Assembly: GCF_002088975.1 (NCBI RefSeq)
Contig: NZ_NCST01000077.1
Coordinates: 1 to 64,000 of the forward strand
Reading direction: 5' to 3'
Length of the DNA stretch: 64,000 nucleotides
From: Henriciella aquimarina
GTDB taxonomy: Bacteria > Pseudomonadota > Alphaproteobacteria > Caulobacterales > Hyphomonadaceae
Notes under the pieces: generated by a model
Seen by the model: only the letters and a program-made list of their open reading frames with translations
The model's database searches: none
What the model was told of the DNA's origin: nothing
Made by a program: the position numbers and the translations under genes
Shown here: piece by piece, positions 1 through 64,000 of the stretch
How the letters are laid out: each line of letters opens with the position of its first letter
Position numbering within the stretch: position 1 is the first letter of the stretch

Positions 1-710
1 ACCGGGGCGATTTCGACCTGATCGTCGTGCCCGAGCATGACGGCCTCGACGGCCCGAACGTCATCCGCACGGTCGGTGCGCCCTCCTATTTCGCCCCGGA
101 CGATATCGAGGAGGCCGGCCAGGCCTTCGCCGATCTCGCCGACGAGAATGGCAAATCCTGCGTCGTCATCCTGGGCGGCGACTCCAAGGCGCACACCTTC
201 TCCGAAGCCGCTGCCGACCGTCTGGCCGAAGATTTCACGCGCCTCTCCGGGCTTGGCTGGCGCCTGCGCATCACGACGTCGCGGCGCACGCCCGTGCCGG
301 TCGTCGCCAGGATGCGTGCGCTCGCCGACCGGATCGGGGCCCGTTTCTGGGCCGGCCCGGAAGACGGGCCGAACCCCTATCTCGCCTGGCTGGTCTATTC
401 CGACGCCGCCATCGTGACCGAAGACAGCGCCAACATGCTCTCGGACGCCGCCTGGCACGGCCTGCCTGTGCATATCGCCAGGCTCGAAGGCACGAGTACG
501 AAGTTCGACCGCCTGCATGAAAGCCTGATCCGGCGCGGCTGTGCCCGCTGGTTCGAAGGCCAGCTGGAGCAATGGACCTATGAGCCCCTGCGCGAGGCCG
601 ACCGGGTCGCCGACGAGATCGTCAAGCGCCTGCTCGCCCGTCATCCGCAGCCGGCCATGAAGGCGCATGGCGACAATGGCGATGTCGTCCTGCCCGACTG
701 GATGCAATGA
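1..710 (+). CDS. ELM1-family protein (C-terminal part)
   Basis: The gene is cut by the left window edge; the frame is open from base 3. The visible 235 or so residues match the bacterial relatives of mitochondrial fission protein ELM1, a glycosyltransferase-B-like fold of unknown activity. Typical features are the VVILGGDSK strand-loop, the ITTSRRTP motif and the VTEDSANMLSDA segment near the C-terminus, which in GT-B proteins lies where a sugar nucleotide would bind. Family membership is fairly secure; the biochemical role is not known. It ends 80 bases before the cation exporter. Confidence 0.8.
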   Translation, partial: RGDFDLIVVPEHDGLDGPNVIRTVGAPSYFAPDDIEEAGQAFADLADENGKSCVVILGGDSKAHTFSEAAADRLAEDFTRLSGLGWRLRITTSRRTPVPVVARMRALADRIGARFWAGPEDGPNPYLAWLVYSDAAIVTEDSANMLSDAAWHGLPVHIARLEGTSTKFDRLHESLIRRGCARWFEGQLEQWTYEPLREADRVADEIVKRLLARHPQPAMKAHGDNGDVVLPDWMQ

Positions 711-789
711 AACGGAATAACATATCTAGAATATTGTTTTTTCTGTATTTTTATTGACTCTCCGCCGGAGTCTCCTCATTTCTTGGCGC

Positions 790-1701
790 ATGGCCCACGA
801 CCACGCCCATTCGCACGATCATTCCCACGGGCACTCGCACGCGCCCGCCGTCGACACTGCCGATGCGCGCAAGCGGGTGGCGCTTGCCGCTTTTCTGACC
901 TTCGCGTTCATGATCGCCGAAGTGGTGGGCGGGGTCATCTCCGGCTCGCTCGCCCTGCTGGCCGATGCGGCGCACATGCTGACCGATGCCGGCTCGCTCG
1001 CGCTGGCCTGGCTTGGCTTCAAGCTGGCCGAGCGTCCCGTCTACGACCGGCGCAGTTTTGGCTGGGCGCGCTTCAAGATCCTCGCTGCCTTCGTCAACGG
1101 CATGGCCCTGCTTCTGCTAGCCGCCTGGATCATCTTCGAGGCGGTCCAGCGCCTGATCACGCCGGAACCGGTCATGGGCAATGTCCTGATGGGCGTCGCG
1201 ATTGCCGGACTGCTGGTGAACATTCTCGCCTTTGTCCTGCTGCATGGCGGCGACCAGGAAGACCTCAACCTGCAGGGCGCGCTCTGGCATGTCGCTGGCG
1301 ATCTGCTCGGCTCGGTCGCGGCCATTGCAGCTGCGCTGGTGATTATCTTCACCGGCTGGATGCCGATCGACCCGCTGCTCTCCATGCTCGTCGCCGGGCT
1401 GATCATCATTGGCGGCGTGCGCGTAACCCTGCAATCGGCCCACATCCTGATCGAGGGCGTCCCCTCCGGACTGGAGCCGGCCGACATCAAGGCCGACCTC
1501 GAAGCCCATCTCACGGATGCCGCGAAGATCGGCCACATCCACGCCTGGGCGCTGACAGAGCAGAAACCGCTCGTCACACTGGAAGTCACCGCGAAGGACG
1601 GCGTCTGCCTCGATACGCTCCGCAAGGCGGTGAAGGACCGCCTGGAAGAGAAGTTCGGTGTCAGCCACGCCACGGTGGAAGTGCGCAAGCCTGTGCAATA
1701 G
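790..1701 (+). CDS. CDF-family cation efflux transporter (CzcD/ZitB type)
   Basis: Inner-membrane exporter of Zn2+ or similar divalent cations driven by proton exchange. The N-terminus is a histidine-rich metal-binding tail (repeated HxH within residues 3-17), followed by six hydrophobic helices. The signature LLADAAHMLTDA gives the HxxxD metal site in TM2, and the GDLLGSVAA segment belongs to TM5. A cytoplasmic C-terminal ferredoxin-like domain follows. The length of 303 residues is normal. The ATG at 790 is preferred over the upstream one at 754 because the His-rich tail starts exactly there. Confidence 0.93.
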   Translation: MAHDHAHSHDHSHGHSHAPAVDTADARKRVALAAFLTFAFMIAEVVGGVISGSLALLADAAHMLTDAGSLALAWLGFKLAERPVYDRRSFGWARFKILAAFVNGMALLLLAAWIIFEAVQRLITPEPVMGNVLMGVAIAGLLVNILAFVLLHGGDQEDLNLQGALWHVAGDLLGSVAAIAAALVIIFTGWMPIDPLLSMLVAGLIIIGGVRVTLQSAHILIEGVPSGLEPADIKADLEAHLTDAAKIGHIHAWALTEQKPLVTLEVTAKDGVCLDTLRKAVKDRLEEKFGVSHATVEVRKPVQ

Positions 1702-1798
1702 TCCTGCTTCACGCCGGGTTGAGCAGGCCGGGGGTTTATTCACGGCCCAAGAATCCCCATACCTGTGGGCTGAGACAGACCAGACTGGAGCACGGGTG

Positions 1799-2767
1799 AT
1801 GAGTGAGACCCTCCATTCCGAAATCCTGATCATCGGGTCCGGCCCTGCCGGCTGGACCGCCGCCATCTATGCTGCCCGCGCCATGCGCGACACGCGCGTC
1901 GTGGCCGGCCTGCAGCCGGGCGGTCAGCTGACCATCACGACCGAAGTCGAGAACTATCCGGGTTTTGCCGAGATCCAGGGCCCCGAGCTCATGGAGAAGA
2001 TGCGTGAGCATGCCGAGAAGATGGGCACGAAAGTCTCCGAGGATCACATCGCCGAAGTCGACTTCGAGACCCGGCCCTTCAAGGCGGTTGGTGAAAGCGG
2101 GACGGTCTATACAGCAGACGCCATTGTCATCTCCACCGGCGCCCAGGCGAAGTGGCTTGGCCTGCCGAGCGAGGAGAAGTTCCAGGGCTTCGGCGTGTCG
2201 GCCTGTGCGACCTGCGACGGCTTCTTCTATCGCGGCAAGGAAGTGATCGTGGTCGGCGGCGGCAACACCGCCGTGGAAGAAGCGCTCTTCCTGACCAATT
2301 TTGCCTCCAAGGTCACCGTGGTGCACCGCCGGGATTCCCTGCGTGCGGAAAAGATCCTGCAGGACCGGCTGTTCAAGCACCCCAAGGTCGAGATGCTCTG
2401 GGACACGGTTCTGGAAGAAGTGATCGGCGACGAGAACCCGCTTGGCGTGACCGGTGCCAAACTCAAGAACATCCAGACGGGCGAGGAATTCACGCGCGAT
2501 GTGCATGGCGTCTTCATCGCCATTGGCCACGCCCCGCAGACCGAGCTCTTCAAGGGCAAGCTCGACATGAAAGCCAATGGCTACATCATCACCGAGCCGG
2601 GCACGACGAAGACGAACGTTCCGGGCGTCTATGCCGCTGGCGACGTGACCGACGAGACCTATCGACAGGCTGTCACTGCCGCCGGGATGGGCTGCATGGC
2701 CGCGCTCGAGGCCGAGCACTGGCTGGAAGAGCAGACCGCCATCGAGGAAGCCGTCGCGGCCGAATAG
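1799..2767 (+). CDS. trxB: Thioredoxin-disulfide reductase
   Basis: Cytoplasmic NADPH-dependent FAD enzyme that keeps thioredoxin reduced. It has the N-terminal FAD GxGxxG (GSGPAGWTAA), the redox-active CATCDG pair, the NADPH-binding GGGNTAVEEA segment and the C-terminal AGDVTDETYRQ FAD motif. At 322 residues it has the usual bacterial length. An upstream in-frame extension exists, but the FAD fold begins right after the ATG at 1799. Confidence 0.96.
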   Translation: MSETLHSEILIIGSGPAGWTAAIYAARAMRDTRVVAGLQPGGQLTITTEVENYPGFAEIQGPELMEKMREHAEKMGTKVSEDHIAEVDFETRPFKAVGESGTVYTADAIVISTGAQAKWLGLPSEEKFQGFGVSACATCDGFFYRGKEVIVVGGGNTAVEEALFLTNFASKVTVVHRRDSLRAEKILQDRLFKHPKVEMLWDTVLEEVIGDENPLGVTGAKLKNIQTGEEFTRDVHGVFIAIGHAPQTELFKGKLDMKANGYIITEPGTTKTNVPGVYAAGDVTDETYRQAVTAAGMGCMAALEAEHWLEEQTAIEEAVAAE

Positions 2768-2876
2768 GTGGCGCCTTTCCGGCAGACCGTCCGACCGTAT
2801 GGCAAGCGCCGCTACGGTCCCGCTCCAATGAAGCGAAACGCTGGACGGGGCCAATCCCGTCGATAAAGTAACAGTC

Positions 2877-3884
2877 ATGATCCGGTTCACCCTGGCAGCT
2901 TTTCTGACCAGTCTTCTCCCGCTTGCGCCGGCCTCCGCCCAGCCGGAGGACTTGCGTGCGGCCATCGATGCCTATCTCGCCGAGGACTATCGCCACATCG
3001 AGATCATCGCCCGCCATGCCGAGGATGGCGTCCCGGAGGCGATTGCCGTGCTCGGACAGGCCTATCTCTATGGCTATGGCATCGAGATCGACCGCCCCCT
3101 GGGCGTCGCCCTGCTCGAACAGGCCGCCAGCCTCGGGGAGCGCTCTTCGCTCGTCCATCTCGGCCGCGTCTTCGAGTTCGGCGTCGAGGGTATTCCACCG
3201 GACCCGAAGGCCGCCGCGAAATGGTATGTCCAGGCCGCCCAGGGCGGGGACACTACCTCGGCACCAGCCGCCCTGAAGCGTCTGCCGGCCGACATCGTGA
3301 TCGCCGCCGGCGGGGCCGCCTGGGCCAGCGAACCCGCGCCGGACGCCCCTGCTGCCGGGGCTCCTGCCACTTCCTCCGAGACACCCATCTCGGCAGAGAA
3401 GGCGCCGTCCCCGGCCAGCGCGATTCTCGGCACTGCGACCGCGCCCCCGCCGCTCATCATGAATGACAAGACGCGCTTTCCCATTTTCGCCGACACCCAG
3501 CTCAGCCCGATCGGTGACGCCGCAGCGAGCTGCTTTGTCGTTCTGCGTCCGGAGATCGAGCGCCAGAAGCTGGCCCTCGAAAGCCTGATGACGCTGAACG
3601 GCGCCGGGGTGGAGGCCCGCTCCGGTTCCCGCTCATCGCGCTACAGCGAGCTCGCCAACACCGACCGCCAGCTCACCGCCATGAGCGAGGCCCTGCGCGC
3701 CAGCGAAAACCTCCTGGCCGATCCCGCTCGCAATGGCGGGCTCAATGCCGAGGCGGTGCGCCTGGCGCTGGTGCCCCACCGCGATGCCCTCGCCAACCGT
3801 CCGGACAGTGGCCCGGGGGCCACCTTTTGCGGCCAGCGCCTGATCCAGCTTATCGGCGAAAGCGCCGGCTGGCCCGAGCGCTAG
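2877..3884 (+). CDS. Secreted Sel1/TPR-like repeat protein
   Basis: 335 residues starting with a signal peptide (hydrophobic residues 3-16, then an ASA-type cleavage site near 19-21). Residues about 25-120 contain Sel1-like repeats, for example AVLGQAYLYGYGIEID and KWYVQAAQGGD. An Ala/Pro-rich linker follows, then a C-terminal part of about 150 residues that I do not recognise. Sel1 repeats normally mediate protein-protein contacts, so it is probably a periplasmic scaffold or adaptor. Confidence 0.7.
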   Translation: MIRFTLAAFLTSLLPLAPASAQPEDLRAAIDAYLAEDYRHIEIIARHAEDGVPEAIAVLGQAYLYGYGIEIDRPLGVALLEQAASLGERSSLVHLGRVFEFGVEGIPPDPKAAAKWYVQAAQGGDTTSAPAALKRLPADIVIAAGGAAWASEPAPDAPAAGAPATSSETPISAEKAPSPASAILGTATAPPPLIMNDKTRFPIFADTQLSPIGDAAASCFVVLRPEIERQKLALESLMTLNGAGVEARSGSRSSRYSELANTDRQLTAMSEALRASENLLADPARNGGLNAEAVRLALVPHRDALANRPDSGPGATFCGQRLIQLIGESAGWPER

Positions 3885-3895
3885 TCCTCCACCGC

Positions 3896-4651
3896 CTAGA
3901 GCAGGCTGGCCGCCAGCGCCTCGATGTCCCGGCGCGAATGGCTGGTGACATATTGCCGGAAGGAGAGCGCCCGGCTCTGCATCATCTCCGCCAGCGCGGT
4001 GTCGGGATGGGCAGCCGCCGCACGCGCGAGCGAGGCCTCGATTTCGTCGCGATACTTGCGAGCATTGAGAGAGGCGAGCGCGCGGGCGAACTGCCAGTCA
4101 ATGGAGAGATCCGCCTCGCCAGTCTGGGTCGCCGCGCGGTAATGGCGCCGGGCCTGGCCCATGCTCGCCCCCATGAAGGCCGCGCCCAGCCCGCCGCCGC
4201 GGCGGATCACCTCGATGTTCCAGATCGCGAGAAAGCCATGCGCATAGACATTGTCCGGATCGTCCTCGAGCACCGACTGCACCAGGTCGCAGGCGGTGCG
4301 GCCATAGCCGGACTCCAGCGCCTCGCCCGTACTCATCGCGCGCGACTTGAGCGACAGCGCGATGGCAAGCTGCAGGCGCGCCTCGATATGCTCCGGATCC
4401 GCCTCCAGCGCGCGCCGCGCCAGGGCCTCTGCCCGATCGAGCTGCAGAGGCGCCGGCGCGCCACTCGCAACTGCCTCGGCCAGAAACGACCGGGCCGCAT
4501 AAGCGAGATTGTCGGCCCCGCCCTCGGCTTCGGCGATCCGCGCCGCGTCCAGAAAGCGCCCCGCATTGAAAGCCGTTTCCGCCCGTTCGGCCATGGCAGG
4601 CCAGACGGCGAGCAAGCTGATCAGCACGGAGACAGCGAGCATCTTCTTCAT
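3896..4651 (-). CDS. Periplasmic TPR-like protein
   Basis: 251 residues with an N-terminal signal peptide ending in PAMA near residue 21, followed by helical TPR-like repeats (AEALARRALEADPEHIEARLQ is a clear TPR). It is convergent with the Sel1 gene, leaving an 11-base gap, and divergent from the LhgO-like gene. The same frame stays open far upstream, but that extension is antisense to the real gene at 4718-5833. The start with a signal peptide at 4651 is therefore chosen. Confidence 0.75.
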   Translation of the reverse strand: MKKMLAVSVLISLLAVWPAMAERAETAFNAGRFLDAARIAEAEGGADNLAYAARSFLAEAVASGAPAPLQLDRAEALARRALEADPEHIEARLQLAIALSLKSRAMSTGEALESGYGRTACDLVQSVLEDDPDNVYAHGFLAIWNIEVIRRGGGLGAAFMGASMGQARRHYRAATQTGEADLSIDWQFARALASLNARKYRDEIEASLARAAAAHPDTALAEMMQSRALSFRQYVTSHSRRDIEALAASLL

Positions 4652-4717
4652 TGCCGGTGGCAATCTAGCGCGAATTGATGCCTCGCCCAATCGCGCATTT
4701 GCGACTAGATCGGGCAT

Positions 4718-5833
4718 ATGGAAACGCTTGAAGCCGACCTTGTCGTGATTGGTGCCGGTGTCATCGGCCTCGCCGTGGCGCGCGCGGCCGCCATGAAAGG
4801 CCGCGACGTCATCATCGCCGAGGCCGAAGAAGCCATCGCCGTGCATACCTCCTCGCGCAATTCCGAGGTGATCCATGCCGGGCTCTATTATCCGACCGGC
4901 TCGCTGAAGGCGCGCTTCTGCGTCGCCGGGCGGCGCCAGCTCTATGCCTATCTCGACACCCATGGCGTGGCCTACAAGAATTGCGGCAAGCTGGTTGTCG
5001 CGCATGCCGACGAGGCCGACGGGCTGTCCGATATCCTCAAGCGCGCCCAGGCCAATGGCGTGGAAGACCTCAAGCTGATCAGCGGCAAGGCGGCCCGTGA
5101 CATCGAGCCCGCCCTCAGCCCGGAGATCACCGCCGCGATCCGCTCGCCCGTCTCCGGCATCTTCGACAGCCATGGCTATTTCCTCGCCCTGCGCGGAGAG
5201 CTGGAAGACCATGGCGGCATGATCGCCTTTGCCACCCCCATCGACCGCGGCGCCGTCACAGCCAGCGGCGTCGAACTCGTCACCGGCGGCGACACGCCGG
5301 TGCGCATCACCGCGCGCAGCGTCGTCAATGCCGCCGGACACAATGCCGTCGCCCTCGCCCGGCGTATCGACGGCCCGCACCTGCAGGACGGCCTGCCGAC
5401 GCCGCGCTTCGTGAAGGGCAGCTATTTCGCCATCCAGGGCCGCACGCCCTTCTCCCGCCTCATCTATCCGATGCCGGGCCGCGCGAGCCTCGGCCTGCAT
5501 CTCACCGTGGATCTGTCCGGGCGCGGCAAGCTCGGCCCCGATGCCGAATGGCTGCCCGAGGAGGCCGCCCCGCCCTTCGACTACCGCGTCGACCCGGCGC
5601 GCGCGGAGCATTTCTACGCCTCCGCCCGGCGCTACTGGCCCGGTCTGCCGGACGGCGCGCTCGCGCCCGACTATGCCGGCGTGCGCCCCAAGATCGTCGG
5701 CCCCGGCGAGCCATCGGGCGATTTCAGGATCGGCACGGTCGATACCCGCCTCGTCAATCTCATCGGCATCGAGAGCCCCGGCCTCACCTCCTCGCTCGCC
5801 CTTGCCGATCATGTCGCAGAGCTGCTGGATTAG
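4718..5833 (+). CDS. FAD-dependent oxidoreductase, L-2-hydroxyglutarate oxidase-like
   Basis: DAO/GlpO-fold flavoenzyme of 371 residues. The N-terminal Rossmann motif is VVIGAGVIGLAVARAAA. SSRNSEVIHAGLYY is typical of the LhgO/YgaF family, and GHNAVALA and a C-terminal GIESPGLTSSLA complete the FAD site. The probable reaction is oxidation of L-2-hydroxyglutarate or a related 2-hydroxy acid; substrate is inferred from family only. It is the last host gene before the tRNA attachment site. Confidence 0.87.
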   Translation: METLEADLVVIGAGVIGLAVARAAAMKGRDVIIAEAEEAIAVHTSSRNSEVIHAGLYYPTGSLKARFCVAGRRQLYAYLDTHGVAYKNCGKLVVAHADEADGLSDILKRAQANGVEDLKLISGKAARDIEPALSPEITAAIRSPVSGIFDSHGYFLALRGELEDHGGMIAFATPIDRGAVTASGVELVTGGDTPVRITARSVVNAAGHNAVALARRIDGPHLQDGLPTPRFVKGSYFAIQGRTPFSRLIYPMPGRASLGLHLTVDLSGRGKLGPDAEWLPEEAAPPFDYRVDPARAEHFYASARRYWPGLPDGALAPDYAGVRPKIVGPGEPSGDFRIGTVDTRLVNLIGIESPGLTSSLALADHVAELLD

Positions 5834-5927
5834 GCGGTTGCGAAGCCGGGTCAGACTGTGTATTCAGCCCGCTTCGGACCCGCATGGCGGTCGTCCGGAA
5901 ACTGCCTCGCGGCAATCGAATGGCCAT

Positions 5928-6004
5928 GGTTGGGTAGCTCAGCTGGTTAGAGCGCATGACTCATAATCATGAGGTCGGGAGTTCAAGTCTCCCTCCAACC
6001 ACCA
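5928..6004 (+). tRNA. tRNA-Met (anticodon CAT)
   Basis: The cloverleaf can be drawn by eye: acceptor GGTTGGG pairs with TCCAACC, a D arm with GCTC/GAGC, an anticodon stem CATGA/TCATG around the loop CTCATAA, a T stem GGGAG/CTCCC and an encoded CCA end. A CAT anticodon could also mean tRNA-Ile2 (lysidine-modified), but the acceptor looks like an elongator Met tRNA. The phage integrated here and its repeat restores the 3' half, so the gene stays intact. Confidence 0.93.
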
Positions 6005-6007
6005 TTC
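5956..6007. repeat. attL, 52-bp direct repeat
   Basis: Identical to 59183-59234. It starts in the anticodon stem of tRNA-Met and ends three bases after the encoded CCA. The copies differ at the bases just outside (c versus a on the left, a versus c on the right), so the boundaries are exact. Confidence 0.95.
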
Positions 6008-6040
6008 ACGACGGGGCTCTCAGCGATTTCAGGTGAAGCC

Positions 6041-6072
6041 GTTCGGACCTCGTTCGGACCCGCGTTCGGACA
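6041..6072. repeat. Three direct repeats, candidate integrase arm sites
   Basis: GTTCGGACC at 6041-6049, again at 6052-6060, and GTTCGGACA at 6064-6072, spaced 11 and 12 bp, about one helical turn. They lie just inside attL. TTCGGACC recurs twice in the short gap between integrase and attR, which suggests arm-type binding sites for the tyrosine recombinase. Confidence 0.55.
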
Positions 6073-6099
6073 TCGGTGTTCCGGGCGCGTTCCAAGCAT

Positions 6100-6133
6100 A
6101 AAAAAATGCCCCGAGCCGTGAGGCCCGAGGCAT
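6100..6133 (-). terminator. Intrinsic terminator at end of the late operon
   Basis: On the minus strand an imperfect GC-rich stem (ATGCCtCGGGC paired with GCtCGGGGCAT) is followed by seven T residues at 6106-6100. It lies after the last leftward prophage gene and would stop late transcription before it reaches the tRNA. Confidence 0.8.
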
Positions 6134-6163
6134 TCGTATTCCTGCGACGGATTGCGGAGCGGG

Positions 6164-6361
6164 TCAGGCTTCGCGGCGTTTCATTTTTGCCGGCGTCGAA
6201 GGTGATCGAGATCGGGCGTTCAGTTCGCCGACCTCCCGCTTCAGATCCTCCACGACTTGATCGAGTGTGAGTCTCACGGCTGCGCGGACAAGCTTTACGC
6301 CGTCGTCATCGCGATGCTTCCGAGCTTCTTCCAGGCAGGCCTTTGCTTTGCGCATCATCAT
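6164..6361 (-). CDS. Small hypothetical prophage protein
   Basis: 65 residues, last gene of the leftward operon. Mostly helical and charged with a basic C-terminal tail; no family recognised. Its start overlaps the stop of the preceding membrane protein by four bases (ATGA type), which indicates translational coupling and supports it being real. Confidence 0.5.
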   Translation of the reverse strand: MMMRKAKACLEEARKHRDDDGVKLVRAAVRLTLDQVVEDLKREVGELNARSRSPSTPAKMKRREA

Positions 6362-6648
6362 CCCTTGCCCTCCAGGAGGCTTCGGATTTCGATAATGTCT
6401 TCACGCATCTTGGCCATGCTCTGAACGCTTTCGGCTGCGACCTTGATGGCGTCGACCGCCTTCATGAGCTGGGCGACGTCATCACGGGCATCTTCCTTTG
6501 CCGCAGTTGCTAAAGCGATATTGTCGCGAGAAAGTTCAAGGATCGTCTCGTCTTTCTTGTTCAGCTTCTGCCAGAGCGCCACAAAGGCCCCGGAGATAGC
6601 TGCCCCTATCGGGACAAAGACTATCGTAAGAAGCGTTTCCATATTCAT
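6358..6648 (-). CDS. Small membrane protein with coiled coil (possible holin or spanin role)
   Basis: 96 residues: one hydrophobic helix at about 5-27 (LLTIVFVPIGAAISGAFVALW), then a long charged helix with heptad-like spacing. It lies downstream of the endolysin, so a role in lysis is plausible, but the sequence does not show which component it would be. The ATG at 6648 is chosen because the hydrophobic segment begins there. Confidence 0.55.
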   Translation of the reverse strand: MNMETLLTIVFVPIGAAISGAFVALWQKLNKKDETILELSRDNIALATAAKEDARDDVAQLMKAVDAIKVAAESVQSMAKMREDIIEIRSLLEGKG

Positions 6649-6786
6649 GCCGTCTCCATGGATTGGATGGGTTCGGCCTCCGTCGCGCCCCGCGAGTGAC
6701 CCAGTGTGGAAGAATGCAGCCGGGCAGACAGCCCCCAAGCCCCTGCCCGGCTGCGGTGACGCCCGCTTATCAGGCGTCAGCGGACG

Positions 6787-7104
6787 TCAGCCTTCGAGCT
6801 GGGCCCGAAGCTTCTCGGTGTTCGCTGCGATGGTCGCAGAGTTCGCCTTCAGACGCTCAAGCTGGGCATCGAGCGCAGCATCGTCGATCCGGCCGTTGTC
6901 GTCGATGATCTGCTGCAGGAGGTCGGCAGCTTCCTTCACATCAGCGGCCATATCCTTGTCCAACTGGATGCCGAGACGGGTATAGCGGGTTGCGCTCTCG
7001 ACGATATCGAGGGCGGTGTCGATGACCTTGTTCTGACCTTCGAAGATGCGAGCGACCTGTTGGGCGCGCTCGATCATGGTCAGCCATTCGGTGAGATTGA
7101 ACAT
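6787..7104 (-). CDS. Hypothetical helical prophage protein
   Basis: 105 residues, all-helical in appearance with a coiled-coil-like C-terminal half (LERLKANSATIAANTEKLRAQLE). No signal peptide or membrane segment. It sits between the lipoprotein and the small membrane protein in the post-lysin cluster; no family recognised. Confidence 0.5.
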   Translation of the reverse strand: MFNLTEWLTMIERAQQVARIFEGQNKVIDTALDIVESATRYTRLGIQLDKDMAADVKEAADLLQQIIDDNGRIDDAALDAQLERLKANSATIAANTEKLRAQLEG

Positions 7105-7152
7105 GGGAATGTTCCTTTCGGGGGATAGAGGAAATCGGGGGAGAGGCGGCGA

Positions 7153-7686
7153 CTACAGGTCGCCGAGCTCGTCAAAGATCGGCTTCGCCTCGTCCCACTT
7201 CTCGGTCAGGACACCATAGGCATCTGCGGCCTCACGGAGCAGGCTGGCCGGCGGGGGAACACCTTCGGACTCATAGCGAAGCACTTCACCGTGGAGGTAG
7301 ACGAAAGCATCAATGGCCCGGTTCAGCGCCTTGGCAACCGGGGCGGCCTTGGCTTCGAGTTCACCGGCCTTGATGGCCGTCTTGATGAGGGCCTCGTCGC
7401 CAGAGCCGTCAGCGGCTTCCTGGAGGTTGATCACGGACTTCTGGGCAACCTCATAGGCCAGCAGGCCGGCAAAGGCCTCACAGGCCACGCGGTCGCCGGT
7501 CTCGGCGATTTCAGACGCACGGGCCTCGTCGGTCGGAAGCTGCTCGCAGGCAGCGGATATGTCAGCGACCGGCGGGAGGCCGACCTTCGAGCGAACATCG
7601 TTCAGTTGGGTGCAGGCGACGCAGGAGACCGCGCCGAACAGCATGACCGCGCCGAGCACGGCCCACTTCATCGGGGATAGTGACAT
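7153..7686 (-). CDS. Putative prophage lipoprotein
   Basis: 177 residues. The N-terminus has a hydrophobic stretch (about 8-20) and two possible lipobox cysteines (AVSC and CVAC). The remainder is helical and soluble. A lipoprotein downstream of an endolysin recalls an outer spanin, but this one is larger than most, so the role is only suggested by position. Confidence 0.55.
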   Translation of the reverse strand: MSLSPMKWAVLGAVMLFGAVSCVACTQLNDVRSKVGLPPVADISAACEQLPTDEARASEIAETGDRVACEAFAGLLAYEVAQKSVINLQEAADGSGDEALIKTAIKAGELEAKAAPVAKALNRAIDAFVYLHGEVLRYESEGVPPPASLLREAADAYGVLTEKWDEAKPIFDELGDL

Positions 7687-7714
7687 GGGGGATTTCCTTT
7701 CGGGGTTTCAGTCA

Positions 7715-7750
7715 CAAAAAGCCCGCCTGCCTGACTGGCGGGGCGGGTTA
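7715..7750 (-). terminator. Hairpin with T-tract after the endolysin gene
   Basis: On the minus strand a GC-rich stem (GGCGGG half pairs) ends in CTTTTTG at 7721-7715. It lies between the endolysin and the lipoprotein gene and may attenuate or end transcripts there. Confidence 0.55.
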
Positions 7751-7794
7751 CGCAGACCGGCCGCACACACTCGCGGACGGACATTCGGTGAGGA

Positions 7795-8268
7795 TCAGGC
7801 GGGGTGGATCTCGAAGTGGGGGCCATCTAAAAAATCGGGTCCCGGATGGCGCACGGCGTATTCCTGGACGGCCTGCTTGAGCCCGTCCGCCGTGCCGGGC
7901 AGCTCGTCGAGCATGCGGTCCCACACGCCGCCCCAGCGCAGACGCACGCCAACCTCATCGGCAGCCGCGTGCATGGCGGCGGCTATCGGATAGATGAGCG
8001 GCCATTCCCAGCGAAGCTGACCATTCACATACGGCACGAGATCGACCGCATGGCCGTATCCATCCGGCTGGGTGAGGTGACGGGAGTTCATCGTCTTGGA
8101 CGCACCGCGCGCAACCAGCCGCTCCTGCTCGGCCGGCGAGCGGATACCGTCATGCACGGAGAAGTCCTGCGGGGTCGTGGCAATGGCCTTCTCGACACAG
8201 CGCACAAGATCGGGGTGCACGCCGGTCAGCTCACTTCGTGACCGGGCGCCCAGCTTGAAACCTGACAT
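7795..8268 (-). CDS. Endolysin, M15-type peptidase (L-alanyl-D-glutamate/VanY-like)
   Basis: 157 residues covering one peptidase M15 domain. Zinc ligands and catalytic residues are visible as SRHL...GYGHAVDLVPY (HxxxxxxD) and DGPHFEIHP near the C-terminus; DGIRSPAEQERLVARGASKT is the typical N-terminal loop. It cleaves peptidoglycan cross-bridge peptides at the end of the lytic cycle. There is no signal peptide, so it would need a holin. The ATG at 8268 gives the standard N-terminus; the upstream extension is not needed. Confidence 0.88.
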   Translation of the reverse strand: MSGFKLGARSRSELTGVHPDLVRCVEKAIATTPQDFSVHDGIRSPAEQERLVARGASKTMNSRHLTQPDGYGHAVDLVPYVNGQLRWEWPLIYPIAAAMHAAADEVGVRLRWGGVWDRMLDELPGTADGLKQAVQEYAVRHPGPDFLDGPHFEIHPA

Positions 8269-8296
8269 GGGGGCCGCCTTTTCGGGTTGCGGATAC

Positions 8297-8323
8297 AAAA
8301 AAGGCCACACCTGAAGCATGGCC
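8297..8323 (-). terminator. Intrinsic terminator upstream of the endolysin
   Basis: Minus-strand hairpin GGCCAtgC...GtgTGGCC followed by six T residues (8302-8297). It lies between the gene at 8349-8675 and the endolysin, so the lysis gene may have its own level of expression. Confidence 0.55.
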
Positions 8324-8348
8324 GTGATCGGTCGGAACATGGGGTCTG

Positions 8349-8675
8349 CTACTCGGTAACGCCTTCCGGCAGCTGATCATCCTCCGGAAGCGTCGGCGCC
8401 ACATTCATCAGAACCGTGAGCGCCTCCGAGGCCTTGCCGAACCATTGGCCGAGATTGATCAGCTCGGCACAACCGCAGAGAAGCTTGCGGCCCTCGTCAT
8501 CGAGTGTTTGCTCGCTGTCGTTTTCGACCTCCTTCAGAAGATCGAAGCACGCCACGAACATCGGCACCGGCGGCTTCGAGAGCGCGCCATAGAATGCGCC
8601 CTCGATGCTCTCTGGCGGCACATAGGATTGCAGGGCTTCCCGGACGGCCGGGACGGTGTTCGGGTAGGTACTCAT
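8349..8675 (-). CDS. Hypothetical prophage protein
   Basis: 108 residues, acidic, no signal or membrane segment. Located between the tail fibre genes and the endolysin. No recognised family; position would suit a tail-fibre chaperone, but nothing in the sequence shows it. Confidence 0.5.
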   Translation of the reverse strand: MSTYPNTVPAVREALQSYVPPESIEGAFYGALSKPPVPMFVACFDLLKEVENDSEQTLDDEGRKLLCGCAELINLGQWFGKASEALTVLMNVAPTLPEDDQLPEGVTE

Positions 8676-8697
8676 GGGGACTCCTGACGGTGACAGG

Positions 8698-9384
8698 CTA
8701 AAAGCCGGTCACATTGGCAATGAAAAATTTTGATGTGAGACCGTTGGATTTTGACGAACCGTCCCACTGGTTTCGCTGGAAGGATGTAAATGACCCCGAA
8801 TAAATTTTCCTGTCGACAAGTCCTACGCCCTTTGAAACCTCCCCGCTCGATGGGTGGATTTGACAGCCGGTTGCGGTCAGGTTTGCCTCCAGCGAGGTGG
8901 CCTGCGCTGGCGGAGGAGGAAGAGAGATGCGTGTGTCGCTCATGCTGACGGCCTCCTGCAAAGCGGCATATGTGCCGCTCGGAAGATCGAGGCTGCTCGT
9001 TGCGTCATCCAGAATGCCGACAATATTCAGTGGCTTCTGCGTGGCGTCATAGACCTTTGCCCCGCTAGCGTCGAACACCTGAAGCCCAAACGACGGCGAC
9101 ACGCTCTGAAAGCCGAACACATAGTAGTGTATCTGATTGGCGCTCCCGCCTGTGCTATGGATGTCGACGGATCCAGAGCGTTTCACATTCAGGATCGCCG
9201 GAGATGCGCACCGAAATGCCAGCAATTCGCCAGCGGCCAGGGAAACCGTCGCCTTTGAGGGACCGCCTGGAATTATTTCCGTTGGCGAAATAGAGCCCTT
9301 CCTGAGAAAGACCGGCACCTTGATATTACTGTCGAGTTGAAGCGACCCGTCTTCCCTGAAGAGCTGCAGTCCCTGCGGCATCAC
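8698..9384 (-). CDS. Tail tip/fibre protein
   Basis: 228 residues, beta-rich. It begins with PQGLQLF and repeats a GLQVFDASG motif near residue 102. The same motif opens the next protein and closes the large 1060-residue tail protein. The three genes overlap or nearly overlap, and the shared motif suggests a set of distal tail or receptor-binding components. No enzymatic motif is visible. Confidence 0.6.
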   Translation of the reverse strand: MMPQGLQLFREDGSLQLDSNIKVPVFLRKGSISPTEIIPGGPSKATVSLAAGELLAFRCASPAILNVKRSGSVDIHSTGGSANQIHYYVFGFQSVSPSFGLQVFDASGAKVYDATQKPLNIVGILDDATSSLDLPSGTYAALQEAVSMSDTRISLPPPPAQATSLEANLTATGCQIHPSSGEVSKGVGLVDRKIYSGSFTSFQRNQWDGSSKSNGLTSKFFIANVTGF

Positions 9385-9704
9385 ATGACCCCGTAATAGA
9401 TGGTGCAGGCTGGCGCCGTGTTTCCGGCCGGCGCCGCATCACGGCTCCAGCTAAGCGTGTTTCCAGTGAACGAAATATCAGGGGCCGTCGGATGCGCCGA
9501 AAAGGACCACATCGTCTCTGATCCGGAGAACTCCATAACTGGAAACGCAAATGGTTCAGCCTGACTAAAAAGAGAATTGTCGACGCTACCGGATGAGCCC
9601 GCCGCCGCCGAAAAGGATCCCAGTATCCGCGCCACAAGACTTGTGGTATCGAGGATACAATTTCCACTGGCATCGAATACCTGCAAGCCTTGTGGCATTA
9701 CCAA
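9381..9704 (-). CDS. Tail tip/fibre protein, short paralog
   Basis: 107 residues starting PQGLQVFDASG, then a low-charge beta-type sequence. It overlaps the stop of the upstream tail gene and the start of the downstream fibre gene by four to seven bases, so the three are translationally coupled. Confidence 0.6.
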   Translation of the reverse strand: MVMPQGLQVFDASGNCILDTTSLVARILGSFSAAAGSSGSVDNSLFSQAEPFAFPVMEFSGSETMWSFSAHPTAPDISFTGNTLSWSRDAAPAGNTAPACTIYYGVM

Positions 9705-12700
9705 ACCCCCATTCGGACTCGCAGCGTCCCGCTGGCGTCATATACCCTGATCTGGTTGTCTTCGATTTCGGTCCGAGCACCACTTGTCGCGGTTCGCAGA
9801 AGCCCGATTGTCCCCGTGATCGCCGCAAGTGACGGCACAGCAAGATAGGCCGGCCCTAGTTCATTTAGAGTCGCTAGCGCGCCCTGTCCCTGGAAGCCCG
9901 CCGCAACGTGGTCGCCGGTTACGTCCGCATCGTCTTCAATGCCAAGCAGCTTGTAGTCGATGGCTGGCAGCGGGCCGAGCGCGCTCTGTGTCGTCGGGAT
10001 CTGCGCGATATAGGCGTAGTGATACCAGGCCTGCGAATAGACCGTGCCGGACAACCCGAAGGAGAGATCGAGATAAAACTCATTGGTGCCCGCGGACGCC
10101 CCGGAGACGTCGAAATACCCTTCGATAAGCTGGGTGGCGGCTGTTCGCGCAAAGGTGAAGCTGTAGCGCGAGACATTCGAAGCGTCCCGCAGCCGGACGG
10201 TGATGCTGGTGACGCTGGAAAACGTGCTGACGAGGATCTTGTAAGCAAACCGCCCATCCGGCAGCACCATGTTTGTCCGGCCCGATCCGCTCGTCAGGCG
10301 GATGAAGAAATATGGCTGCGTCTCGTCGCTCTCGACCGGGATGGCGCTCAGCCCACGCAACACGGCATGCGCGCGGCTTGTGTCCGTCGTTCTGACATTG
10401 CCCTGCGGTGTATAAAGCGCCGGGCGGCTGGCCTGATGCGGCATGGCATACTGTTCTGGAAGCCGGTTTAGCGGCGCCGCCTCCTGACGCACCACATCAT
10501 TTGACGCATCGCCTTCACTCGCCGTCGCCCCCCAGTCCTGTCCGATAATGGCTGCGGCTGTATTGTAAAACGTGACGTCGGCATTGTCTTCCGGCTTGCC
10601 GGATCCAGTCACACCGGACCACGCGACAACGCCGGCGCTTGTTGCCGTCGCGTTCGCGGTCGTCGTTACCGTCTGGAATGACGACCAGTCGCTGCCGCGG
10701 CGGCCGTCGATCCCCCGGAACCGGAAAGCGTAGACTGTCGACGGCAGGAACCCGGCCAGCGTGAGGCTCGCCCGCAGCGCATCGAACCGGACATATTGTG
10801 GTTGCCCGCTAATGCCACCGCTGCCGTCAGAGACGCCGAACTCGACTTCGATCACCTCGGCCAACACTTCAGTAAGGTCGGTCGGCAGGCTCTGTGTCAG
10901 CCTTACGCCAGGCGTCACGTTGCTGGACCCAAGCTCGACGGCGGTCAACGAAACAGACGGCACCTGCACGATCGGTAGCGCCGTCTGCGGAAACGCCGGC
11001 GGCACAGACAGGTCAACAGCCGTCTCCTCATCCCAAACGAGCTGGTCCGGGTCGACCTCACAGGCCATGACCCGGATACTGCCGTCCAGGAAGCGTTCGA
11101 CCTCTTCGCAGATGAAGGTCTTGCCCCCCGGAAACCCACGAATGACACTCTCGCGCACAAACCACTCGCCCGGCGCGATCACGCGGGCCTTGACGCCATA
11201 AGTCTCCTCCAGTTCGAAGATGCGGCGGCTGTCCTCGATCTTCAGCTTCGCAATGCGCTGGGAGCGCTCGCCGCTGATCTCCATGTCGAGGTCCAGCGTG
11301 TCGCTGATCTCGCCATTGTCGTCAGCGACATAAGCGCTGATCGAGACTTCCGGATAGTCGTCTTTCTTGTAATCATTGGCAGGATTTATGAAACGCCCCG
11401 AGAGCGTATTCACCATGTCGTCGATACGCCCGCCAGGGTCGGCAATGCTTTCGCTGTCGCGAATGGTGTCTCCGTCAGTCAGCGTGATGACCGGCGTGCG
11501 TTCGATCGGTGGGCGAATGGAAATGCGGCCGCCCTGGTCGATAGCACGCGCGGCCATCTGGTCGGCGATCTTCTGCAGGTTCTTGGCATGGTCATCGTCA
11601 GCCGAGAGAATGCCGTTGACCTCGTAACGCTTCTGCGTTCCGCCGCCCTTCAGGGCGACCAGCTCGTCGCAATGATCGGCGAGGCTCTCGAACTCGGCAT
11701 AAGGCACTGCATCGACCGGCTCGCCCACGCCGAACCACATAGCAGACGAGCCTGATGTTATCCGGATGCCTGACCGGTAGTGATCGGCAGCGACCATCGC
11801 GTTCGTGGAATATTCCCACGTTGCCGGATCATCCCAGCGGTGTGAACCAGATCCGCCGGCCGTTGTGTCCTTGCGGCGGTCGTAGAGGAGTGCTCCCTCG
11901 CCGCTGAAGCGGTAGTCGAAACTCTCCGGAAGGTCGCTATCCCAGAGATGTTCGACGATCACATACGCGACACCGCGCAACCGGTGGCTGCTGGTCCAGG
12001 TCGAGGCCGATCCGACGAGGTAGGAATCTGCCGTCTGGTCTGGGCGGCCGTCATAGAACGTCACCCAGCAACGCTGTTCGTTGTTGCCTTCGAGATAGAC
12101 GAGTGTACGCACGCCATGGCTCAGCGCGGAATTGCGGGCGAGATAGCCGTTGATCCAGACCTTGTCGAGCTTGTTGATCCGGTGATCGGCGAGCGCGAAG
12201 ACGCGCTGGAAATACTTTCTCTGCTGGCCGCCAGTGAAGGCGGCAACAAAGGTTCCGGACGTCGCGAACCGCCCGAAAGCCAGCTCCCGCGGCGCCGGCT
12301 CATATTCCTCCTGGAGTTCGACACGGACGGTGCCGGCCTTCTTGTGCTTGGTTCGCCAAGGCAGCGTGGCGCCCTCAAGCTGGGCGATGAGGTCGAAGCC
12401 CTTGTCGCCCGCGAAAACGGCCTTCTGGCCGGCCGGTGAGCGCGTCTCCATGCGCCGCTCGAGATAGGCGAGCGCCCCGCTCTCGATCTCCATCGTGATG
12501 ATCGCCGGATCATCTTTCTTCAGGGCGTCGGAAAGGTTGCGAATGCGGCCACGCTCATCTTCGAGCACGTCGCCATCATCCGGACTGTCACCAGCGTCCC
12601 ATGCGAGACGGCGCAGCCGAACGGCGCGATTGCGCCACTTCTCATCGAGAAGGCTGCCAATGGGGTCGGAATTATCGCTCTGGCGAGAGCTGTCGAACTC

Positions 12701-12880
12701 CAGCTCAAGCTTTTCAGACTTGAGTGACGACTTCCGCTTCAGGCTCTCTGGCGGCGTCCAGCGCGTGCCGAGTCCTGTATATGTATTGCCGTCGAAACTG
12801 ACGGAGCCAGTGCCCGACCACCAGCGCAATGTCTCATCGTCGAGCGTGATATCGAGAAACCAGCGAGCTTGCCTCGTCAT
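9698..12880 (-). CDS. Large central tail-tip / host-specificity protein
   Basis: 1060 residues. It is the largest tail protein after the tape measure and has the position of lambda gpJ. The N-terminal 200 residues resemble baseplate-hub type domains, the middle has fibronectin-III-like beta segments (YVRFDALRASLTLAGFLPSTVYAF), and the C-terminus ends in RVYDASGTLRVRMGVW, a motif shared with the next two proteins. It probably forms the tail tip that binds the receptor and joins to the tail tube. Confidence 0.72.
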   Translation of the reverse strand: MTRQARWFLDITLDDETLRWWSGTGSVSFDGNTYTGLGTRWTPPESLKRKSSLKSEKLELEFDSSRQSDNSDPIGSLLDEKWRNRAVRLRRLAWDAGDSPDDGDVLEDERGRIRNLSDALKKDDPAIITMEIESGALAYLERRMETRSPAGQKAVFAGDKGFDLIAQLEGATLPWRTKHKKAGTVRVELQEEYEPAPRELAFGRFATSGTFVAAFTGGQQRKYFQRVFALADHRINKLDKVWINGYLARNSALSHGVRTLVYLEGNNEQRCWVTFYDGRPDQTADSYLVGSASTWTSSHRLRGVAYVIVEHLWDSDLPESFDYRFSGEGALLYDRRKDTTAGGSGSHRWDDPATWEYSTNAMVAADHYRSGIRITSGSSAMWFGVGEPVDAVPYAEFESLADHCDELVALKGGGTQKRYEVNGILSADDDHAKNLQKIADQMAARAIDQGGRISIRPPIERTPVITLTDGDTIRDSESIADPGGRIDDMVNTLSGRFINPANDYKKDDYPEVSISAYVADDNGEISDTLDLDMEISGERSQRIAKLKIEDSRRIFELEETYGVKARVIAPGEWFVRESVIRGFPGGKTFICEEVERFLDGSIRVMACEVDPDQLVWDEETAVDLSVPPAFPQTALPIVQVPSVSLTAVELGSSNVTPGVRLTQSLPTDLTEVLAEVIEVEFGVSDGSGGISGQPQYVRFDALRASLTLAGFLPSTVYAFRFRGIDGRRGSDWSSFQTVTTTANATATSAGVVAWSGVTGSGKPEDNADVTFYNTAAAIIGQDWGATASEGDASNDVVRQEAAPLNRLPEQYAMPHQASRPALYTPQGNVRTTDTSRAHAVLRGLSAIPVESDETQPYFFIRLTSGSGRTNMVLPDGRFAYKILVSTFSSVTSITVRLRDASNVSRYSFTFARTAATQLIEGYFDVSGASAGTNEFYLDLSFGLSGTVYSQAWYHYAYIAQIPTTQSALGPLPAIDYKLLGIEDDADVTGDHVAAGFQGQGALATLNELGPAYLAVPSLAAITGTIGLLRTATSGARTEIEDNQIRVYDASGTLRVRMGVW

Positions 12881-13488
12881 CGCAGCACCTGCTCCGCCTC
12901 GATGCGGAAGCTCCAGCGCTTGAAGCCTTCACGAATGCGCGGCTGCTCTATCAGCCGAAACTCCCCAAGCGCCTGTATCCGGCGCGGAGACGACCCGCCA
13001 GCCTCCGGGGTTACGGGCCTTGGCCAGACCTTGCACTCAATCACGCCCGCCGCGCTTGCCGTCGCCTCTTCAGTGACCTGCCCGATCCAGTAGCCACCGC
13101 CTGCTGTGATGTAGGAAATCATGTCACCGGGATAGGCCTTCCTGTTGGCTCCATAGCTTGAGAGCTTTATGATTGAACTGGAAACGCTGACAGCGTCCAG
13201 ATAAAGGCCAATGTCAGATGTGATCTGGAGGTCGCGCGGCCTCGGCCGGAAGGTCCGCCAGATCGTGAAGGTCAGGTCATGCAGCCGGCGCCTGGCAAGA
13301 AAGCTGTCCCAGTCGTCGAAATGGGCGCGGTCCTTGATGTCGACGTCCAGCTCGATCCGCCAGAACGGCTCGCCGATCTCGATAACGTCGGCCTCACCGG
13401 CATTTGACGCAATCTGGGTCTGGTTTTCGACGCGGCTCCATTGGGCCTCGACAATGCCGAGGCAGGGTGCCTGCTCACCTGCACTCAT
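12877..13488 (-). CDS. Minor tail protein
   Basis: 203 residues, predicted beta-rich. It precedes the tail tip gene with a four-base overlap, so it is likely co-translated and part of the distal tail. No specific family recognised. It is the last tail gene before the cargo island that separates it from the tape measure. Confidence 0.55.
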   Translation of the reverse strand: MSAGEQAPCLGIVEAQWSRVENQTQIASNAGEADVIEIGEPFWRIELDVDIKDRAHFDDWDSFLARRRLHDLTFTIWRTFRPRPRDLQITSDIGLYLDAVSVSSSIIKLSSYGANRKAYPGDMISYITAGGGYWIGQVTEEATASAAGVIECKVWPRPVTPEAGGSSPRRIQALGEFRLIEQPRIREGFKRWSFRIEAEQVLR

Positions 13489-13506
13489 GGTCTACCTTTC
13501 GGGCAA

Positions 13507-13531
13507 AGAAAAAGCCGCTTCGGAGGGCGGC
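13507..13531 (-). terminator. Intrinsic terminator before the tail tip operon
   Basis: Minus-strand stem GCCGC...GCGGC followed by TTTTTCTTT. It faces leftward transcription arriving from the cargo island, so tail tip genes must be reached by read-through or by a promoter between here and 13488. Confidence 0.6.
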
Positions 13532-13553
13532 GTGAAAAAGATTCACGTCAGAC

Positions 13554-13595
13554 TTGACTTTGTATCACGGCGTGATACGTATCACTTCATGATAC
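13554..13595 (+). promoter_or_regulatory. higBA promoter with two tandem perfect palindromes
   Basis: A -35-like TTGACT at 13554-13559 is followed by two directly abutting 17-bp palindromes, GTATCACGGCGTGATAC (13562-13578) and GTATCACTTCATGATAC (13579-13595). The second contains the higB start codon. Antitoxin binding would cover both the -10 region and the start, as expected for autoregulation. Confidence 0.75.
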
Positions 13596-13870
13596 AGAGC
13601 ACCAAGGGCGATCTGATCAAGCAGGTTCTGACCGGCAAGACCCGGAAAGGCTTCCCGTCAGAGATCCTGAAAGTTGCGACACGCAAGGCCGCAATGCTTC
13701 AGGCCGCTCACGTTCTGGACGATCTGAGAGTGCCGCCGGGAAACCGGCTGGAAGCCCTCAAGGGCGACCGTGCGGGACAGCACTCGATCCGGATCAATGA
13801 CCAGTGGCGCATCTGTTTCATCTGGACCGAAAACGGCCCCGAAGACGTTGAGATTGTCGACTATCACTGA
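13589..13870 (+). CDS. higB: HigB-type toxin (RelE superfamily mRNA interferase)
   Basis: 93 residues. The C-terminal half has the HigB signature: PPGNRLEALKGDRAG, then HSIRINDQWRICFIW and the terminal EDVEIVDYH. HigB cleaves mRNA on translating ribosomes. It precedes its antitoxin, the inverted toxin-antitoxin order typical of higBA. The ATG lies inside the second operator palindrome and only a few bases from the likely transcription start, so the mRNA may be nearly leaderless. It is read opposite to the tail genes around it. Confidence 0.9.
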   Translation: MIQSTKGDLIKQVLTGKTRKGFPSEILKVATRKAAMLQAAHVLDDLRVPPGNRLEALKGDRAGQHSIRINDQWRICFIWTENGPEDVEIVDYH

Positions 13871-13883
13871 AAGGAGCATTCAG

Positions 13884-14174
13884 ATGGTCAGCCTTCAAAC
13901 ACCGGTACATCCGGGCGAAATTCTCAAGCACGAGTTCATGGACCCGATGGGCGTGAGCGCGGGCCGCCTTGCCAAGCATATCGGCGTGCCCCGCACGCGC
14001 ATCGAGCGCCTGGTCAAGGAAAAGACGGCTGTGACGCTCGATACAGCAAAGCGCCTGGCCGCAGCCTTCGGGACCACGCCAGAGTTCTGGATGAACATTC
14101 AGATGAACTACGATCTCATCGAAGACGGTGCGAAGGTCGACGTGTCAGACATTGAGCCGCTGGTGGCGGCGTAA
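13884..14174 (+). CDS. higA: HigA-type antitoxin
   Basis: 96 residues of XRE-type HTH: TPVHPGEILKHEF, ISAGRLAKHIGVPRTRIERLV-like helices, and FGTTPEFWMNIQMNYDL, all diagnostic of HigA/VapI. It neutralises HigB and represses the operon. It starts 13 bases after higB with AAAGGAG just upstream. Confidence 0.92.
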   Translation: MVSLQTPVHPGEILKHEFMDPMGVSAGRLAKHIGVPRTRIERLVKEKTAVTLDTAKRLAAAFGTTPEFWMNIQMNYDLIEDGAKVDVSDIEPLVAA

Positions 14175-14181
14175 TGATGAA

Positions 14182-14201
14182 AGCCCCGCCGGAGCGGGGC
14201 T
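14182..14201. terminator. Hairpin between convergent higA and the leftward cargo genes
   Basis: AGCCCCGC at 14182-14189 pairs with GCGGGGCT at 14194-14201 around a four-base loop. It lies 8 bases after higA, with only a weak T-rich stretch on the minus-strand side, so it is probably a bidirectional terminator. Confidence 0.6.
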
Positions 14202-14211
14202 GGGTGATGGG

Positions 14212-14733
14212 TTAGGCGGACTTGGGGATCGGCTTCGCCGCCTGCTCACGAAGAACGAGGCCGATAGGATCATCCCGGCGCTCGTCCGCCATGAAGGGGG
14301 CGAGATAGTTGTGCAGCTGCTCGATGCTTTGCAGCTTGCGCATGTCGGCGGCGATCTGGCCACGAAGCATTGAAAGGTTCGCTTCCAGCTGGCTGAAGGA
14401 CGCGTCCTCGATGGGCGTCCAGAGTGGCGCGTCCTCGTCATCATCATCCGTGTACGGGATGGCAATGGCGGCGGGCAGCTTCACGCCGGCAAGCTCATAG
14501 GGCATTTCAAACTGCGGAGACTTCAGCTCGTCGCGGTCGGACTTGAGCGCGCGGCGCGCCCATCCGGCGAGAGCCTCTTTCATGAGCATATCCTTTGCGT
14601 CCTCTATAAGGTCGGCGTGTCTGTCCATCACCTCCTCGACGAGCGCTCGTGTCGTCATCGCGCCCTTGGCGCGAAGTTCGAGGGCTATCTGGCTGACGAT
14701 GGTCCGTAGCTTAGCCCGTTGCTGATTGGTCAT
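14212..14733 (-). CDS. Hypothetical protein, partner of the ParB-like gene
   Basis: 173 residues, helical, with an acidic central stretch (TDDDDEDAP) and no membrane segment. It overlaps the 3' end of the ParB-like gene by 23 bases, so the two are coupled. Not recognised; a DNA-binding or ParB-accessory role is only suggested by context. Confidence 0.5.
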   Translation of the reverse strand: MTNQQRAKLRTIVSQIALELRAKGAMTTRALVEEVMDRHADLIEDAKDMLMKEALAGWARRALKSDRDELKSPQFEMPYELAGVKLPAAIAIPYTDDDDEDAPLWTPIEDASFSQLEANLSMLRGQIAADMRKLQSIEQLHNYLAPFMADERRDDPIGLVLREQAAKPIPKSA

Positions 14734-15559
14734 GGTTGACCTCCTGAATTGCCTGAAGAAATGCCATCAGCCGGGGCGCGCGTTCGCGGACCTGTTGGAT
14801 GGTGTAGGGCAGCGCATCGCGGAGAAATTCCTCTCCGGTCATGCCTGCCTCGTCCGCCTGCCTCAGCCCACCATTGATGTCCTGGACCTTCTCGATGATG
14901 TGCTGCTGCATCTTGCGGGCGAGTTCGGGGTCGTCGAGGCTGTAGCCCTCACCCTTCTTGATCCGGCTGACGGCCTTGTTGCGGGCCTTCCGGTCAAGCT
15001 GGATAACTTCGGCCTGAACCTCTTTCGGCTGAGCGGCTATGGTCGCGGCCGCAGAGATCGAGATTTCCTCGTCATCCATCTTGCCGATGAGTTCAGGGAC
15101 TGCGCTCTCGATGACGCTCTTTGCTCGCTCGTAGGTGGTGCCCGACCCGAAACCTGAGCCTTTGGCGGCAAGGTCGCGGTTACGGCCCTGCGGAACTTCG
15201 GCGCAATTGACCCTAAGTTGGTCGGTGCGCTGCCCCTGTCGTTCGCCAAGCATCCGCTCGACGGCCTCGCCGATGGCGACACGCTCGGATATAGTGAAGT
15301 CCTTGCGGACCTCGTTTTCGTCATGCTCACCCTCGATGATGGACGTGACATTGACGATGCGGGCTTCGATTTCTGCCAGTCCGAGAATATCCCGGCACGC
15401 CGTGAGCCGGCGCTCACCGAAGACGAGAAGCCCGTCCTCGGTGACGCCGACAGGCTGGAGCAGCCCCTGTTTCGCGATGCTGTCGGCCAGAGGTTGCAGG
15501 TCGCCCAGCTCGCGGCGGTAGCGTTCGCCGACTCGTATGTCGTCGATTGGCATGAGCAT
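14711..15559 (-). CDS. ParB/Spo0J-like nuclease-domain protein
   Basis: 282 residues. The N-terminal ParB domain shows MPIDDIRVGERYRREL, IAKQGLLQPVGV and the nucleotide-binding box FGERRLTACRDILG (GERR type). HTH-like segments follow. In plasmids such proteins load on parS; in phages relatives also act as transcription regulators. No ParA is visible in the window, so a partition role is doubtful. It belongs to a leftward cargo cluster with the S24 protein. Confidence 0.8.
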   Translation of the reverse strand: MLMPIDDIRVGERYRRELGDLQPLADSIAKQGLLQPVGVTEDGLLVFGERRLTACRDILGLAEIEARIVNVTSIIEGEHDENEVRKDFTISERVAIGEAVERMLGERQGQRTDQLRVNCAEVPQGRNRDLAAKGSGFGSGTTYERAKSVIESAVPELIGKMDDEEISISAAATIAAQPKEVQAEVIQLDRKARNKAVSRIKKGEGYSLDDPELARKMQQHIIEKVQDINGGLRQADEAGMTGEEFLRDALPYTIQQVRERAPRLMAFLQAIQEVNHDQSATG

Positions 15560-15598
15560 ATGCCAGTCTCCTTTCCTGATTGTGCCTGATCGGCGGTC

Positions 15599-15835
15599 CT
15601 AGTCCGCCAGTGCCTTGAGCGCCGCGACCTGCGACCGCATCATTGAGAAGGTGCAGGTCAGGGCCTCGTTGAAGCCCTCGCTGGTGCCCGCCTGCCCCGC
15701 ATGTTTGATCCGAGCCCACAGCTCGTCCTGCATCGCTTCCGCACAGGTGATCATGCCGTCGATGAGCGACGCGGCCTCGTGAATGCCGTCCACCATGTCG
15801 AGAGCGTCGGATTGCTTGATGTTGATGACTGTCAT
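15599..15835 (-). CDS. Hypothetical helical protein
   Basis: 78 residues, predicted as two or three helices, no known family. It lies between the S24 protein and the ParB-like gene in the same direction. The ATG at 15835 is preferred because its N-terminus overlaps the upstream gene less. Confidence 0.5.
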   Translation of the reverse strand: MTVINIKQSDALDMVDGIHEAASLIDGMITCAEAMQDELWARIKHAGQAGTSEGFNEALTCTFSMMRSQVAALKALAD

Positions 15836-15846
15836 GTCCGTCTCCC

Positions 15847-16221
15847 TCAAACGCGCTTGAAGATGCCCTTCACCCGGCCCATCAGGGCCAGCGAGGCACG
15901 TTCCGTTGAGACGAACTGCTCGTCATAGTTCTTGTTGTCGCCGAAGATGCGGACCTGTCCGGGCATCAGCTGCACGCGGCAGACCTTCGCCACACCGGGC
16001 ACGAACTCGAAGACCGCAAGACCATCAGACAGGCTGTCATTGCAGGGATCGACCAGAACCATGTCACCGCTGCGAAGATACGGGAACATGAAGTCGCCCT
16101 GGACTTCCTCGACATAGCTGTCCTTGGACGGCTCTGACATTGCATTGTGCTTTGCGATGAGCGCCGAAACAGGATCGGACTCGACAAAGCGGCGGGGATT
16201 CTCAAAAGAAGGGTTAGCCAT
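15847..16221 (-). CDS. S24/LexA-type peptidase domain protein lacking an HTH
   Basis: 124 residues covering only the C-terminal beta-fold of LexA/CI repressors. SGDMVLVDP follows the usual catalytic serine box, although the usual GDSM is replaced by QGDFMFPYL; a catalytic lysine would lie in VCRVQL. There is no DNA-binding domain. It is divergent from a ribbon-helix-helix protein, which may supply DNA recognition. It could be an anti-repressor or decoy for the main CI. Confidence 0.65.
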   Translation of the reverse strand: MANPSFENPRRFVESDPVSALIAKHNAMSEPSKDSYVEEVQGDFMFPYLRSGDMVLVDPCNDSLSDGLAVFEFVPGVAKVCRVQLMPGQVRIFGDNKNYDEQFVSTERASLALMGRVKGIFKRV

Positions 16222-16294
16222 TGTGACCTCTAGGCAGGTTGCTTTGGTTAGAGCCGGGCAATGGACTGGTACTCCTTGCCCGGTTCGCAATTTT

Positions 16295-16319
16295 ATGACA
16301 TTAGAAAGTCATGACGTCA
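16295..16319. promoter_or_regulatory. Palindromic operator between S24 and RHH genes
   Basis: ATGAC (16295-16299) and GTCAT (16308-16312) form an inverted repeat, immediately followed by the perfect palindrome TGACGTCA (16312-16319). The cluster overlaps the start of the RHH gene and lies in the divergent intergenic space, so RHH autoregulation is likely. Confidence 0.55.
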
Positions 16320-16493
16320 ACAGATAACATCAAAAAGTCAAAAAAGGGCCGACCGCAAGTCGATACGACTGCGCTGACCCTGCGACTTTCCAATGAGCTG
16401 CTGGAGCGTCTCGACGCGCATCGCCGGACGCTTGAGGACCTACCTAATCGGCAAGAGGCCATACGCCGCCTACTGGAGGCGGAGCTGCCATAG
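16311..16493 (+). CDS. Ribbon-helix-helix (CopG/Arc-like) regulator
   Basis: 60 residues. A basic N-terminal tail precedes the beta-strand ALTLRLSNELLERLDAHR and helix EDLPNRQEAIRRLLEAEL, a typical RHH core. Likely a dimeric DNA-binding repressor of its own divergent promoter region. It is one of four rightward genes in this leftward part of the phage. Confidence 0.8.
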   Translation: MTSTDNIKKSKKGRPQVDTTALTLRLSNELLERLDAHRRTLEDLPNRQEAIRRLLEAELP

Positions 16494-16495
16494 AA

Positions 16496-17047
16496 TTAGA
16501 TTTCCAGCTTCTCCTGAAGCATCGACCACACTTGGTCGGGCCCAAGCGGCATGTGTTCGTCAAAGTGTTCCACGGCACCCTCTTTATAGATCTGCTCCAC
16601 GTCTTCTTCGGTCATTTTCCCCTTGCGGCAGCAAATACCGATGTAATGTGTGATTGTGGCGTTCACCCCCATGTAGAGGCTATCGTTCACATCAAACGGG
16701 GGGCGGTCATCGATTAGGCCTACGATTTTGCCGCGCCTTTCATAGACTCCTAGGTTTCTGGGCCCATTTGCGTCGTAAACACTCACCGCCAAGTAGTAGA
16801 GAATGGCGTCTCGGTAGCGTTTCAGTCGGTGCAAATACCGTGCGCGGTGAAGCAGGGCGTTTCTAGCCAGCCCCATCTGCCAGTGCTCATCATAGTAGGC
16901 GCGCTCGGCATCGAATATCTCTAACTGCAATTCTTCCGCAGACGGTTCGCGCTTCTCTCGCTTCCTGAAAGCCTTTCGATACGCCTTCAATTGCTTTTCG
17001 ATGCTACCCTTTACGATGAGGTCAACCTGAAACTGCGAGTCACTCAT
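16496..17047 (-). CDS. Hypothetical cargo protein
   Basis: 183 residues, helix-rich and charged, no signal peptide. The middle resembles a short TPR-like pair (ARYLHRLKRYRDAILYYLAVSVYDANG). It overlaps the preceding lipoprotein gene by four bases, so the two are co-translated. Its base composition looks less GC-rich than the adjacent tail genes. No function recognised. Confidence 0.55.
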   Translation of the reverse strand: MSDSQFQVDLIVKGSIEKQLKAYRKAFRKREKREPSAEELQLEIFDAERAYYDEHWQMGLARNALLHRARYLHRLKRYRDAILYYLAVSVYDANGPRNLGVYERRGKIVGLIDDRPPFDVNDSLYMGVNATITHYIGICCRKGKMTEEDVEQIYKEGAVEHFDEHMPLGPDQVWSMLQEKLEI

Positions 17048-17523
17048 TGCCCGCGCTTCACCTGATTAACGATCCAGTCGGTGTGCGTCTCGCCGTCTAT
17101 CTCAACATTCCAGCCGTCGTCTGCTGAAAACTCTCCGTTGGGACCGCCTTCGACGGTGCAGATCACTGCCCCACGAAGCGGCACACCCATCGAGTTTTGG
17201 GCGTCATACTCAATGTATAGCCGCAGGTTCGTCGCTTTGTATTGTTCCCCGCTCGTGGCGCGCGCCAAGTCACTTCTGAGACGGGCCTGGCGAACCCGAG
17301 AGTCGATGTCGTCGCGATCTTCCAATGACTCTAGCTCAGCGCGGATAACTTGCTCAGCCGGAAGAGGAACCTTTTGATGATCTGCTGTAGCTTCGATGAG
17401 CTCAAAAGTGCTGGGCGCCTTCAGCCGCTTCTTTATGGCGTCTACGCAGGCCGATTGGAATTTCGCTTCCCCGCCCCCACAGCCGGCCAACATCACGGCC
17501 ACCAGAATGATCAGTTTTTTCAT
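17044..17523 (-). CDS. Small lipoprotein in cargo island
   Basis: 159 residues with a short signal peptide and a clear lipobox (VMLAGCGGG, Cys15). The remainder carries one more cysteine pair candidate and no recognised family. It precedes the helical protein at 16496. Lipoprotein cargo genes in prophages can alter the cell surface or block superinfection; that is inference here. Confidence 0.65.
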   Translation of the reverse strand: MKKLIILVAVMLAGCGGGEAKFQSACVDAIKKRLKAPSTFELIEATADHQKVPLPAEQVIRAELESLEDRDDIDSRVRQARLRSDLARATSGEQYKATNLRLYIEYDAQNSMGVPLRGAVICTVEGGPNGEFSADDGWNVEIDGETHTDWIVNQVKRGQ

Positions 17524-17574
17524 AGCTCCTCCGAATCGGGCCGGAGGTTAGCCGCAAACCAACCGTTGAGAAAC

Positions 17575-20500
17575 CTACCGCCCGAAAATGTCCCGTTTTT
17601 GGCGCCTCGGCGTAGAGTAGAGCCGATCGCGGTACAGGGCTCGCTCAATACGGCGATCCTGTTTGCGATCGTACTCATCCAGCAAGGCTCGCACCTCTGG
17701 CATGGTGTCCTGATTGATCGGGCCGGTGAAAGTGATGCTGGAGCCCGCAACATTGATCGGGCGCCCGCCTGGCGAGAAGTAGGAAGGGCTCACGTTCACG
17801 GGCTGCGTGATCCTGGCGAGCTGGCCTTCCACATCGACCCCGCGATTGATCTGCTCAAGCAGGCCGGCATTGAGCCGCGTGCCCGCTGCGGTGATGACAC
17901 TCTCGCCGCGCGACAGTCGGGCCGGAATGCTATCGGATCGAGACGTTCCGGGGCCTTGCAGGTCGATGACACCGTCCTTGAAGCCAGCAACGGTCTGAGC
18001 CGCAATCGTGGCGAGGCTCAGGTTTTTGGCGACCTCGATAGATGCTGCAGCCGGAGGTCCAAGAATCGGGCCGAGCTCTGCCAGTGCGCGGATCTTGGCA
18101 ACCTCGGCGTTCAGAATGACGTGTCCAACAGCCGCGATCTTTTCCGCAAGGAAGAAAGCCTTGGCAAGTGCGGAGTTCTCCCCGAAACGCTGGCGGGCAA
18201 GGTTGCCGAGCGCTGAGATAAAGTCGCTCGTCGCAGCAAGGATCATCTGCTGATTGGCGATCTCCGCCTCACGCTCCAGGTCGCGCTTCTCCTGGTTCAT
18301 CTCCGCGATTTCCTGGTCGTGCTCCTCTTTCGTGATCTTCTCTTGTTCGAGGGCATCCTGCAGGATCACCAGCCGCTCATCATAATAGGCCTGGAAGCGG
18401 CTTAGCTCATCATCGGCGTAGCGGCCCTCCTGAAGCACCTGATCCCGCAAATCTTTTTCTGCGGCGAGGCGCTCTTCCTTCAGGGCAAGCAGGGCGTCTT
18501 CAAGTTCGGCTGCATCTTTCAGCTCGGCGCGAATTTGATCCTCTTTCAGCCGGTATTCGCGGTCCAGCATGGATGCGAGATTGCCGAGCATCTGGTCACG
18601 GGACGCCATGACCATGTCGGCGAAGTCCTGCTGTTGGGCAATGCGCGCGTCTTCTCGCTTCTGCAGCTCGACGAGTTCCGCGTCCGCTATCGCGCGTGCC
18701 TGCTCCCGAGCCTTTTCCTTGTCCGCCTCAGCGGCCTTCGTGGCATTGATGGCCGCGATCTGCGCCTGATAGTTGTGCTCGATCTGGTCGGCCTCGGCCT
18801 GGAACATCTGGCGATGCGCTTCGGCGATCTCCTCGATTGCGGAAATCTGGGAGGTGTTATCGATCTCGCCGCCGCCTCCTGCAAACCCTTCAGGGTCGGT
18901 CGGAATGATGGCGGCGCTTTCGCCAGCGGGTGCGCCGCCAAGCCTAGCCTCTCGGAGCGCTGCAACCTCCTCTTCCGCGGCGCGCAAATCTTGTGCCTGA
19001 CCAAGCCTCTCGGCATAGGCGTCAATGATGTCGCGCTGCTGCTTGCTCAGCTGGCCGCCAGCATCTTGAATAGCGGTGACTTGCTCATATTCTTCCCTCA
19101 ACAGCCGGTTCAACTCTTCTTGCGACTTCAGAGGGCGAACATACATCGGTGAGCCGCCGGGAGTGGTCCCGGCTTGTTGGCGTTCACCGAACGCTCGCTC
19201 TCCGAACAGGTCTTGCGCCTCTCGGCTTGTGAAGCGGCCAGAGTTCTTCTGCGCGTTCGCAAGTTCAGCGCGGGCCTGTGCTTCAAGCACCCCAGCCAAC
19301 TCCCTATTCTTCGCGATCCGCTCATTCAATGCAGCAATGTCCGCGCGCTTCGTGGCTTCAATAATTGGCTTCTGGTTCTCGATGGCATCGGAAAGATCGT
19401 TCTGTAGGCCGGTCAGCGTGCGAATGTCTTCGGTGATCTGCGCATTCACGCTGTCATACTTGCGCAGCGCATCGCCGGCTGCGGAGATCGAGGCGGCGGC
19501 GTCTTTGCCGTTGCTGGCCATGAGCCCGTAGGCAGCCGCACTCGCGGCGAGCGCGATACCAAGCGGGCCTAGAGTGATCAGCAGGCGCCCGGCAACGGCG
19601 GTGAATGTCTTGATCGCGGTCGTGCTCGTACCGGCAATGGCGTTGAGCGCAACCAATTCGGCTTGCAGCGCCGTCACAGCCGCAATGACCTTTCCGCCCA
19701 TGGCGGCGGCCATCGGCAGCAGAGCGGTTGTCGTCAGACCGACAATCGCCGCGACGACAATATCTGCATTCTCGGCCAGCCCGGTAAGCAGGTCTTGCAT
19801 AACCTCAAGAGCGTTGATCAGGGCGTCGGTCGCGCCAGCCTCACCCAAGGCCAGGACAAGCTCTTCCAGGCGCGAGCGTGTTGCGAGCAGCGCGCCGTTC
19901 AGATTGTCATCCATGATCTTGGACATGCGGGCGGCGGTGCCCTCGGCATCATTAAAGGCTGCCGTGAGGTTGTCGATTTTCGGAACGGACGATTGCAGCA
20001 CTTCGAAGGCAGGACCGCCCCGCAAGCCGAACAGCGTCATGGCGTCAGCGGTTGCGATTCCAGCTTCGGATAGCTTTCGCAGCGAGTTGGCCAGAGACCC
20101 GGTCGCTGAGATGGAAATATCTTCCATCGTCAGCCCGTACTTGGCGAGAACCTTTTCGCCTTGCTTCGACTGTTTTTCGAGGCCGATCATGACGCGGCGG
20201 AGGCCGGTGCCAGCCATTTCCGCCTGAATGCCAGCATCTGACAGGGCCGAGACGGCCGCAGCAGTATCCTCGATGCCGACATTGAGGCCCGCTGCCACCG
20301 GCGAGACGTACTTCATGGCCTCGCCGAGCTGGTTCACGTCGGTGTTCGAGGAGTTCGCGGCCTTGGCCAGAACGTCGACCACGCGAGCGGTTTCGGAGAC
20401 TTCCAGGCGGAAGCCCTGCAACACGTTCGACGCAATGTCTGCAGCGCGCCCAAGGTCCAGACCACCAGCCTGTGCAAGCTGCAGCGTGCCCTCGATTGTT

Positions 20501-20940
20501 CCGAGCACTTCGTTCGTGTCGAAACCGGCACGGGCAAGGAACAACATGCCTTCTGCGGCCTGAGTGGCCGAGAACCGGGTTGTGGCGCCGAGCTCACGCG
20601 CTTTCGCCGTGAGAGCGTCCAGCTCCTCACCCGTCGCCTGGCTGACGGCGGCGACCGACGACATGGCCTGTTCGAACGTTGCCAAGACACGGATGCCAGC
20701 AGCAGCTCCGGCAGCGAGGGCCAGAGCGGATGCCGCACCGGCCAGCTTCGCGCCCATATTATCGGCAGAGCGACCGATATTGTTGAAGGCGGCAACATTT
20801 TTGCGCTCGGTCAGTCCTGCCGACCGGCGCATGGAATCCATGTGATTGTCGAACTTGCGGTCAGCACCAGCGATCTTTCGCTCGTACTCGGCGACGCGAG
20901 CCTCAAGTTCGACGATGATTTTATCCGCACTGACAGCCAT
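17575..20940 (-). CDS. Tail tape measure protein (TP901 family)
   Basis: 1121 residues. The N-terminal 350 residues have the TP901 core (SAVSQATGEELDALTAKARE, ATTRFSATQAAEGMLFLARAGF, SPVAAGLNVGIEDTAAAVSALSDAGI). Membrane-active hydrophobic segments lie around 385-480 and long coiled coils around 690-930. It sets tail length and lies at the standard place downstream of the tail chaperone. The length implies a long siphovirus tail. Confidence 0.95.
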   Translation of the reverse strand: MAVSADKIIVELEARVAEYERKIAGADRKFDNHMDSMRRSAGLTERKNVAAFNNIGRSADNMGAKLAGAASALALAAGAAAGIRVLATFEQAMSSVAAVSQATGEELDALTAKARELGATTRFSATQAAEGMLFLARAGFDTNEVLGTIEGTLQLAQAGGLDLGRAADIASNVLQGFRLEVSETARVVDVLAKAANSSNTDVNQLGEAMKYVSPVAAGLNVGIEDTAAAVSALSDAGIQAEMAGTGLRRVMIGLEKQSKQGEKVLAKYGLTMEDISISATGSLANSLRKLSEAGIATADAMTLFGLRGGPAFEVLQSSVPKIDNLTAAFNDAEGTAARMSKIMDDNLNGALLATRSRLEELVLALGEAGATDALINALEVMQDLLTGLAENADIVVAAIVGLTTTALLPMAAAMGGKVIAAVTALQAELVALNAIAGTSTTAIKTFTAVAGRLLITLGPLGIALAASAAAYGLMASNGKDAAASISAAGDALRKYDSVNAQITEDIRTLTGLQNDLSDAIENQKPIIEATKRADIAALNERIAKNRELAGVLEAQARAELANAQKNSGRFTSREAQDLFGERAFGERQQAGTTPGGSPMYVRPLKSQEELNRLLREEYEQVTAIQDAGGQLSKQQRDIIDAYAERLGQAQDLRAAEEEVAALREARLGGAPAGESAAIIPTDPEGFAGGGGEIDNTSQISAIEEIAEAHRQMFQAEADQIEHNYQAQIAAINATKAAEADKEKAREQARAIADAELVELQKREDARIAQQQDFADMVMASRDQMLGNLASMLDREYRLKEDQIRAELKDAAELEDALLALKEERLAAEKDLRDQVLQEGRYADDELSRFQAYYDERLVILQDALEQEKITKEEHDQEIAEMNQEKRDLEREAEIANQQMILAATSDFISALGNLARQRFGENSALAKAFFLAEKIAAVGHVILNAEVAKIRALAELGPILGPPAAASIEVAKNLSLATIAAQTVAGFKDGVIDLQGPGTSRSDSIPARLSRGESVITAAGTRLNAGLLEQINRGVDVEGQLARITQPVNVSPSYFSPGGRPINVAGSSITFTGPINQDTMPEVRALLDEYDRKQDRRIERALYRDRLYSTPRRQKRDIFGR

Positions 20941-21006
20941 ACGAATACCTTTCCGCCCGTGGGCAGGTTTTTGTTTTGTTCATGGTGTCGATTGGGGTAA
21001 GGTAGC

Positions 21007-21042
21007 GAACCCGCCCCGGCGTTGGCGCGCCAAAGCGGGTTC
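21007..21042 (+). repeat. Hairpin leader of the first HNH gene
   Basis: GAACCCGC (21007-21014) pairs with GCGGGTTC (21035-21042). The interior contains GGCGTTGGCGCGCC (21018-21031). A second copy lies before the other HNH gene at 22425-22458 with the interior inverted. Both lie 28-30 bases before the ATG. Confidence 0.8.
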
Positions 21043-21070
21043 TGACCAATCAGCCTATGTGGAGGCTCTC

Positions 21071-21781
21071 ATGGCTACTTCCCGAATATGTTCTATCGAC
21101 GGCTGCGGCAAGCCGGTTAAGGCGCGTGGATGGTGCAAGGCCCATCATCTACGTTTTCTCCGGCATGGCTCCCCCACGGCTGGCGGCCCGATGCGAAATC
21201 ATAATCATGACGGCCAATGCAGCGTCCGCGACTGCCAGCGCCCGCATTTGGCCAAAGGGTTTTGTTCCTCACACTATGCCCGCGTACAGAGAAGCGGCTC
21301 TCCCTCGCCCCGGAGGCCCTTCAAGACAAACCAGAAAAAGCATCTGGCATTTTTGGGCCAAGCCCTCGACTCTGACACTGACGAGTGTATCGAGTGGCCA
21401 TTCAGGTTAACCAAGCAGGGGTACGCGCGAATATCACTGTTTGGAAAACCCGTTTTCGTTTCTCGGGCTGTCTGCGCACAAGCGCACGGAGCGCCACCAT
21501 CTCAAAACTGGCATGCCGCCCACTCCTGTGGAAATCCTTGCTGCATAAACCCCAAGCACTTGAGCTGGAAAACCGCAGCCGGGAACATGGCCGACAAAAT
21601 TGAGCATGGGACACATCAAATCGGTGAGGCCAATCCGCACGCCAAACTGACCGAAGACCAAGTGCTGGAAATGCGCCGACTTAGGCCCTCCCATTCCCTT
21701 TCTCAGCTTGCGGCAATATTCGATGTGACGCCAACAACCGTCAGCGGAATAGTCCGCCGCAAGAGTTGGACTCACATCTAA
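21071..21781 (+). CDS. HNH homing endonuclease (antisense to tail operon), copy 1
   Basis: 236 residues. Two N-terminal zinc-finger-like CxxC...CxxH units (CSIDGCGKPVKARGWCKAHH and CSVRDCQRPHLAKGFCSSHY) precede an HNH core: WHAAHSCGNPCCINPKHLSW. A C-terminal helix-turn-helix (LSQLAAIFDVTPTTVSGIVRR) follows. It is a free-standing homing endonuclease, not a structural gene. Strong Shine-Dalgarno GGAGG at 21061. The stop overlaps the antisense frameshift extension of the tail chaperone by a few bases. Confidence 0.9.
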   Translation: MATSRICSIDGCGKPVKARGWCKAHHLRFLRHGSPTAGGPMRNHNHDGQCSVRDCQRPHLAKGFCSSHYARVQRSGSPSPRRPFKTNQKKHLAFLGQALDSDTDECIEWPFRLTKQGYARISLFGKPVFVSRAVCAQAHGAPPSQNWHAAHSCGNPCCINPKHLSWKTAAGNMADKIEHGTHQIGEANPHAKLTEDQVLEMRRLRPSHSLSQLAAIFDVTPTTVSGIVRRKSWTHI

Positions 21782-22370
21782 ACCCTCACATCGGGCAGGT
21801 TCATTGCCCGGATGCGGTCGAGCGCAGCATCGAACTCTTCATCCGTCTGCGCTTCAGATCCTGAAGGCTTCATCAGCTTGTTGTGCTCGGCGATCATGCC
21901 TTGCCACTGCCAGAGCGTGAGGTCTTCGATGGCTTGCGGGCTGACGCCTTTTTCGAGGCCGACCGCGTAGCAGGCGGCGAGGTTGAGGTATCCGTCCCCG
22001 CCGCCTTCTGCTTTTTTGGGCTGTCCGCCTCCGGTGTCGTCTCAGCGACCTCGTAACCTTCGACGCAGGCGCCGAGGATGGCGAGGGCATGGGAGTGCCA
22101 TTCGGCGAGCGGCCACTGATCGCAATAGCGTTCGATCAGCTTGCGCGCCTCCTGGGCATCCATGCCGCCGCCGATGAGACCAAGCCTGACGGTCTCAATA
22201 AGGTCGTTACCCTTGTAGTCGCCGGTGAGGCAGACCCGTTTCCAGAGCGTACCGATTGGGGCTGAGCAGCGTTCTTCCAGCTCCGCGATCCGTTTGAGCG
22301 GGAGCCGGAAGAGATAGTCTGCGTCTGCGAACTCAAGCGTGACCTCGCAGCTTCGATATTTGGTGGACAA
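21778..22370 (-). CDS. Tail assembly chaperone, frameshifted long form
   Basis: The zero-frame protein (22370 to 21894, 158 residues) belongs to the gene-transfer-agent-like tail chaperone group. A -1 shift at AAAAAAG (22017-22011) joins residue 120 to a second frame of 77 residues that begins AEGGGDGYLNLAACYAVGLE and contains EDLTLWQWQGMIAEHNKL, ending in a stop at 21780-21778. This is the lambda G/GT arrangement: the long form binds tape measure and tube. The second frame ends exactly where HNH copy 1 ends on the other strand. Confidence 0.85.
22011..22020 (-). promoter_or_regulatory. Programmed -1 frameshift slippery site
   Basis: Read on the minus strand the bases are CCCAAAAAAG. In the zero frame this gives A_AAA_AAG, the strongest known bacterial -1 slippery heptamer, and also C_CCA_AAA. 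Both would shift into the open second frame of the tail chaperone. Confidence 0.82.
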
Positions 22371-22424
22371 AAAACGTCCTCCCTAGCCTGTATTTACGGG
22401 AGAAAAGACGTTAGAACAGAAAGC

Positions 22425-22458
22425 GAACCCGCCCGGCGCGCCAACGCCAAACGGGTTC
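22425..22458 (+). repeat. Hairpin leader of the second HNH gene
   Basis: GAACCCG (22425-22431) pairs with CGGGTTC (22452-22458). The interior GGCGCGCCAACGCC (22435-22448) is the exact reverse complement of the interior of the copy at 21018-21031, while the flanking CCC and AAA are unchanged. Confidence 0.8.
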
Positions 22459-22488
22459 TAACCAAGCCAACCTTTGAAGGAGGTCGAA

Positions 22489-23064
22489 ATGGCTACCCAA
22501 CGTCTATGTTCAGTTTCGGACTGCGGCAATACGCATTACTGTAGGGGCTTTTGCCGCGCCCATTATTCTCGCTTCAAGCGATACGGTGACCCGCTGGCCG
22601 GGCGAATACCCACTGGCTCGACCGTGGCGTGGCTGGAGCAGCACGCCGACCATGAAGGGGACGCCTGCCTGCCGTGGCCATTCGCGACCGCGAAGAACGG
22701 CTATGCGAAGATCAGGATCGACGGGACAGACACATGGGCGCATCGCGTCATGTGCAGAATGGCTCACGGCGAGCCGCCGACGCCAAGACATCACGCCGCT
22801 CATTCGTGCGGCAACGGCAATGAAGCCTGTTGCAACCCAAACCACCTGAGATGGGCGACCCCGAAGGAGAACTTTCGGGATATGCTGAAGCACGGGACGT
22901 ACCCGCGTGGCGAGAAATCCGGCAACTCCAAGCTGACCGAAGCCGATGTGCGCCGCATCCGGTCGTCTTCAAAATCCGGCGCAGCTTTGGCCCGAGAGCT
23001 TGGCGTCTCAAGGAAGCTCATAAGCCTCATTCGAAGACGCCAAGCATGGAAGCATGTCGCCTAG
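22489..23064 (+). CDS. HNH homing endonuclease (antisense to tail operon), copy 2
   Basis: 191 residues, homologous in layout to the gene at 21071 but with one N-terminal zinc-finger-like unit (CSVSDCGNTHYCRGFCRAHY). The HNH core reads HHAAHSCGNGNEACCNPNHL, and the C-terminal HTH reads GAALARELGVSRKLISLIRRR. Shine-Dalgarno AAGGAGG at 22477-22483. Its stop overlaps the stop of the antisense tail tube gene by four bases. Confidence 0.9.
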   Translation: MATQRLCSVSDCGNTHYCRGFCRAHYSRFKRYGDPLAGRIPTGSTVAWLEQHADHEGDACLPWPFATAKNGYAKIRIDGTDTWAHRVMCRMAHGEPPTPRHHAAHSCGNGNEACCNPNHLRWATPKENFRDMLKHGTYPRGEKSGNSKLTEADVRRIRSSSKSGAALARELGVSRKLISLIRRRQAWKHVA

Positions 23065-23510
23065 GCGTTGCCCGGGCTAAAAGTCGGCTTGCCATTGAGC
23101 GAAATGCCGATGCTCACCTGCGCACGCTGGCCGCGCGAGAAGGTTTCCTCATACGAGGTCAGAACAGCCGGGGCTTCGTAATAGCCGCCGCCGTCAGCCG
23201 AGGAGAGGTCGAGGAACCAGCGGACATTCTTTTCGCCGCCAGCCATCAGCCAGTCGTGCCACGTCTGCTTCGCGGTCTTGTCGAGCACACCTGAGCCGGA
23301 AAGCGTCATCTGCTTGGAGACCTCATCCGAGATCAGCCAGGACGGAAGGTCCGGGTCGTCACAGTCGGGAATGTTGGTCGTGTTGCTCTCGATATTCACC
23401 GTCATGGTGAGTTCGGTGAAGCCGCAAGGTGCTTCGAACGTTTCCGAGGAAGCGCCGTCGCCCAGCATGATCATTGCCGAGCCGAACTTGATGGTTTGAG
23501 CCAGTGCCAT
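23061..23510 (-). CDS. Major tail tube protein
   Basis: 149 residues, beta-rich: ELTMTVNIESNTTNIPDCDDPDLPSWL followed by KQMTLSGSGVLDKTAKQTWHDWL is typical of siphovirus/GTA tail tube proteins. It lies between the tail terminator and the chaperone as in lambda-type order. The ATG at 23510 has AGAAGGA at a normal distance; the longer frame to 23546 is not needed. Confidence 0.85.
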   Translation of the reverse strand: MALAQTIKFGSAMIMLGDGASSETFEAPCGFTELTMTVNIESNTTNIPDCDDPDLPSWLISDEVSKQMTLSGSGVLDKTAKQTWHDWLMAGGEKNVRWFLDLSSADGGGYYEAPAVLTSYEETFSRGQRAQVSIGISLNGKPTFSPGNA

Positions 23511-23615
23511 AGATGGGCATCCTTCTATTGGGCCGCGCCGCTTCACAGCGGTGCATCACGAGGCTGCCCAGACCTCATGTCGTTGATTCCTCCGCCTGGG
23601 CCGGGCGGGGTCTTG

Positions 23616-24035
23616 CTATCCGGTGGTGATCACCGAAAATTCCATGATTGCGTGGTAGTCGGCGCTCTCGTCGCCATCTTCGAGGATCTGCGTTCGCTGC
23701 CAGTCCAGCGAGACGAGACCAAGATCGTTTTCAAGCGGGAGCTGATCGGAAGACAGGGCTTCAACAATGACCGCCGCCAGTTCGGCGCAGTCGCTTTCGT
23801 CGGGACCGCGCGCAAAGGCGTGAACCGTGATCGCGCTGTCGCTGCCGCCCCAGCATGAAGCCTCGAAAGGCCGTGTGTCAGGGACACCGTAGCGGATGAA
23901 GGGCCAGGTCGGATTGTCCGGCACGCGGCGGCCATAGATGCGGGTCGCGGTCACAAGATCGGTCACGGCCGACACACTGCGCAGATAGGCGACGACCGCG
24001 CGCCGGAGCGGGAGCGAATGATCAGCCGGCGTCAC
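23616..24035 (-). CDS. Tail terminator/completion protein (DUF3168-like)
   Basis: 139 residues. LRRAVVAYLRSVSAVTDLVTATRIYGRRVPDN and PFIRYGV match the DUF3168 family, which caps the tail tube and joins it to the head connector. Overlaps the upstream gene by 14 bases. Confidence 0.82.
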   Translation of the reverse strand: MTPADHSLPLRRAVVAYLRSVSAVTDLVTATRIYGRRVPDNPTWPFIRYGVPDTRPFEASCWGGSDSAITVHAFARGPDESDCAELAAVIVEALSSDQLPLENDLGLVSLDWQRTQILEDGDESADYHAIMEFSVITTG

Positions 24036-24321
24036 GGTCTGCCGTACCTGTCAGCTTGCCGAACATGGATTGCTTTTTCGGGGCGTCTTCGGGCTGGTCC
24101 TCTGCCTCGTCGGTGAGGAAGACTTCGGAGGTTTCCGGTTCGGGTGTGGCTTCCGTTTCCGACTTCGAACGCCCCTCAGTGCGATAGCCGTTCCCCTTAG
24201 CTTCCGCGTCATCCGCACAGGCGCGTGGAACATTCTCCTTTGCGCCCTCCTGGAAGGTCCGCACGGCCCGCTTGCCGGGCACGCGCCATTCGTGTTTCGA
24301 GGTGAACTGAACCCAAGGCAT
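24022..24321 (-). CDS. Hypothetical connector-region protein
   Basis: 99 residues. An N-terminal WVQFTSKHEWRVPGKRAVRTF segment is followed by an acidic, Pro/Glu-rich disordered tail. Small proteins of this kind occur between gp10-like and terminator genes in related prophages; function unknown. Confidence 0.55.
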   Translation of the reverse strand: MPWVQFTSKHEWRVPGKRAVRTFQEGAKENVPRACADDAEAKGNGYRTEGRSKSETEATPEPETSEVFLTDEAEDQPEDAPKKQSMFGKLTGTADRDAG

Positions 24322-24326
24322 GAGGG

Positions 24327-24737
24327 CTATCCTTTCCTGTTCACGCGGTTCACGCCCGCGCGGATGTTGACTGTGTATTGCGCGCGTACCTTGTTGGCGG
24401 CGGGCCTCATAAACGGTCGTTCCTCTACCTTGCTTCCGCCGTACTCCAACACGACACTGTAGGGCGCCGCGGACTCCGCAACCGCCTTGAGCGGCGCTGT
24501 CCGGCGGGCTGTCGTCTTCGAGGTGAGAAGCCCGGTATCGAGATTGGGAGGCTCGCCCGGTTTGGACGGCACATGCCCCGCGCCCTGGACCGAGCCGCGC
24601 GCAATCAGGACATGCGCCTCAGCCCGCACCTGATCGGCGGCGATGAAGACGCGCTTGCCAAGCTCGTTGACGAGCTCGCGCCCGCGCATCTGCTTCAGGT
24701 GCTTGCGGTGGCGGTTGACGCCCTTGAACTTAGCCAT
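24327..24737 (-). CDS. HK97 gp10-like head-tail connector/tail component
   Basis: 136 residues. The C-terminal PYSVVLEYGGSKVEERPFMRPAANKV is the classic HK97 gp10 signature, and PPNLDTGLLTSKT precedes it. It acts at the neck or tail completion stage. The ATG at 24737 is chosen because it overlaps the upstream stop by eight bases and starts the basic MAKFKG segment. Confidence 0.85.
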   Translation of the reverse strand: MAKFKGVNRHRKHLKQMRGRELVNELGKRVFIAADQVRAEAHVLIARGSVQGAGHVPSKPGEPPNLDTGLLTSKTTARRTAPLKAVAESAAPYSVVLEYGGSKVEERPFMRPAANKVRAQYTVNIRAGVNRVNRKG

Positions 24738-25089
24738 TGGTCGGCCTGCCCTGGATGGTCCATGCGGCCTGCGCCGGGTCTTCCTCGATGGCCTGAATGG
24801 AGTAATCCTGCCCCCGGATCGTGATCTTGCTGTCGAGGTCCGGCGAGATCGCCACATCCTTCTGCAGGATGATCAGCTTCACATCGGTGCTCGGGATGTT
24901 GGCCTGCGCACGGGTATAGGCGCTGTAGGCTTCGACCATGCCCTTTGCGGCGGCGGTCTGCTCGGTTTCGGTGAAGCCGCCATAGCCGTCATCTGTGAGC
25001 GTCACCTTCGTGATGGTCGCATCCAGCAGGAGCGGGGCGAAGACGCTTCCGAAGACTTCCTGAAGATCGCCGCCGAGAAGTCCGGACAT
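24730..25089 (-). CDS. Head-closure/neck protein
   Basis: 119 residues, beta-rich (TITKVTLTDDGYGGFTETE, KITIRGQDYSIQAIEEDPAQAAW), resembling head-closure proteins such as the SPP1 gp16 class. Position between adaptor and gp10-like protein agrees. Overlaps the stop of the upstream adaptor by one base. Confidence 0.65.
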   Translation of the reverse strand: MSGLLGGDLQEVFGSVFAPLLLDATITKVTLTDDGYGGFTETEQTAAAKGMVEAYSAYTRAQANIPSTDVKLIILQKDVAISPDLDSKITIRGQDYSIQAIEEDPAQAAWTIQGRPTNG

Positions 25090-25463
25090 CAGCGCGACCC
25101 TCCGAGTGCGATCACAGCAGGGTGATTTCTCTTGAGGATCGCGAGAAACCGCTTGCCGTAGGTGGTGAGGTTGTAGGTGCTCGACGATGCTGAGCCGCTG
25201 CTTTCGCGCTCCAGTTCGAGCGAGCCGAGCTTCAGCCGGCGAAAGCCTTGAAGCTGTGCCTCACGGGTCGCGCCGAGGCCGTCCATGGTGAGCTCATGGG
25301 CGGCGTGCAGGCTCTCGGCTTCCTGCCGATCGTCAGCCATCCACGAGGAGTCGACCACCCGGCGCGCCCGGTCCAGTGCGTCTTCGATGACAGCATCATC
25401 GACAGTCGCAAAGGCCGGGAAACGCGCCTTGAATGTGTCGGCATCGGCGGGCGTGTAGGCCAT
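25089..25463 (-). CDS. Head-tail adaptor (DUF4054-like)
   Basis: 124 residues, helical. FKARFPAFATVDDAVIEDALDRARRVVD and the later AAHELTMDG segment fit the gp6/DUF4054 head-tail adaptor family that docks under the portal ring. Confidence 0.78.
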   Translation of the reverse strand: MAYTPADADTFKARFPAFATVDDAVIEDALDRARRVVDSSWMADDRQEAESLHAAHELTMDGLGATREAQLQGFRRLKLGSLELERESSGSASSSTYNLTTYGKRFLAILKRNHPAVIALGGSR

Positions 25464-25466
25464 GGC

Positions 25467-25748
25467 CTATTCTTCCTCGCCGTCTTTCTTGGTGTCGGAC
25501 TTGGGCTGGCCACCATTGCCGGAAGTCTTGGTGCTTCCGCTGTCCTTCGATGCGGACTTGCCGCCGGACTTGGAGTCCTTCGCTGGCGTTATGATCACAT
25601 CGTCGCGCGCGAAAGCCTCGACTTGTTCCGGGGCGAACTCGTATTCGCAATCGACGGTCTTCGTCTCGCCGCGCTTGACGACTTCCGTTCCGCCAAAAAC
25701 CTTGAAGGCCTTGCCGAACGGGGAGTTGTTCTCGATCTCGTATTTCAT
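25467..25748 (-). CDS. Hypothetical head-region protein with disordered tail
   Basis: 93 residues. A short beta-type N-terminal half (FGKAFKVFGGTEVVKRGETKTVDC) is followed by about 40 residues of Ser/Lys/Gly-rich low complexity. It sits between capsid and adaptor. Possibly a fibre-like or decoration accessory; not recognised. Confidence 0.55.
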   Translation of the reverse strand: MKYEIENNSPFGKAFKVFGGTEVVKRGETKTVDCEYEFAPEQVEAFARDDVIITPAKDSKSGGKSASKDSGSTKTSGNGGQPKSDTKKDGEEE

Positions 25749-25771
25749 GGGGAGTCTCCTGAAATGAGAAA

Positions 25772-25791
25772 CGGGGGCGCTAAGGCCCCCG
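25772..25791 (-). terminator. Hairpin downstream of the major capsid gene
   Basis: CGGGGGC (25772-25778) and GCCCCCG (25785-25791) form a perfect 7-bp stem. On the minus strand it is followed by TTTCTCATTT. It would lower expression of downstream genes relative to capsid, a common pattern in phage head operons. Confidence 0.65.
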
Positions 25792-25805
25792 CCCCGATAT
25801 TCGGC

Positions 25806-26825
25806 TTAGGTGTTGCCGACAGCCTTGCGCAGCACGCCCGGACGCTGGCAGAAGTACAGCGGGTAGCTGTACTGTTCGCCACGGGTCCAAGCCTGACGAT
25901 CGCGGTCAAGAACGTTGATCGCGTAGATGTCCTGGCCCAGCGTGTTGACGTACGGGCCGAACTCAGCCGGCGCCATCGCCTTCTTGAAGACGCCGCTCGC
26001 CCCGACCGGGAAGAACTTCGCTTCGTTGGCAGCCACCGCAACCGTCGAATTGTCGTCGGTGCCGCGATAGTTGTGCCAGGTGATGCCGCCAAAGGTGAAT
26101 GCGCTGAACGCCTTGTTCGAACGCAGGTCTTCGGCTGCCGCCCAGTTCTGGTAGGTCTTCTCGACAGTCGGATGCGAGATCAGATTGTCGTAGAACGTGT
26201 CACCGACGAGTGCATGCACGCTCGTCTGAGACGTGAATGCACCCTTCGAGGACCGGGCCATGGCGCGGGTGACCGCCTGACACTTTTCGCGAACCTTCGT
26301 CGTGCTCGTGGTGAGCGCGAAGTCGATGGCTGCGGCTTCGCTGACGCCGAACTCGGAGAAGTAGTCGTAGATCACCGTAGTGCCGTCAGCATCAAGCAGC
26401 TTGCCTTGGAGCGCACCGAGACGATGGTACTCGTGGGTGAGTTCCATGTCGTCGCGGACGCGGGACATGCGACGCAGGTATTCAGCCTGCACCTGCATCA
26501 ACTCGGTTTCGGACCCGAAGCCGCGAATACCCTGCACTTCCTCGGCATAGAGCGTGAAGCCCTTGGCGAGGCGCGTGGTCTTCAGCGGAACCGCGCTGCG
26601 GTTGTCCTTGACCAGTTCTTCCGGCGGAGCGCCGGTCGGAGAGGACGGGATCAGCGAGAGTGTGCCCTCGCGCTCGTCCACGAAGACGGTGCGGGTGCGA
26701 ACCGGCATGTCTTCGAAGATGCCCAGCTCACCGAGCAGTTGCGGTTTGTAGTCGGTTTTCTCAACAGCGCCGGTCAGCGAAGTCATGCTGAACGCAGAGC
26801 TGTTGAACACATCCATGGATGCCAT
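25806..26825 (-). CDS. Major capsid protein (lambda gpE-like)
   Basis: 339 residues with HK97 fold expected. MDVFNSSAFSMTSLTGAVEK, TRTVFVDEREGTLSLIP, FGSETELMQVQAEYLRRM and the C-terminal RPGVLRKA belong to the Phage_cap_E group. It is preceded by its decoration protein, the usual D-then-E order. Confidence 0.92.
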   Translation of the reverse strand: MASMDVFNSSAFSMTSLTGAVEKTDYKPQLLGELGIFEDMPVRTRTVFVDEREGTLSLIPSSPTGAPPEELVKDNRSAVPLKTTRLAKGFTLYAEEVQGIRGFGSETELMQVQAEYLRRMSRVRDDMELTHEYHRLGALQGKLLDADGTTVIYDYFSEFGVSEAAAIDFALTTSTTKVREKCQAVTRAMARSSKGAFTSQTSVHALVGDTFYDNLISHPTVEKTYQNWAAAEDLRSNKAFSAFTFGGITWHNYRGTDDNSTVAVAANEAKFFPVGASGVFKKAMAPAEFGPYVNTLGQDIYAINVLDRDRQAWTRGEQYSYPLYFCQRPGVLRKAVGNT

Positions 26826-26880
26826 GATGAAAGTATCCTTCTATGGGAAAGACGCGCTTCTCAGCGGGCCAATAGTGGTG

Positions 26881-27258
26881 CTAGCGGACGATGATGCCCT
26901 TGGTGGCAAGCGCCGCGTTGGCGGTTGCCTTGGCTGCGTCGTCGGCTCCATCCACATAGGTGAGATGAGCGCCAACGACTTCGGCATCACGCTCGATCAG
27001 GGTGACAACGCGATCGACGGCCGATCCGCTGTCGTTCACGAGCGTCTCGTAGAGAAGCGCCTGGTTCTCCAGATCACCAGAGGCGAAGCTGAAGTCCGGA
27101 TTGACGTACTTCTCGGCAGACGTGTCGTAACCGAGGATGGTGCCGGCCGCGAGCGTGGTGTTCGCCGGGACAACAACCGTGGCGGTGCCACGAGAGCGAT
27201 AGTTGTTCGCTTCCGAGACGAGGAATTGCGCGTTACGAGCGCCTTCGGTAAGTGCCAT
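26881..27258 (-). CDS. Head decoration protein (gpD-like)
   Basis: 125 residues. ILGYDTSAEKYVNPD and ALLYETLVNDSG match the lambda gpD/HDPD fold that trims the expanded capsid. It lies directly upstream of the capsid gene. Confidence 0.85.
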   Translation of the reverse strand: MALTEGARNAQFLVSEANNYRSRGTATVVVPANTTLAAGTILGYDTSAEKYVNPDFSFASGDLENQALLYETLVNDSGSAVDRVVTLIERDAEVVGAHLTYVDGADDAAKATANAALATKGIIVR

Positions 27259-27261
27259 GGG

Positions 27262-28428
27262 TTATGCTCCCTTCTTGGCGTTGACGCCCGCACGGGCAAA
27301 CACGTCATCACCCCAGTCGGAGAGATCGACGACTTTCGAATCTTGGATGCCATCAGACAGAGGATTGCGAGGTTTCGCGTCGGCGGTGAGGTGGTCGAAC
27401 AGACCGGCGACATAGTCGTCGGACTTGTCTTTCACCTTCTCGTCACCGAGCTTGGCGGCAACGGCCTGCTTCTTCAGGTCCGCATTCGAGACGTTATCCG
27501 TCTTCAGGCTCGGCGCGATGGCCTTCACCTTGGCGACGATATCCGCGCGATCGGCGACCATCTGGTCGAGCTTCGCGTCGTCGAACTGCTTCGACTTCAG
27601 ATCCTCGATCTCGGCGTCTTTCTTGCCGAGTTCGGTGTCCTTGGCCTTCAGGTCGGCTTGCGCCTTTTCGAGCGCAGCCTTGCTGTCCGCCAGCGCCTTA
27701 TCAGCGTCGGCGAACATCTTCTGGATGATCGGGGCAGCAGCTTCCGGCACATTGACCGGCAGCCCGTCCCTGACAATTTGAGTGGTCTTGTCGGTCATGA
27801 CCGAGTCCTTTCTTTCGTGGTCTTCCACAACGGAGGCACGCGGCCCCCAAATTGAGCGGTCTTTCCCGCCGTCCCCCGCATCGTCTCCGATACGGGTATT
27901 CCCAGCCCGAGGGTTGTTGTCGGGCAGATAAGCAACGTGATTGAAGCGCAACGGGCTGGCCTGCCGGTACTGGTATGGCGTTCCGTCCGGGGCGACGCCC
28001 TCGTCAGCGACGACCTGCACCGTGTAGCCTGCCGACAGCGAGCGGGCGCCGTCAGCTACCTCCTTCGCTGCGGTCGCGTCCATGATCGCCATGGGCGCGA
28101 CAACATGCTCGCCGTCGCGCTTGATCGTGCCGCCAACCTGGCCCTTTGATAGCTCTTTCCAGTTATCGGCGGTGACGGCGGACTCGGGGTGGCCCCGCGT
28201 CACTGGACGACCGGCAAGCGAGAGCATGCTCTGCTCATCGAACACCGTGTCAGGGTCGCGGTACACACCGAACATCTTTGTGGCGTCGTCGCCGGTGAGA
28301 CCAAGTTCGGCCCCGTAATATTGCTGGACGTTCCCGGCCCGGCTGACCTTGGCGTCACCGATCAGGTAGCCGTCCTTGGTCATCTTGAGGCCGGAGGCAT
28401 CAAGCGTCACGCTGTCTCGAATGATCAT
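27262..28428 (-). CDS. DUF2213 prohead protease fused to scaffold domain
   Basis: 388 residues. The N-terminal 190 residues show the DUF2213 protease (GLTGDDATKMFGVYRDPDTVF, GRPVTRGHPESAVTADNW, SAGYTVQV). Residues about 230-330 form a coiled coil (ADKALADSKAALEKAQADL) that would be the scaffold for procapsid assembly, cleaved on maturation. Confidence 0.85.
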   Translation of the reverse strand: MIIRDSVTLDASGLKMTKDGYLIGDAKVSRAGNVQQYYGAELGLTGDDATKMFGVYRDPDTVFDEQSMLSLAGRPVTRGHPESAVTADNWKELSKGQVGGTIKRDGEHVVAPMAIMDATAAKEVADGARSLSAGYTVQVVADEGVAPDGTPYQYRQASPLRFNHVAYLPDNNPRAGNTRIGDDAGDGGKDRSIWGPRASVVEDHERKDSVMTDKTTQIVRDGLPVNVPEAAAPIIQKMFADADKALADSKAALEKAQADLKAKDTELGKKDAEIEDLKSKQFDDAKLDQMVADRADIVAKVKAIAPSLKTDNVSNADLKKQAVAAKLGDEKVKDKSDDYVAGLFDHLTADAKPRNPLSDGIQDSKVVDLSDWGDDVFARAGVNAKKGA

Positions 28429-28477
28429 TTAAGAGCCCTTCGCGGCTATGGTTTTGCGTTCGGCCCCGTTCGGGGCT

Positions 28478-28642
28478 TCACTTCAATTCCTTGATCTTCC
28501 GCCCCAGTTCGGAGACGAGCTGGCTCATGCGCCTGTCGTTCTCCCACCTCTCGTTGCGGTCCCGCAGAATCGTCAAGGTGAGAAGCAAGCAGCTGCCCGC
28601 GAATATCACGAATGTCGCTGACTGAAGCAGATCAACCCACAT
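28478..28642 (-). CDS. Single-pass membrane peptide with coiled-coil tail
   Basis: 54 residues read on the minus strand: MWVDLLQSATFVIFAGSCLL begins a hydrophobic helix (about 5-26), then a charged heptad-like tail. Strong Shine-Dalgarno AGGAGG precedes the ATG. Its place in the head operon is unusual; such peptides can be cryptic holins or rz-like. Confidence 0.65.
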   Translation of the reverse strand: MWVDLLQSATFVIFAGSCLLLTLTILRDRNERWENDRRMSQLVSELGRKIKELK

Positions 28643-28733
28643 GGGGGCCTCCTATTTCCTGTAACGGCCCTGGTTTATCGAGCTTGAGACCACGCAAGGG
28701 TCCGGGGTCAGCCCGCAGCGCTTCGGTTGTCAT
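28632..28733 (-). CDS. Tiny hypothetical ORF
   Basis: 33 residues (MTTEALRADPGPLRGLKLDK at the start). GGAGAT lies eight bases before the ATG, and the reading frame ends inside the start of the membrane peptide, a coupling arrangement. No family; could be only a leader. Confidence 0.35.
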   Translation of the reverse strand: MTTEALRADPGPLRGLKLDKPGPLQEIGGPHVG

Positions 28734-28736
28734 GGA

Positions 28737-29390
28737 TTATCTCCAGTGCTGGGCGATCCAGCTCTCATCGAGTTCGTGCGGCTTGGACTCGCCGTGGAAA
28801 TATACGATCCGCCCATCCCCCAGCCCGTCCGGCTTGACGTGGCACTTGTAGCTCAGCACCTGCCCCGGAAAGAGCGTGTCCAGAACGTCCGGGTTCTGCC
28901 GGCGTATCCATTCCATGTCGTTCTGCCCGCGCCAGCGGTCATAGACGTAGGCATGCCCGGCAGGGACCAAGGCCACCCCGTTGCACACCCGAGAGGGCCA
29001 GTACGGATCAAGCGGCACGGCAATGCGCTCTGCGGTGAAGCAGTATTCCGCCAGAGCATCACAATTGCCGGTGACGATGGTATCCAGCCCGACGAGGATC
29101 ATGGGCCGGTTCAGCCGGTAGGGTTCGATGCAGTCGCCATATCCCGGCGTCCGGTTGGTCATGAGCCTTTGCGTGATCGGCTCCTCGAAGTCGCGCTCCC
29201 GGTCGGTGAAGCAGATGAACTCGAAGGGTGCAGTCAGGTTTCGGGCGAAGCCGCGATAGAGCTTTTCGGCCCAGCTTTCGTCATAGGCCTGGCTGAAGCT
29301 CTTGCTGTTCTGGTTGCTATCCCAAAGCAGCGTGGCGACGACGAGATCAGGCCGCAAAGCGAACCCGCCTGTTCTGACGGCAGATTTCAT
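28737..29390 (-). CDS. Glycosyltransferase-like protein
   Basis: 217 residues. [20 protein letters not shown] and the metal-site-like [12 protein letters not shown] (in the place of the DxD of GT-A enzymes), then [22 protein letters not shown], resemble GT8-like nucleotide-sugar transferases of phages. Overlaps the acyltransferase gene by 44 bases. It may glycosylate a virion protein or a host glycan. Confidence 0.65.
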
Positions 29391-29880
29391 CTTCCATCGT
29401 GATCGGCCGCATTTCTCCGTGCTTCATCCAGACATGGCAGGCAGGCACATCCTTGGACACAACCGACCCGGCGCCAATCATGGCCCCGACACCGATGCGG
29501 ACGCCGGGAAGGATGACGCTATTCGCGCCGATGCTCGCATCAGGCTCGATAATGATGGCCGGGCGATCCTTGTAGGCCGACACATTGAACCCGTTCTTCC
29601 CGGCGCGTGGCCAGCCATCGTTGCAAAGCGTGACATTCGGGCCGATGAAGACCCGGCTCCCGATTTGAAAGCCGGGACCAGCGGCCAGATTATGCGCGAT
29701 GACCGTCTCGTCACCGACCGTTGATCCGTCGATACAGGCCCCGCTGGCGATAGAGCAGTCTGCCCCGATCACAGCGCCACGGATCACAGAAGCAAATTGC
29801 CAGATGCGCGTGCGCGCCCCGACCGTCGCCCCTTCCACGAGTGCTTTCGGGTGGATAAACGCGTCGGGGTGGATGCTCAT
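29347..29880 (-). CDS. Left-handed beta-helix acyltransferase
   Basis: 177 residues made of hexapeptide repeats (for example [40 protein letters not shown]). This is a WbbJ/maa-type O- or N-acetyltransferase that normally decorates sugars. Flanked by the GT-like and MptE-like genes, so the three probably form one modification unit. Confidence 0.85.
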
Positions 29881-30461
29881 TGCGGGTGAGTCTCCAGACA
29901 CGGGAAGCACTTCAGGGCAGAGTCCGGCGTAGCGTTGAACACCGACACCCGATCACCCAGCCGCGCCGCCATGGCTTCCAGCGAGGGAATGAAGGTGGTC
30001 TCGTACATATTGACCGGCGTCTTCACGCGGTGGTCGTCGTGGTAGTTGCCCGGCCGCATGTCGAAGCCGTGCAGGATGATGCGGTCGGCCCCCATGAGAT
30101 AGGCGAGGTTCAGCGCCATTGCTCCGCCACATGCCCCTGCGAGTTTATGTGGCTGTTCGCTCAGCGTGCCGAACTTGTCGTGCTGTAGCTCCGTGACAGG
30201 CCACGGCAGCTCCCAGCCGCGCGGCTCCTGAAACTGTCGGATGACCCGCCATTTGCTCCGGTTCAGGTGCAGGCGCTCCCGGTTCCAGTCGAACCAGCGC
30301 CGATCCATGACAAACAGAACATCAGCATCGGGGAAGACATCGAGGCCCGCATTGTTGACCGCGATCACGGGGTCAGAGCCGAGGGTTCGGATATCGAGAT
30401 CGTTGATGCTGGGGCCGCCTCCGAGGATGGAAATTGCTTTGCCCCGGAATGCGCCGATCAT
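29877..30461 (-). CDS. MptE/DUF115-like Rossmann protein
   Basis: 194 residues. [33 protein letters not shown] and [10 protein letters not shown] resemble the DUF115/motility-accessory-factor fold, which includes sugar-transfer enzymes such as Maf. The start overlaps the 3' end of the preceding gene by four bases. Exact activity unknown. Confidence 0.6.
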
Positions 30462-30787
30462 GCAGCGTCGCGCTTCAAGCGATGCTGTGGAGGATCGCCG
30501 CCGCCGTCCAGTCTAACACAAGTCGAAACGTTCATCCGGCAATGAACAAACCCGCCGGGCAAAGCCTTGCGGTAAGTGATCGTCCCCTGTGCTTGAAAGT
30601 TGGTGTCATCACCAAGGAAGCGGAAGACCATGTTGTCCCGCGCGGGCGTGACGTGCGGCTCAACCTTGATGGTTGCGTCAATCGTCAAACGTCCATCGCT
30701 ATTTTCCACCTCCATCGCCTTAACGACACCGCAAAGCTCGAAGCGCTCTGGCGTACCGCCATCACCAACCAATAGCCAATTCATCAT
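30458..30787 (-). CDS. Hypothetical protein
   Basis: 109 residues, predicted beta-rich (RFELCGVVKAMEVENSDGRL, THIS-type repeats absent). No family recognised. Coupled by a four-base overlap to the MptE-like gene, between it and the small head protein. Confidence 0.5.
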   Translation of the reverse strand: MMNWLLVGDGGTPERFELCGVVKAMEVENSDGRLTIDATIKVEPHVTPARDNMVFRFLGDDTNFQAQGTITYRKALPGGFVHCRMNVSTCVRLDGGGDPPQHRLKRDAA

Positions 30788-30788
30788 A

Positions 30789-31064
30789 TCACCCGATCTT
30801 CCCCAGCGCGCCCGGCGCGATATTGATGGTCAGCCCGCCCTTGCCGTCGAACTGGACGCTGCCGGCCTCCGAGGCCGTGAAGATAGGCTCGCGCGGCAAG
30901 CCTTGAGCCACACGCGCTGCAATCGCCCGGACATCGAAGCTGCCTTCCAGCGAGACTGCGGACATATCGTCTGTCTCCACCATCATCAGGCGTGGGGCCT
31001 CGCCCTCCGAGCACTGGGCCTCAAGCGCCTCCATCAGGAGCGCTGTCACGTTTTCGATCTTCAT
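30789..31064 (-). CDS. Small hypothetical head-module protein
   Basis: 91 residues. It starts with ATG overlapping the MuF stop (ATGA at 31064-31061), so it is translated with MuF. Mixed alpha/beta, no known family. The longer open frame to 31181 lies inside the intein-coding end and is rejected. Confidence 0.55.
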   Translation of the reverse strand: MKIENVTALLMEALEAQCSEGEAPRLMMVETDDMSAVSLEGSFDVRAIAARVAQGLPREPIFTASEAGSVQFDGKGGLTINIAPGALGKIG

Positions 31065-32839
31065 AGGCTTCCTTCCACGTCGATGACCGGCTCGGAGACA
31101 CAGCCGCAATTCCCAACCCCGGTTGTTCCTGCTATGTACCAACCTGAAGCAGTTTGGAAATTGTACACATGCCCCTCCCAAGCCCGACTGAAGCAGACCT
31201 CGACTTTGCTATATCGAAGCTCGACGCCGGCGAAACTCTCAAGTCGATTGGCGCCATGGTCGGGTTCCATCCCGATTGCCTGTCCAAGCACCTCCGCTCC
31301 AGGCGCGGATATCGGATCAGCCGCCTCGGCCGCCGCCCTGCTAACAGCATACAGTACGATGAGGCGGAAGCGATCCGCTGTTACCTTGCCGGCGAGTCCG
31401 TCAAATCTCTCAGCGAGCGCCTTGGCCCCATCCGCAAGACCATCACCGAAATGCTTAAGCGCAATGGCATACCAATCAGAGGCGCAGCTGAGGCCGGGCG
31501 CATCGTTTGGGATCGCATGACGCCAGAAGAGCGATTCAAGCAAACGGAGGCAGCCCACGCGGCTCTGACGGGTACTAAGCGCCCAATGCGGCAGCGCCTC
31601 AAACGCGCCCACACGTTCGAAGTCAACGAGAGCCGCGTGGGCATGTTCGAAGACATGCTCTGCAACGCCCTGGCTGATGCAGGCTGTGAGTTCACGCCGC
31701 AAGCCGCCGTCGGCATCTACAACGTCGATATCCTCGTCAGCAATAATGTCGCCGTGGAAGTCTCCACTTCTCCCGTTGGTCGATACCGATCCGAGAATGG
31801 CCTCGCCCGCTGCAAATATCTCGCCGATCGAGGGCTCTCGCTGTTCTATGTACACGTCGCTTGCATGGAGGCGGCTGACGCTCGGCTGAGCGATATAGTC
31901 GCCGACATTCAGCGCCTCAGCCGGCTTCCAGCCGGTGTTCGTGAGAATCGGGTGGTTCGCTGTACAACTTACTCTTTCGCCCGCTTCCGTAATGAACTCG
32001 GTCAGATGGCCGCTGTGCCAACGGCGCCAGATTTTAAGTACATCGTCGTGGATGCTGACTGGCTGCCCTGACGGGAAGCAATAGATGGCCATACCCGGCT
32101 GATCGCCTGCGGGTTCACCCAGCTTGTAGATCCGCCCGTCTCGTGCCTTGTGCTTCGGCCGATAGCGGCGCTTCTGACTATGTCTCCAACGGTACGCTGT
32201 CACCCCGGCTTCCGACATGCGAATCCGGGTGAGTTCCCCATTGAGCTTCTGGGCCTGGTCGACGGCGATGGTGTTTGCGCGACGCCGCGCGATGGCGAGA
32301 CGGCTTGTCAGTTCCTTAGCGATCTCCCGGCGGGGCGTGCCCTCTGTGAACCCGCGCCAGACAATGTCCGCGATTTCCTTCTTCGTCTTCGCGTCCACGT
32401 CCTTAACCAGGTTGGCAATCTGGTTCTGGAAGGCCTTCACACGGGCCGCGTTTTCCTTACGGTCGATGAAGGGGAAGACATCAATGCCCGTCCCGGCCTT
32501 CACCGCATCGGCCCAGCGTTGCTCATGCCAACGGAGGGCGTCTCTCACCCAGCCGCGCACATCTGCCTCGACTGAGACAGTTGCACCGGCCGCTTGCGCC
32601 TCCGCTATCTTGATCGCCTCAGCAAGGTCGTCGCTTTCGTCGTCCTGCGTCAGCGTGGATATAGCCTGACCATAGGCCGGGCGAATCCGGTCGATGACCT
32701 GCCGTTCCCATGCTCGCACCGGACGGACCACGATGCGGTACAAGTCCCGCTTCAGCGTGTCCGTGATCTCGATGCCGCGAAGCACGCGGTTCTTTCGCAG
32801 GCCCTCCTGCCGGGCCAGCTCGGCTAAATCGAAACTCAT
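31061..32839 (-). CDS. MuF-like minor head protein containing an intein
   Basis: 592 residues translated. The N-extein (1-253) is an SPP1 gp7/Mu gpF-type minor head protein: AKTKKEIADIVWRGFTEGT and AIARRRANTIAVDQAQKLNG are its core, ending PGMAIY. The C-extein (578-592) resumes CGCVSEPVID, the conserved cysteine motif of MuF. Residues 254-577 are an intein. After splicing the head protein would be 268 residues. It follows the portal gene with a four-base overlap, as expected. Confidence 0.92.
   Translation of the reverse strand: MSFDLAELARQEGLRKNRVLRGIEITDTLKRDLYRIVVRPVRAWERQVIDRIRPAYGQAISTLTQDDESDDLAEAIKIAEAQAAGATVSVEADVRGWVRDALRWHEQRWADAVKAGTGIDVFPFIDRKENAARVKAFQNQIANLVKDVDAKTKKEIADIVWRGFTEGTPRREIAKELTSRLAIARRRANTIAVDQAQKLNGELTRIRMSEAGVTAYRWRHSQKRRYRPKHKARDGRIYKLGEPAGDQPGMAIYCFPSGQPVSIHDDVLKIWRRWHSGHLTEFITEAGERVSCTANHPILTNTGWKPAEALNVGDYIAQPSVSRLHASDVYIEQREPSIGEIFAAGEAILGSVSTNGRSGDFHGDIIADEDIDVVDADGGLRRELTACISQGVAEHVFEHAHAALVDFERVGAFEALPHWALSTRQSRVGCLRLLESLFWRHAIPNDAPGLSCASDWYAIALKHFGDGLADGAKALAERFDGLAGKVTADRFRLIVLYAVSRAAAEAADPISAPGAEVLGQAIGMEPDHGANRLESFAGVELRYSKVEVCFSRAWEGHVYNFQTASGWYIAGTTGVGNCGCVSEPVIDVEGSL
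31109..32080 (-). other. Intein-coding segment (324 residues)
   Basis: Block A begins at Cys254 (CFPSGQPVS). Block B is TANHPILT with the T-x-x-H pair T293/H296. Block F is HVYNFQTASGWYIA, and block G ends GVGN577, followed by extein Cys578. The penultimate residue is Gly rather than His, an allowed but less common variant. The central portion (about 310-545) has no LAGLIDADG or HNH motif in the sense frame. The opposite strand of the same DNA carries a full endonuclease gene. Confidence 0.88.
31169..32071 (+). CDS. Homing endonuclease nested antisense inside the intein
   Basis: 300 residues from ATG 31169 (GGA at 31156 upstream; TTG 31154 is an alternative start). Two helix-turn-helix units (SIGAMVGFHPDCLSKHL and VKSLSERLGPIRKTITEML) are followed by MTPEERFKQTEAAHAAL and a nuclease core: helix E161 (FEDML), then YNVDILV (D187) and VAVEVS (E197), a PD-(D/E)XK/Vsr-like arrangement as in DUF559-type homing enzymes. 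The gene lies entirely within the intein-coding bases, in exact codon register. A pure shadow ORF would not be expected to show this domain order. Confidence 0.82.
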   Translation: MPLPSPTEADLDFAISKLDAGETLKSIGAMVGFHPDCLSKHLRSRRGYRISRLGRRPANSIQYDEAEAIRCYLAGESVKSLSERLGPIRKTITEMLKRNGIPIRGAAEAGRIVWDRMTPEERFKQTEAAHAALTGTKRPMRQRLKRAHTFEVNESRVGMFEDMLCNALADAGCEFTPQAAVGIYNVDILVSNNVAVEVSTSPVGRYRSENGLARCKYLADRGLSLFYVHVACMEAADARLSDIVADIQRLSRLPAGVRENRVVRCTTYSFARFRNELGQMAAVPTAPDFKYIVVDADWLP

Positions 32840-34731
32840 GACCGTTTGACGAAGCGCCCGCGTGCGTCACGGGGGAGCGCGTCCTTCGTGTTGGGGCGCC
32901 AGCTATCGACGAACTCCTCGAAGATTTCCGGACCAAGCTCAATCCTGCCGGTGAACGGCTTGACCTTCGACAAGTCCATGTCGCCCGCGCCCTCATAGAC
33001 GATCGAGATGTGAGGCTCGAAGGACGGGAAGCTCCATTCCGCGCCAGTCTTGCGTTTGATGTCTTCGTGGCGCCAGGACAGTTCCGACGATGCGAAGTGC
33101 AGGACAACGGCGCCCTTGTCGCCAAGAGGCTCGACGATACGAGGTCCGCCAGCCGGAACAATCAGCTTGCCGTCGCGCTCCTGAAGGAAGGTGTCGGACG
33201 CCTTCATCCAGTCTACCGGCGTCTTGGAGTGCATAATCGTTACATGCATGTCGTCGGCGGCGAGCGGCTTCTCGAAGCCCTGCTCTTTCGCCCACTTCAC
33301 GATCTCGCCAGCGTTCAGTACCTTCCGATGCACATACAGCGTGCGGGGCTCCGCATCGGCCGTCTGCGTCGGGTCCGCTTCCGGGTCGTCTGGATCAACC
33401 GGCGCGTCAGGGTCCGGATTGTTTGGATCGCCGGCATTCGGGTCGAAGTCCGGGCTTTCCTCGCCGAACTCTTCATAAGCCGCCTCGATGCCGGGCCACT
33501 CTCCTGACTCTATCAGCACGTTCCGCACCGCCTTAGCCAGAACCGCGGACGGGATAAGGCCGGTAGCCGAAAGCTTGGATACAGTCTCTGAGCGGTCTTT
33601 CTCTATTTTGACGCGCTGGTCATCATCAAGCTGCCAAAGCGGATTCCACTTGTACCAGATCGCCTCGTCTCGAGAGCCGAGCGCCGAGCGGATCAGAACC
33701 TCATCCAGCCGCGAGAGTGTCGGGCCAAGCGTGAGCGTCTGTTCGGCGCGGATGCGGTCGTAATAGTTGCGAAGCGCGCTTTCGCCGTCGCTGTTCAGCC
33801 CGCCGGGCGCCTGACCAAGCAGCCGGGTCGCCGGAATATCGGACACGCCGGAGACGATCTGCAAGTACTCGCGGATGATCTCGGGCAGGTTGGAGAAGCT
33901 GATCTGCTTCTGTTCATATTCTTCCTCGGCGTCGAGGATCAGCCCGTTGACAATCGACTTGATGGCGTTGGCCGTCTCGAAGCGCTGGACGAGCCGGCTG
34001 GAATATTCCTTCGTGGCCAGGTTCTCCATGAGACCCGGCACCTTGAACACGTCGACCTTCGCCTCCTGGACGAGGGACGCAATGCCGGAGATCGCAGCGC
34101 CTGCATTCTGCAATGCTTCATTGACCGACTGAAGAATGCTGTCGCCCCAGCCATGCGGGGAAAACTGATAGTCCGGACACTCATTGCCCGTGAAGCGGAC
34201 GACGCGGGAGGGGTGAACGCGGTACAGGATGCCCGAATCCGTTGTCCACTGATAGTATTCAGGCTCGCGGAACCATTCTCCTTCCGGATCAGTGCGAAGT
34301 GTCGAGGCAACAAGCTCATGCCGGTGCATGACGTGCGCCCAGCGCAAATCATCCTTGCCGACACGCTCCGGGTCCAGCGGCTCCATCGGGTCGTCGGCGC
34401 CCACACCCATGACGATGCCGGCGCCGCCGTATAGCCGCGCAAGGATCTGCGCCTGCTTGACCTTGCCCCGGATATTGAGACGGGTCTCTTCCTTCTCGAT
34501 GGCCTCGATCTGGTCACTGTCGGCCTGCCAGGCACGCCACTCGCGCACCATGTCGAAGGCTGGCGCATCGACGACCTTGCGAGACAGGCCGTCGCCGCGA
34601 TAGGCGTTCGACAGTTGCTCACGGGATAGTTCGGCAAAGCCCCAGCTGTTGGCCGCAGTCTTGTCGCGCAGCCCGCCGAGGCCGGAAAGGACGTTGGCGA
34701 GCCGGTCGCCTATGAAGGTCATAGCGCCCAT
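32836..34731 (-). CDS. Portal protein fused to Acb1-like 2H phosphoesterase
   Basis: 631 residues. Residues 1-400 are a DUF1073-type portal (AYRGDGLSRKVVDAPAFDM, ILARLYGGAGIVMG, RLLGQAPGGLNSDGESALRNYYD). An acidic Pro/Asp linker follows, then about 463-631: RTLYVHRKVLNAGEIVKWAK, DMHVTIMHS (H496, T498) and EPHISIV (H574, S576). The two HxT/S motifs are the 2H catalytic pair of Acb1, which degrades CBASS cyclic nucleotides. The ATG overlaps the TerL stop. Confidence 0.88.
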   Translation of the reverse strand: MGAMTFIGDRLANVLSGLGGLRDKTAANSWGFAELSREQLSNAYRGDGLSRKVVDAPAFDMVREWRAWQADSDQIEAIEKEETRLNIRGKVKQAQILARLYGGAGIVMGVGADDPMEPLDPERVGKDDLRWAHVMHRHELVASTLRTDPEGEWFREPEYYQWTTDSGILYRVHPSRVVRFTGNECPDYQFSPHGWGDSILQSVNEALQNAGAAISGIASLVQEAKVDVFKVPGLMENLATKEYSSRLVQRFETANAIKSIVNGLILDAEEEYEQKQISFSNLPEIIREYLQIVSGVSDIPATRLLGQAPGGLNSDGESALRNYYDRIRAEQTLTLGPTLSRLDEVLIRSALGSRDEAIWYKWNPLWQLDDDQRVKIEKDRSETVSKLSATGLIPSAVLAKAVRNVLIESGEWPGIEAAYEEFGEESPDFDPNAGDPNNPDPDAPVDPDDPEADPTQTADAEPRTLYVHRKVLNAGEIVKWAKEQGFEKPLAADDMHVTIMHSKTPVDWMKASDTFLQERDGKLIVPAGGPRIVEPLGDKGAVVLHFASSELSWRHEDIKRKTGAEWSFPSFEPHISIVYEGAGDMDLSKVKPFTGRIELGPEIFEEFVDSWRPNTKDALPRDARGRFVKRS

Positions 34732-36401
34732 CACAGATTGTCCAGCGTGTATTTGGACTTCGGCGGAATCGGATGCAGGCACATGATCGCGCCGTCCGCG
34801 AGGTTCGGCGAGCGCGTGCCGTCAGGGGTCTTGTTGATGATCAGCTTCATGTTGGCGCTCTGCCCCATGGTCGGCTGGCTCAATTCCTTGACCAGCGTGT
34901 GTAGATGCGGGAGGTCGCTCGATATCGAGACAAGCTCGTCGGGCTCCCATGTGAAGCCGGGCTCATGGATGGCCCGGTATGTCTTTTCGAAGCGGCGGCG
35001 TGCGAGCCACCAGGCCTGAGCCTTGAGATTGGCGGCGAAGTCCTTCCAGAGCGGGCTGTTGCGGTCCCTTGGCTCCACATGGCCATCAGGATCCAGAACC
35101 TTTGCCCCGGCATTCCATGGCACAAGGTTGAGCCCCTTCGGCATGTCGCCGTTCTCAGCAAGCCGGTTGGCTTCCGCCTTCACGCCGGCACCGACCCCGA
35201 TGGAGTCGTATTGAAGCGCTCCACCTTCCGGCGGGGCCGCTGCGATAGCCTTGCGTGTTGTGACCCCCGTATCGCGTTCAGACCATGTGTCCGAAGCGCT
35301 GAGCAGGATGCCATGCCGCCAGATGGTCGCGTTCGTATCGATACCGCCGTCGGCCACGTCGAGCGCGCCGATGTGCGGGCCGGTGACCTCGATGCCGAGC
35401 TTGATGTGTGCGTCGATTGCCGCCTTCACCCAATCAGCGGGGATCACGATGCCTTCCACGGCAGCGGCGTAATCGCGGTCAACCTCCTGGGCGAAGGTGT
35501 GCAGAAGCCCCTCGTCCTGAGCCTGTTTTTTCCGGCGGTCATACCAGGCCTGATCCTTGGCCGGGTGGTCGCGCCAGTCCATGATGAAGACGTTCGTCGC
35601 ACCCTTCAGCGCAGGCTTGCCGGTCTGCCATTCATGGCCAGCTTCCCGGCGCCGGTAGAAGACGTTGCCGATACCATTGACCGAAGAGATGTCGATCGGC
35701 ACCCGCGTGTTATCCCCAAGTGCCGCCTCGATCAGTTCAGGGCGCTCATAGTGGGCGCTCTCATCCTTGAAGTAGATGAGCTTGCGGCCGCCGCGTCCGA
35801 TATTGTCGCCCGCCTCGCCGGTGATTGTCGCCCCTGAATCCGGGTTGATCACCTTCATGTAGGACATGTGCTCGTCGGGATTGAACCCATCCGGCCAGAA
35901 CTCGCGGGGCAGCCCCCGGATCACCATTCTGATCTTCTGGAAGATGCTGTCAGGATCGCCGATCTTGTCGACCAGGATTTCCTTTCGAGACCCCCAGCCG
36001 ACGGCGGCGCCATCCCAGAACAGCCAGAGCCAGACCGAGAAAGCGACGGCCACCCAGGTCGCGCCCATGTCCCGGCACTTCTCGACCAGCCCCCCGGTCT
36101 CGCCTTTCAGGCAGGCCATGAAGAAGCCGACCAGGTCGACCTGCCGGGGAAAGAGCTGCAGCGGCAAACGCGCCGGCAGGTCGGTGCCTGCGTTCCGCGG
36201 GTCGTAGGTGTCGACCCAGTGATTGATGAACTCGACTGGGCGGGTGCGGTAATATTCCTTGGCGCCGAAAGCGAGAACCGGGTCGGCCCTCAGCCGGGAT
36301 AGCTGGCGCTGCCTCCATCCGTACACCGGGACAGGATCAGGCGGCCACTCTCCTTCAGCAAGACCGTTTGGAACCGGCCACTCGGCCTCATCCTTCGCCA
36401 T
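34731..36401 (-). CDS. Terminase large subunit
   Basis: 556 residues. An atypical Walker A ([11 protein letters not shown]), a Walker B ([13 protein letters not shown]) and the nuclease motif [10 protein letters not shown] identify the packaging motor ATPase/nuclease. It works with the small subunit directly upstream (14-base overlap) and the portal downstream. Confidence 0.94.
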
Positions 36402-36891
36402 GGTTCAGGGAGTCCTGATAGGCCTCCGCTGCTTCCTTCGCCGACATGGACTTGTTCACCGTCTGCATCGGACCGCCATTCGGGCCGCTGTGTTCATGCT
36501 TCTCGGCAAGGCCAAGGTCACGGGCGATGATGCGCGGGTTCAGCAGGTCGGCGGCAGCGCCTTCGAACTTCTGCTGGCGGATAATGGAATCCACTCGCGA
36601 TGTGACCAAAGTAAAATCTTCGGAGCGCGTGCGGTATTCAGCCCATGTGACTTGAGCGATATCAAGGAAGTTGCAGAGGCCCGCGATGGTCATGGCGCGC
36701 ATCTTGGGGACGGGGTGATCGTGGGCGCTGCCCTCGAACTTTACGACATCGACCCCATAGAGCGGGTTTTCTTCGACCCACTCGAAATATTCGACGCAGG
36801 CGCCCCATAGATCATCCGGGCTCTCGAAGATTGGCTTTCGCCCATGGGAGCTGCGGGCTTCCCAGAAACGGTTTCCTGCCGGTGCTGCCAT
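36388..36891 (-). CDS. Terminase small subunit
   Basis: 167 residues. [26 protein letters not shown] and the later ISAL-like helices match the alphaproteobacterial phage TerS group; it recognises the packaging site. First gene of the late morphogenesis operon, directly downstream of the TnpB insertion. Confidence 0.88.
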
Positions 36892-36982
36892 GGCTCATAT
36901 CGAGAAACGCTAAGGTTTCACCCTTTGGTGTTGGTTTGTGAGTGCTGGCCCTTGGACGGTTTCAGCTTCAGGTTTACAGTCC

Positions 36983-37110
36983 GGCGTATGAAGCCACGGT
37001 CGCTTGACATCCTACCCGCCCTAAAGGACGGGCATTCCTCCTGCGAGACGCTCATGCCCGAGCGCGAGAATGTTGCGGGCGGCGTTCACATCGCGGTCGT
37101 GGACCGCCCC
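36983..37110 (-). ncRNA. Candidate omega RNA at the tnpB 3' end
   Basis: By analogy with characterised TnpB systems, the guide RNA scaffold would consist of the 3' end of tnpB, the right-end hairpin CCCGTCCTTTAGGGCGGG (minus strand, 37031-37014) and then the flanking DNA. The first guide bases after the element end would read GCGACCGTGGCTTCATACG (37003 leftward). Boundaries are inferred. Confidence 0.45.
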
Positions 37111-38156
37111 GCATGATCCGCATTCCCATTCCCTTATTCCAAGCGCGCCCATACCTTTCGGACTGCTGTCGGGAATAACCCCACAGCACGAGCAACGCTG
37201 GGTGGTGAAAGCCTCGTTGACCTCTTCGAAAACGATGCCTGCGTGATCGCATTTGTATGACAGCATCGTCTTGAGCATCCCCCAGCCAGCGTCGAGCGCA
37301 GACTTGGCGTTGCGGGTCTGAGACATGGCCTTTGAGGATACGTTGCCGACAAAGATGGCGGCATTCGCATCGACCAGTTTGCGCGACAGCTTGTGCATCG
37401 CGTCTTTCCTGCGGTTCGCGGCCTTCGCGTGGATGGCCGCAACCCGCTTCTTCTTGCGGGCGCGCTGGGCCGTCGCAAGATCGGTCTCGATCCCGCGATA
37501 CCAGCGCCCCGTTTCCTTGGTGCCATCGCTCACCGTTGCGGCGTCCTTGCACCCGAGGTCTATGCCGACGGACGCCGCGCCTTCGGACGGGCGGGCCTCG
37601 AACTCGACCACGACGTTGAAGTACCAGAGCCCGCGCGCATCCTCGCTGAACGATGACGAACGAAACTTGTAGTCGGCCAAGCCCCAGCTATCCCAGACCT
37701 TGAACACGGTGCCGTTGTGGTAGACGCCGCCATTCTTCCACTGAGCCATGCCCGTATTGATCGGCACCCAGCCAAGAGAGCGGCGCGCACCATAGGACTT
37801 GCGCCACGCGAGGCGGCGCCTTTTGAACTGCTTCCTGCGGGTCGCGTATTCCTTGCAGACCTGAACGGGCGTGTGGCTGTGCAGGCCAAGTTCCTGGTTT
37901 ACGCCCTGCACGTACTTCTGCAGATCAAAGGCCGACAGGAACACATCGCGCTCGCGGATACTGCGCTCACTCAGTTCGTTGACGTAGTTCCAGACAAGGT
38001 TGACCGACCGCGCCATGCGGCGAAGCTGGGCAGAGTGGTTGTCCTTGACGCGGACGCGGAGGGTCTTGGTCTGTTTCATGGTTTGACCTATCCGGTTCGG
38101 GGCCGGGCGGTGAAAGGGGTCTACGGGACGCGGGGAGGCCGAATTACCAGCCCTAT
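37004..38156 (-). mobile_element. IS200/IS605-family TnpB element (no TnpA)
   Basis: The right end carries the standard subterminal hairpin ending GATGTCAA on the minus strand at 37011-37004. The left boundary is less sure: TTCAA on the minus strand at 38161-38157 could be the target-adjacent motif. No TnpA is present, so movement would need one in trans. It is inserted between the late terminator and terS. Confidence 0.7.
37021..38079 (-). CDS. tnpB: TnpB RNA-guided nuclease (IS1341 type)
   Basis: 352 residues. RuvC-I is GIDLGCKDA (D174), the zinc ribbon is CSCC (C296/C299) with CGSC (C320/C323), and RuvC-III is HDRDVNAARN (D330). The usual RuvC-II glutamate in an ExL context is replaced by Gly (FVGNVSSKAM, G245). 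Acidic residues in FEEVNEAFTTQ (E285, E286, E289) may replace it. It cuts DNA next to its target-adjacent motif using an RNA from its own 3' end. Confidence 0.9.
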   Translation of the reverse strand: MKQTKTLRVRVKDNHSAQLRRMARSVNLVWNYVNELSERSIRERDVFLSAFDLQKYVQGVNQELGLHSHTPVQVCKEYATRRKQFKRRRLAWRKSYGARRSLGWVPINTGMAQWKNGGVYHNGTVFKVWDSWGLADYKFRSSSFSEDARGLWYFNVVVEFEARPSEGAASVGIDLGCKDAATVSDGTKETGRWYRGIETDLATAQRARKKKRVAAIHAKAANRRKDAMHKLSRKLVDANAAIFVGNVSSKAMSQTRNAKSALDAGWGMLKTMLSYKCDHAGIVFEEVNEAFTTQRCSCCGVIPDSSPKGMGALGIREWECGSCGAVHDRDVNAARNILALGHERLAGGMPVL

Positions 38157-38205
38157 TTGAACGGTAGCTTCCGCGTTACTGCGCGCGCCGCCGCAGATAC
38201 GAAAA

Positions 38206-38237
38206 CGACCGCAAGCCGATGGGCTGCGGTCGCTATT
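38206..38237. terminator. Strong hairpin between early and late leftward operons
   Basis: A long near-perfect stem (GACCGCAAGCC pairing with GGGCTGCGGTC) has TTTTC on both outer sides, so it can stop both directions. On the minus strand it would end the early operon before tnpB and terS. Upstream of it on the minus strand, TTGACC at 38282-38277 is a possible late promoter -35. Antitermination here could turn on late genes. Confidence 0.7.
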
Positions 38238-38308
38238 TTCGAAAACTAGGTTTTGACTATGTGATTTGGTACGCGGGGTCAATATGGTAAATGGCTAGAG
38301 GTTGTGGA

Positions 38309-38608
38309 TTACCTGTCGGCGGGCACCAGATATGGGCGGTGCGGTGTCTTCGTGCCGAACTCCAGTTTCTTGATTTCGTCGCGGAGCCACTGGTTGCTTT
38401 CCTGCGCTATCTTGGCCTCGTCGTCGCTGATGGCCCTGAACGGAAAGTCTCTCACCGAGGAGGTGTAGCCATGCTTGCGCATCATCTCTGGCAGCCGGCG
38501 CAGGTTCTCTGCGATATCATCCAGTGTGGCGCTATCGCGGACTGGCGCGCGCGGCTTCTTCCTCGGCATAGCCGTCAGCAGGCGGAGGCGGGACTGGATG
38601 CGGGTCAT
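38309..38608 (-). CDS. Hypothetical early protein
   Basis: 99 residues, basic N-terminus (MTRIQSRLRLLTAMPRKKPR), then helical. Last gene of the leftward early operon. Four-base overlap with the upstream gene fixes the ATG at 38608. No family recognised. Confidence 0.5.
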   Translation of the reverse strand: MTRIQSRLRLLTAMPRKKPRAPVRDSATLDDIAENLRRLPEMMRKHGYTSSVRDFPFRAISDDEAKIAQESNQWLRDEIKKLEFGTKTPHRPYLVPADR

Positions 38609-39006
38609 GGTGCGGCAGGCTCGCTCTCGGTAAGTTGCATATCCAGCGCTCGCTGAAGCAAGTCTATCAGCTTTTGGTGTGAATCTGTATCCCAGACAAG
38701 GAAGAGTTGATCCTGATCGAAGAGGCCGTCGCGACCAGCGCAATCATAGTCGGCGGGCTTACCCTCTTCGCCGCGTAGCATGGCAATCTGGTTGGCGGAA
38801 ACGTCTCCGTCATCGTGCCACCCCTCGGGAAACGGGACAAGGTTCTGGCAGACGAAATCGACACCGGAGCTGGTGCGCCATTTGATCTGCACTTCGCCGT
38901 CGCCGTCTAAAGCGAAATAGCTGCCATCTTCGGGCTGGTCGGGAAACTTCATGAAGACGGTGCCAGCTGGCAGATTCAGGAATGTCTCTCGGTCCACGAT
39001 ACGCAT
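38605..39006 (-). CDS. Hypothetical early protein
   Basis: 133 residues, acidic, beta-type N-terminal half (TFLNLPAGTVFMKFPDQPED). No signal peptide or domain recognised. Coupled to the next gene by ATGA overlap. Confidence 0.55.
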   Translation of the reverse strand: MRIVDRETFLNLPAGTVFMKFPDQPEDGSYFALDGDGEVQIKWRTSSGVDFVCQNLVPFPEGWHDDGDVSANQIAMLRGEEGKPADYDCAGRDGLFDQDQLFLVWDTDSHQKLIDLLQRALDMQLTESEPAAP

Positions 39007-39015
39007 GCTATCCTC

Positions 39016-39834
39016 CTACACTCCAAGATAATCTGCTGCGGCCTTCATGGCAATCTCGACCTGAGTGCGCATGGCCTGGTTGTTGCGTCCGCCGCCACTC
39101 TTGTATCCGGCCTTCAGGGCGGCCTCACGATACGGCATGCGGAAGACGATGACGTCCCGCACGATGCAGCGCATCAGGGCGGTCTCGAAGGGCTCCACGG
39201 CCGACAGCCACAGCTCCACGGCCTCACGGTGCTTGCGCTCGCGGATGGCGAGCTTCGAGACCAGTTCGGCCATGCGGTCATTGCCGGAGAACTTGCCGCG
39301 CTTCGGACGCTTCGGCGGGAAGGTCGGCGGGGCCTCCATCTTGACCAGCTCGCCGTCCTTGTTCGTCTTCCAGACACGCTTGGCCTTGTGCCAGCGATTG
39401 ATGGGGTCCGGCGGACTGGGCGGGTTCTTGATCGGCGGCAGGGCTTCCAGCGGATCGGCCGGCGGGTCTTTCGGCGCCTTGTGGCTGGCCTCGTACATGC
39501 CGGTCTCGAAGCCCTCATATGCATCCCGCAGGCGCTCGGCGGCGAGGCGGAGACGGTGACTGCCAATCGCCATGACCGGATCGCGGGCCGTCTTTGGCCG
39601 ATCCATGTGGCGCTTGCTCATATAGGCGTTGACGGTGTGGGCCCGGCGCCGGGCCTCGGCAAGGCTCTCCTCTGTTCCCTGCCGGCGGGCATGGTCCTCA
39701 GCGTCTCTCTGGCGCTGGATGAACTCTTCCTCGTCTTCGATCGGTCGGGCGAAATACACGCCGATCTGAAGGCTCTTCTGTCGGGACGTTCCGCTCTTGG
39801 CCAATGAGGGCCTCCGTAGGGTTGAGGTGGTCAT
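39016..39834 (-). CDS. Hypothetical regulator candidate at the early operon end
   Basis: 272 residues: a basic N-terminal segment, a Pro-rich middle (LPPIKNPPSPPDPINRW) and a C-terminal part (MPYREAALKAGYKSGGG) that resembles the HTH of small terminase or sigma-like proteins. Genes in this position often code for late activators or antiterminators; nothing in the sequence proves it. Confidence 0.5.
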   Translation of the reverse strand: MTTSTLRRPSLAKSGTSRQKSLQIGVYFARPIEDEEEFIQRQRDAEDHARRQGTEESLAEARRRAHTVNAYMSKRHMDRPKTARDPVMAIGSHRLRLAAERLRDAYEGFETGMYEASHKAPKDPPADPLEALPPIKNPPSPPDPINRWHKAKRVWKTNKDGELVKMEAPPTFPPKRPKRGKFSGNDRMAELVSKLAIRERKHREAVELWLSAVEPFETALMRCIVRDVIVFRMPYREAALKAGYKSGGGRNNQAMRTQVEIAMKAAADYLGV

Positions 39835-40106
39835 GATGCGTCCCCTTTGGTCAGCTTGCGCATGCAGCGCTTGCACTTCGGAAAGTTGCCGCCGTACCAG
39901 AGCGTAGACTGTCCGTTTGTCAGAAAGGCGGGCGCGAGCGCCCCGTCGCAAAGCCGCCTGTATCCGGTCGCCCGCAGGTGCCAGAAATGGACCTTTTCAC
40001 CCCGGAATATCTGCATCGCCCAGACGCGGTTCGTGCCGTGCGGGACTTCCCCGCCAGACATCTTCGGGCCTTCGTCTTCATGCAGGTCTACGATCTTGTC
40101 GCTCAT
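39831..40106 (-). CDS. Small zinc-binding-type hypothetical protein
   Basis: 91 residues with a C-terminal CKRCMRKL knuckle and an HFWHLRATGYRRLCDG segment, possibly one zinc site. ATGA overlaps link it to both neighbours. Unknown function. Confidence 0.5.
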   Translation of the reverse strand: MSDKIVDLHEDEGPKMSGGEVPHGTNRVWAMQIFRGEKVHFWHLRATGYRRLCDGALAPAFLTNGQSTLWYGGNFPKCKRCMRKLTKGDAS

Positions 40107-40426
40107 CCCGCCTCCACTGGCTCACGCCGTTTCACTGTCAGGGATTTGAGGGCGGAGAGGGCTTCGGGGTCGGGAGAGAGCTTTTCGATCTTGCGGAACA
40201 TCCACACGGGCCAGATGTCAGTTATCGACCAGCCGTAGGCTTTCAGGGTGTGGTTATCGATCCCAATCGATATGCAATCACTCGCAGTTCGCCGAATGTC
40301 GTCTCGCGTTGTAATGATGGCTCCTTCGGGATACACTCGCCTCACGCGGTAGACGGCCCCAAGCTCCAATGGCTCCGCACCCCGCTCCCAGCGGATGCAT
40401 TTCACGGCGTCGTTCACATCGAACAT
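40103..40426 (-). CDS. Hypothetical early protein
   Basis: 107 residues. VNDAVKCIRW, LELGAVYRVRRVYPEG and IGIDNH suggest a small SH3/KOW-like beta barrel. No assignment beyond that. Confidence 0.5.
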   Translation of the reverse strand: MFDVNDAVKCIRWERGAEPLELGAVYRVRRVYPEGAIITTRDDIRRTASDCISIGIDNHTLKAYGWSITDIWPVWMFRKIEKLSPDPEALSALKSLTVKRREPVEAG

Positions 40427-40840
40427 CTAGAACCTCCCAGTCTTCGATTGAGCCTTCCCGCCCGGCCAGCGTGCGCCGCCGATGGGGGCTGTCAGGGGTT
40501 TGCAGTCGTCGCAGAGCTGGCCATCGCATGGCGTTCCGCAGATGCGGGCCCTGCCGCTGACGACAATGGTGCGCTGGCATGTGCCCTGGAGCTTGTCCGC
40601 AGGGTCCGGCTCATGAACCGGCCCGTCGATCTTTTCCAGCTGCTCCCGGATGGCGTCGGCGCCGAGCAGGTTGACGCATCTGATGTCCGCTCTCAGCGTG
40701 TTGCGGGCGATGTCGATAGCGGCTTGTATCTGCTTGTGGCTCATATTGGCCTGACGCATTCTCGCGACGGCCAGCATGCGGCGTAGGCGCTGCGGGCGAA
40801 TGCGGTCCAGGGTGAAGCCGGGGACATGGTCAAGCGGCAT
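40427..40840 (-). CDS. Hypothetical protein with zinc-knuckle motif
   Basis: 137 residues. The N-terminal half has an HTH-like stretch (RQANMSHKQIQAAIDIARNTLRAD) and the C-terminal half has four cysteines (CQRT...ICGTPCDGQLCDDC). A DNA-binding accessory protein is plausible. The start at 40840 lies inside the DnaA-like gene's end. Confidence 0.5.
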   Translation of the reverse strand: MPLDHVPGFTLDRIRPQRLRRMLAVARMRQANMSHKQIQAAIDIARNTLRADIRCVNLLGADAIREQLEKIDGPVHEPDPADKLQGTCQRTIVVSGRARICGTPCDGQLCDDCKPLTAPIGGARWPGGKAQSKTGRF

Positions 40841-41186
40841 CGGCGCCTCCCAACCCAAGCGCCTCGATGCGTCCTATGACTTCGTCAGCATCCCCAAGGC
40901 AGAATATCGCATCAGGGAACAGCACCCTCGCCCGGCGCTCGGCGTTCCATACGGTCGTGTGGTCCTTCTTCTGGAATAAGCGCGCGGTCTGGGGTTGGCT
41001 CATTTCCGGGAAACGCCAGCGGATGTATGCCATGCACCACATGCGGGCCCTGGCAACGTTCTTCCGCTTTGACTTATCGAGTACGAACTTGCTTGTGATC
41101 GTCTCACCGAAATAAGCCGACGCGGCTTGTGTCGCCTCTCCGAGCTTCCGCTCTCTTGGGGTCTGGGTCGCGGTGAAAGCCATCAT
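40830..41186 (-). CDS. Stand-alone DnaA domain IV-like protein
   Basis: 118 residues. ARARMWCMAYIRWRFPEMSQPQTARLFQKKDHTTVWNAERRAR follows the DnaA C-terminal DNA-binding domain, including the DHTTV motif that contacts DnaA boxes. There is no ATPase domain. It may mark the phage origin or compete with host DnaA; it lies next to the DUF1376 replication gene. Confidence 0.8.
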   Translation of the reverse strand: MMAFTATQTPRERKLGEATQAASAYFGETITSKFVLDKSKRKNVARARMWCMAYIRWRFPEMSQPQTARLFQKKDHTTVWNAERRARVLFPDAIFCLGDADEVIGRIEALGLGGADAA

Positions 41187-41662
41187 GTCTTCCTTTCCCG
41201 GAACTGCTCGCGGACCTCGGCCCGCTTGCGGTTGGAGTTGTCGATGCCAGGCACCTTGCCGCGGCGGATCTCATTAAGGTGGTCGCAGACCGCGCACATC
41301 TGCCGGTCATGGTCGCCACAGCGCAGGGCCTTCGAGCGCCGGAGCGTGTAGGCCCCGCAATCACAGCGGACCGCCCAAAGCGGGTTCCCCTTCTGCTTCG
41401 TCTGAAGCTCGGCGATACCTCTGACCACAAAGCGGTTGAATCGCTGCCCGGTCAGATCGGAGAAGGTCGGCGCTGTCTGTCTGGCAGCAAGCCGCTCCCC
41501 GCTCATCAGCTCATGTGGCGCGTCCTGGTGGTACTGGTCACAATTTTCCCGCCAGAAGCCATGCTCTTCCCGGCTCTCGCTGGTAACGGTCGCGGCCTCC
41601 CGGTTGAGCGGTGAGGATGCGAGCACCGCATCCCATGAGGGTGATTTCGCATGCGGTTTCAC
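41183..41662 (-). CDS. Phage zinc-ribbon protein
   Basis: 159 residues from GTG 41662, which overlaps the preceding stop (GTGA) and has CAGGAGGA upstream. SDLTGQRFNRFVVRG, WAVRCDCGAYTLRRSKALRCGDHDRQMCAVC is a widespread phage small-protein pattern with four zinc-binding cysteines. Function unknown, often near replication genes. Confidence 0.7.
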   Translation of the reverse strand: MKPHAKSPSWDAVLASSPLNREAATVTSESREEHGFWRENCDQYHQDAPHELMSGERLAARQTAPTFSDLTGQRFNRFVVRGIAELQTKQKGNPLWAVRCDCGAYTLRRSKALRCGDHDRQMCAVCDHLNEIRRGKVPGIDNSNRKRAEVREQFRERKT

Positions 41663-41751
41663 TGCGACTGTCCTCCTGACATGAGAGCGATGAGAAAAGC
41701 GGTGTAGGCGGCTGTCGCGAGACAGGCCGGCCAGTCGATGCGGCGGATCAT
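41659..41751 (-). CDS. 30-residue membrane peptide
   Basis: MIRRIDWPACLATAAYTAFLI continues into a short Gly/Ser tail: one hydrophobic helix. It overlaps the DUF1376 gene stop by four bases and its stop overlaps the next GTG, so it is embedded in a coupled chain. Unknown role. Confidence 0.55.
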   Translation of the reverse strand: MIRRIDWPACLATAAYTAFLIALMSGGQSQ

Positions 41752-42437
41752 GAGCGGCCTCCTTCGATTGCGGTGAGCTTTGGCGAGGGCTTGCCGATCG
41801 CGAGCGTGATGCGCTCGGCGCGAAGTTCGCGGGCAAGGCTTTCGGTGAAGCGGTCGAGCACATACTTCCCGGTGACGAAGATGGTCTTGTCCTCCCAACC
41901 GCAGACGCTGCTGGCTAGGGCGTTCACTTCGTTCTTGGCGTGCTCCGTAGCCGCTGATGCGCGTAGCCCATCCAGGGCAAGCGCGCATTCATGCGGCAGG
42001 TTCTTGGTATCCCCCTTTAGGGGGGTACCAGAACCTTCTGGTTCTGGATGGCAATGCTCCGGCAATGCTTCCGGCATCGCATTGCCTTTGTTTTTCTTGT
42101 CTTTTTTCCATCGTTTTTGAGCCGCTTGGCGTGCGATTTCGGCGCGTTTTTCTACAGATTTCCGCGCTTTTTCTAGTTCTTCACTGATCCGCTTGTGACG
42201 GATTTCGCCGCCTTCGAGGCAGAAAAACTCTCCTATTCCGGTCCAGATTTTACGGAAGCGATGGGGTGTGACTGAGAGCAGCTTCGCGAGCCGCTTTTCA
42301 TCGAAGCGGATCGCACCGCCGCGCATCCAGAGTTCATCCAGGAGAAGGCGGTAAGCGCCGTGCTCTTCAAGCGTCAGATGCTTTGTGTCGGCACCGTAGT
42401 CGCTCGGGTACCAAGGCATGTAGGGAAGCTCAGCCAT
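41748..42437 (-). CDS. DUF1376/YdaU-like replication protein
   Basis: 229 residues. PYMPWYPSDYGADTKHLTLEEHGAYRLLLDELW is the DUF1376 signature, followed by a basic linker (RWKKDKKNKGN) and a second small domain. Such proteins act like phage O-type initiators. No helicase is visible nearby, so host DnaB would be recruited. Confidence 0.82.
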   Translation of the reverse strand: MAELPYMPWYPSDYGADTKHLTLEEHGAYRLLLDELWMRGGAIRFDEKRLAKLLSVTPHRFRKIWTGIGEFFCLEGGEIRHKRISEELEKARKSVEKRAEIARQAAQKRWKKDKKNKGNAMPEALPEHCHPEPEGSGTPLKGDTKNLPHECALALDGLRASAATEHAKNEVNALASSVCGWEDKTIFVTGKYVLDRFTESLARELRAERITLAIGKPSPKLTAIEGGRS

Positions 42438-42975
42438 TGGCGCGCCTCCAGTCGTCGATCAGGAACGTCTCTACCGTCCTCGAAACGTCTTTGGCGCACT
42501 CGGCTGGCTTGTTGTGAATCTCCGACCCGGTGAAGCGCAGGACGGTCCACCCTTTCTGGGTGAGCAGCCTATCCTTTGATCTGTCGCGCGCTGCCTGCTG
42601 CTTTGTACGTTCGTGAAATTCATGCCCGTCGCACTCAATGGCGATTTGGAGCGATGGGCCATTCCATAGCGGAGCCTTGATAGCGAAGTCGACGCGATAC
42701 CGCCCAATCGGATATTGAGCAATTATTTGAAGGCTGGCAGGCAGGACGGCAAAATACTTCCGCTTTGTGCCGGCCACCCAATCGTAAGGCATAAGGTTGC
42801 CACGCTGGGCAGCCAATGCATAGGCGAGTTTGCATTCGATCGGGCTATCGCATTCGAGCAGCAGGGCGCGAAGCCCTTCTAACCGCTGAGCCTCAAATTC
42901 TTCGACAAGGCCGGGAAGTATTCCATCTTCGAATGCGGCGACCATATCGTCTATTTGCTGTTCGGTTGGTTTCAC
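42430..42975 (-). CDS. DUF559-type PD-(D/E)XK endonuclease
   Basis: 181 residues. SPIECKLAYALAAQ, YRVDFAIKAP, LQIAIECDGHEFHERTKQQAARD and GWTVLRFTGSEI are the DUF559/Vsr-like core with D, E-x-D and H residues in place. It may be a recombination or restriction nuclease. Adjacent to RusA. Confidence 0.85.
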   Translation of the reverse strand: MKPTEQQIDDMVAAFEDGILPGLVEEFEAQRLEGLRALLLECDSPIECKLAYALAAQRGNLMPYDWVAGTKRKYFAVLPASLQIIAQYPIGRYRVDFAIKAPLWNGPSLQIAIECDGHEFHERTKQQAARDRSKDRLLTQKGWTVLRFTGSEIHNKPAECAKDVSRTVETFLIDDWRRANG

Positions 42976-43346
42976 GCAGCCTCCTCGGCGCGTTCAGCGC
43001 CAGTGTTGGGGTCGATTTCGGCAAGGGCGAACTGGCAGGAGCCGTCTCGGACGCTTCCATGCCGTTCGATGACGACGCGCCAGGTCTTGGAGTCGTCAGG
43101 CGTGACGCCGTGCTTCACGAGCAGGTCGAGGATCGCCTTTGCCCGATTGTCGATGTCTCCGCGCATCTTCACCGGCAGACGGATGTGCAGGGCGAAGGGG
43201 CCGATCACCGGCGGGATACGCGCGGTCTCCAGCACCCAGCCGGCATGTTCGATCCATGCCTTGTATTCCGCCGACTTGTGGCGGCGGGCCTTGCCGGGGA
43301 ACATGCTGTTCAATGAGGGCGGGATTGGGAGTGTTCGGAATCTCAT
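42972..43346 (-). CDS. rusA: RusA-type Holliday junction resolvase
   Basis: 124 residues. PPSLNSMF and KMRGDIDNRAKAILDLLVKHGVTPDDS contain the catalytic aspartates of RusA. It resolves branched recombination intermediates before packaging. Confidence 0.93.
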   Translation of the reverse strand: MRFRTLPIPPSLNSMFPGKARRHKSAEYKAWIEHAGWVLETARIPPVIGPFALHIRLPVKMRGDIDNRAKAILDLLVKHGVTPDDSKTWRVVIERHGSVRDGSCQFALAEIDPNTGAERAEEAA

Positions 43347-43999
43347 GACAGCGCTCCCGCCGCCATCGGCTTAATCACTTCCTTGAAGCCCCAATCCCGC
43401 TGCCGCAGCACCTGACAGACAGCGCGCTCAATCTTCGGGAGGGGATAGGTTTCTGCGACATACCGAATGCAGTCGGCCTTGCGCCTCGGGAGCCCGATCA
43501 TAGGATCGAGCGCGATCTTCAGGCGGGTGTATTCAGTGGTCCAGACCATGGCAGCCAGCGCGGCCGGAGAGAGCCCCAGCCCCTCGCCTCGACCGAGCGT
43601 CGAGGGATCAATGGCCTTGCCGTTTTTCGGGTACTGGATGCCCGTCTCTTCACAGGTCTGGAGAAGTCGCCACTCATTGTCGTCGTCACCGCCAAGCGGG
43701 AGGAGAAGCGACCACTCGGGCGGCAGGTGCGTGCGGCAAGACTTCAGCAGGTCGGGGCTCGGCAGAAGATACACGGTCCGGCAGACGCGAGGATACATCT
43801 GCCCCTGAAGCTTCAGGCGTGAGGCAGAGTCTCCATCGCCCTTGATCTCGACACCGATGATCTCATCCTCGCAGATCGCGGCGACGTCGATGAGGGCGCC
43901 CCCGTATTCGGCGAGACTGAACTCGAAAAGGATGTGTGCGTCCGGCTTGCGAGCGCGAAGCCAGAGAGCAGCCAGGTGCTTGAGGTCATCGGCCTTCAT
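43343..43999 (-). CDS. MmcB-like PD-(D/E)XK nuclease family protein
   Basis: 218 residues. YGGALIDVAAICEDEIIGVEIKGDGDSASRL has the D and ExK of the PD-(D/E)XK fold, and QGQMYPRVCRTVYLL is typical of MmcB/sce7726-like proteins. A DNA repair or phage recombination role is likely; it could be the missing 5' exonuclease-like partner of RecT, but that is a guess. The ATG at 43999 overlaps the preceding stop. Confidence 0.72.
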   Translation of the reverse strand: MKADDLKHLAALWLRARKPDAHILFEFSLAEYGGALIDVAAICEDEIIGVEIKGDGDSASRLKLQGQMYPRVCRTVYLLPSPDLLKSCRTHLPPEWSLLLPLGGDDDNEWRLLQTCEETGIQYPKNGKAIDPSTLGRGEGLGLSPAALAAMVWTTEYTRLKIALDPMIGLPRRKADCIRYVAETYPLPKIERAVCQVLRQRDWGFKEVIKPMAAGALS

Positions 44000-44127
44000 G
44001 CCCCAATCCCCCACATCCAGTTGACCAGCTTCACAGCCGCAGCAATGACGAGACAGGTAGAGGCCGCGCAGAAGGCGAGACCGATCTTGGTGCCGGGGTT
44101 TCTCCAGGTGAGGGTGTGTATCGTCAT
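43996..44127 (-). CDS. 43-residue membrane peptide
   Basis: MTIHTLTWRNPGTKIGLAFC begins the protein; residues 15-36 are a hydrophobic helix (AASTCLVIAAAVKLV). Its ATG overlaps the stop of the LexA-like gene and its stop overlaps the MmcB-like start. Confidence 0.6.
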   Translation of the reverse strand: MTIHTLTWRNPGTKIGLAFCAASTCLVIAAAVKLVNWMWGIGA

Positions 44128-44468
44128 GAGACATCCTTAAGCGGGGTCGGGGCGTGTATACTTTCGGGCCGGGCTTCGATGATGACCGCATCCCCGATCT
44201 GCGGGCCGCGTTCGGGACCGTCCCAGCGCCAGCAGCGGGCGGGGGATTCAGAGGGGATGCGTTTCAGGATTTCGATGGCGCGGGCGCGGGCGGGCAGCCG
44301 GCGAATGAAACCGCGCTCTTCCAGCGCAACCAGCATCTCATGCGGGCGTTTCTTGCCGGGATATCCGAGCCTGTCGGCAAGCTCTCGGATGCTCGGCATC
44401 ACGCCATGCGCGTCATAGTGCGCCTGCAAGGCGAGGAGACAGTCTTTCTGGCGGGGTGTCAGGCTCAT
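44124..44468 (-). CDS. LexA-type winged-helix DNA-binding protein
   Basis: 114 residues. SLTPRQKDCLLALQAHYDAHGVMPSIRELADRLGYPGKKRPHEML matches the LexA N-terminal winged helix. There is no S24 peptidase domain. It is probably a small repressor that may interfere with LexA-type regulation. Confidence 0.8.
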   Translation of the reverse strand: MSLTPRQKDCLLALQAHYDAHGVMPSIRELADRLGYPGKKRPHEMLVALEERGFIRRLPARARAIEILKRIPSESPARCWRWDGPERGPQIGDAVIIEARPESIHAPTPLKDVS

Positions 44469-45007
44469 GCGGCGGCCCTCCCGACGAACTCGGCAGCGCC
44501 TTCGCTCGACTGGTCAAAGAGATACCAGGCAGCGTTATCCTTGCCCGTGTGTTCGGAGTCCGCGATCCATTTCACGCGCCCGACAGAGACGATCTTCCGG
44601 CAGTGCTTGAGGTATGGTTCCGCCTGAACGGTGTGCATCCAGTCGGCGTCGAACAGGAGCCAGGTCGGCCTGAACGACGAGAACCGCAAAATCATCTCGT
44701 GCAGCAGTTGCCGCGTCCACGGCGGGTTCGTGATGATGAAATCGATCGAATGTTCACGCCAGACCGGAGAACCCCAGTCCCTCAGTGCGTCCTGTTTAAT
44801 TACATCGGGAATGCGTCGCTCGATGTCGGACATGCCCGCACAGGACATGCCGCCCGCTTCGAGCGCACGAACGAGGTCGCCATATCCAGCGCATGGTTCC
44901 CAGAACAGAGAGTTGTACGGCAGGTGAGGCAGCAACGGCTCCACAGCCTTCGCTGGCGTGATGTAAAGGTCCGCCTTCATGCGGGGAAAGTCTGATCGCT
45001 TGCCCAT
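44465..45007 (-). CDS. DNA adenine methyltransferase-like protein
   Basis: 180 residues. LFWEPCAGYGDLVRAL is the SAM motif I and DFIITNPPWTR is the NPPW catalytic motif IV of N6-adenine methylases. It is short and lacks an obvious target recognition domain. No partner restriction enzyme is visible; it probably protects phage DNA. Confidence 0.85.
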   Translation of the reverse strand: MGKRSDFPRMKADLYITPAKAVEPLLPHLPYNSLFWEPCAGYGDLVRALEAGGMSCAGMSDIERRIPDVIKQDALRDWGSPVWREHSIDFIITNPPWTRQLLHEMILRFSSFRPTWLLFDADWMHTVQAEPYLKHCRKIVSVGRVKWIADSEHTGKDNAAWYLFDQSSEGAAEFVGRAAA

Positions 45008-45008
45008 C

Positions 45009-45470
45009 CTACGCCGCCCTCCCCTGCTCCGACTTCGTGACGGCGCGGTACACGTTCCGCTCCGCGGCGCCCTCGTATGGCGCCCGACGCTCTCCCGTGG
45101 CTTCCGCCCACCCCGCGCTGACCAGATCGGACATGCGGGGGCGGGCCGTCAGAAGGTTTATGCCGGTGACCTCAGCAACCTCGTCAGCAGTCATCGGGCG
45201 CTCGGCGATGGCCTTCCAGATCGTTCTGTGGGTGTCGTTAAGGACAGCCTTCTTTGCCGCGGCCTGCGCTGCCTGCGCAGACGTGCCGCCGGTCTTGTGG
45301 TTGCGCTCGACGTGGAAGTTCTGCGCCGATGGAGACGCCTCAGATTTGATGCGTTCACAGCAGCCCTCGCAAATCGTGCGAAAGCTGGTCAGGCGCGGAT
45401 CACGCTTCTTGCGAACATCGAAATACGACCACGATTGATGGCACTCAGGACATGTGAAGCTATCGCTCAT
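45009..45470 (-). CDS. Zinc-ribbon winged-helix protein
   Basis: 153 residues. N-terminal CPECHQSW and CEGCCERI make a zinc ribbon. The C-terminal half (LNDTHRTIWKAIAERPMTADEVAEVTGI, RPRMSDLVSAGWAE) is a winged helix. Likely DNA-binding. Confidence 0.7.
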   Translation of the reverse strand: MSDSFTCPECHQSWSYFDVRKKRDPRLTSFRTICEGCCERIKSEASPSAQNFHVERNHKTGGTSAQAAQAAAKKAVLNDTHRTIWKAIAERPMTADEVAEVTGINLLTARPRMSDLVSAGWAEATGERRAPYEGAAERNVYRAVTKSEQGRAA

Positions 45471-45636
45471 CGTTCCGATCCTCCAACTTGCCGTGCATCC
45501 ATTCGGCGCGGTCTTGCAGACGCTCAGAGCGGCTCAACGTCCGGCGAATGGGGCCTGGTCCGATCCAGCCGATCAGCTTCAGCAAGGCGCGCTTGAAGCT
45601 CTCGACGGCGCTCGGTGAGTTCTTTCGTTCGCTCAT
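45460..45636 (-). CDS. Small hypothetical protein
   Basis: 58 residues, basic helix (FKRALLKLIGWIGPGPIRRTL). It overlaps the 3' end of the next upstream gene by 113 bases in another frame and the next start by eleven bases; one of the overlapping pair may be spurious. Confidence 0.4.
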   Translation of the reverse strand: MSERKNSPSAVESFKRALLKLIGWIGPGPIRRTLSRSERLQDRAEWMHGKLEDRNDER

Positions 45637-45937
45637 CGATCTCTCTTTCAAGTGCCGCGAGTTCGCCCGCTTCCATGGCGGGCGCCTGCACGTAGGTGAC
45701 GATGCTGCGCCAGCCAGCGGCGGCGATGAGCATCAGGGTGAAGTGGTGGGGGATGAGACCTGCGCGCCAGTTGCAGACGGTCGAGTGCGAGACATCGACG
45801 CCGGCGGCTTTCAGGTCATTGTGCTGAGCGGTCGCGGACGGCCAGTGCTGGTGTTGCTTTTTGCGCCACCGGGCCTCCATCGTCGCTTCCAACAAGTTGG
45901 GATTTGTTCGCGTGCTTTTCATGATCGCTAGCTCCAT
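45524..45937 (-). CDS. Putative DNA-binding protein with coiled coil
   Basis: 137 residues. An HTH-like part (KAAGVDVSHSTVCNWRAGLIP) is followed by a charged coiled coil (EREIDERTKELTERRRELQA). First gene on the leftward side past the structured region; an early regulator is possible. The ATG at 45922 is an alternative. Confidence 0.6.
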   Translation of the reverse strand: MELAIMKSTRTNPNLLEATMEARWRKKQHQHWPSATAQHNDLKAAGVDVSHSTVCNWRAGLIPHHFTLMLIAAAGWRSIVTYVQAPAMEAGELAALEREIDERTKELTERRRELQARLAEADRLDRTRPHSPDVEPL

Positions 45938-45981
45938 GTTGAACCTCGACAGGACGAGGCACACACGAAGGAGCGCGATGA

Positions 45982-46320
45982 ATGGACGAGCAGGTGCGCA
46001 GGCATTTGGAGTTTGCTGCGAAGCACCTTGAGCAGGCCGTCAGGGCCGACAGAGCATTTGGAAATAGCGAGCCGGACACCTCGGGGACTGAGGCGCCCGG
46101 CTCTTGCGCTTCGCAGGCTGGGCGGGGGAGCATCGCACCTGCTGGCGCAAATAGTGGGCCGGAAGGGGGCGCAATCCCCTCCCGGCCGTCGCGCGGTCAG
46201 CCCGGAGAAACCAGCGGGCCTGGACACGCGAAGACGGGTGCGCCGGGAGAGGGTACGGGCCTCCCCCGGCGCGCGCGCACAACAGCATTCGGAGGGCCTG
46301 CGTGCGCGAATGGAAACTGA
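45982..46320 (+). CDS. Doubtful small rightward ORF
   Basis: 112 residues. The first 35 (MDEQVRRHLEFAAKHLEQAV onward) look like a real helical protein and AAGGAG lies eight bases upstream. The rest is Gly/Pro/Ala-rich and overlaps strong hairpins, so the true end may be a degraded gene. Confidence 0.35.
   Translation: MDEQVRRHLEFAAKHLEQAVRADRAFGNSEPDTSGTEAPGSCASQAGRGSIAPAGANSGPEGGAIPSRPSRGQPGETSGPGHAKTGAPGEGTGLPRRARTTAFGGPACANGN
46157..46272. other. Two strong GC-rich hairpins in the control region
   Basis: Hairpin 1: GGCCGG (46157-46162) with CCGGCC (46182-46187) and AGGGG with CCCCT inside. Hairpin 2: GCGCCGGG (46240-46247) with CCCGGCGC (46265-46272). The area 46320-46670 shows no convincing gene. 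It could be a structured RNA, an antitermination site or a decayed gene. Confidence 0.5.
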
Positions 46321-46670
46321 GTTGAGATCAGAACCTGCGGCGAAAGTGGCATCGCTCACCTTGCCGCCGTTCCTAGCCGAGCTGCAGCCACGGCATGAGG
46401 GTTTCTGCCCTCGCAGCATCCGGTACGCCGGGGCCGGACTCCCCCTACTCACACCCCACGGTATCGTGACGATGCACCGGCAAGCGCCTCTCTTGGCTTG
46501 CACGGCACGACGCCGCTTTTCGGGGAGCTTTCGCTCTGGGATCTTGGAAACTGAGCCGGGATTGACGCGATTATCTGAGCGACCGGCGGCGCCCAAGGCA
46601 TCGCGCCCTTGTTCTGGTGAGGGTCGGCCAACCTCCCCTTTCCCGGTGGGGGCTGAGGCATGAAGACGGT

Positions 46671-46772
46671 TCATTGATACGCCCTCCCCGCGCGCAGGTC
46701 GCGCATGCCCTCCATGGGCAGAGGCGCGGGCGGGAGGAAGACGAGAGAAAGGATCCAGTTGACCGTGTGCAT
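46671..46772 (-). CDS. 33-residue hydrophobic peptide
   Basis: MHTVNWILSLVFLPPAPLPM is its start. It begins directly after the stop of the membrane protein at 46773. A short membrane-inserted leader is possible; low complexity of evidence. Confidence 0.4.
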   Translation of the reverse strand: MHTVNWILSLVFLPPAPLPMEGMRDLRAGRAYQ

Positions 46773-46958
46773 CTAGAGCGCCCTCCAGAAGGAGACGGCG
46801 GCCCGGACCGGCCACGTCGCCGCGAGCGGGACAAGCACACCAATGAGGAGAAGGCCGGGCACCACGCCACGGTCATCGACCCCGACCCAGAGATTCCTGG
46901 CCATCAGGTCGAAGAGGCCAATCGTGAGGTAAAGCGAGATGCAGAAAGCGAGCGTCAT
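46773..46958 (-). CDS. Small two-helix membrane protein
   Basis: 61 residues with two hydrophobic segments (CISLYLTIGLFDLMA and VPGLLLIGVLVPLAATWPV). Overlaps the Cro-like stop by four bases, so it is expressed with Cro, early in infection. Possibly a superinfection-exclusion or early lysis-control protein. Confidence 0.6.
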   Translation of the reverse strand: MTLAFCISLYLTIGLFDLMARNLWVGVDDRGVVPGLLLIGVLVPLAATWPVRAAVSFWRAL

Positions 46959-47179
46959 GGCTGCACCGCCTCGGGCGCGCCCTGCTCTTTCTTCGAATTG
47001 AAGAAGTCGTTCGCGGTAACCTGTCCGCCGGTGTGCTTGACAATCTCCGTTAGAATATCCGCGTGGGGGCGACGTGCGCCGGTCTTGTAGCGATGCAATG
47101 CCTGGCGGCTCACGCCAATGCGATCCGCGAAGTCGGCGTCCGAAAGGTTGTTCTTGGTAAGCCAGTCAGCGAGTGTCAT
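46955..47179 (-). CDS. Cro-like HTH repressor
   Basis: 74 residues. LADWLTKNNLSDADFADRIGVSRQALHRYKTGARRP is an XRE/Cro HTH. It opens the leftward early operon and faces the CI-like gene across the operators. It would repress CI synthesis during lytic growth. Confidence 0.83.
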   Translation of the reverse strand: MTLADWLTKNNLSDADFADRIGVSRQALHRYKTGARRPHADILTEIVKHTGGQVTANDFFNSKKEQGAPEAVQP

Positions 47180-47190
47180 ACCCGCCTTAT

Positions 47191-47255
47191 GTCACCATTC
47201 TGGTGACGATGCAAGTCACCAATTTGGAATATCGTCACGTCGCCTGATTGGTGAC
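47191..47255. promoter_or_regulatory. CI/Cro operator array (three sites) and leftward promoter
   Basis: Site 1 GTCACCATTCTGGTGAC (47191-47207), site 2 GTCACCAATTTGGAATA (47215-47231) and site 3 GTCGCCTGATTGGTGAC (47239-47255) have centres exactly 24 bp apart. On the minus strand TTGCAT, 17 bp and CATAAG flank site 1, forming the promoter for the Cro operon with the operator in its spacer. Site 2 is the weakest. Confidence 0.82.
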
Positions 47256-47267
47256 AGCTTCGAGCGC

Positions 47268-47873
47268 ATGGATACTGAAGGCAAATGGCCCAACGGACTC
47301 ACGGCGCTGATCGAGCGCCGCGGCATTAATCAGGCCGAGCTGGCGCGTGCACTGAACACGAGTCGGCAGAATGTCGGCCGCTGGGTAAAGCAGACGCGGA
47401 AGATCCCGCTCGACGTGGCCGAGAAGATAGCTGAACACCTGAAGGTGCCGGTTTCCGAAGTGCTCTACACTGACGGCGGCGGCGTTGTGTCCGCGCCTCT
47501 AATTTCTTGGGTGAGCGCATCCAGGCTTACGGAGATGAGTATCGACCAGGTGGAAGACGCCCCGCGCGTGACGGCGCCTGATTTATCTGCATCTGGTGAG
47601 TGGATAGCCCTACGTGTCCAAGGCGATTCCATGGACCGCATCTCCCCGCCGGAGAGCATCATCTTTGTGAACCTGCGCGAAAAGGCCCTCGTGCCAAACG
47701 CCTGCTATGTGATCGCCGACGAGGATGGAAACGCCACATATAAACGATACCGGCCCGACCCACAGCGGTTCGAGCCCGTATCAGTGAATGATGCTCACCA
47801 GCCTATCTTTGTGAGGGAAGATCAGTCGCCTTCGGTGCTGGGCAGGGTTAGGAAATCGATCCTGAGCCTATAG
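47268..47873 (+). CDS. CI-like repressor with S24 peptidase domain
   Basis: 201 residues. The HTH is GLTALIERRGINQAELARALNTSRQNVGRWVKQTRKIPLD. The S24 domain shows VQGDSMDRISPPESIIFVN (catalytic serine) and a lysine in NATYKRYRPD. It maintains lysogeny and would self-cleave on RecA activation. The longer frame to 47118 crosses the operators and is rejected. Confidence 0.9.
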   Translation: MDTEGKWPNGLTALIERRGINQAELARALNTSRQNVGRWVKQTRKIPLDVAEKIAEHLKVPVSEVLYTDGGGVVSAPLISWVSASRLTEMSIDQVEDAPRVTAPDLSASGEWIALRVQGDSMDRISPPESIIFVNLREKALVPNACYVIADEDGNATYKRYRPDPQRFEPVSVNDAHQPIFVREDQSPSVLGRVRKSILSL

Positions 47874-47877
47874 GCGA

Positions 47878-48510
47878 TCAGGACTGAATGCAGTCATTCA
47901 GACGTTCTGCGACATCATCGATGACAGGAACGATTTCGTCAGCCCTTGACCCCTTCCAAATTCCCACGGGCATGAACCCCCTGTTTTCAATGGCCCCTGT
48001 GGAATGAGAGGCGCGCTCGATCTTCTTAAAGGTCAGAACGTACTTTTCCTCCTTCAGCGCCGCCTCCACATCGAAATCAAGCTCATTTTCGAATAGAGCG
48101 GAATCCGCGAGCGCCGCCTGCCAACCAGATGCCTGGCCATAGTTTTCCCGTCCTGACAGAACAACGATGTTCTCGCTATCAGATATATATTTGAGGACCT
48201 CACTACCCTCAACTGTCGAGCGATTGCCGGCTTCATAGTAGTTGCCGGTCGCAGGGCCCACCCACGACCTCGATGTGTCTTTTGCGACAAAGCTGTCGAT
48301 GGAGAGGTTTGATACTCCACACCGGGCGACTCGATCTGTGAAGCTTGCGGTCTCTGGCGCCGGATATTTGAAGGTGACCTCATCAACATATTGCTGATCA
48401 TAATCACCAGTGGTGGTGGTATAATTCTCCGGCAGAACGGGCATTTCCAGGCTCGTCGCGCAACCCGCAAGCATGGCAGCCGACGCGGCAATAGCGGTTA
48501 TGCTTTTCAT
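47878..48510 (-). CDS. Prophage lipoprotein next to the repressor
   Basis: 210 residues with a signal peptide and lipobox MLAGCATS (Cys17). No recognised family in the mature part. It converges on the repressor gene with a five-base gap and is isolated from the late genes, the usual place for lysogenic-conversion genes. Surface exclusion of related phages is possible. Confidence 0.68.
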   Translation of the reverse strand: MKSITAIAASAAMLAGCATSLEMPVLPENYTTTTGDYDQQYVDEVTFKYPAPETASFTDRVARCGVSNLSIDSFVAKDTSRSWVGPATGNYYEAGNRSTVEGSEVLKYISDSENIVVLSGRENYGQASGWQAALADSALFENELDFDVEAALKEEKYVLTFKKIERASHSTGAIENRGFMPVGIWKGSRADEIVPVIDDVAERLNDCIQS

Positions 48511-48637
48511 CTTGATCCTCCCTCAATCTCAGGGCGCGATGAAAGCGCGGGCAGGCTGAGATTGCAAGCCTGTCATTATGCTCGCTTCGATTTCTCAATG
48601 TAATCGGTCGCGTCATCTGGATCGGGAGGGCGCTGGG

Positions 48638-48826
48638 GTGAGCCGGATTGTGACTGTTAGATGCCCGCGCTGCGGCTTCGAAGCTGACTTCCCTCAGCGC
48701 GAAGGCCGAACCAAGTGGACGATTGACGCCACCGAGCAGAAGCGGCTTTGCACCGATCCCGACTATGATCGTATCGAATGCCCGACTTTCGATGACGCTC
48801 GACGCCGCACCCTAGGTTCGCTCTAG
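48638..48826 (+). CDS. Small zinc-ribbon protein
   Basis: 62 residues from GTG 48638 (GGGAGGG just upstream). VRCPRCGFEADFP and a later cysteine pair suggest a zinc ribbon of the DksA/CxxC kind. Convergent with the next gene, overlapping by 15 bases. Confidence 0.6.
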   Translation: MSRIVTVRCPRCGFEADFPQREGRTKWTIDATEQKRLCTDPDYDRIECPTFDDARRRTLGSL

Positions 48827-48982
48827 TCGCCTCATCTTTCTATTTAGGCGACCAGCCAGCCACTTGAAGAAGAAGCGCGGCACATAAACCGGCCCGACCT
48901 TGAAACGCTTTCTGATCTCCCGCGAGTGAAAGTAATCGCCCTCGCGCCAAGTCTCCGCTTCGATTTCCACGATCATCTTCAT
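48812..48982 (-). CDS. Small basic hypothetical protein
   Basis: 56 residues. KMIVEIEAETWREGDYFHSR is followed by a basic tail. AAAGGGAA precedes the ATG at 48982. Lies leftward between the zinc-ribbon gene and the second operator cluster. Confidence 0.5.
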   Translation of the reverse strand: MKMIVEIEAETWREGDYFHSREIRKRFKVGPVYVPRFFFKWLAGRLNRKMRRLERT

Positions 48983-49034
48983 CGCCGTTTCCCTTTCCGT
49001 TGAGACGGGGAGGATAGCAGCACACGCACTGATC

Positions 49035-49098
49035 GTCACCATTGCGGTTACTTTTTTGGTCTCGCCCTATTGACGTGTAACCATTTTGGTGACACTAA
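49035..49098 (+). promoter_or_regulatory. Rightward early promoter with two CI operators
   Basis: GTCACCATTGCGGTTAC (49035-49051) and GTAACCATTTTGGTGAC (49077-49093) match the immunity-region operators. TTGACG at 49070-49075 and CACTAA at 49093-49098 flank the second one, the same geometry as the leftward promoter. It drives the operon starting at 49124. Confidence 0.8.
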
Positions 49099-49123
49099 GG
49101 TCTCAACCCAACGGGAGAGACCC

Positions 49124-49438
49124 ATGACCTTGAGTATCCGAGAACGCCGCGAGGAAGAGACCCGCGCCAATGTCGAGGCGGCGCACTATGCCGCCCGTAA
49201 TGACGCCGAGTATGCAGCCGCCTGTTTCAACGTTGCCGCCGATCTGGCCGCAACCCTGATCCGGGCCGGACAGAAAGACCTGATCCCCGCCGTCATCGAC
49301 ACCTACCGCGAGTCCATCGTGGATGAGTTCACCGACATGGATGTGATGTACGAGGCCCTCTCTGACGAGAAGGTCACAGCAGCGGCGCATGGGCTTGCCC
49401 ATCCCGGCGGTGATGAAGACCGGAGGGCTGCGGCATGA
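49124..49438 (+). CDS. First gene of the rightward early operon, hypothetical
   Basis: 104 residues, helical (SIRERREEETRANVEAAHYAA). GGGAGA upstream. Directly under the CI-controlled promoter, so made first after infection or induction; such genes are often anti-host factors, but none is recognised here. Confidence 0.6.
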   Translation: MTLSIRERREEETRANVEAAHYAARNDAEYAAACFNVAADLAATLIRAGQKDLIPAVIDTYRESIVDEFTDMDVMYEALSDEKVTAAAHGLAHPGGDEDRRAAA

Positions 49439-49674
49439 GTGCGCGCGCACCACACGAAGAAGGTTTCTGGTGGGGCCAGTGGCACACCAAGGCGCCAGGC
49501 ACGGCCGACCCGGACGACGGCACGGGCGACGAATGGGAGGTCATGCACGTTGTTGAGAACAGCTGGGACGAGGGCCACGAAGACCGCCTGATGGTGATGG
49601 TCCCCGGCGTCGCAAAGTGGCAGCCGCTCACCAACTTCCACTGGGGTCCGCGCGTGGAGGACTATCAGCCATGA
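49435..49674 (+). CDS. Hypothetical early protein
   Basis: 79 residues, Trp-rich and acidic (GFWWGQWHTKAPGTADPDD). Four-base overlaps with both neighbours. No family recognised. Confidence 0.55.
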   Translation: MSARAPHEEGFWWGQWHTKAPGTADPDDGTGDEWEVMHVVENSWDEGHEDRLMVMVPGVAKWQPLTNFHWGPRVEDYQP

Positions 49675-49964
49675 CCTGCGCCGTCACCCTCACCGAACGA
49701 GCCGACCAGCTGCGTGAAGCACAAGAGACGTTCGCTGATGCCTTCGCAGACCTGCTTTTTCTGGCCGGTGTGTCGACTTCTCAGGAGTCGCATCTGGTCG
49801 AGGCGGTCTGCAAGGCCATTGATCGCTACGAGCCGGAAGACGCCATTCAACAAGCGCTGTGGAGAGGTGTTTCGCATATGCATGACGGGCGCGGTGAAGA
49901 CCACGATACCTGTCTGCGCTGTGGCTGCAACTTCCGGCATGAAATCCACCGGAGGATAGCATGA
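49671..49964 (+). CDS. Hypothetical early protein with AVTLT start
   Basis: 97 residues. It begins MTCAVTLTE, the first of three consecutive proteins with nearly the same N-terminus. The C-terminus has CLRCGCNF, a possible metal site. Confidence 0.55.
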   Translation: MTCAVTLTERADQLREAQETFADAFADLLFLAGVSTSQESHLVEAVCKAIDRYEPEDAIQQALWRGVSHMHDGRGEDHDTCLRCGCNFRHEIHRRIA

Positions 49965-50290
49965 CCACCGCCGTCACCCTCACCGCCGACTTCGATAGCG
50001 CTGTTCATGTTGCCGAGCAAAGGTTCGGCGAATGGACCGCCGAAGCTCGCAAAGCCGGACGCCGCCCTGAGTGGCCATACGTGCCGATCATTCGCATGAG
50101 GAAATGCAATTGCTGCGGCCCTCAGACACAGCAAGTCCAGGGCAGAGCCTACGAGACCCGCGAGGAAGCCCTCGCGTGCGCCGAACGCGTGATTGAGCGC
50201 ATGAAGGCGGACTTCATCGCAAAGCTTCTGAACCCTCGCTACCGCGCGCTGCGCGAAAGCGTCGGCATGCCCTCGGAGATTTCCTCATGA
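49961..50290 (+). CDS. Hypothetical early protein with AVTLT start
   Basis: 109 residues, starts MTTAVTLTAD. Contains CNCCGPQTQQ, a short cysteine cluster, then a helical C-terminus. Co-translated with neighbours by four-base overlaps. Confidence 0.55.
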   Translation: MTTAVTLTADFDSAVHVAEQRFGEWTAEARKAGRRPEWPYVPIIRMRKCNCCGPQTQQVQGRAYETREEALACAERVIERMKADFIAKLLNPRYRALRESVGMPSEISS

Positions 50291-50649
50291 GCGTCGCCGT
50301 CACCCTCACCGCCCGCGATGTGGTCGATATGTCGGCCTTCCATCGCCGGATCGTGGAGCGCGAGACCATCGCCTCCCTTCGCCGCCGCGTCCAGAACGTC
50401 ATGGGCTATCTCTCGGTATGGGGCATTGACGGCTTCAACCGGGCGAAGCTCGAAGGCGACCGCATCTGCACCGAAGCGATTGCGACCCTGCCGGATGAGC
50501 AGTCCCGCCTGTTCCTGCCGCTCGCCGCGATCCCGCACACGCCAGAATCCTTCGACGGAACGTGGATGGACCTGCGGCTTGTCTTCGACCGCGTATGGAA
50601 CGCCACCGCCCGCTTTGACGGGGATGATGAGGAAGGGGTCGAGGCATGA
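50287..50649 (+). CDS. Hypothetical early protein with AVTLT start
   Basis: 120 residues, starts MSVAVTLTARD, then unrelated helical sequence. Third of the set sharing the 5' coding sequence. No family recognised. Confidence 0.55.
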   Translation: MSVAVTLTARDVVDMSAFHRRIVERETIASLRRRVQNVMGYLSVWGIDGFNRAKLEGDRICTEAIATLPDEQSRLFLPLAAIPHTPESFDGTWMDLRLVFDRVWNATARFDGDDEEGVEA

Positions 50650-51137
50650 GCATCCGGGGATATTCAGCAATCGGCGTGGACGGCATCAAGGATGCTGTAA
50701 ACGCCGGGTCCGTCCTTCGCGCGGCGGGCTGCTATGGCGCATCGCTTGTCGTCTTTGGCGGTCGCCGGATCAAGCGCGGCGACATGGTGACGGACACCGG
50801 CAAGGTGTGGAAGCACAAGCCCGCCGTGAGTGTCGATGACGTGATGGATGCCATCCCGGTCGGGGCAAATCCTGTCGCGGTAGACCTGATCGGGGGCGCG
50901 ACCCCGCTGCATGAGTTCAAGCATCCGGAGAGCGCGTTCTATATCTTCGGGGGCGAGGACCGCACGCTCGGCCGCCGCGTCACGGACAGCTGCTTCGCGA
51001 CGGTCTATGTGCCGACGCTTGGCTGCATGAACCTCGCCGCGACCGTGAATGTCGTCCTGTACGACCGGGCCGTGAAGCGCGGCTTCCTCGCCCCGGCCAG
51101 CCTTGGTTATCGTGGACTTCGCGAGGTCGCAGCATGA
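50646..51137 (+). CDS. SpoU/TrmH-type RNA 2'-O-methyltransferase
   Basis: 163 residues with the SPOUT knot at the C-terminus: FYIFGGEDRTLGRRVTDSC and YVPTLGCMNLAATVNVVLYDR correspond to motifs 2 and 3 of the family, and GASLVVFGGRRIKRG to the N-terminal part. It methylates a ribose in tRNA or rRNA. A phage-borne copy could counter tRNA-based defences. Confidence 0.85.
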   Translation: MSIRGYSAIGVDGIKDAVNAGSVLRAAGCYGASLVVFGGRRIKRGDMVTDTGKVWKHKPAVSVDDVMDAIPVGANPVAVDLIGGATPLHEFKHPESAFYIFGGEDRTLGRRVTDSCFATVYVPTLGCMNLAATVNVVLYDRAVKRGFLAPASLGYRGLREVAA

Positions 51138-51451
51138 CCCCCTCCACCCCCGCCCATGAGCCGAAACCCTCCAATCACGGGAGAATTGAAATGCTTGACC
51201 TCAACACCCGCCTTTCCCGCCATGAGCCGACCTGCCCAAGAGCGTAGGCTGTCCGCGAGCGGGAAACAGACCGCCACGCCGAACGCATCCGCGAGGCCAA
51301 CCGGATCAACATCAAGATCATGGATATCCGCCGGCGCATGGCAGAGCACACCGCGATTGCGGAGGCTCACCTGGATGAACGCGACCGGCTGGAAATCGCT
51401 GAAATGCTGGCCCGCAAGGAAGCGGCTCAGATTGCAGGAGGTGAAGGCTGA
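51134..51451 (+). pseudogene. ORF interrupted by an in-frame amber codon
   Basis: From ATG 51134 (ATGA overlap with the methyltransferase) the frame runs 37 codons to TAG at 51245-51247, then stays open to TGA at 51449-51451. The second half (VRERETDRHAERIREANRIN, then DERDRLEIAEMLARKEAAQ) is clearly coding and the next gene overlaps its TGA. Either a nonsense mutation, a sequencing error or read-through. Confidence 0.7.
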
Positions 51452-51807
51452 TGGCTGAAACAAAAGAATTTCCAACGCTGCAAATCGCCAGCGCAATCAC
51501 GGGGATCGGTCTCTGTGAGGGCATGAAATACAGCGACATGCAAGTTGCTTTCGACCACATACTCGGTCGCCCGGTCTGGACCCACGAGCTGGGGCACGGC
51601 GCAACCACTGAAAAGGTTCGCGAGCTTGGCTTTGCCCAGTTTCCAGACATGCCGGCACGCGAAGAAGCGCAGGCCGACTGGAAGGCTGCGGCGGCGAAAG
51701 CACTGGCGGCATACGGCGAGACAGTGACCGTCAGGCGCGGTCAGGATGTGCGCGAGGCTGACCCAATCTCAACGGCAATCGAAATGCGCTCAGGAGGCCA
51801 GTCATGA
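51451..51807 (+). CDS. Hypothetical phage protein
   Basis: 118 residues. FPTLQIASAITGIGLCEG, HILGRPVWTHELGHG and FAQFPDMP are a pattern seen in small phage proteins of unknown function. Coupled to the neighbours. Confidence 0.6.
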   Translation: MAETKEFPTLQIASAITGIGLCEGMKYSDMQVAFDHILGRPVWTHELGHGATTEKVRELGFAQFPDMPAREEAQADWKAAAAKALAAYGETVTVRRGQDVREADPISTAIEMRSGGQS

Positions 51808-52190
51808 CACTGGACATTGATAGGCTGAAGAGGCTGAACGCTGAGAGGACGCAGGAAGACTGGGAAGCATGCGACCGAGGCGACTACTCCGATTTCGACG
51901 GCAACAGCCGTGTGATTATCGGCGATGATCGCCGCATTGCCGTGGTGCAAACCGATGGCGACCCGGAAACGATGGCCAACGCCGCCTTCATCACCGAGGC
52001 CGCCAACCAGATGGACGCCATCCTCGCACGGCTGGAAGAGGCTGACCGGTTTGAAGAAGCGCTGAGGCAGATCATCGATGAGTCCACCGGTGTCGATGAA
52101 GACCTCAATGCAGGAGAGGTTTGGTGCCTTGAAACTGTCGCCAGCATCGCCCGCGCCACCCTTACCAATGGAGATGAGAATGGCCGATAG
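51804..52190 (+). CDS. Hypothetical Ea22-like protein
   Basis: 128 residues, acidic. VVQTDGDPETMANAAFITEAANQMDAIL recalls small accessory proteins like lambda Ea22. No known activity. Confidence 0.5.
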   Translation: MTLDIDRLKRLNAERTQEDWEACDRGDYSDFDGNSRVIIGDDRRIAVVQTDGDPETMANAAFITEAANQMDAILARLEEADRFEEALRQIIDESTGVDEDLNAGEVWCLETVASIARATLTNGDENGR

Positions 52191-52707
52191 CGCGAAACCC
52201 GATGACGCCATTGCCCGCCAGATCGAGGCGGCGAAGGCCCTCAAGGCTGCGCTCGGCGCCGATGCCGAGGATGCCGAGCTTCTTCACGACATGATCGAAG
52301 GGGAAACCGACCTCTTCGAGATGATCGATGGCGTGGTCGATGCCATTGGCCAGGACAAGGAACTTCTGGAAGGCATCGCCGCCCGAGAGAAAGACCTGCG
52401 CGACCGGAAAGAGCGGATCAAATACCGCATGGAAGGGCGCAAGGCCAAGATCGAGCAGGCCATGATCATTCTAGGCGACCGGAAGCTCGAACGGCCAGAG
52501 GTCACGCTTTCGCTGTCGAAACGCGCCGACAAGCTTGTGATCGAGAACGAGTCCGATGTCCCGACGCAGTTCTTCAAGCGGCAGGATCCTGTTCTCGACA
52601 AGAAGGGCCTTACCGCGGCGCTGAAGGCGCTGACTGAGACCGACGAGCCCATCCCGGGCGCACGCCTCGAACCCTCCCCCGACACGCTATCTATCAGGAG
52701 CAAGTGA
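52180..52707 (+). CDS. Siphovirus Gp157-like protein
   Basis: 175 residues, long helices. Carries the KERIKYRMEGRKAKIEQAM and ADKLVIENESDVPTQFF segments of the Gp157 family, linked to phage DNA recombination and resistance. It directly precedes RecT. Confidence 0.85.
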   Translation: MADSAKPDDAIARQIEAAKALKAALGADAEDAELLHDMIEGETDLFEMIDGVVDAIGQDKELLEGIAAREKDLRDRKERIKYRMEGRKAKIEQAMIILGDRKLERPEVTLSLSKRADKLVIENESDVPTQFFKRQDPVLDKKGLTAALKALTETDEPIPGARLEPSPDTLSIRSK

Positions 52708-53651
52708 TGACACAGACACTGCCGGCCAAGTCCGGCTTCACCGAAGCGCAGCTCCAGATCATTCGGAAGACCTGCGCGCCCGACACCAACAATGACGAGT
52801 TCAACCTCTTCATTGAGAGCGCCCGCCTCTACGGCCTGAACCCGATGAAGCGCCAGATCATGGCGATGGTGTTTTCGAAGAACGACGCCAGCAAGCGGCG
52901 CATGTCCCTTATCGTCGAAATCGGCGGTCTGCGTTCGATCGCCGCCCGCTCCCGCCGGTATCGCCCGGCAAGCGAGCCAACGCAATTCGAGTACGGCGCC
53001 GAGAAGACTGACACGAACCCTCTTGGCATAAGCCGGGCCGTCGTCACCTGCTACAAGCAGGACGACGCAGGCGAGTGGTTCCCTGTCGTCGGCGAAGCCT
53101 GGTGGGACGAGCACGTCAACACGAAGGACAAATGGGCAAAGGATCCAGAGACTGGCCGCAACTACAAGACCGGAGAGCAGGATCTGGCAGATGCGTGGAA
53201 GCGCATGCCGCGCCTCATGATTGCCAAGTGCGCGGAAGCGCAAGCCCTGCGCCGCGGCTGGCCGGAAGATGTTGGCGGTCTCTACGAGGAAGCCGAAGGC
53301 GACTATTACGACGACAATCTCACGCCCACCGAAGCGCTGGAGGCCAAGGAAGCAAAGGACCGCAGCGAGCGGATCGGCCGCGCCAAGGGCGAGTATGCCA
53401 TCCAATTCGATATGGGCGGGGCCATTGAGATGATCGCGCCAGGCCAGATGCACGAACGCATCGACGGTTGGCTGAACAGCGCCGAGACCACCATGGAAAT
53501 CCTCGACTTCAAGGCCCGCAATGCGGAGAGCCTGAAGCGCTATTGGGCCGATCACAAGGACGAAGCCCTCGATCTCAACAAGAAGATGGAAACGAAGCTC
53601 TCGGCTCTGAAGGCCGACGCCAACAAGGCGCAGCTCGAGGAGACGACCTGA
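52707..53651 (+). CDS. bet: RecT/Bet-type recombinase
   Basis: 314 residues. FNLFIESARLYGLNPMKRQIMAMVF, LIVEIGGLRSIAARSRRY and MPRLMIAKCAEAQALRRGWPEDVGGLY are the lambda Bet/RecT core. It anneals single strands. No RecE or YqaJ exonuclease lies beside it. Confidence 0.93.
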   Translation: MTQTLPAKSGFTEAQLQIIRKTCAPDTNNDEFNLFIESARLYGLNPMKRQIMAMVFSKNDASKRRMSLIVEIGGLRSIAARSRRYRPASEPTQFEYGAEKTDTNPLGISRAVVTCYKQDDAGEWFPVVGEAWWDEHVNTKDKWAKDPETGRNYKTGEQDLADAWKRMPRLMIAKCAEAQALRRGWPEDVGGLYEEAEGDYYDDNLTPTEALEAKEAKDRSERIGRAKGEYAIQFDMGGAIEMIAPGQMHERIDGWLNSAETTMEILDFKARNAESLKRYWADHKDEALDLNKKMETKLSALKADANKAQLEETT

Positions 53652-54160
53652 TGTGCAGCAAGCCCTTCCCCTGCGCCGAGTGTGGCGGCATCCCAGCACA
53701 GACGACCGGGCGGGCCATCTACCCGCACCGCCCTGACCTGTTTCACAAGTTCTTCTATCTGTGTGGTTGCGGAGCCTATGTCGGCTGCCATCCTGGGACC
53801 GAAGACCCGCTTGGGCGTCCGGCCCATGCGGAGCTGCGCAAGGCCCGCGGCCAGGTCCACAAGGTTCTCGACCGCATCTGGATGAGCGCGCCGAACCAGT
53901 ACGAGCGCGGCGGCAAGCTCACGCCCCAGCAGCTCCGCAGCATGGCCCGCAAGCGCACTTACCGCTTCCTCGCGGACCGAATGAAACTCACCGAGGATGA
54001 GTGTCACACCGCCATGTTCGACATCGAACAGTGCAGGGAGGGCGCATCGATAATGAGCTTGCGGATGACGTTCCGTGGGGCTGCGATGACGACGAAATCG
54101 ACTGGACCGACCCCGTTTACGCGAAACCCGCAGAGCGCCCCGCCCAAGTCTCTCCGGTGA
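53651..54160 (+). CDS. DUF3268-like zinc-finger protein
   Basis: 169 residues. CAECGG, YLCGCGAYVGCHPGT and PLGRPAHAELRKAR match DUF3268. The 3' end beyond about residue 130 is doubtful, since another frame codes for a better-looking peptide. Confidence 0.8.
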   Translation: MCSKPFPCAECGGIPAQTTGRAIYPHRPDLFHKFFYLCGCGAYVGCHPGTEDPLGRPAHAELRKARGQVHKVLDRIWMSAPNQYERGGKLTPQQLRSMARKRTYRFLADRMKLTEDECHTAMFDIEQCREGASIMSLRMTFRGAAMTTKSTGPTPFTRNPQSAPPKSLR

Positions 54161-54177
54161 AGGAAGGGGAGGGCTGA
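54031..54177 (+). CDS. Overlapping small acidic ORF (GTG start)
   Basis: 48 residues in another frame, with ELADDVPWGCDDDEIDWTDP. It overlaps the DUF3268 gene end and its stop lies just before the next start. Either a small gene or the real end of the DUF3268 gene after a frameshift. Confidence 0.45.
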   Translation: MQGGRIDNELADDVPWGCDDDEIDWTDPVYAKPAERPAQVSPVKEGEG

Positions 54178-54180
54178 GGT

Positions 54181-54348
54181 ATGGCTGACATCAAAAACGC
54201 CATTTGCGTGGGGATGTGCCTGCTGGGCTTGATTGGTGGGCTATTGGCCACGCTCTCCCTGTTGGTCTGCCCGTCCCTGGTCGGGCTCATTTGGGCGGTG
54301 CTCGGCCTTCCCGTCTTTTTCGTATTTGGCAACCTGATCGAGGAATGA
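54181..54348 (+). CDS. Small two-helix membrane protein
   Basis: 55 residues with two hydrophobic helices (CLLGLIGGLLATLSLLVC and LIWAVLGLPVFFVFGNL). AGGGGAGGG precedes the ATG. Unknown role in the early operon. Confidence 0.65.
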   Translation: MADIKNAICVGMCLLGLIGGLLATLSLLVCPSLVGLIWAVLGLPVFFVFGNLIEE

Positions 54349-54350
54349 TC

Positions 54351-54851
54351 ATGACCGATCACATTCCAGGTAATGCTCTAAGCGTCCGCCAGCCATGGGC
54401 ATGGGCCATCATTCACGGTGGCAAGGACGTGGAGAACCGGAACAAGGCCCCTTTCGGGACAAAGAACTTGATCGGTCGGCGCATCACTATTCACGCGGCG
54501 CGCGGGATGACGCGCGACGAATACGAGTCCGCAGCCGAGTATATGGAAAAGCTCGGCGTGGCGTGCCCGCGCCCAGATGACCTCATTCGCGGGGGCATCA
54601 TCGGTCACGTCCGGCTTGATGATGTCGTCAGCGAGCGCCCAAGCCGCTGGTTTTTCGGCCCGCGCGGGCTTGTGGTCTGCGATCCTGTCGCCGTTGATCC
54701 TGTCGCTTCTATCGGACAGCTGGGCTGGTTCAACTGGAAGCCGGGCGGCGCGCTGCAAGAGCCCCTTCCGTGGATGAAGGCGTGGCCGGACAGGCCTTCA
54801 CGCTCAAGGGCCGTGAAGCCGCCTGCAGAGACGGAGGATTTGTTTTCATGA
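54351..54851 (+). CDS. ASCH-domain protein
   Basis: 166 residues. LSVRQPWAWAIIHGGKDVENR, RRITIHAARGM and IIGHVRLDDVV are typical of ASCH (PUA-like) RNA- or nucleotide-binding proteins. Function in phages unknown; nucleoside deaminase activity is known for one relative. Confidence 0.88.
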   Translation: MTDHIPGNALSVRQPWAWAIIHGGKDVENRNKAPFGTKNLIGRRITIHAARGMTRDEYESAAEYMEKLGVACPRPDDLIRGGIIGHVRLDDVVSERPSRWFFGPRGLVVCDPVAVDPVASIGQLGWFNWKPGGALQEPLPWMKAWPDRPSRSRAVKPPAETEDLFS

Positions 54852-55030
54852 CCCTCCCCTGGTCCCAAGTCCCAGAAGAAGAGATGCCTTATGAATGGGT
54901 CGATTGCCCATCGTGCCGCGGCAGTGGTGAGTCCGACGAATGTTCATGCTTTGACGATACCTGCTGCTGCCTAAGCCCATCCTTCGAGGACTGCCCACAC
55001 TGCCGCGGCGATGGAGGCTGGTATGGCTAG
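54848..55030 (+). CDS. DnaJ-like zinc-finger peptide
   Basis: 60 residues. CPSCRGSGESDEC and CPHCRGDGG are CxxCxGxG motifs. Too short for chaperone function alone; may bind RNA or a host factor. Confidence 0.7.
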   Translation: MTLPWSQVPEEEMPYEWVDCPSCRGSGESDECSCFDDTCCCLSPSFEDCPHCRGDGGWYG

Positions 55031-55403
55031 ACGCCCCGACTGGATCAAGGACCGCAAGCCATTCTCCGAGGCCGTCAAGCGAGCCGTTCAGGAGCGCTCT
55101 GGCGGCACCTGCGAGAAGCTCGGCTGCGAGGCCGAGGGCGAGGAATACGATCACGGTGTCCCGGTCGCGCTCGGCGGGGAAAGCACGCTGGAGAACTGCC
55201 GGCTCCTCTGCACCGCATGTCATCGCCGCAAGTCATCGCTCGACGTGAAGATGATCGCGCGGGCCGACAGGAAGGGCGGACGCTCTGGCCAGTACGCCCG
55301 CCGCACCAAGGCAAAGGCAGAGGGACGGCACAAGGCCATACCGTCCCGGAAGAATCCGTGGCCGAAGGGCCGGAAACTACAGAGCAGGAGTACCTGGAAA
55401 TGA
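55023..55403 (+). CDS. HNH endonuclease of the early operon
   Basis: 126 residues. YDHGVPVALGGESTLENCRLLCTACHRRKS is an HNH core, C-terminal tail basic. Unlike the two antisense copies it is in line with its operon. GGAGG lies 6 bases before ATG 55023. Confidence 0.82.
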   Translation: MARRPDWIKDRKPFSEAVKRAVQERSGGTCEKLGCEAEGEEYDHGVPVALGGESTLENCRLLCTACHRRKSSLDVKMIARADRKGGRSGQYARRTKAKAEGRHKAIPSRKNPWPKGRKLQSRSTWK

Positions 55404-55693
55404 GCATCAACGATCCGAAGTACAGTTTTTCGCAAGACCGCATTACCAATGTCGCAAGCGGCGAGGTCGTGCCGGAAGATGAGCCTTGCATGGTTTTTCG
55501 CGCACGAGACCGACACGCCATCAGCGTCATCAAGCATTACATCAGCCAGCTGATCGAAGACCCGGACGTTCCTTCTGAGCATTTGAATGCCGTTCTTGGC
55601 CGGCTAGATGCCTTCAGGGAGTTCCGCGCCGACCACCCTCAGCGAATGAAGGCTCCCGACACGCTCCTCACCCCCGGAGACAACAATGACTGA
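55400..55693 (+). CDS. Hypothetical early protein
   Basis: 97 residues, helical middle (ISVIKHYISQLIEDPDVPSE). ATGA overlap with the HNH gene. No family recognised. Confidence 0.55.
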   Translation: MSINDPKYSFSQDRITNVASGEVVPEDEPCMVFRARDRHAISVIKHYISQLIEDPDVPSEHLNAVLGRLDAFREFRADHPQRMKAPDTLLTPGDNND

Positions 55694-56231
55694 GAAGACC
55701 GACATTCGCCGCGTGGCCACTCTGTCGGATTGCGGAAACTACCGCTACCGGCTTGGGCGGATCATGCGGGAGCCGATGCCCGTGGAGAGCATGGCGCTGG
55801 CGTGGTATACACCGCCTCGCGTCATGGCCTTCGTGATGCTCAACCCGTCCACCGCCGACGCTTACGAAGATGATCCGACAATTCGTCGGTGTGTCGGTTT
55901 TGCGCGACGTGATGACTATGACGAAATCTGCGTGATGAACCTGTTCGCTGGTCGCGCAACAAAGCCTTCCGACCTGTTCAAGATGGACGATCCCGAAGGC
56001 CCTGACAACCGCGAGCACTGGCAGGCCCTCAAGAAATCCAGCGCGACCATTATATGCGCGTGGGGTGCTGACCGCCGCGCCATTCCGCAGGCCGAGAAGT
56101 TCATTGCCTTTATGGAGGGGCGAGACCTGCACTGTCTCGGTATGTCCAAGGACGGACACCCTAGGCACCCGCTGTATCTGAAATCAGAGACCCCCGTTGA
56201 GCCGTTTATTCTGAAAGGTGCCACCCAATGA
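55686..56231 (+). CDS. DUF1643 protein
   Basis: 181 residues. FVMLNPSTADAYEDDPTIRRCVGFAR, VMNLFAGRATKPSDL and ICAWGADRR are the DUF1643 signature. Cellular role unknown. Its first 17 coding bases are identical with those of the next gene. Confidence 0.9.
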   Translation: MTEKTDIRRVATLSDCGNYRYRLGRIMREPMPVESMALAWYTPPRVMAFVMLNPSTADAYEDDPTIRRCVGFARRDDYDEICVMNLFAGRATKPSDLFKMDDPEGPDNREHWQALKKSSATIICAWGADRRAIPQAEKFIAFMEGRDLHCLGMSKDGHPRHPLYLKSETPVEPFILKGATQ

Positions 56232-56818
56232 CTGAGAAGACCGATACAGAGCAGCTTAAAAAGCTGAGCGAGCGCGCGAGGAAGCTGGCGGACGATTGCA
56301 TGCCGCCGAGCATTGCCAACGCCGAACGCATGCCCGGCGAAATGATGGGCGTTCAGATCGGTCTGTTTTCCAGACTGGGGCGGTTCGCTCGTGACATCGA
56401 AGTCATGCTCCGCTCCGGCGACCTTGTCCCACGCTCAGCCTCTGTTCCTGGGTGGCGGGACGATGAGATCTGCGAAAAACTCGGATCCTGGCTCTCTGCT
56501 GCGCTCGAAGACGATAACGTCTGCGATGAGTTCAAGGCGGATATTCGGGCCTGGTTCGATGCGGGGGAGCCTGCAGGGCATTCCGGTCTCGTCAACTCCC
56601 CCACACGGGAAAGGGAGCTGGAGGAAGCGGGCCCGTGCGAATTGCCCCAGTTGCGCGAGATCGCCAAGTGCGCCCGCAGGCTGCTTGAGGGAGCATCTGG
56701 CCACTACATTAACGCAGAGGACCGCTGGTGCCTAGAAACGGCGCTGGACCTTTATGAGGGCATCTCACACGAAACGATCCCTGACCGCAAAGCCCTCGGA
56801 GGCAGTGATGACGCTTAG
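56228..56818 (+). CDS. Hypothetical early protein
   Basis: 196 residues, acidic helical. Begins MTEKTD like its neighbour. Contains INAEDRWCLETALDLYEG. No family recognised. Confidence 0.5.
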   Translation: MTEKTDTEQLKKLSERARKLADDCMPPSIANAERMPGEMMGVQIGLFSRLGRFARDIEVMLRSGDLVPRSASVPGWRDDEICEKLGSWLSAALEDDNVCDEFKADIRAWFDAGEPAGHSGLVNSPTRERELEEAGPCELPQLREIAKCARRLLEGASGHYINAEDRWCLETALDLYEGISHETIPDRKALGGSDDA

Positions 56819-57041
56819 GGAGAAGATGGAGGCCAATGCATTTCCGTACTTCATCAATGGTGAGGATGGAGAACACCTCATGGCAATCGATGTGAAGGAC
56901 GCCATCGCCATCTTCAAGGACTGGCTGGAGAGTACGCCGATTCCAGAGCACCCGGATACGCTTTACGCGCGCACCTATTATGACGGGTATACTGCTGCGG
57001 TGAACGTCCTCGCCCAATCCCTCAGAAAGGATAAGCCATGA
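56808..57041 (+). CDS. Hypothetical early protein
   Basis: 77 residues. FINGEDGEHLMAIDVKDAI suggests a small alpha/beta fold. Coupled to both neighbours. Confidence 0.5.
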   Translation: MTLREKMEANAFPYFINGEDGEHLMAIDVKDAIAIFKDWLESTPIPEHPDTLYARTYYDGYTAAVNVLAQSLRKDKP

Positions 57042-57430
57042 GCAATATAGAGAGGCTGGCTGAGGTCATCGGGAAAGCGCTGTACGATGCCGAGCAAGCG
57101 CGCGTGCGGGCCGCAGGCGTCCGAACAAAGACATCTCACATTCCGTGGGAGAAAGCCGACAACGGCAATGCCGATCAGCGGGCATGGTGTCTTCAGAGGG
57201 CCTCCAAAATTGCCGACGCACTCAAGGCTTGCGGGCTGGAGGTGAACCCGGAGGGGACGGGGGAGCGTGCAGCTTTTCTCGATGGCGCGCGCATTCGGCA
57301 ATATGGTCGCAATAAAGCGCTAATACCGCAATTTGATCTGGTCTGGCCGGAGCGCCTTGAGCACGATGCCGCGGAAAAGCTGCTTGAGCAGTTCACCGCC
57401 CGCCGCGCCTCTCTCAGGGAGGAAGGGTGA
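57038..57430 (+). CDS. Hypothetical early protein
   Basis: 130 residues. N-terminal helix (NIERLAEVIGKALYDAEQAR); no domain recognised. ATGA overlap with the previous gene. Confidence 0.5.
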   Translation: MSNIERLAEVIGKALYDAEQARVRAAGVRTKTSHIPWEKADNGNADQRAWCLQRASKIADALKACGLEVNPEGTGERAAFLDGARIRQYGRNKALIPQFDLVWPERLEHDAAEKLLEQFTARRASLREEG

Positions 57431-57642
57431 TGGGGGAGTATTTGAGCGATATTGAGGTGGTCCCAAGCGTCGATGTTGTAGGCGACTGGGTGGTCGAAGC
57501 CCAGACAGGTGATGGCGGTGTTCGGCGGGTAATATTCACGGACGCTGACGCTCAAGAGCGAGCTACACAGTACGCAGAAATCTTGCGCTCCCAAGGTCTT
57601 CTCGTTAAGCGCCGCTACAAAACCAAGGCCAACGACCAATGA
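57430..57642 (+). CDS. Hypothetical early protein
   Basis: 70 residues, ATG overlapping the previous stop. Short beta-alpha sequence (GDWVVEAQTGDGGVRRVIF). No family recognised. Confidence 0.5.
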   Translation: MGEYLSDIEVVPSVDVVGDWVVEAQTGDGGVRRVIFTDADAQERATQYAEILRSQGLLVKRRYKTKANDQ

Positions 57643-57899
57643 GTGGGCGCCGCGCCCTTTCAGAGCCGGAGACGCTCGTCATCATCGATCGCTGGCCGGC
57701 CAGGATGCGGAAGGAAACAGCGGCTGCCTATGTTGACGCCGTGAGCCCCCGCGCCTTTGATGAGGCCGTGCGCAAGGGCGTCTATCCGCGCCCGCGCCGG
57801 ATCAAGGGTGAGGGCCTGCGATGGCTGAAAAGCGAACTGGACGAGGCAATCGCCAAGCCGGGGGGAGCGGCGAACGACGACTTCGAGGATCTGTCGTAG
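57639..57899 (+). CDS. xis: Excisionase (AlpA/MerR-like)
   Basis: 86 residues. MRKETAAAYVDAVSPRAFDEAVRKGVYP and RWLKSELDEAIAK form a winged-helix excisionase. Sits directly before the integrase, as in many prophages; would bend att DNA for excision. Confidence 0.8.
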   Translation: MSGRRALSEPETLVIIDRWPARMRKETAAAYVDAVSPRAFDEAVRKGVYPRPRRIKGEGLRWLKSELDEAIAKPGGAANDDFEDLS

Positions 57900-59089
57900 T
57901 GGAGAAGCCGGCCAACACCTACGGCAAGCCGCTGGCCAGCGGTGAAACCTTCTGGGCCTGGCAGCCGAACTCGAAGGATCGCAAGCGCGGGTGCCCACTC
58001 GGCTATACCGCGCTCGGCACAGATACGCTTGAGGCCTTCAGGAAGGCGAAAGACCTGAACCAGCAGCTGAAGGACTGGCGCGCCGGGATTAGGCAGGAAG
58101 ATTCCGGGGTCGGCACACTCGATTGGTTGCTGACGCAGTTCCTCTTGAGCGAGAACCTTGTCGACAAGTCGAAGTCGCTGATCGACGGATACAAGACCCG
58201 GGCGAAACAGGTCCGCGAGCTGCGCAGCAACAAGACCGGCCGGGCGGTGAAGGATGCGCGCCTCTCCGACCTCACCGGCATGCACGCGCTCAACATCTAC
58301 AAGGCGCTGAAGAAGAAATACTCGCTCGATATGGCGAACCGGATCATGAAGATGCTTGCCCTGGCATGGGACGACCAGCATGTCTTCCACGAGAAGATCA
58401 TCCCCCAGTCGAACCCCTTCCGGAAGGTGCGCAAGACTCATCACGAGGCCTCGGAGACGCAGGAGGCGACATATGCCGAGCTGCAGTCGACCATATCGGC
58501 GCTGATCGCCGAAGGAGAGATCGGGCTGGCCATCGGCGCCCGGCTCTGCTGGGACTTCCATATTCGACCCACGCAGGTCTTCTCCACCTGCCTGAGCGAT
58601 CACTATCGCCCCAGGCACCGAGAGCACCTCTTCTGGATTGCCGCGGACAAGACCAGCCACCGCAAATCGCTGAACCGCAAGGTCTCGGCCTGGTTCGCCC
58701 TCGATGACAGAAACGAGGGCGGCCAATGGGAATGCATGTTCCCGGAACTCGACGCGCTGATGAAGATGCGCCCCTATGAAGGCGGCCTGCTCTGCCAGCG
58801 CCAGAACGTCGCGAAGAATGGCAAGCCCTATGGTGAGTTCGGCGAGATCAAGCAGGCCGACAAGAAGCTGAAGCGCATCCGGGAAAAGTACGAACTGCCC
58901 GAGCACATCACGTTTGAAGCTTTCCGGCATGGCGGCCTGACAGAAGTCGGCGAGGTCGTGCCGGACACGCTTTTCCTCTCCCGCTCGCTGCACCAGAAGC
59001 GGGAGACCGCGAACCGATACATCCACCGGAATATGGACCAGTCGACGCGGGCGCAAAAACTGCGCCTGGCCAGCCGGAAAGACGGCTAA
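57899..59089 (+). CDS. int: Tyrosine integrase
   Basis: 396 residues from GTG 57899, which overlaps the xis stop by one base; GAGGA lies nine bases upstream. The catalytic core includes GARLCWDFHIRPTQVF (Arg I), EAFRHGGLTEVG (Arg II) and LHQKRETANRYIHRN with the nucleophilic Tyr. It acts on the tRNA-Met site 94 bases away. A GTG start after a coupled stop would keep int low. Confidence 0.93.
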   Translation: MEKPANTYGKPLASGETFWAWQPNSKDRKRGCPLGYTALGTDTLEAFRKAKDLNQQLKDWRAGIRQEDSGVGTLDWLLTQFLLSENLVDKSKSLIDGYKTRAKQVRELRSNKTGRAVKDARLSDLTGMHALNIYKALKKKYSLDMANRIMKMLALAWDDQHVFHEKIIPQSNPFRKVRKTHHEASETQEATYAELQSTISALIAEGEIGLAIGARLCWDFHIRPTQVFSTCLSDHYRPRHREHLFWIAADKTSHRKSLNRKVSAWFALDDRNEGGQWECMFPELDALMKMRPYEGGLLCQRQNVAKNGKPYGEFGEIKQADKKLKRIREKYELPEHITFEAFRHGGLTEVGEVVPDTLFLSRSLHQKRETANRYIHRNMDQSTRAQKLRLASRKDG

Positions 59090-59092
59090 ATC

Positions 59093-59155
59093 TTCGGACC
59101 CTGCGCCGGATCGTCAATGTCTACGGGCCGTGAACAAACGGGGAAAAGGTCCGAA
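59093..59155. repeat. Inverted TTCGGACC pair, candidate integrase arm sites
   Basis: TTCGGACC at 59093-59100 and its reverse complement GGTCCGAA at 59148-59155 lie between int and attR. The same word recurs three times inside attL. Confidence 0.5.
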
Positions 59156-59182
59156 GGACTCAATAAAAACAAGGTCGATCCA

Positions 59183-59234
59183 ATGACTCATAATCATGAG
59201 GTCGGGAGTTCAAGTCTCCCTCCAACCACCATTC
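59183..59234. repeat. attR, 52-bp direct repeat
   Basis: Copy of 5956-6007. It is a tRNA-Met 3' fragment only, with no 5' half, so it is not a second tRNA gene. Confidence 0.95.
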
Positions 59235-60193
59235 CTTTTTCCTTTCATTTCTGATCCCCGCTTCCTGTCCTGCTCCCGTATCGGCGCTTTGCGCCTCACA
59301 TGGAGCGGGCTCAGGGCTGCCTCCTTTCATTTTGATCCCCGCTTCGGCTTCGCCTGCGCGATGGATCGCGCTCAGGGCTGCCCCTTGCCCGATCACCCCG
59401 GCGAAGGCCGGGGCCTCAGGCGATTGAAGCGGTCCGCTTGCGGCCCGGGATCCCGGCCTGCGCCGGGATGAGCGGCGTGAAAGCAGCACCAAACCCGCCA
59501 CGCGGTCTCCCGCTGGCGCTCTCGCTTCGCCCCGAAAGACAGGGCCGGGCGCGTCCTGAAGGGACGCTGATGGACTGCCGCTCTTTCGAGACGGCGTGTA
59601 AGCGCCCGTTGAGGACGCGCCCTGCGAAGGGTGTCGGCCGTTCGGGTGTCCCTTCCCGGCCCATCTCGGTAACGGTCTGCAACGCCAGGCTGCTGGCGTC
59701 CGCCTCGGTCCCACATGATGCTCACCGCCGGACGGGGCGTTAGGCCCGCCCGCAGCCAAAAGTCACCTTCGCACCCCCACCGCCATCCGGCCGGTCCGGA
59801 CCGCCCTGTCAGAGCGATGGGGTGGGAGGGTTATAGCTGGCAGGGGAGAGGGGCGGATGGATTTCCGCTCATCCACAACGCAAACCGATTCGCGTCGGCG
59901 TTGTATTTTGGCGAATTCCACCGCTTTTCTGGAGCATCCGCTTGGAAAACTACAGCGAATCCGATAGGGAATGCGTATAGTAGAGTATATGTGTAGAGTG
60001 CCTAAGGGAGACCTGTCTGGTCTCCCTTTTTCATTTGGCCCTGTTGTTGCAATTACAGGCACGCCGTCTGCATCGGGCGTTTGCCGCGACTCGCCGCCGG
60101 CACTAGGTTCAGACTTCTGTTTTGCGTTGAAGGGGCGTTCTGCTGCCAGATCAGTTTCAAGAGACAACCGGGCCGTCGCCGGGCGCCGCCCCG
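59235..60193. other. Host intergenic region with palindromes
   Basis: No convincing gene. It starts with an imperfect repeat pair (CCTTTCATT followed by TGATCCCCGCTTC, near 59241 and 59323). CCCCGGC/GCCGGGG (59396-59413) and ATCCCGG/CCGGGAT (59450-59469) are REP-like palindromes. All open frames here look like GC-rich shadows. Confidence 0.6.
60006..60031 (+). terminator. Perfect intrinsic terminator
   Basis: GGGAGACC (60006-60013), loop TGTCT, GGTCTCCC (60019-60026), then TTTTT. It has no gene immediately upstream; TATAGT at 59976-59981 may be a -10 of a very short transcript. Confidence 0.82.
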
Positions 60194-60973
60194 ATGGAGA
60201 CCTGGTGTACGGTCAACGGGCTGAAGCTGCGCGCCATTGTCTGGCACGGGGACCGGCCGGGCCTGCCCATCGTTTTCCTGAACGGTGTCGGCACGAGCCT
60301 CGAAATCGTCGTGCCCTTTGCCGAACGCTTTTCCGGGCGGCGCTTCATTGCGCTGGAAATGCCGGGCGCGGGCCTGACGCCGGCGACCGACATGCCGCTG
60401 CCGCCGCCCATCCTCGCCCGGATCGTCATCGATGCCGTCGCCCAGCTCGGCGCCCGGCATTTCGACCTGATCGGCCTGTCGCTTGGCGGCGCGCTTGCCC
60501 AGCAGATCACCCTGCAATACCGCGCGAGCGTCGCGCGGCTCATCCTGGCGGGCACCTGTTCGGGCGTCAGCATGGTGCCGCATGACTGGACCGAGGAAAG
60601 CCTGGTGCGCTCGATGAACCCGTTCGCGGCCGTGATCGACGACCTGATGAGCGATATGTCCGGGCCGCACCTGAAGCCACTGATCTGGCCGACGCTGACA
60701 TCGGTGGCCAACCAGTTCGCGTCCTTTGCGGGCTGGTCGAGCCTGCCCTTCCTGCCGCTGCTGACGGCGCCGACGCTGATCCTGGCGGGCGCGCGCGACC
60801 GCATCGTGCCGGCGGCCAATGCGCTTCAGCTATCGGCCTTCATCCCGCGCGCGCAGCACCACATCCTGCCGGATGCCGGCCATATGTTCCCGTTCACCGA
60901 ACCGGAACGCACGGCCAGCCATATTCAGCGTTTCTTCGAAAACGCCCCGCTGAGCGAAGCGCAGGCCGCCTGA
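60194..60973 (+). CDS. Alpha/beta hydrolase
   Basis: 259 residues. Nucleophile elbow GLSLGG, acid in AGARDRIVP and His in DAGHMFPF complete the triad. Resembles hydrolases of polyhydroxyalkanoate metabolism; substrate not determined. Confidence 0.85.
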   Translation: METWCTVNGLKLRAIVWHGDRPGLPIVFLNGVGTSLEIVVPFAERFSGRRFIALEMPGAGLTPATDMPLPPPILARIVIDAVAQLGARHFDLIGLSLGGALAQQITLQYRASVARLILAGTCSGVSMVPHDWTEESLVRSMNPFAAVIDDLMSDMSGPHLKPLIWPTLTSVANQFASFAGWSSLPFLPLLTAPTLILAGARDRIVPAANALQLSAFIPRAQHHILPDAGHMFPFTEPERTASHIQRFFENAPLSEAQAA

Positions 60974-60977
60974 ACGA

Positions 60978-61571
60978 TCAGGCGATTTCCTTGCGGCTGG
61001 TGACGATCTTGCCGACCAGACCATACTCGACGGCCTCTTCGGCGCTCATCCAGTAGTCGCGGTCGGTGTCTTCCTTGATCTTTTCCAGCGGCTGGCCGGT
61101 GGCTTCCGCGAAGATCATGTTCAGACGCTCGCGCATGCGCACGATCTCACGCACCTGGATGTCGATGTCGGACGCCTGACCGCCAAAGCCGCCCCGCGGT
61201 TCATGCAGCAGGAAGCGGGTGTTCGGCAGCGAGAAGCGATGCTCCTTCTTGGCGGCGGCATAGATCAGCGCGCCGGCCGAGGCGACCCAGCCCGAGCCGA
61301 GCACCATGACGGGCGCTTCGACGAACTTGATCATGTCGTGGATCATGTCGCCCGATTCGACGTGGCCGCCGGGCGAGGAGACAACGAGCAGGATCGGCTT
61401 GTCGCTCTTGGAGCCAAGCGCCAGAAGGCGCTCGCAGACCCGCCGGGCCTGCTTGTCGTCAATGCCGCCGGTCAGAAGAACCGTGCGGGAATCGAACAGC
61501 GCTTCCTCAAGGAAGGCGTTCGGCTCGCTCATCGGTTTGCTCTCTTGTTCGTCGTCGAGCTTCGTCGTCAT
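60978..61571 (-). CDS. clpP: ClpP-like protease subunit
   Basis: 197 residues. Catalytic Ser in SGWVASAGALI, His in RFLLHEPRGG and a downstream Asp. The sequence is divergent from main ClpP and likely a second ClpP. It forms a barrel protease with a Clp ATPase. Confidence 0.9.
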   Translation of the reverse strand: MTTKLDDEQESKPMSEPNAFLEEALFDSRTVLLTGGIDDKQARRVCERLLALGSKSDKPILLVVSSPGGHVESGDMIHDMIKFVEAPVMVLGSGWVASAGALIYAAAKKEHRFSLPNTRFLLHEPRGGFGGQASDIDIQVREIVRMRERLNMIFAEATGQPLEKIKEDTDRDYWMSAEEAVEYGLVGKIVTSRKEIA

Positions 61572-61643
61572 GATCACTCCGTCAAAACAGGTCCGACGCC
61601 ATAGGTGAGGCGCCCTAAGCCTGTGGTCAAGCGCCTTGCTGAG

Positions 61644-63674
61644 CTATTCCGGCGTATGCGTCACCGAGACACCGAAATCCTCCACAATTTCTGCAGGTTC
61701 GGCCTCGGAGTCCATGCTTTCCAGATACTCGAAGGTGATCGGCTGGACCGGGTCGCTGACAAGCTCGAGGCTGCCGCCGGATGTCTCGTAATAGAGCGCG
61801 ACGGATTCGATCCAGTCGGCGGCCTGCGGCACCTGCTGGGCGACGACCTGCTTGCCCGAGCGGATCATGGTGGCGAGGAAACTGCGCATCTGGGCGGGCT
61901 CCATGCCGCCGAGTGTCGCGCCCCAGCCTTCCTGCGGATAGAGCTTGCCGATGGCGTTGGCGTAACCGAACAGCTTGTCATAGCCGCCCTCGTCGGCCTC
62001 GAAGAACCGCGCCCCCTTGAAGGCGAAGGTTTCCTGGAAGGCGTCTTCCAGCGCGGCCTCGATATCCTCGGCCTCCAGCGCTTCCTGCATGCGCGCATAG
62101 GCCGGCAGGACGATATCGAAGCTGGTGGCGCCCTCGCCGAGCCCCTCCGACGTCATGTCGAAGCTGAAGGCGCTGTCGCCGGTGCCCTCGTCCCAGGTCC
62201 AGGAGGCGCTGGTGTCGAAGGGGATGGTGGACAGGCCGAACTCGTCGAGCTTGTCGACGGCGCTGCGCAGCTTGTCGAGCATCTCCTGGCCTTCGGCGGG
62301 GGACGGCTCGCCCTCTTCCGGGGCGGCCTCGTCATCGCTGCCGGCCTCGAGCGCGGCTTCGGGAATGAAGCCGATGGCGAAATTGGCGACCTCTTCGGCA
62401 CCAAGCTCCGCGCCCGTCATGTCGAGGGTGAGCTTTTCGGGGAGCAGCCAGGCAAAGTCGCGCGCGTCGACCATCACGCTGTCGGCCTCGAAAACCTCGC
62501 CGTCATTGAGCGTGAGCGCATAGTCGCGCGCCTGCCAGGTGCCGAGGCTGATAAGGTCCTTTTCCTCCATCATCGGGAACTCGCTGCGGGCGAGATAGCC
62601 CGCCAGCTTGTCGAGCTTCAGCCCCTCATAAGCCATAAAGGCCGTCGTCTCGACCTGGTCGTAGGAGATGCCGTCCTCGAAGCCGGCCTCGGCCAGTTCT
62701 CCGGTCTCGTCGCTGACGCGCATCGACTGGGCCTGGCGGGAGCCGACGACCACGGCGCGGCCGATATCGAGGCCGTCGAGATCCTCATAACCGTAGAAAT
62801 CCCAGCTGATGTCGGCAGTCTGGTTGACGCCGGGCTGGTCCATTTCGAAGCGCACGGAGGTGTCGTAGGCGGCCGCGGTATCGATGCTGAGCGAGCGCCA
62901 GACGGCAATGACCTGCTGGCCGAGCCGTAGGGCATCGAGCGCCATCTGGCGGTCTTCGGCCTCGTCTGCGTCCAGCTCTTCTTCCTGGGAAAGCCCGGTC
63001 TTGTCGAAGAAATCGTCGCTGACGGGCTTGAAATCGAACGGGCGCAGGGAGACCTCGCTTATCACCATCTGCCCGATCATGGACTCGAAGGTGTCGACAT
63101 TGAGCTCGAAGTCCTCGGCAAGGTCGGACTCGGCCTCCTCGTCGATCTCTTCCTCGAGGGCGTCGAACAGCATGTTCATCGCGCCGGCCATGCCGAAATA
63201 GCTGACATTGCGCGCTTCCAGCCGGTTGAAGGCAAGCCCGGATTCCTCAAGACGCTCACCGCGCAGGCGGGCGGCGATGAGATCGCTATTGAGGCCCCAG
63301 ACTTCCACTTCATCGGCGCCGATGCCGAATTCCGGATCGGTGGCAAACGTCACCTTGAAGCCGGAGAAGACCGTCGCGCCGCTCGCCGCATCGAAGGATT
63401 TGTCGTCCCAGGAGATCGAGATGAGATCGGGCGTCGCCTCGTTGATCGCGGTGAGATCGGCTTCCAGGCCGCCCTCGAGGCTGAACACCTCCTCGGCGAG
63501 GCCCTCCAGGCCGGCGATGGAGGCTTTCCAGTCGTCTGTCCCGGCGGCGTCCTTATCGGCCGGCTTGGCCGGGGTTTCCTTCGCCTCGGGCGGCTCGTTC
63601 GCCGCCGTTGTCTGGCCACAGGCCGAAAGCGAGCCGGCCACCAGCAGGGCGCTCATCCATGTCAGGTGTTTCAT
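61644..63674 (-). CDS. Large lipoprotein of unknown function
   Basis: 676 residues with a lipobox SLSACGQ (Cys19). Acidic throughout, beta-rich. The ATG at 63674 has the signal peptide directly behind it. Resembles large lipoproteins common in Hyphomonadaceae, role unknown. Confidence 0.72.
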   Translation of the reverse strand: MKHLTWMSALLVAGSLSACGQTTAANEPPEAKETPAKPADKDAAGTDDWKASIAGLEGLAEEVFSLEGGLEADLTAINEATPDLISISWDDKSFDAASGATVFSGFKVTFATDPEFGIGADEVEVWGLNSDLIAARLRGERLEESGLAFNRLEARNVSYFGMAGAMNMLFDALEEEIDEEAESDLAEDFELNVDTFESMIGQMVISEVSLRPFDFKPVSDDFFDKTGLSQEEELDADEAEDRQMALDALRLGQQVIAVWRSLSIDTAAAYDTSVRFEMDQPGVNQTADISWDFYGYEDLDGLDIGRAVVVGSRQAQSMRVSDETGELAEAGFEDGISYDQVETTAFMAYEGLKLDKLAGYLARSEFPMMEEKDLISLGTWQARDYALTLNDGEVFEADSVMVDARDFAWLLPEKLTLDMTGAELGAEEVANFAIGFIPEAALEAGSDDEAAPEEGEPSPAEGQEMLDKLRSAVDKLDEFGLSTIPFDTSASWTWDEGTGDSAFSFDMTSEGLGEGATSFDIVLPAYARMQEALEAEDIEAALEDAFQETFAFKGARFFEADEGGYDKLFGYANAIGKLYPQEGWGATLGGMEPAQMRSFLATMIRSGKQVVAQQVPQAADWIESVALYYETSGGSLELVSDPVQPITFEYLESMDSEAEPAEIVEDFGVSVTHTPE

Positions 63675-63693
63675 CCTATCCTCCCTTCGGCCT

Positions 63694-64000
63694 CTAATGG
63701 CCACTAAAAGAAACAAGCGCGGCGACATCGAGCCCCAGCGCTTTCAGTTTGCCGCTGCCGCCGAGTTCCGGCAGGTCGACCAGAAACACGGCCGATGCGA
63801 TATCGGCCCCGCCCCGGCGCAGCAGTTTGACCCCGGCTTCGGCCGTGCCGCCGGTCGCGATCAGATCATCGACCAGCAGGACTTTCTCGCCCGGCTCGAC
63901 GCCGTCAGTGTGCATGTGCAGGGCGTCGCTGCCATATTCGAGCTCATAAGGCTCGCTCCAGGTTTCATAGGGCAGCTTACCCGGTTTCCGGAGCGGCAGG
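63694..64000 (-). CDS. apt: Adenine phosphoribosyltransferase (C-terminal part)
   Basis: Cut by the right window edge; the frame stays open through base 64000. [17 protein letters not shown] is the PRPP-binding loop and [12 protein letters not shown] is typical of Apt. It salvages adenine to AMP. Confidence 0.93.

Follow-up and report, generated by a model that had tools for sequence, protein, structure and literature searches.

A predicted SymR-like cis-antisense RNA opposite two HNH endonuclease genes with inverted hairpin loops in a Henriciella aquimarina prophage

Introduction

To our knowledge, little has been described of the way homing endonucleases are restrained to protect the genomes that carry them, beyond autorepression and the RNA hairpins of T4-type genes. 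Among phage genes of another kind, the antirepressor gene of phage P22 is overlain at its ribosome-binding site by Sar, a small cis-antisense RNA. Sar acts on one gene and is likened by description to the RNA considered here, one leader of which also precedes an antirepressor. Upstream of T4-type homing endonuclease genes (I-TevI, mobE, segB and seg43(25)), structured RNA limits translation; the hairpins sit upstream of or over the ribosome-binding site, which one of them leaves unhidden, and the portion of that account cited here presents them as cis-acting structures of the sense strand and describes neither an antisense RNA nor a shared family (PMC2988022).

The closest described system is SymR, the antisense RNA of symE (Rfam RF01809; Kawano et al. 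2007, PMC1891008). Like the RNA predicted here, it is a cis-antisense RNA of about 77 nt opposite the 5′ end of a gene and has two hairpins that succeed each other as they do here. The first is closed by the complement of the start codon and codon 2 paired with a conserved linker; the second reads GUG-UUGGCG-CAC in the Rfam consensus, with a loop also found in our window. Unlike SymR, the leaders are found in front of phage homing endonucleases and other mobile genes rather than the SymE toxin gene. The R1162-like plasmid antisense RNA (RF00043, about 75 nt) has a model whose mRNA strand shows the succession CUAACCA...GGAG...AUGGCU as the leaders do, the difference being that it is a plasmid regulator. 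PtaRNA1 (RF01811) and FinP (RF00107) are antisense-type RNAs of 72–76 nt with different targets.

In the present work, we analyze two HNH genes and their leaders in a window of 64,000 nt of Henriciella aquimarina (contig NZ_NCST01000077.1). We consider it very probable that a cis-antisense RNA of the SymR/R1162 type, about 78 nt long, overlaps the 5′ end of the HNH mRNAs and blocks translation of the endonucleases. The structure, the antisense promoter signal, the loop statistics and the family relationship that carry this reading are evident in the sequences themselves.

Two mobile HNH genes and their leaders

Both HNH_3 genes are borne by a prophage and lie antisense among its tail genes, which include a Phage_tail_2 tail tube gene, a Phage_TAC_11 gene and a tape measure gene.

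21071 to 21781, plus strand: HNH1, 236 aa, zinc-finger repeats and an HNH_3 homing-type endonuclease domain (PF13392, E=3e-6; phrog_59)
22489 to 23064, plus strand: HNH2, 191 aa, zinc finger, HNH_3 domain and C-terminal HTH-like region

The two proteins share 42% identity. A prophage of the same genus (G027) contains HNH1 with an identical hairpin and lacks HNH2, while two prophage copies in a further genome of the genus (G009) lack both genes at these sites and carry a third one, HNH3, which is located in the head region and accompanied by a hairpin with the loop CGCCAA. The genes thus combine an HNH_3 domain with presence or absence at intergenic sites of related phages, as free-standing HNH homing endonucleases do. 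The inserted unit extends over the leader to bases upstream of it, so that hairpin and HNH gene move together.

Several further observations concern this neighborhood. G009 is Henriciella mobilis M65, whose loci L026 and L027 are the two related-prophage copies, identical across the compared HNH3 region. The junctions of the HNH insertions can be read from the unoccupied sites of G009 and G027. Both HNH genes end nearly at the 3′ end of a convergent tail gene (23040–23064 and 21770–21785), so that the stop regions overlap. On the minus strand at 22005–22025, the tail gene that lies upstream of the tape measure contains an A-rich slippery-like stretch, CCCAAAAAAGC, in keeping with the frameshift that yields the G/GT tail assembly proteins; an ORF of 78 aa (21854–22090, minus strand) overlaps this stretch. 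A tRNA-Met gene lies at 5928–6004, near the left end of the window.

The leader of each HNH gene comprises a first hairpin (HP1), a linker and a second hairpin, and a third copy was found elsewhere in the window:

20976 to 21003, plus strand: candidate sense promoter of HNH1, TTGTTC-16-TAAGGT, read from the sequence and the family profile
21007 to 21042, plus strand: HP1 of the HNH1 leader, GAACCCGC CCC GGCGTTGGCGCGCC AAA GCGGGTTC, 42.2 bits with the R1 model; on the minus strand, 3′ hairpin of the predicted antisense RNA
21043 to 21076, plus strand: 3′ part of the HNH1 leader, with linker TGACCA, second hairpin AGCCT/AGGCT with the Shine-Dalgarno sequence, and ATGGCT
22425 to 22458, plus strand: HP1 of the HNH2 leader, GAACCCG CCC GGCGCGCCAACGCC AAA CGGGTTC, 69.9 bits with the R1 model
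22459 to 22494, plus strand: 3′ part of the HNH2 leader, with linker TAACCA, second hairpin ACCT/AGGT with the Shine-Dalgarno sequence, and ATGGCT
16219 to 16286, minus strand: third leader copy, loop GTACCAG, 36.2 bits with the R1 model, preceding an S24-peptidase-like gene
15847 to 16221, minus strand: the Peptidase_S24-like gene behind the third leader, 124 aa (PF00717, E=1e-8)

A preliminary description had reported that the two HP1 hairpins share stems and flanks, that their 14-bp interiors are exact reverse complements and that 28 and 30 bases separate them from the start codons (ATG at 21071 and 22489), all of which the sequence bears out; the stem of copy 1 is longer by one pair (C/G). 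The 14-mer itself forms a hairpin with the stem GGCG/CGCC and a 6-nt loop, and its inversion therefore alters only this loop, from TTGGCG to CGCCAA. These are the sense loops of the HNH1 and HNH2 leaders, respectively, which, as read from the sequence, form a swapped pair. The hairpin GAACCCG...CGGGTTC occurs at only two sites in the window (none in 100 shuffles) and at the same two genome-wide. A REP/BIME-like repeat was considered and rejected, the genome holding only two such hairpins and three leaders.

A family of homologous leaders

Protein-guided searches yielded 118 loci, and a covariance model with pattern scans extended the set to 173 distinct HP1 hairpins. In this way, some 170 different homologous leaders were gathered, chiefly from alphaproteobacterial phages and prophages; the loci share ancestry and their counts are not those of independent events. 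Their sequences vary on a common plan, in which a promoter-like box comes first, then HP1 and TAACCA, then a second hairpin bearing the Shine-Dalgarno sequence, and finally ATGGCT. HP1 consists of an outer stem, an internal loop, a 4-bp inner stem and a loop of 6–7 nt. Its stems covary, with 95% of outer and 92% of inner cells paired and both-side changes in every modelled pair, and the second hairpin is poorly registered in the family alignment (60% paired). The covariation score of the whole structure is 0.464 against 0.184 when shuffled, and collapses once slid.

The endonuclease genes behind the leaders are of the HNH, GIY-YIG, NUMOD3/4 and AP2 types; others encode an S24 peptidase, a BRO/KilAC antirepressor, integrases and a resolvase. 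A recognition hairpin specific to HNH proteins is ruled out because the leader also precedes such unrelated genes. Leaders L327–L335 precede numerous short proteins that lack annotation, in part outside the class, as well as two SymE genes, and the superfamily seems wider than phage endonucleases. A literature search for the UUGGCG motif gave no match, and among the papers retrieved on HNH leaders and on structured or antisense RNA with homing endonucleases no title or abstract opening describes this leader.

Origin of the two loop orientations

The preliminary description had interpreted the inverted interior as a possible flipping segment, to be abandoned if homologous leaders showed a single fixed orientation. 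Both orientations recur across the family. The reverse complement is also present in the set for 22 of 66 distinct loops, against none for simple reversal and none for the complement, and shuffles give 0.8 on average and 6 at most. After clustering of similar hairpins, 12 of 52 loops still have such a partner (0.4 by shuffling). The cores of two loci, L083 and L304, are nearly identical over about 19 bp but run in opposite orientations, the inversion reaching beyond the loop. A tendency of phages to avoid repeated loops was considered on a small sample, in which 23 within-locus pairs include 3 identical and 2 reverse-complementary ones (the latter being one prophage counted twice). An isosteric exchange of C.A for U.G wobbles in the loop is ruled out since the inner loop bases flip along with the wobble.

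A physical inversion, most simply by template switching during replication, is the likely origin of the flip. Loop inversion by this process has been described in RNA genes (PMC8794818). The same antisense RNA could also have acquired its two orientations independently, if selection for a U-turn on either strand mimicked sets of reverse-complementary loops. The YUNR motif is indeed enriched, being found in the loop of either strand in 122 of 160 cases against 52±6, and the window leaders are otherwise quite different, as are their proteins. Exact reverse-complementary pairs that survive clustering, the extended inverted core of L083 and L304 and the documented precedent of template switching argue against this account, to which we grant an appreciable but minority credence; this judgment concerns the origin of the flip only and overlaps with the antisense RNA explanation. 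A sense loop and its antisense loop are reverse complements by definition, so that inversion exchanges them and leaves the cognate fit unbroken, which would explain why both orientations persist.

Strand of the conserved RNA

One rival to an antisense RNA is a leader acting on the sense strand alone, in which HP1 would be a 5′-terminal stem-loop that stabilizes the mRNA or controls translation and the second hairpin would present or hide the Shine-Dalgarno sequence. The sense mRNA leader also folds, a sigma-70-like profile (TTG at -33, TAnAA at -10, C/G at the start) places the transcription start at the base of HP1, and hairpins upstream of or over the ribosome-binding site are known for T4-type endonuclease genes from the cited part of the account mentioned above (PMC2988022). 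Three facts misfit this rival: mismatches of the A.C type, the greater stability of HP1 on the opposite strand and bases shared by the first codons.

Among the non-Watson-Crick cells of HP1 on the sense strand, A.C outnumbers G.T by 37 to 4, and sense A.C mismatches correspond to G.U pairs on the antisense strand. HP1 is more stable as antisense in 149 of 173 hairpins (p~1e-22), a neutral loop giving the same direction, and stems alone favor the antisense strand by 121 to 25. In the window, the minimum free energies are -28.6 antisense versus -23.4 sense for HNH1 and -26.9 versus -18.7 for HNH2. From the linker to ATGGCT, the antisense hairpin is the more stable in 167 of 169 loci, and its closing stem AGCCA:UGGUU appears in 162 of 169 antisense folds and in no sense fold, both counts including loci selected by the ATGGCT pattern. 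Read on this strand, 21043–21076 forms a single hairpin whose closing stem consists of the complements of ATGGCT and the linker, and 22459–22494 a hairpin closed by AGCCA:UGGUU. Two loci with ATGACT carry the matching linker TAATCA.

Past HP1, the antisense strand is rich in T (mean of 4.5 in 9 nt, part of which is the sense -10 box). On the minus strand, HP1 of HNH2 scores as a terminator with 15 pairs and the tail GCTTTCTGTT; the scan detected no terminator at HP1 of HNH1, whose U-tract GCTACCTTACC is poor.

The first codons of unrelated proteins have ATTCTA-like bases in common at +13 to +18, which on the opposite strand read as a -10 box lying 17 nt from a -35 box. The start would then fall opposite the T of ATGGCT. 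The score of the antisense sigma-70 promoter peaks at a single position of the ORF, at 3.53 against 0.67±0.22 for synonymous recoding, and among unrelated proteins at 2.75 against -0.02±0.28; the matrix is an approximation, with which the recoded controls were scored as well. Among loci not chosen by their start-codon pattern, 68 of 70 retain the predicted start base T5; where codon 2 encodes alanine, all 64 are GCT, compared with 22% elsewhere. For the window, the promoter and start were inferred from these family statistics and give the following features:

21083 to 21111, minus strand: predicted antisense promoter of HNH1, -10 TATTCG (21083–21088), 17-nt spacer, -35 TTGCCG (21106–21111)
20998 to 21076, minus strand: predicted antisense RNA of HNH1, about 78 nt, beginning opposite the T of ATGGCT and stopping a little beyond HP1
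22501 to 22529, minus strand: predicted antisense promoter of HNH2, -10 TAGACG (22501–22506), 17-nt spacer, -35 TTGCCG (22524–22529)
22416 to 22494, minus strand: predicted antisense RNA of HNH2, about 78 nt

The -10 boxes of the window copies are weak and a simple promoter scanner detected no antisense promoter there, whereas the family-wide signal is strong. A further point against an antisense RNA is that the tail operon of this prophage also runs in the antisense direction, so that the hairpins would lie in late mRNA.

Conservation therefore tracks the antisense strand, and the promoter signal exceeds coding needs. The A.C versus G.U count, the strand energies and this promoter signal lead us to reject a sense-strand riboregulator as the main function, and we regard a purely sense-strand leader as improbable. 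Much less probable still is an element acting as DNA, either a cruciform or a recognition or insertion site for the HNH protein or for a recombinase that flips the core. The flipped cores, including that of L083 and L304, and the joint travel of hairpin and HNH cassette would suit such an element; strand-specific wobble pairs are needless for a DNA cruciform, and GIY-YIG, AP2, S24, antirepressor, resolvase, integrase and SymE genes are preceded by the leader as well. What stands of the preliminary description is a real element that accompanies HNH genes in both loop orientations, and what is less well supported is its reading as an invertible or HNH-recognized piece of DNA. That two GC-rich hairpins, present in two copies, resemble each other by chance has next to no probability given the shuffles and is refuted by well over a hundred homologues from other phages with the same architecture, covarying stems and both orientations.

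Relationship to known antisense RNAs

The architecture of two hairpins in about 77 nt opposite a gene start is common to SymR and the predicted leader RNA, and the SymR model aligns over its full length (1–77). Such full-length matches were obtained on the antisense strand of several relatives (38–55 bits, E down to 4e-8). The best of them, at 55.4 bits (L331), then 50.0 (L335, a SymE locus) and 45.2 (L188), stay below the SymR gathering score of 61 bits, and the window leaders gave no SymR match and reached the gathering score of no Rfam family. Conversely, a model trained on phage leaders and run over the phylum retrieved two SymE toxin loci, L334 and L335; these alone have symE as target, the genes behind the window leaders being of the HNH_3 and S24 types. 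Leaders L180, L184 and L188, in small genomes before unknown proteins, are the nearest to SymR among class-level matches (38–45 bits).

The R1162-like model scores 17.6 bits for HNH2 and up to 37.1 in relatives, under its gathering score of 55 bits, and PtaRNA1 and FinP give weak full-length matches of 21–35 bits to the antisense strand or the leader, also below cut-off. Because all scores lie beneath the curated cut-offs, we claim no membership: the leader RNA probably works like SymR and is probably related to it.

Proposed mechanism

For the antisense RNA, we infer transcription, kissing and repression along the following lines. Each HNH gene would form a mobile cassette together with a promoter and a cis-antisense RNA gene of its own. 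The mRNA would start at the base of HP1 and the antisense RNA opposite the conserved T of ATGGCT, from a promoter within the first 14 codons or so. The first antisense hairpin, in which AGCCA pairs with the complement of the TAACCA linker, would carry an anti-Shine-Dalgarno sequence; the second would be the complement of HP1, where transcription would end. The HP1 loops of the mRNA and the antisense RNA, of which one usually has a YUNR U-turn, may kiss and thereby nucleate pairing that spreads over the Shine-Dalgarno sequence and the start codon and blocks endonuclease translation. Inversion of the loop would swap which strand carries which loop while the cognate pair still fits, and the antisense RNA of a non-inverted paralogue should lose its kissing with the inverted mRNA.

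Biological implications

We tentatively suggest, as a possibility short of an even chance, that a SymR-like superfamily serves as a general brake on homing endonucleases and mobile genes in proteobacterial phages, and that inversion of the loop by template switching creates a new specificity in one step, making paralogous cassettes of the same phage independent of each other. If so, the antisense RNA brake would be a control module common to several unrelated endonuclease families and would link selfish genes of phages to the SymE/SymR toxin system. Such a brake would account for silence in the lysogen and for a burst upon entry into a naive cell. The loop-inversion signature would in addition offer a natural data set of antisense specificities, each of which may stem from a single mutational event.

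Follow-up and report, generated by a model that had tools for sequence, protein, structure and literature searches.

Can an intein carry its homing endonuclease gene on the opposite DNA strand, within the very codons that encode the intein? The question is raised by a MuF minor head protein gene of Henriciella aquimarina, in which a 324-residue intein is overlapped by an antisense reading frame for a protein of 300 residues. The gene lies in the first 64,000 nucleotides of contig NZ_NCST01000077.1 (assembly GCF_002088975.1), and we refer to this whole stretch as the window. Our analysis makes it very likely that the locus is a mobile intein with its homing endonuclease gene antisense to it, codon on codon; splicing, expression, the cleavage site and homing are inferred. 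The sense strand contains the following features.

31061..32839, minus strand: MuF minor head protein gene with the intein, 592 aa (Phage_Mu_F E 2.3e-13; Intein_splicing E 8.7e-8; PHROG_15127 head protein E 8.4e-76)
32081..32839, minus strand: N-extein of MuF, 253 aa, used as the extein query
31109..32080, minus strand: intein of 324 residues, Cys1 to Asn324, followed by the Cys of the C-extein; Hint fold with invariant C1, T40, H43 and N324
31928..31972, minus strand: Hint block B (SCTANHPILTNTGW), its His43 codon opposite antisense Val262 (sequence and alignment)
31748..31762, minus strand: sense motif DFHGD, whose conservation shadows that of the antisense nuclease strand VAVEV (both strands read codon by codon)
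31148..31219, minus strand: Hint block F region, ending in GHVYNFQTA, its His304 codon CAT being the antisense start ATG (sequence)
31109..31132, minus strand: Hint block G (AGTTGVGN), last residue Asn324 (sequence)
31061..31108, minus strand: C-extein of MuF, beginning Cys-Gly-Cys, plus the stop codon

In the numbering of the MuF protein the intein extends from Cys254 to Asn577 and is followed by Cys578. It also matches TIGR01445 (E 2.3e-5), and C1, T40, H43 and N324 are invariant across 22 intein relatives; the +1 residue is Cys. The Hint part of the sense model aligns with the Mtu RecA mini-intein (Z 12.9, rmsd 1.7, 107 residues aligned). The two Hint halves, residues 1-66 and 288-324, are modelled confidently, and the linker, residues 135-285, has a pLDDT of only 30-48. 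The splicing motifs and the fold are thus shown by computation to be intact, while the splicing activity itself is inferred. The linker is stop-free and is predicted to be largely unstructured. No nuclease is detectable in the sense frame, where Pfam returns Phage_Mu_F and Intein_splicing only. Together with the unfolded linker model, this result gives no sign of a sense-strand nuclease overlooked at first reading. The opposite strand of the same DNA contains the following features.

31169..32071, plus strand: antisense gene for a 300-aa protein with two helix-turn-helix (HTH) units and a Vsr-like nuclease core (homologs, selection, codon, fold and profile evidence)
31190..31306, plus strand: first HTH unit, residues 8-46 (helices 8-19, 24-31 and 35-46; bipartite transposase HTH domains, e.g. 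Tc3 1u78, align with residues 1-100 of the model)
31361..31462, plus strand: second HTH unit, residues 65-98 (helices 65-73, 78-85 and 89-98; HTH_7/HTH_23/HTH_28 in most members)
31634..31936, plus strand: predicted Vsr/I-Bth0305I-like nuclease core, residues 156-256, with E161 (31649), D187 (31727) and E197 (31757) (structural and profile matches, below)
31946..32056, plus strand: C-terminal beta hairpin, residues 260-296, opposite Hint blocks A-B (strands 260-274 and 280-296)

The two reading frames are in exact codon register: sense intein residue 305-i faces antisense residue i, and codon positions 1/2/3 of the sense strand face positions 3/2/1 of the antisense strand. The antisense frame lies entirely within the intein limits, its start 60 bases and its stop 9 bases inside them. 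An alternative TTG start is found at 31154, 15 bases upstream of the ATG; the conserved start is the ATG at 31169.

An AlphaFold2 model of the antisense protein, computed with 29 relatives, has a mean pLDDT of 87 and a pTM of 0.53, so the arrangement of its domains is less certain. The model shows two HTH units, a helical connector, an alpha-beta nuclease core and a C-terminal beta hairpin, in this order. VIA-align matches it to Vsr (1cw0, Z 11.1, 113 residues within 155-297), I-Bth0305I (3r3p, Z 9.7, 95 residues) and NGO0050 (3hrl, Z 9.6), and similarity to transposase HTH pairs, for instance that of Tc3 (Z 6.5), is seen in its N-terminal part. A Foldseek search with the model gave no match with E below 0.001. 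The structural assignment is based on the VIA-align Z-scores and on an independent profile match, not on Foldseek: the antisense family profile, using sequence alone, finds I-Bth0305I (3r3p) with an E of 4.8e-7. Both model and profile hence predict a fold of the Vsr/I-Bth0305I branch of the PD-(D/E)XK superfamily. No substitution is seen at Y184, N185, D187, A195, V196 or E197 among 29 aligned relatives, and E161 is nearly invariant. Of the EDxHD residues, E161 and D187 are retained. Some members of the family (e.g. L049, L065, L068-L070 and L073; GGNWHA, YSTHPS) also have a His after VAVE, as in the EDxHD motif. The window clade reads VAVEV-STSPVGRYRS, with no evident EDxHD His and a conserved Arg-aromatic instead. 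Catalysis by the window copy is uncertain for this reason.

Most of this layout had been proposed in an earlier note made without database searches. Its intein limits, the residues Cys254, Asn577 and Cys578, the antisense coordinates 31169-32071, the spacing of 60 and 9 bases and the exact register all held, as did its claim of a Hint intein with no in-frame LAGLIDADG or HNH nuclease, on the Pfam result and the unfolded linker. The two HTH units and a PD-(D/E)XK/Vsr-like core with D187 and E197 held as well, and the core is now refined to the Vsr/I-Bth0305I branch. The claim that the nuclease and HTH parts lie opposite the central intein section held in part, as the C-terminal third of the antisense protein overlaps the Hint-N domain too. 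The note had described a single case, whereas the arrangement is broader and belongs to a widespread family.

A tblastn search of 50,697 phage records with the antisense protein matched 125 records (best E 6e-30, 97% of the query), and the matches lie opposite genes annotated as head or MuF proteins. With the sense intein as the query fewer records were matched, none with more than 59% self-coverage and mostly through residues 1-109. The loci that we examined comprise 19 annotated phage regions, one further Acinetobacter region, and IMG/VR and bacterial loci. Roughly 40 distinct loci of phages or prophages have relatives in the same register inside inteins, for the most part in MuF genes and once in a dCMP deaminase gene, and both the exact register and the nesting within an intein were seen in all full-length intein-associated cases examined. 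The hosts include Klebsiella, Edwardsiella, Salmonella, Pseudomonas, Vibrio, Aggregatibacter, Idiomarinaceae, Helicobacter, Gordonia and Mycobacterium; a further member sits on a Chloroflexota plasmid, from Promineifilum, and matches an IMG/VR relative with an E of 6e-51. The antisense-intein arrangement recurs across four bacterial phyla and is conserved down to about 25% protein identity. The host gene is almost always MuF-like, with several insertion positions, each ending in Cys. The host gene of Virus Rctr197k (KX853510.1, 616-1968) encodes a dCMP deaminase (PF00383, E 5.1e-11) and contains both the intein and the antisense nuclease. The record labels this deaminase gene "head morphogenesis", a name that is probably derived from the intein.

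In a phylum-wide sample of 398 genomes, full matches were found in only two, and the antisense family is therefore sparse in bacterial genomes; a single scan of genome contigs yielded one locus. Six loci from genomes of the same family (L028-L032 and L034) were left out of the counts, being weak, HTH-only or nuclease-only matches with ordinary antisense codons. Three of these, from same-genus genomes (L028, L030 and L034), are open reading frames of about 390-410 aa that match in the HTH part only, with ordinary codon use and no intein. One same-genus genome (G009) contains two intein loci with equal match scores, L026 and L033 on contigs C13 and C36, which are possibly two prophages or an assembly duplicate. 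Among the annotated records that we opened, a gene of the antisense family is listed as a gene only in Acinetobacter phages, in which it is free-standing.

The selection acting on the two frames was assessed by an overlap-aware substitution analysis, in which differences were counted by their effect in both frames and nine pairs were pooled. In the linker, dNN/dNS (omega_AS, the antisense constraint) is 0.34 (0.29-0.39) and dNN/dSN (omega_sense) is 0.58 (0.50-0.67). The corresponding values are 0.52 and 0.42 in the Hint-N overlap, and 0.85 and 0.37 in the N-extein control. The size of the method's bias is visible in the extein omega_AS of 0.85, as this frame should be free. Hence, the linker is conserved chiefly for the sake of the antisense protein, and the Hint-N part is under constraint in both frames. 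The most variable sense codon position is 3 in the exteins and 1 in the linker (33/7/16 in the linker of the window vs. locus L027), and in this same linker pair dNN is 0.064 against a dNS of 0.250. The antisense coding sequence is thus shown to be under purifying selection. The antisense nuclease strand VAVEV is encoded opposite the sense motif DFHGD, which would explain why the motif is conserved in these phage inteins.

The codons TTA, CTA and TCA are completely absent from 40 nonredundant antisense genes, where about 365 would be expected from base composition, and this holds also for antisense genes of 34-42% GC. Each of these codons would be a stop in the intein, so that the sense frame, too, is kept open. 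The free-standing Acinetobacter homolog, a natural control for this avoidance, uses them for 12 of its 39 Leu and Ser codons.

The start signals of the antisense gene are likewise contained in the intein codons. Read on the opposite strand, the histidine codon of block F (GHVYN) is the antisense ATG; this histidine codon is CAT in 35 of 37 loci vs. 33% in exteins, and the block F Leu codon is CTC or CTT, giving GAG or AAG on the antisense strand, in 24 of 27 vs. 35% in exteins. The mean Shine-Dalgarno duplex energy of the family is -5.69 kcal/mol, compared with -1.73 kcal/mol at 240 control ATGs opposite exteins (p 5e-11). In two loci, L065 and L073, the last 20 intein codons contain a perfect sigma-70-like TTGACA-17-TATAAT element, whose end lies 26 bases ahead of the ATG. 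When promoter scores were compared with those of synonymous recodings of the underlying sense codons, p<0.05 was reached at 11 of 35 loci (combined p 1.7e-11). This test was devised after the two perfect sites had been seen; without them 9 of 33 loci remain, and related loci are not independent. A simple scan of the window found no sigma-70 promoter or terminator, and both candidate signals of its own copy are weak:

31156..31159, plus strand: weak Shine-Dalgarno-like GGAA ahead of the antisense ATG, within block F codons (duplex energy -3.3 kcal/mol)
31110..31138, plus strand: weak candidate promoter TTCCCA-17-TATGTA, where relatives have strong ones (p 0.136)

In the Klebsiella locus L005 (1-1370) and the Edwardsiella locus L006 (1-1321), a row of small genes on the opposite strand leads into MuF at its 3' end and is a possible source of antisense nuclease transcripts. 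Convergent neighbours were rejected as a general source of antisense transcription, since they occur only in the Klebsiella and Edwardsiella phages and are absent at the other annotated loci opened.

Intein-free MuF alleles, a search for which had been proposed in the earlier note, were found in Klebsiella and Salmonella phages. The MuF gene of Klebsiella JustaPhage lacks the intein, and the flanks share 91% and 89% identity with those of RCIP0054, whose 975-bp intein sits exactly between AAT and TGC relative to JustaPhage. Salmonella phages TS6, with an 816-bp intein, and St161, with none, likewise differ at exact junctions (about 88% identity). The insertion is thus shown to be exact and scarless, with near-identical genes existing with and without the intein. 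In the window's genus no intein-free allele was found: 3 of 29 genomes have this MuF, all three with the intein. Just upstream of MuF, JustaPhage also has a gene on the opposite strand that is annotated as an HNH endonuclease (L077, 115-735), perhaps another homing gene at the locus.

A free-standing homolog of the antisense gene is present in three Acinetobacter phages (MZ712044.1, locus 2809-3702), tail-to-tail with an intact, intein-free MuF gene (LPMCKCRAK). The identity of the antisense proteins sometimes exceeds that of the host genes (0.87 vs. 0.62 for L049/L052 and 0.51 vs. 0.24 for L007/L016), and the nearest relative of L049 is not the same by extein as by antisense gene. Overall, antisense and extein identities correlate with an r of 0.85, and much of the antisense-intein history may therefore be vertical. 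The pattern fits occasional transfer on a mostly vertical background.

We propose the following mechanism. The two ends of the intein would form the Hint splicing domain on the sense strand, with the middle as a stop-free linker. The antisense strand of the same DNA would encode the protein with two DNA-binding HTH units and a Vsr/I-Bth0305I-type nuclease core, and the last 20 intein codons, read in reverse, would supply its start codon and Shine-Dalgarno sequence, plus a promoter in some relatives. The antisense protein would most likely recognise and cut the intein-free MuF cysteine-motif site, for which there are no cleavage data, and repair of the cut from an intein-bearing copy would spread the element. 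As a working order, by inference only, a free-standing nuclease beside the MuF site, as in the Acinetobacter phages, may have entered a mini-intein there in antisense, after which block F may have come to provide the start and the Shine-Dalgarno sequence. As phages of four phyla share the same two-sided arrangement, one DNA stretch appears to encode both the exit of the intein and its spread. Several points count against this homing reading: the weak Shine-Dalgarno sequence and promoter in the window, the missing His, the lack of an intein-free allele in the genus, the identity correlation, and the absence of expression, splicing and cleavage data.

Three other explanations have to be weighed. 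The antisense frame could be a by-product of GC-rich DNA read in exact register, with a conservation that merely mirrors the sense intein. Exact register is indeed the one in which long antisense frames arise by chance, the window has 60% GC there, and some antisense motifs do shadow sense ones (VxxC/VIRG opposite block B and LEIVHM opposite block F). However, linker substitutions favour antisense-silent changes, the frame is open at 34-42% GC with none of the three avoided codons, the antisense sequence folds and matches nucleases whereas the sense linker does neither, and a free-standing homolog exists. This explanation is all but excluded, and a chance antisense frame is ruled out by the homologs, the substitution pattern, the codon avoidance and the predicted fold. 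The three results that the earlier note had named as fatal to its claim do not apply: homologs are not confined to intein-complementary DNA, given the free-standing gene in the Acinetobacter phages; selection is not for the sense strand only, as the linker is more constrained in the antisense frame; and no missed sense-strand nuclease was found.

Alternatively, the antisense gene could be real and merely hosted by the intein, encoding a DNA-binding regulator or a nuclease with another phage role, e.g. in competition or exclusion. One third of the protein consists of the two HTH units, some clades lack the active-site His, and free-standing nucleases that exclude rival phages are known. We consider such a role very unlikely, because the invariance of Y184, N185, D187 and E197, and nearly of E161, argues for a retained catalytic site, and because nesting in an intein, a free-standing copy beside an uninterrupted site and precise presence/absence alleles fit homing best. 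It is less improbable, though still unlikely, that the family homes and the window clade has lost catalysis, its copy now being a decaying nuclease inherited vertically. The missing His, the weak Shine-Dalgarno sequence and promoter and the lack of an intein-free allele in the genus speak for decay. Against it, the frame is intact, the window clade is under purifying antisense selection by the dNN and dNS of its linker relative to L027, and the related Klebsiella/Edwardsiella clade, likewise without a clear His there, shows recent presence/absence polymorphism. The homing reading, which the earlier note had advanced, is hence supported computationally, with cleavage and homing themselves inferred.

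The antisense homing intein has parts in common with several known systems. Canonical homing inteins, in which a Hint domain is combined with an in-frame LAGLIDADG or HNH nuclease (e.g. PI-SceI and PI-PfuI), share with it the Hint domain and a nuclease encoded by the central part of the intein DNA; in both, the insertion site is a conserved motif and alleles without the intein exist. In contrast to them, the nuclease of the window lies outside the intein polypeptide, as a separate, Vsr-like protein encoded on the opposite strand in exact register, and by the Pfam result and the unfolded linker the defining property of a canonical homing intein, a nuclease in the intein's own frame, is lacking. 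The I-Bth0305I or Vsr-like (EDxHD) homing endonucleases belong to the same catalytic domain family as the antisense protein (E 4.8e-7; Z 9.7), but are encoded by free-standing or intron-associated genes that have no overlap with intein coding sequence. Vsr-like homing nucleases also occur beside fractured split-intein genes. Nuclear rDNA group I introns carry antisense His-Cys homing endonuclease genes (PMC9548176), similarly opposite a host gene and inside a self-splicing element; there, the element is a ribozyme without a protein frame to keep open, the nuclease family is another one and there is no codon-on-codon double coding. The ShiLan domain in actinophage methylases, an out-of-frame HNH domain on the same strand with no splicing domain detected (PMC11855218), is also a hidden homing nuclease that overlaps a stop-free host frame in a phage gene, but it differs in its strand, shifted frame, HNH type and lack of a detected splicing domain. 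An antisense nuclease in an intein was not found in the open-access literature searched, which did not cover a relevant 2025 preprint on non-canonical actinophage inteins. Antisense homing genes are thus already known from group I introns, and the intein version is apparently undescribed within the literature searched.

A bolder reading is likely and is not excluded by the evidence. The family may represent a class of two-stranded selfish element, in which blocks F and G, read in reverse, give the nuclease its ribosome binding site and start and, in part of the family, its promoter. As intein and nuclease share codons and blocks F and G supply the signals, splicing chemistry and spread would therefore evolve under one shared sequence.

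If the antisense homing intein is real, mobile inteins can carry the enzyme that spreads them in antisense, where annotation pipelines discard genes by rule, and such inteins may be mistaken for mini-inteins without a nuclease. The family would be a clean case of long-term codon-on-codon double coding, with a free-standing homolog as its natural control, and would allow a test of the extent to which one DNA can accommodate two unrelated folds, the Hint beta strands and a Vsr-like nuclease. It would also offer a route by which a free-standing nuclease can merge with an intein.

Follow-up and report, generated by a model that had tools for sequence, protein, structure and literature searches.

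The closest described relatives of the enzyme considered here are the anti-CBASS phosphodiesterases of the Acb1 type, T4 gp57B and the Acb1 of FBB1 (PDB 7t26/7t27). In T4 Acb1, H44, T46, H113 and T115 are catalytic, Y12, W74, F107 and W147 are stacking residues and E141 contacts the base (PMC9117128). These proteins are standalone, and the Acb1 enzymes of the founding paper were assayed as separate recombinant proteins (PMC9117128). Iyer et al. 2017 (PMC5512222) described fusions of 2H domains with MuF or portal domains, for which they suggested either a role as RNases or the breakdown of defence nucleotides once injected; a 2022 follow-up (PMC9503650) again proposes that such proteins are packaged and injected, with SMODS and CRISPR signalling as the targets. 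The Henriciella protein described below, a phage portal with a C-terminal Acb1-type domain, has the architecture of these fusions, and the idea of packaging, injection and signal destruction is the same, so that neither the architecture nor the injection hypothesis is new. A previous reading of this DNA from its letters (hereafter the sequence-only reading) had called the pairing of DUF1073 with Acb1 known at family level, which agrees with these published 2H-portal fusions, and its virion role not settled, which is correct as to the role but passes over an injection hypothesis already printed in 2017 and 2022. In the accessible text of the two papers, Acb1, several portal families, a fusion of 2H with a protease and the gain, loss or exchange of the domain are not named, and the 2022 paper names only Nudix together with a head protease; our literature search, which covered few subscription papers, found no work joining Acb1 with a portal fusion. 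What appears to be added here is the assignment at the level of Acb1, the range of unrelated partners (head proteases included), the natural gain, loss and exchange of the domain, and the observation that this domain is unmodelled in the portal of cyanophage Pam3.

The window (the whole stretch of 64,000 nucleotides that was analysed) carries the fusion gene in what profile matches and gene order identify as the prophage of a temperate tailed phage, which also encodes a tape measure, a tail fibre, RecT and a CI-like repressor. The genes to which we refer are the following:

25806-26825, minus strand: major capsid protein E (profile match)
27262-28428, minus strand: DUF2213 head maturation protease/scaffold (profile matches)
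31061-32839, minus strand: MuF-like head protein, interrupted by an intein (profile matches)
32836-34731, minus strand: portal-Acb1 fusion gene, 631 aa and a stop codon (open reading frame with an ATG start)
34731-36401, minus strand: large terminase (phrog_2, phrog_5989)
36388-36891, minus strand: small terminase (phrog_606)

The fusion gene overlaps the large terminase gene by 1 nt and the MuF gene by 4 nt. A GTG at 34782 is not needed as its start, since a protein start of the MGAF/MGAM type is common to the relatives, and no internal start codon was seen when one was looked for just before the Acb1 domain. Two further genes lie within the head block, between DUF2213 and MuF, one glycosyltransferase-like and the other sialyltransferase-like (28737-29390 and 29877-30461, both on the minus strand), and a ParB-like nuclease gene (14711-15559, minus strand) sits amid the tail genes. 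Within the fusion itself, the elements are:

33577-34617, minus strand: portal domain PF06381, aa 39-385 (E 4.9e-102)
33346-33441, minus strand: acidic linker rich in Asp and Pro, about aa 431-462 (predicted disordered)
32896-33345, minus strand: Acb1 domain PF23474, about aa 463-612 (E 2.3e-36)
33334-33336, minus strand: Y466, equivalent to the base-stacking Y12 of T4 Acb1 (alignment; residue role from PMC9117128)
33238-33246, minus strand: first catalytic motif, H496-x-T498, equivalent to T4 H44/T46 (alignment)
33004-33012, minus strand: second catalytic motif, H574-x-S576, equivalent to T4 H113/T115 (alignment)

The portal part belongs to the PF06381/HI1409 family, both by profile (TIGR01555 gives 252 bits against a cut-off of 196) and by the position of its gene between the terminase and the MuF and capsid genes. 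The two-domain composition put forward in the sequence-only reading is thus borne out, and its two motifs, together with the context at aa 463-482 (RTLYVHRKVLNAGEIVKWAK), lie exactly where it placed them. The region aa 425-460, which spans most of the linker, has a pLDDT below 50 in a model of the full-length portal; this model is poor as a whole (pLDDT 57.6) and served only to find the Pam3 structure discussed below and its modelled length.

The assignment of the C-terminal domain to the Acb1 type is strong, resting on sequence and predicted structure together. The match to PF23474 is not a chance one, for it reaches 125.1 bits against a curated cut-off of 27. An AlphaFold model of the domain (pLDDT 82.5) is closest to the Acb1-cGAMP complex 7t27 (Z 16.0, rmsd 2.1 Å over 134 residues), followed by 7t26 (Z 15.9), the Burkholderia phage phosphodiesterase 9q2y (Z 13.9) and LigT (11.5). 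In the alignment with T4 Acb1, H496 and T498 correspond to H44 and T46, and H574 and S576 to H113 and T115; misalignment of the two histidines was one of the two outcomes that the sequence-only reading had named as fatal to its proposal, and in alignment and fold the proposal has held up. Among the positions that contact the base, Y466, F568, E605 and W611 fall on Y12, F107, E141 and W147. The Henriciella domain differs from the standalone enzymes in being fused to a portal, in sharing only about 25% identity with them, in having a predicted rather than an assayed activity, and in the replacement of W74 by a glutamate (E534), so that its pocket is not that of T4 Acb1. This tryptophan does not define the family, however, because PX29 gp57B likewise has none aligned there.

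One could also imagine that the domain acts on RNA, processing cyclic-phosphate ends or working as an RNase in the manner of LigT and Usb1, and leaves defence nucleotides alone. This is one of the options put forward by Iyer 2017 (PMC5512222), the LigT fold is related, and the PHROG label of the family (PHROG 755) is "RNA ligase". We nevertheless hold it to be improbable: the domain is matched specifically by the Acb1 model, whereas the 2-5 RNA ligase model is far weaker on it (E 0.057) and generic 2H/RNA-ligase profiles barely reach it; the structural score for 7t27 is well above that for LigT; and Y12 of Acb1 is kept, with an aromatic residue at the position of F107.

The Acb1 assignment is also consistent with what is conserved. 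The conservation of H44 and T46 in loci fetched with HVT patterns follows from the pattern itself, and conservation was re-measured on loci fetched with patterns lying outside both motifs. There the catalytic tetrad is intact in 72 of 72 unique domains; Y12, H44, T46 and H113 are invariant, and the T115 position holds T in 70 and S in 2. In the head-fused clade RTLYV is the typical form of this motif, and only its Y (Y466, that is T4 Y12) is common to all sequences including T4. Judging from these residues, the enzyme is kept in a catalytically intact state.

Closely related phages may have the domain or lack it. Of 50,697 phage records 1782 match the portal, but only 32 of these matches cover 80% or more of the fusion, which makes the Acb1 domain an accessory. 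The related phages L029 and L039 share 89% identity as far as the linker and 95% beyond the domain; between these stretches they differ by the clean presence or absence of a block of about 440 bp that holds the domain; the domain-free close relatives keep an otherwise homologous head module. No Acb1 was found elsewhere in six records with domain-free portals (these records may be fragments); for phages with a protease-fused domain, a search of the host genome or contig turned up no second Acb1. Exchange is seen as well as gain and loss. A copy of the Acb1 domain with 95% identity was found in a Henriciella MAG, which makes Henriciella (Hyphomonadaceae) the very probable host. Compared with the window, the Henriciella MAG L130 is 88-100% identical over the domain and 32-72% over the portal, whereas L134 is 50-96% identical over the portal and only 46-62% over the domain; from these opposite patterns we conclude that the domain has been exchanged between divergent Henriciella portals.

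The partners of the domain were surveyed in 284 unique domains, drawn from the best 80 loci of each scan, so that the counts are not frequencies. The domain is always C-terminal to portals (PF06381 in 218 cases, the Mu-type PF06074 in 25, the HK97-type PF04860 in 11) and always N-terminal to head proteases (DUF2213 in 8, XkdF in 2, S78 in 1), and Pfam confirmed the fusion partners in representative sequences. The remaining 19 include portal-Acb1-MuF chains or fragments, one protease-like chain, four standalone domains, and very long proteins or proteins with an ART-PolyVal domain. No fusion to a tail, lysis or major capsid protein was recognised in this sample, in which a few long proteins stayed unclassified. 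In a tree of 109 domains (a quick one), there are about 19 changes of partner label, against a minimum of 10 and a shuffled mean of 56.6, and the head-associated domains fall into a single large group, to which the two T4-type gp57B rows, on long branches, do not belong. One lineage of the enzyme has thus been re-attached to head proteins repeatedly.

Some of these loci deserve mention in their own right. The fusions to head proteases (S78, XkdF and DUF2213) are L189, L177, L234, L005, L183, L205 and L209, and the contig of L177 is binned as the archaeon Methanoperedens. In L219, L220, L235 and L263, one chain unites an HK97-like portal with Acb1 and MuF, or is a fragment of such a chain (seen by Pfam in L219 and L263). 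In L223, L257, L239, L248, L271 and L237 the Acb1 domain occurs within very long phage proteins or beside ART-PolyVal, as in polyvalent proteins. Roseophage DSS3P8 gp129 (L018:3989-4441), whose annotation as a "prohead protease" suggested another fusion, is a standalone Acb1 of 150 aa.

Portal C-termini point into the capsid, and the other two kinds of partner, head proteases and MuF, are interior proteins too. The simplest factor common to the three is therefore that the domain is packaged cargo. We think that there is about an even chance that the Henriciella protein contains a working Acb1-type 2H phosphodiesterase, cleaving the cyclic di- or trinucleotides of CBASS and carried as cargo of the phage head. 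Up to twelve copies of the domain would be packed inside the capsid through the portal C-terminus, as the sequence-only reading proposed, and it must be said that twelve copies per virion are few. The portal itself stays behind when the capsid empties, and an uncut fusion would have no access to the host cytoplasm as infection begins. For delivery, a protease would have to release the domain first; the simplest scheme is a cut at the acidic linker made by the head maturation protease, for which the DUF2213 protein is a candidate, after which the freed domain would be ejected with the DNA and act in the next host. If a head-fused Acb1 is active and enters in this way, its phages would own a pre-made antidote to an infection-triggered defence, and this would also account for the repeated joining of one enzyme lineage to head proteins. 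The broader proposal, in which a single Acb1 lineage joined again and again to three portal families, at least three head-protease families and MuF would be freed by the maturation protease, injected with the DNA and used to destroy CBASS signals before phage genes are expressed, is one that we advance tentatively, as something short of an even bet. The close relatives with and without the domain are natural controls that make the published hypothesis directly testable.

The portal of cyanophage Pam3 (8hds, 621 aa) provides a view of such a protein in the virion. It is a full-length homologue of the Henriciella protein (E 1.3e-136) and has the Acb1 domain in its sequence, yet in the portal-adaptor structure, with its twelve chains, only 442 of the 621 residues are modelled and the Acb1 domain is not seen; 8hds was also not among the matches of a structure search with the Acb1-domain model. 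Taken together, these two observations indicate that the domain is flexible or gone in the Pam3 particle, and the missing map region fits cleavage or simple flexibility. The unmodelled tail would also suit a non-catalytic extension of the portal, with a structural or regulatory role, but we regard this as very improbable given a tetrad intact in all 72 domains and close relatives that do without the domain in a head module otherwise homologous.

A serious rival to delivery, to which we give clearly less than an even chance, is that the same enzyme acts late, in the cell that produces the phage. On newly made portal or protease chains the domain would be in contact with the cytoplasm, and CBASS signals would be destroyed just as head proteins trigger them, with nothing being ejected. 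The fused partners are indeed late head-assembly proteins, this scheme sidesteps the problem that portals are not injected, and an interaction of a prohead protease with a CBASS sensor has been reported (Richmond-Buccola 2024, as cited in PMC12409349). A free late gene would do equally well for this purpose, yet fusion is repeatedly specific to head-interior proteins, and the sample of 284 domains, within the limits given above, contains no recognised tail, lysis or major capsid fusion.

Returning to the cargo reading, its target would lie in other hosts, or be another signal, because a profile search for SMODS-type cyclases found none in the genome to which the window belongs. Across 105 genomes of the host family, such CBASS-type cyclases score above the cut-off in 12 (16 at E <= 0.001).

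Finally, the intein of the neighbouring MuF gene contains, on the opposite (plus) strand, an open reading frame of 305 codons (31154-32071). Its full length is open and conserved, with some 33% identity, among Klebsiella, Edwardsiella, Haemophilus and Gordonia phages, and over the same bases the alignment scores of the antisense frame exceed those of the sense frame (362 vs 243, 350 vs 211, 319 vs 209 and 273 vs 141). Among the Henriciella relatives, the differences favour third over first positions of the antisense frame in every comparison. By eye, its product looks like an HTH joined to a nuclease of the PD-(D/E)XK/Vsr type, which makes the frame a candidate gene for a homing endonuclease, antisense to the intein that houses it.
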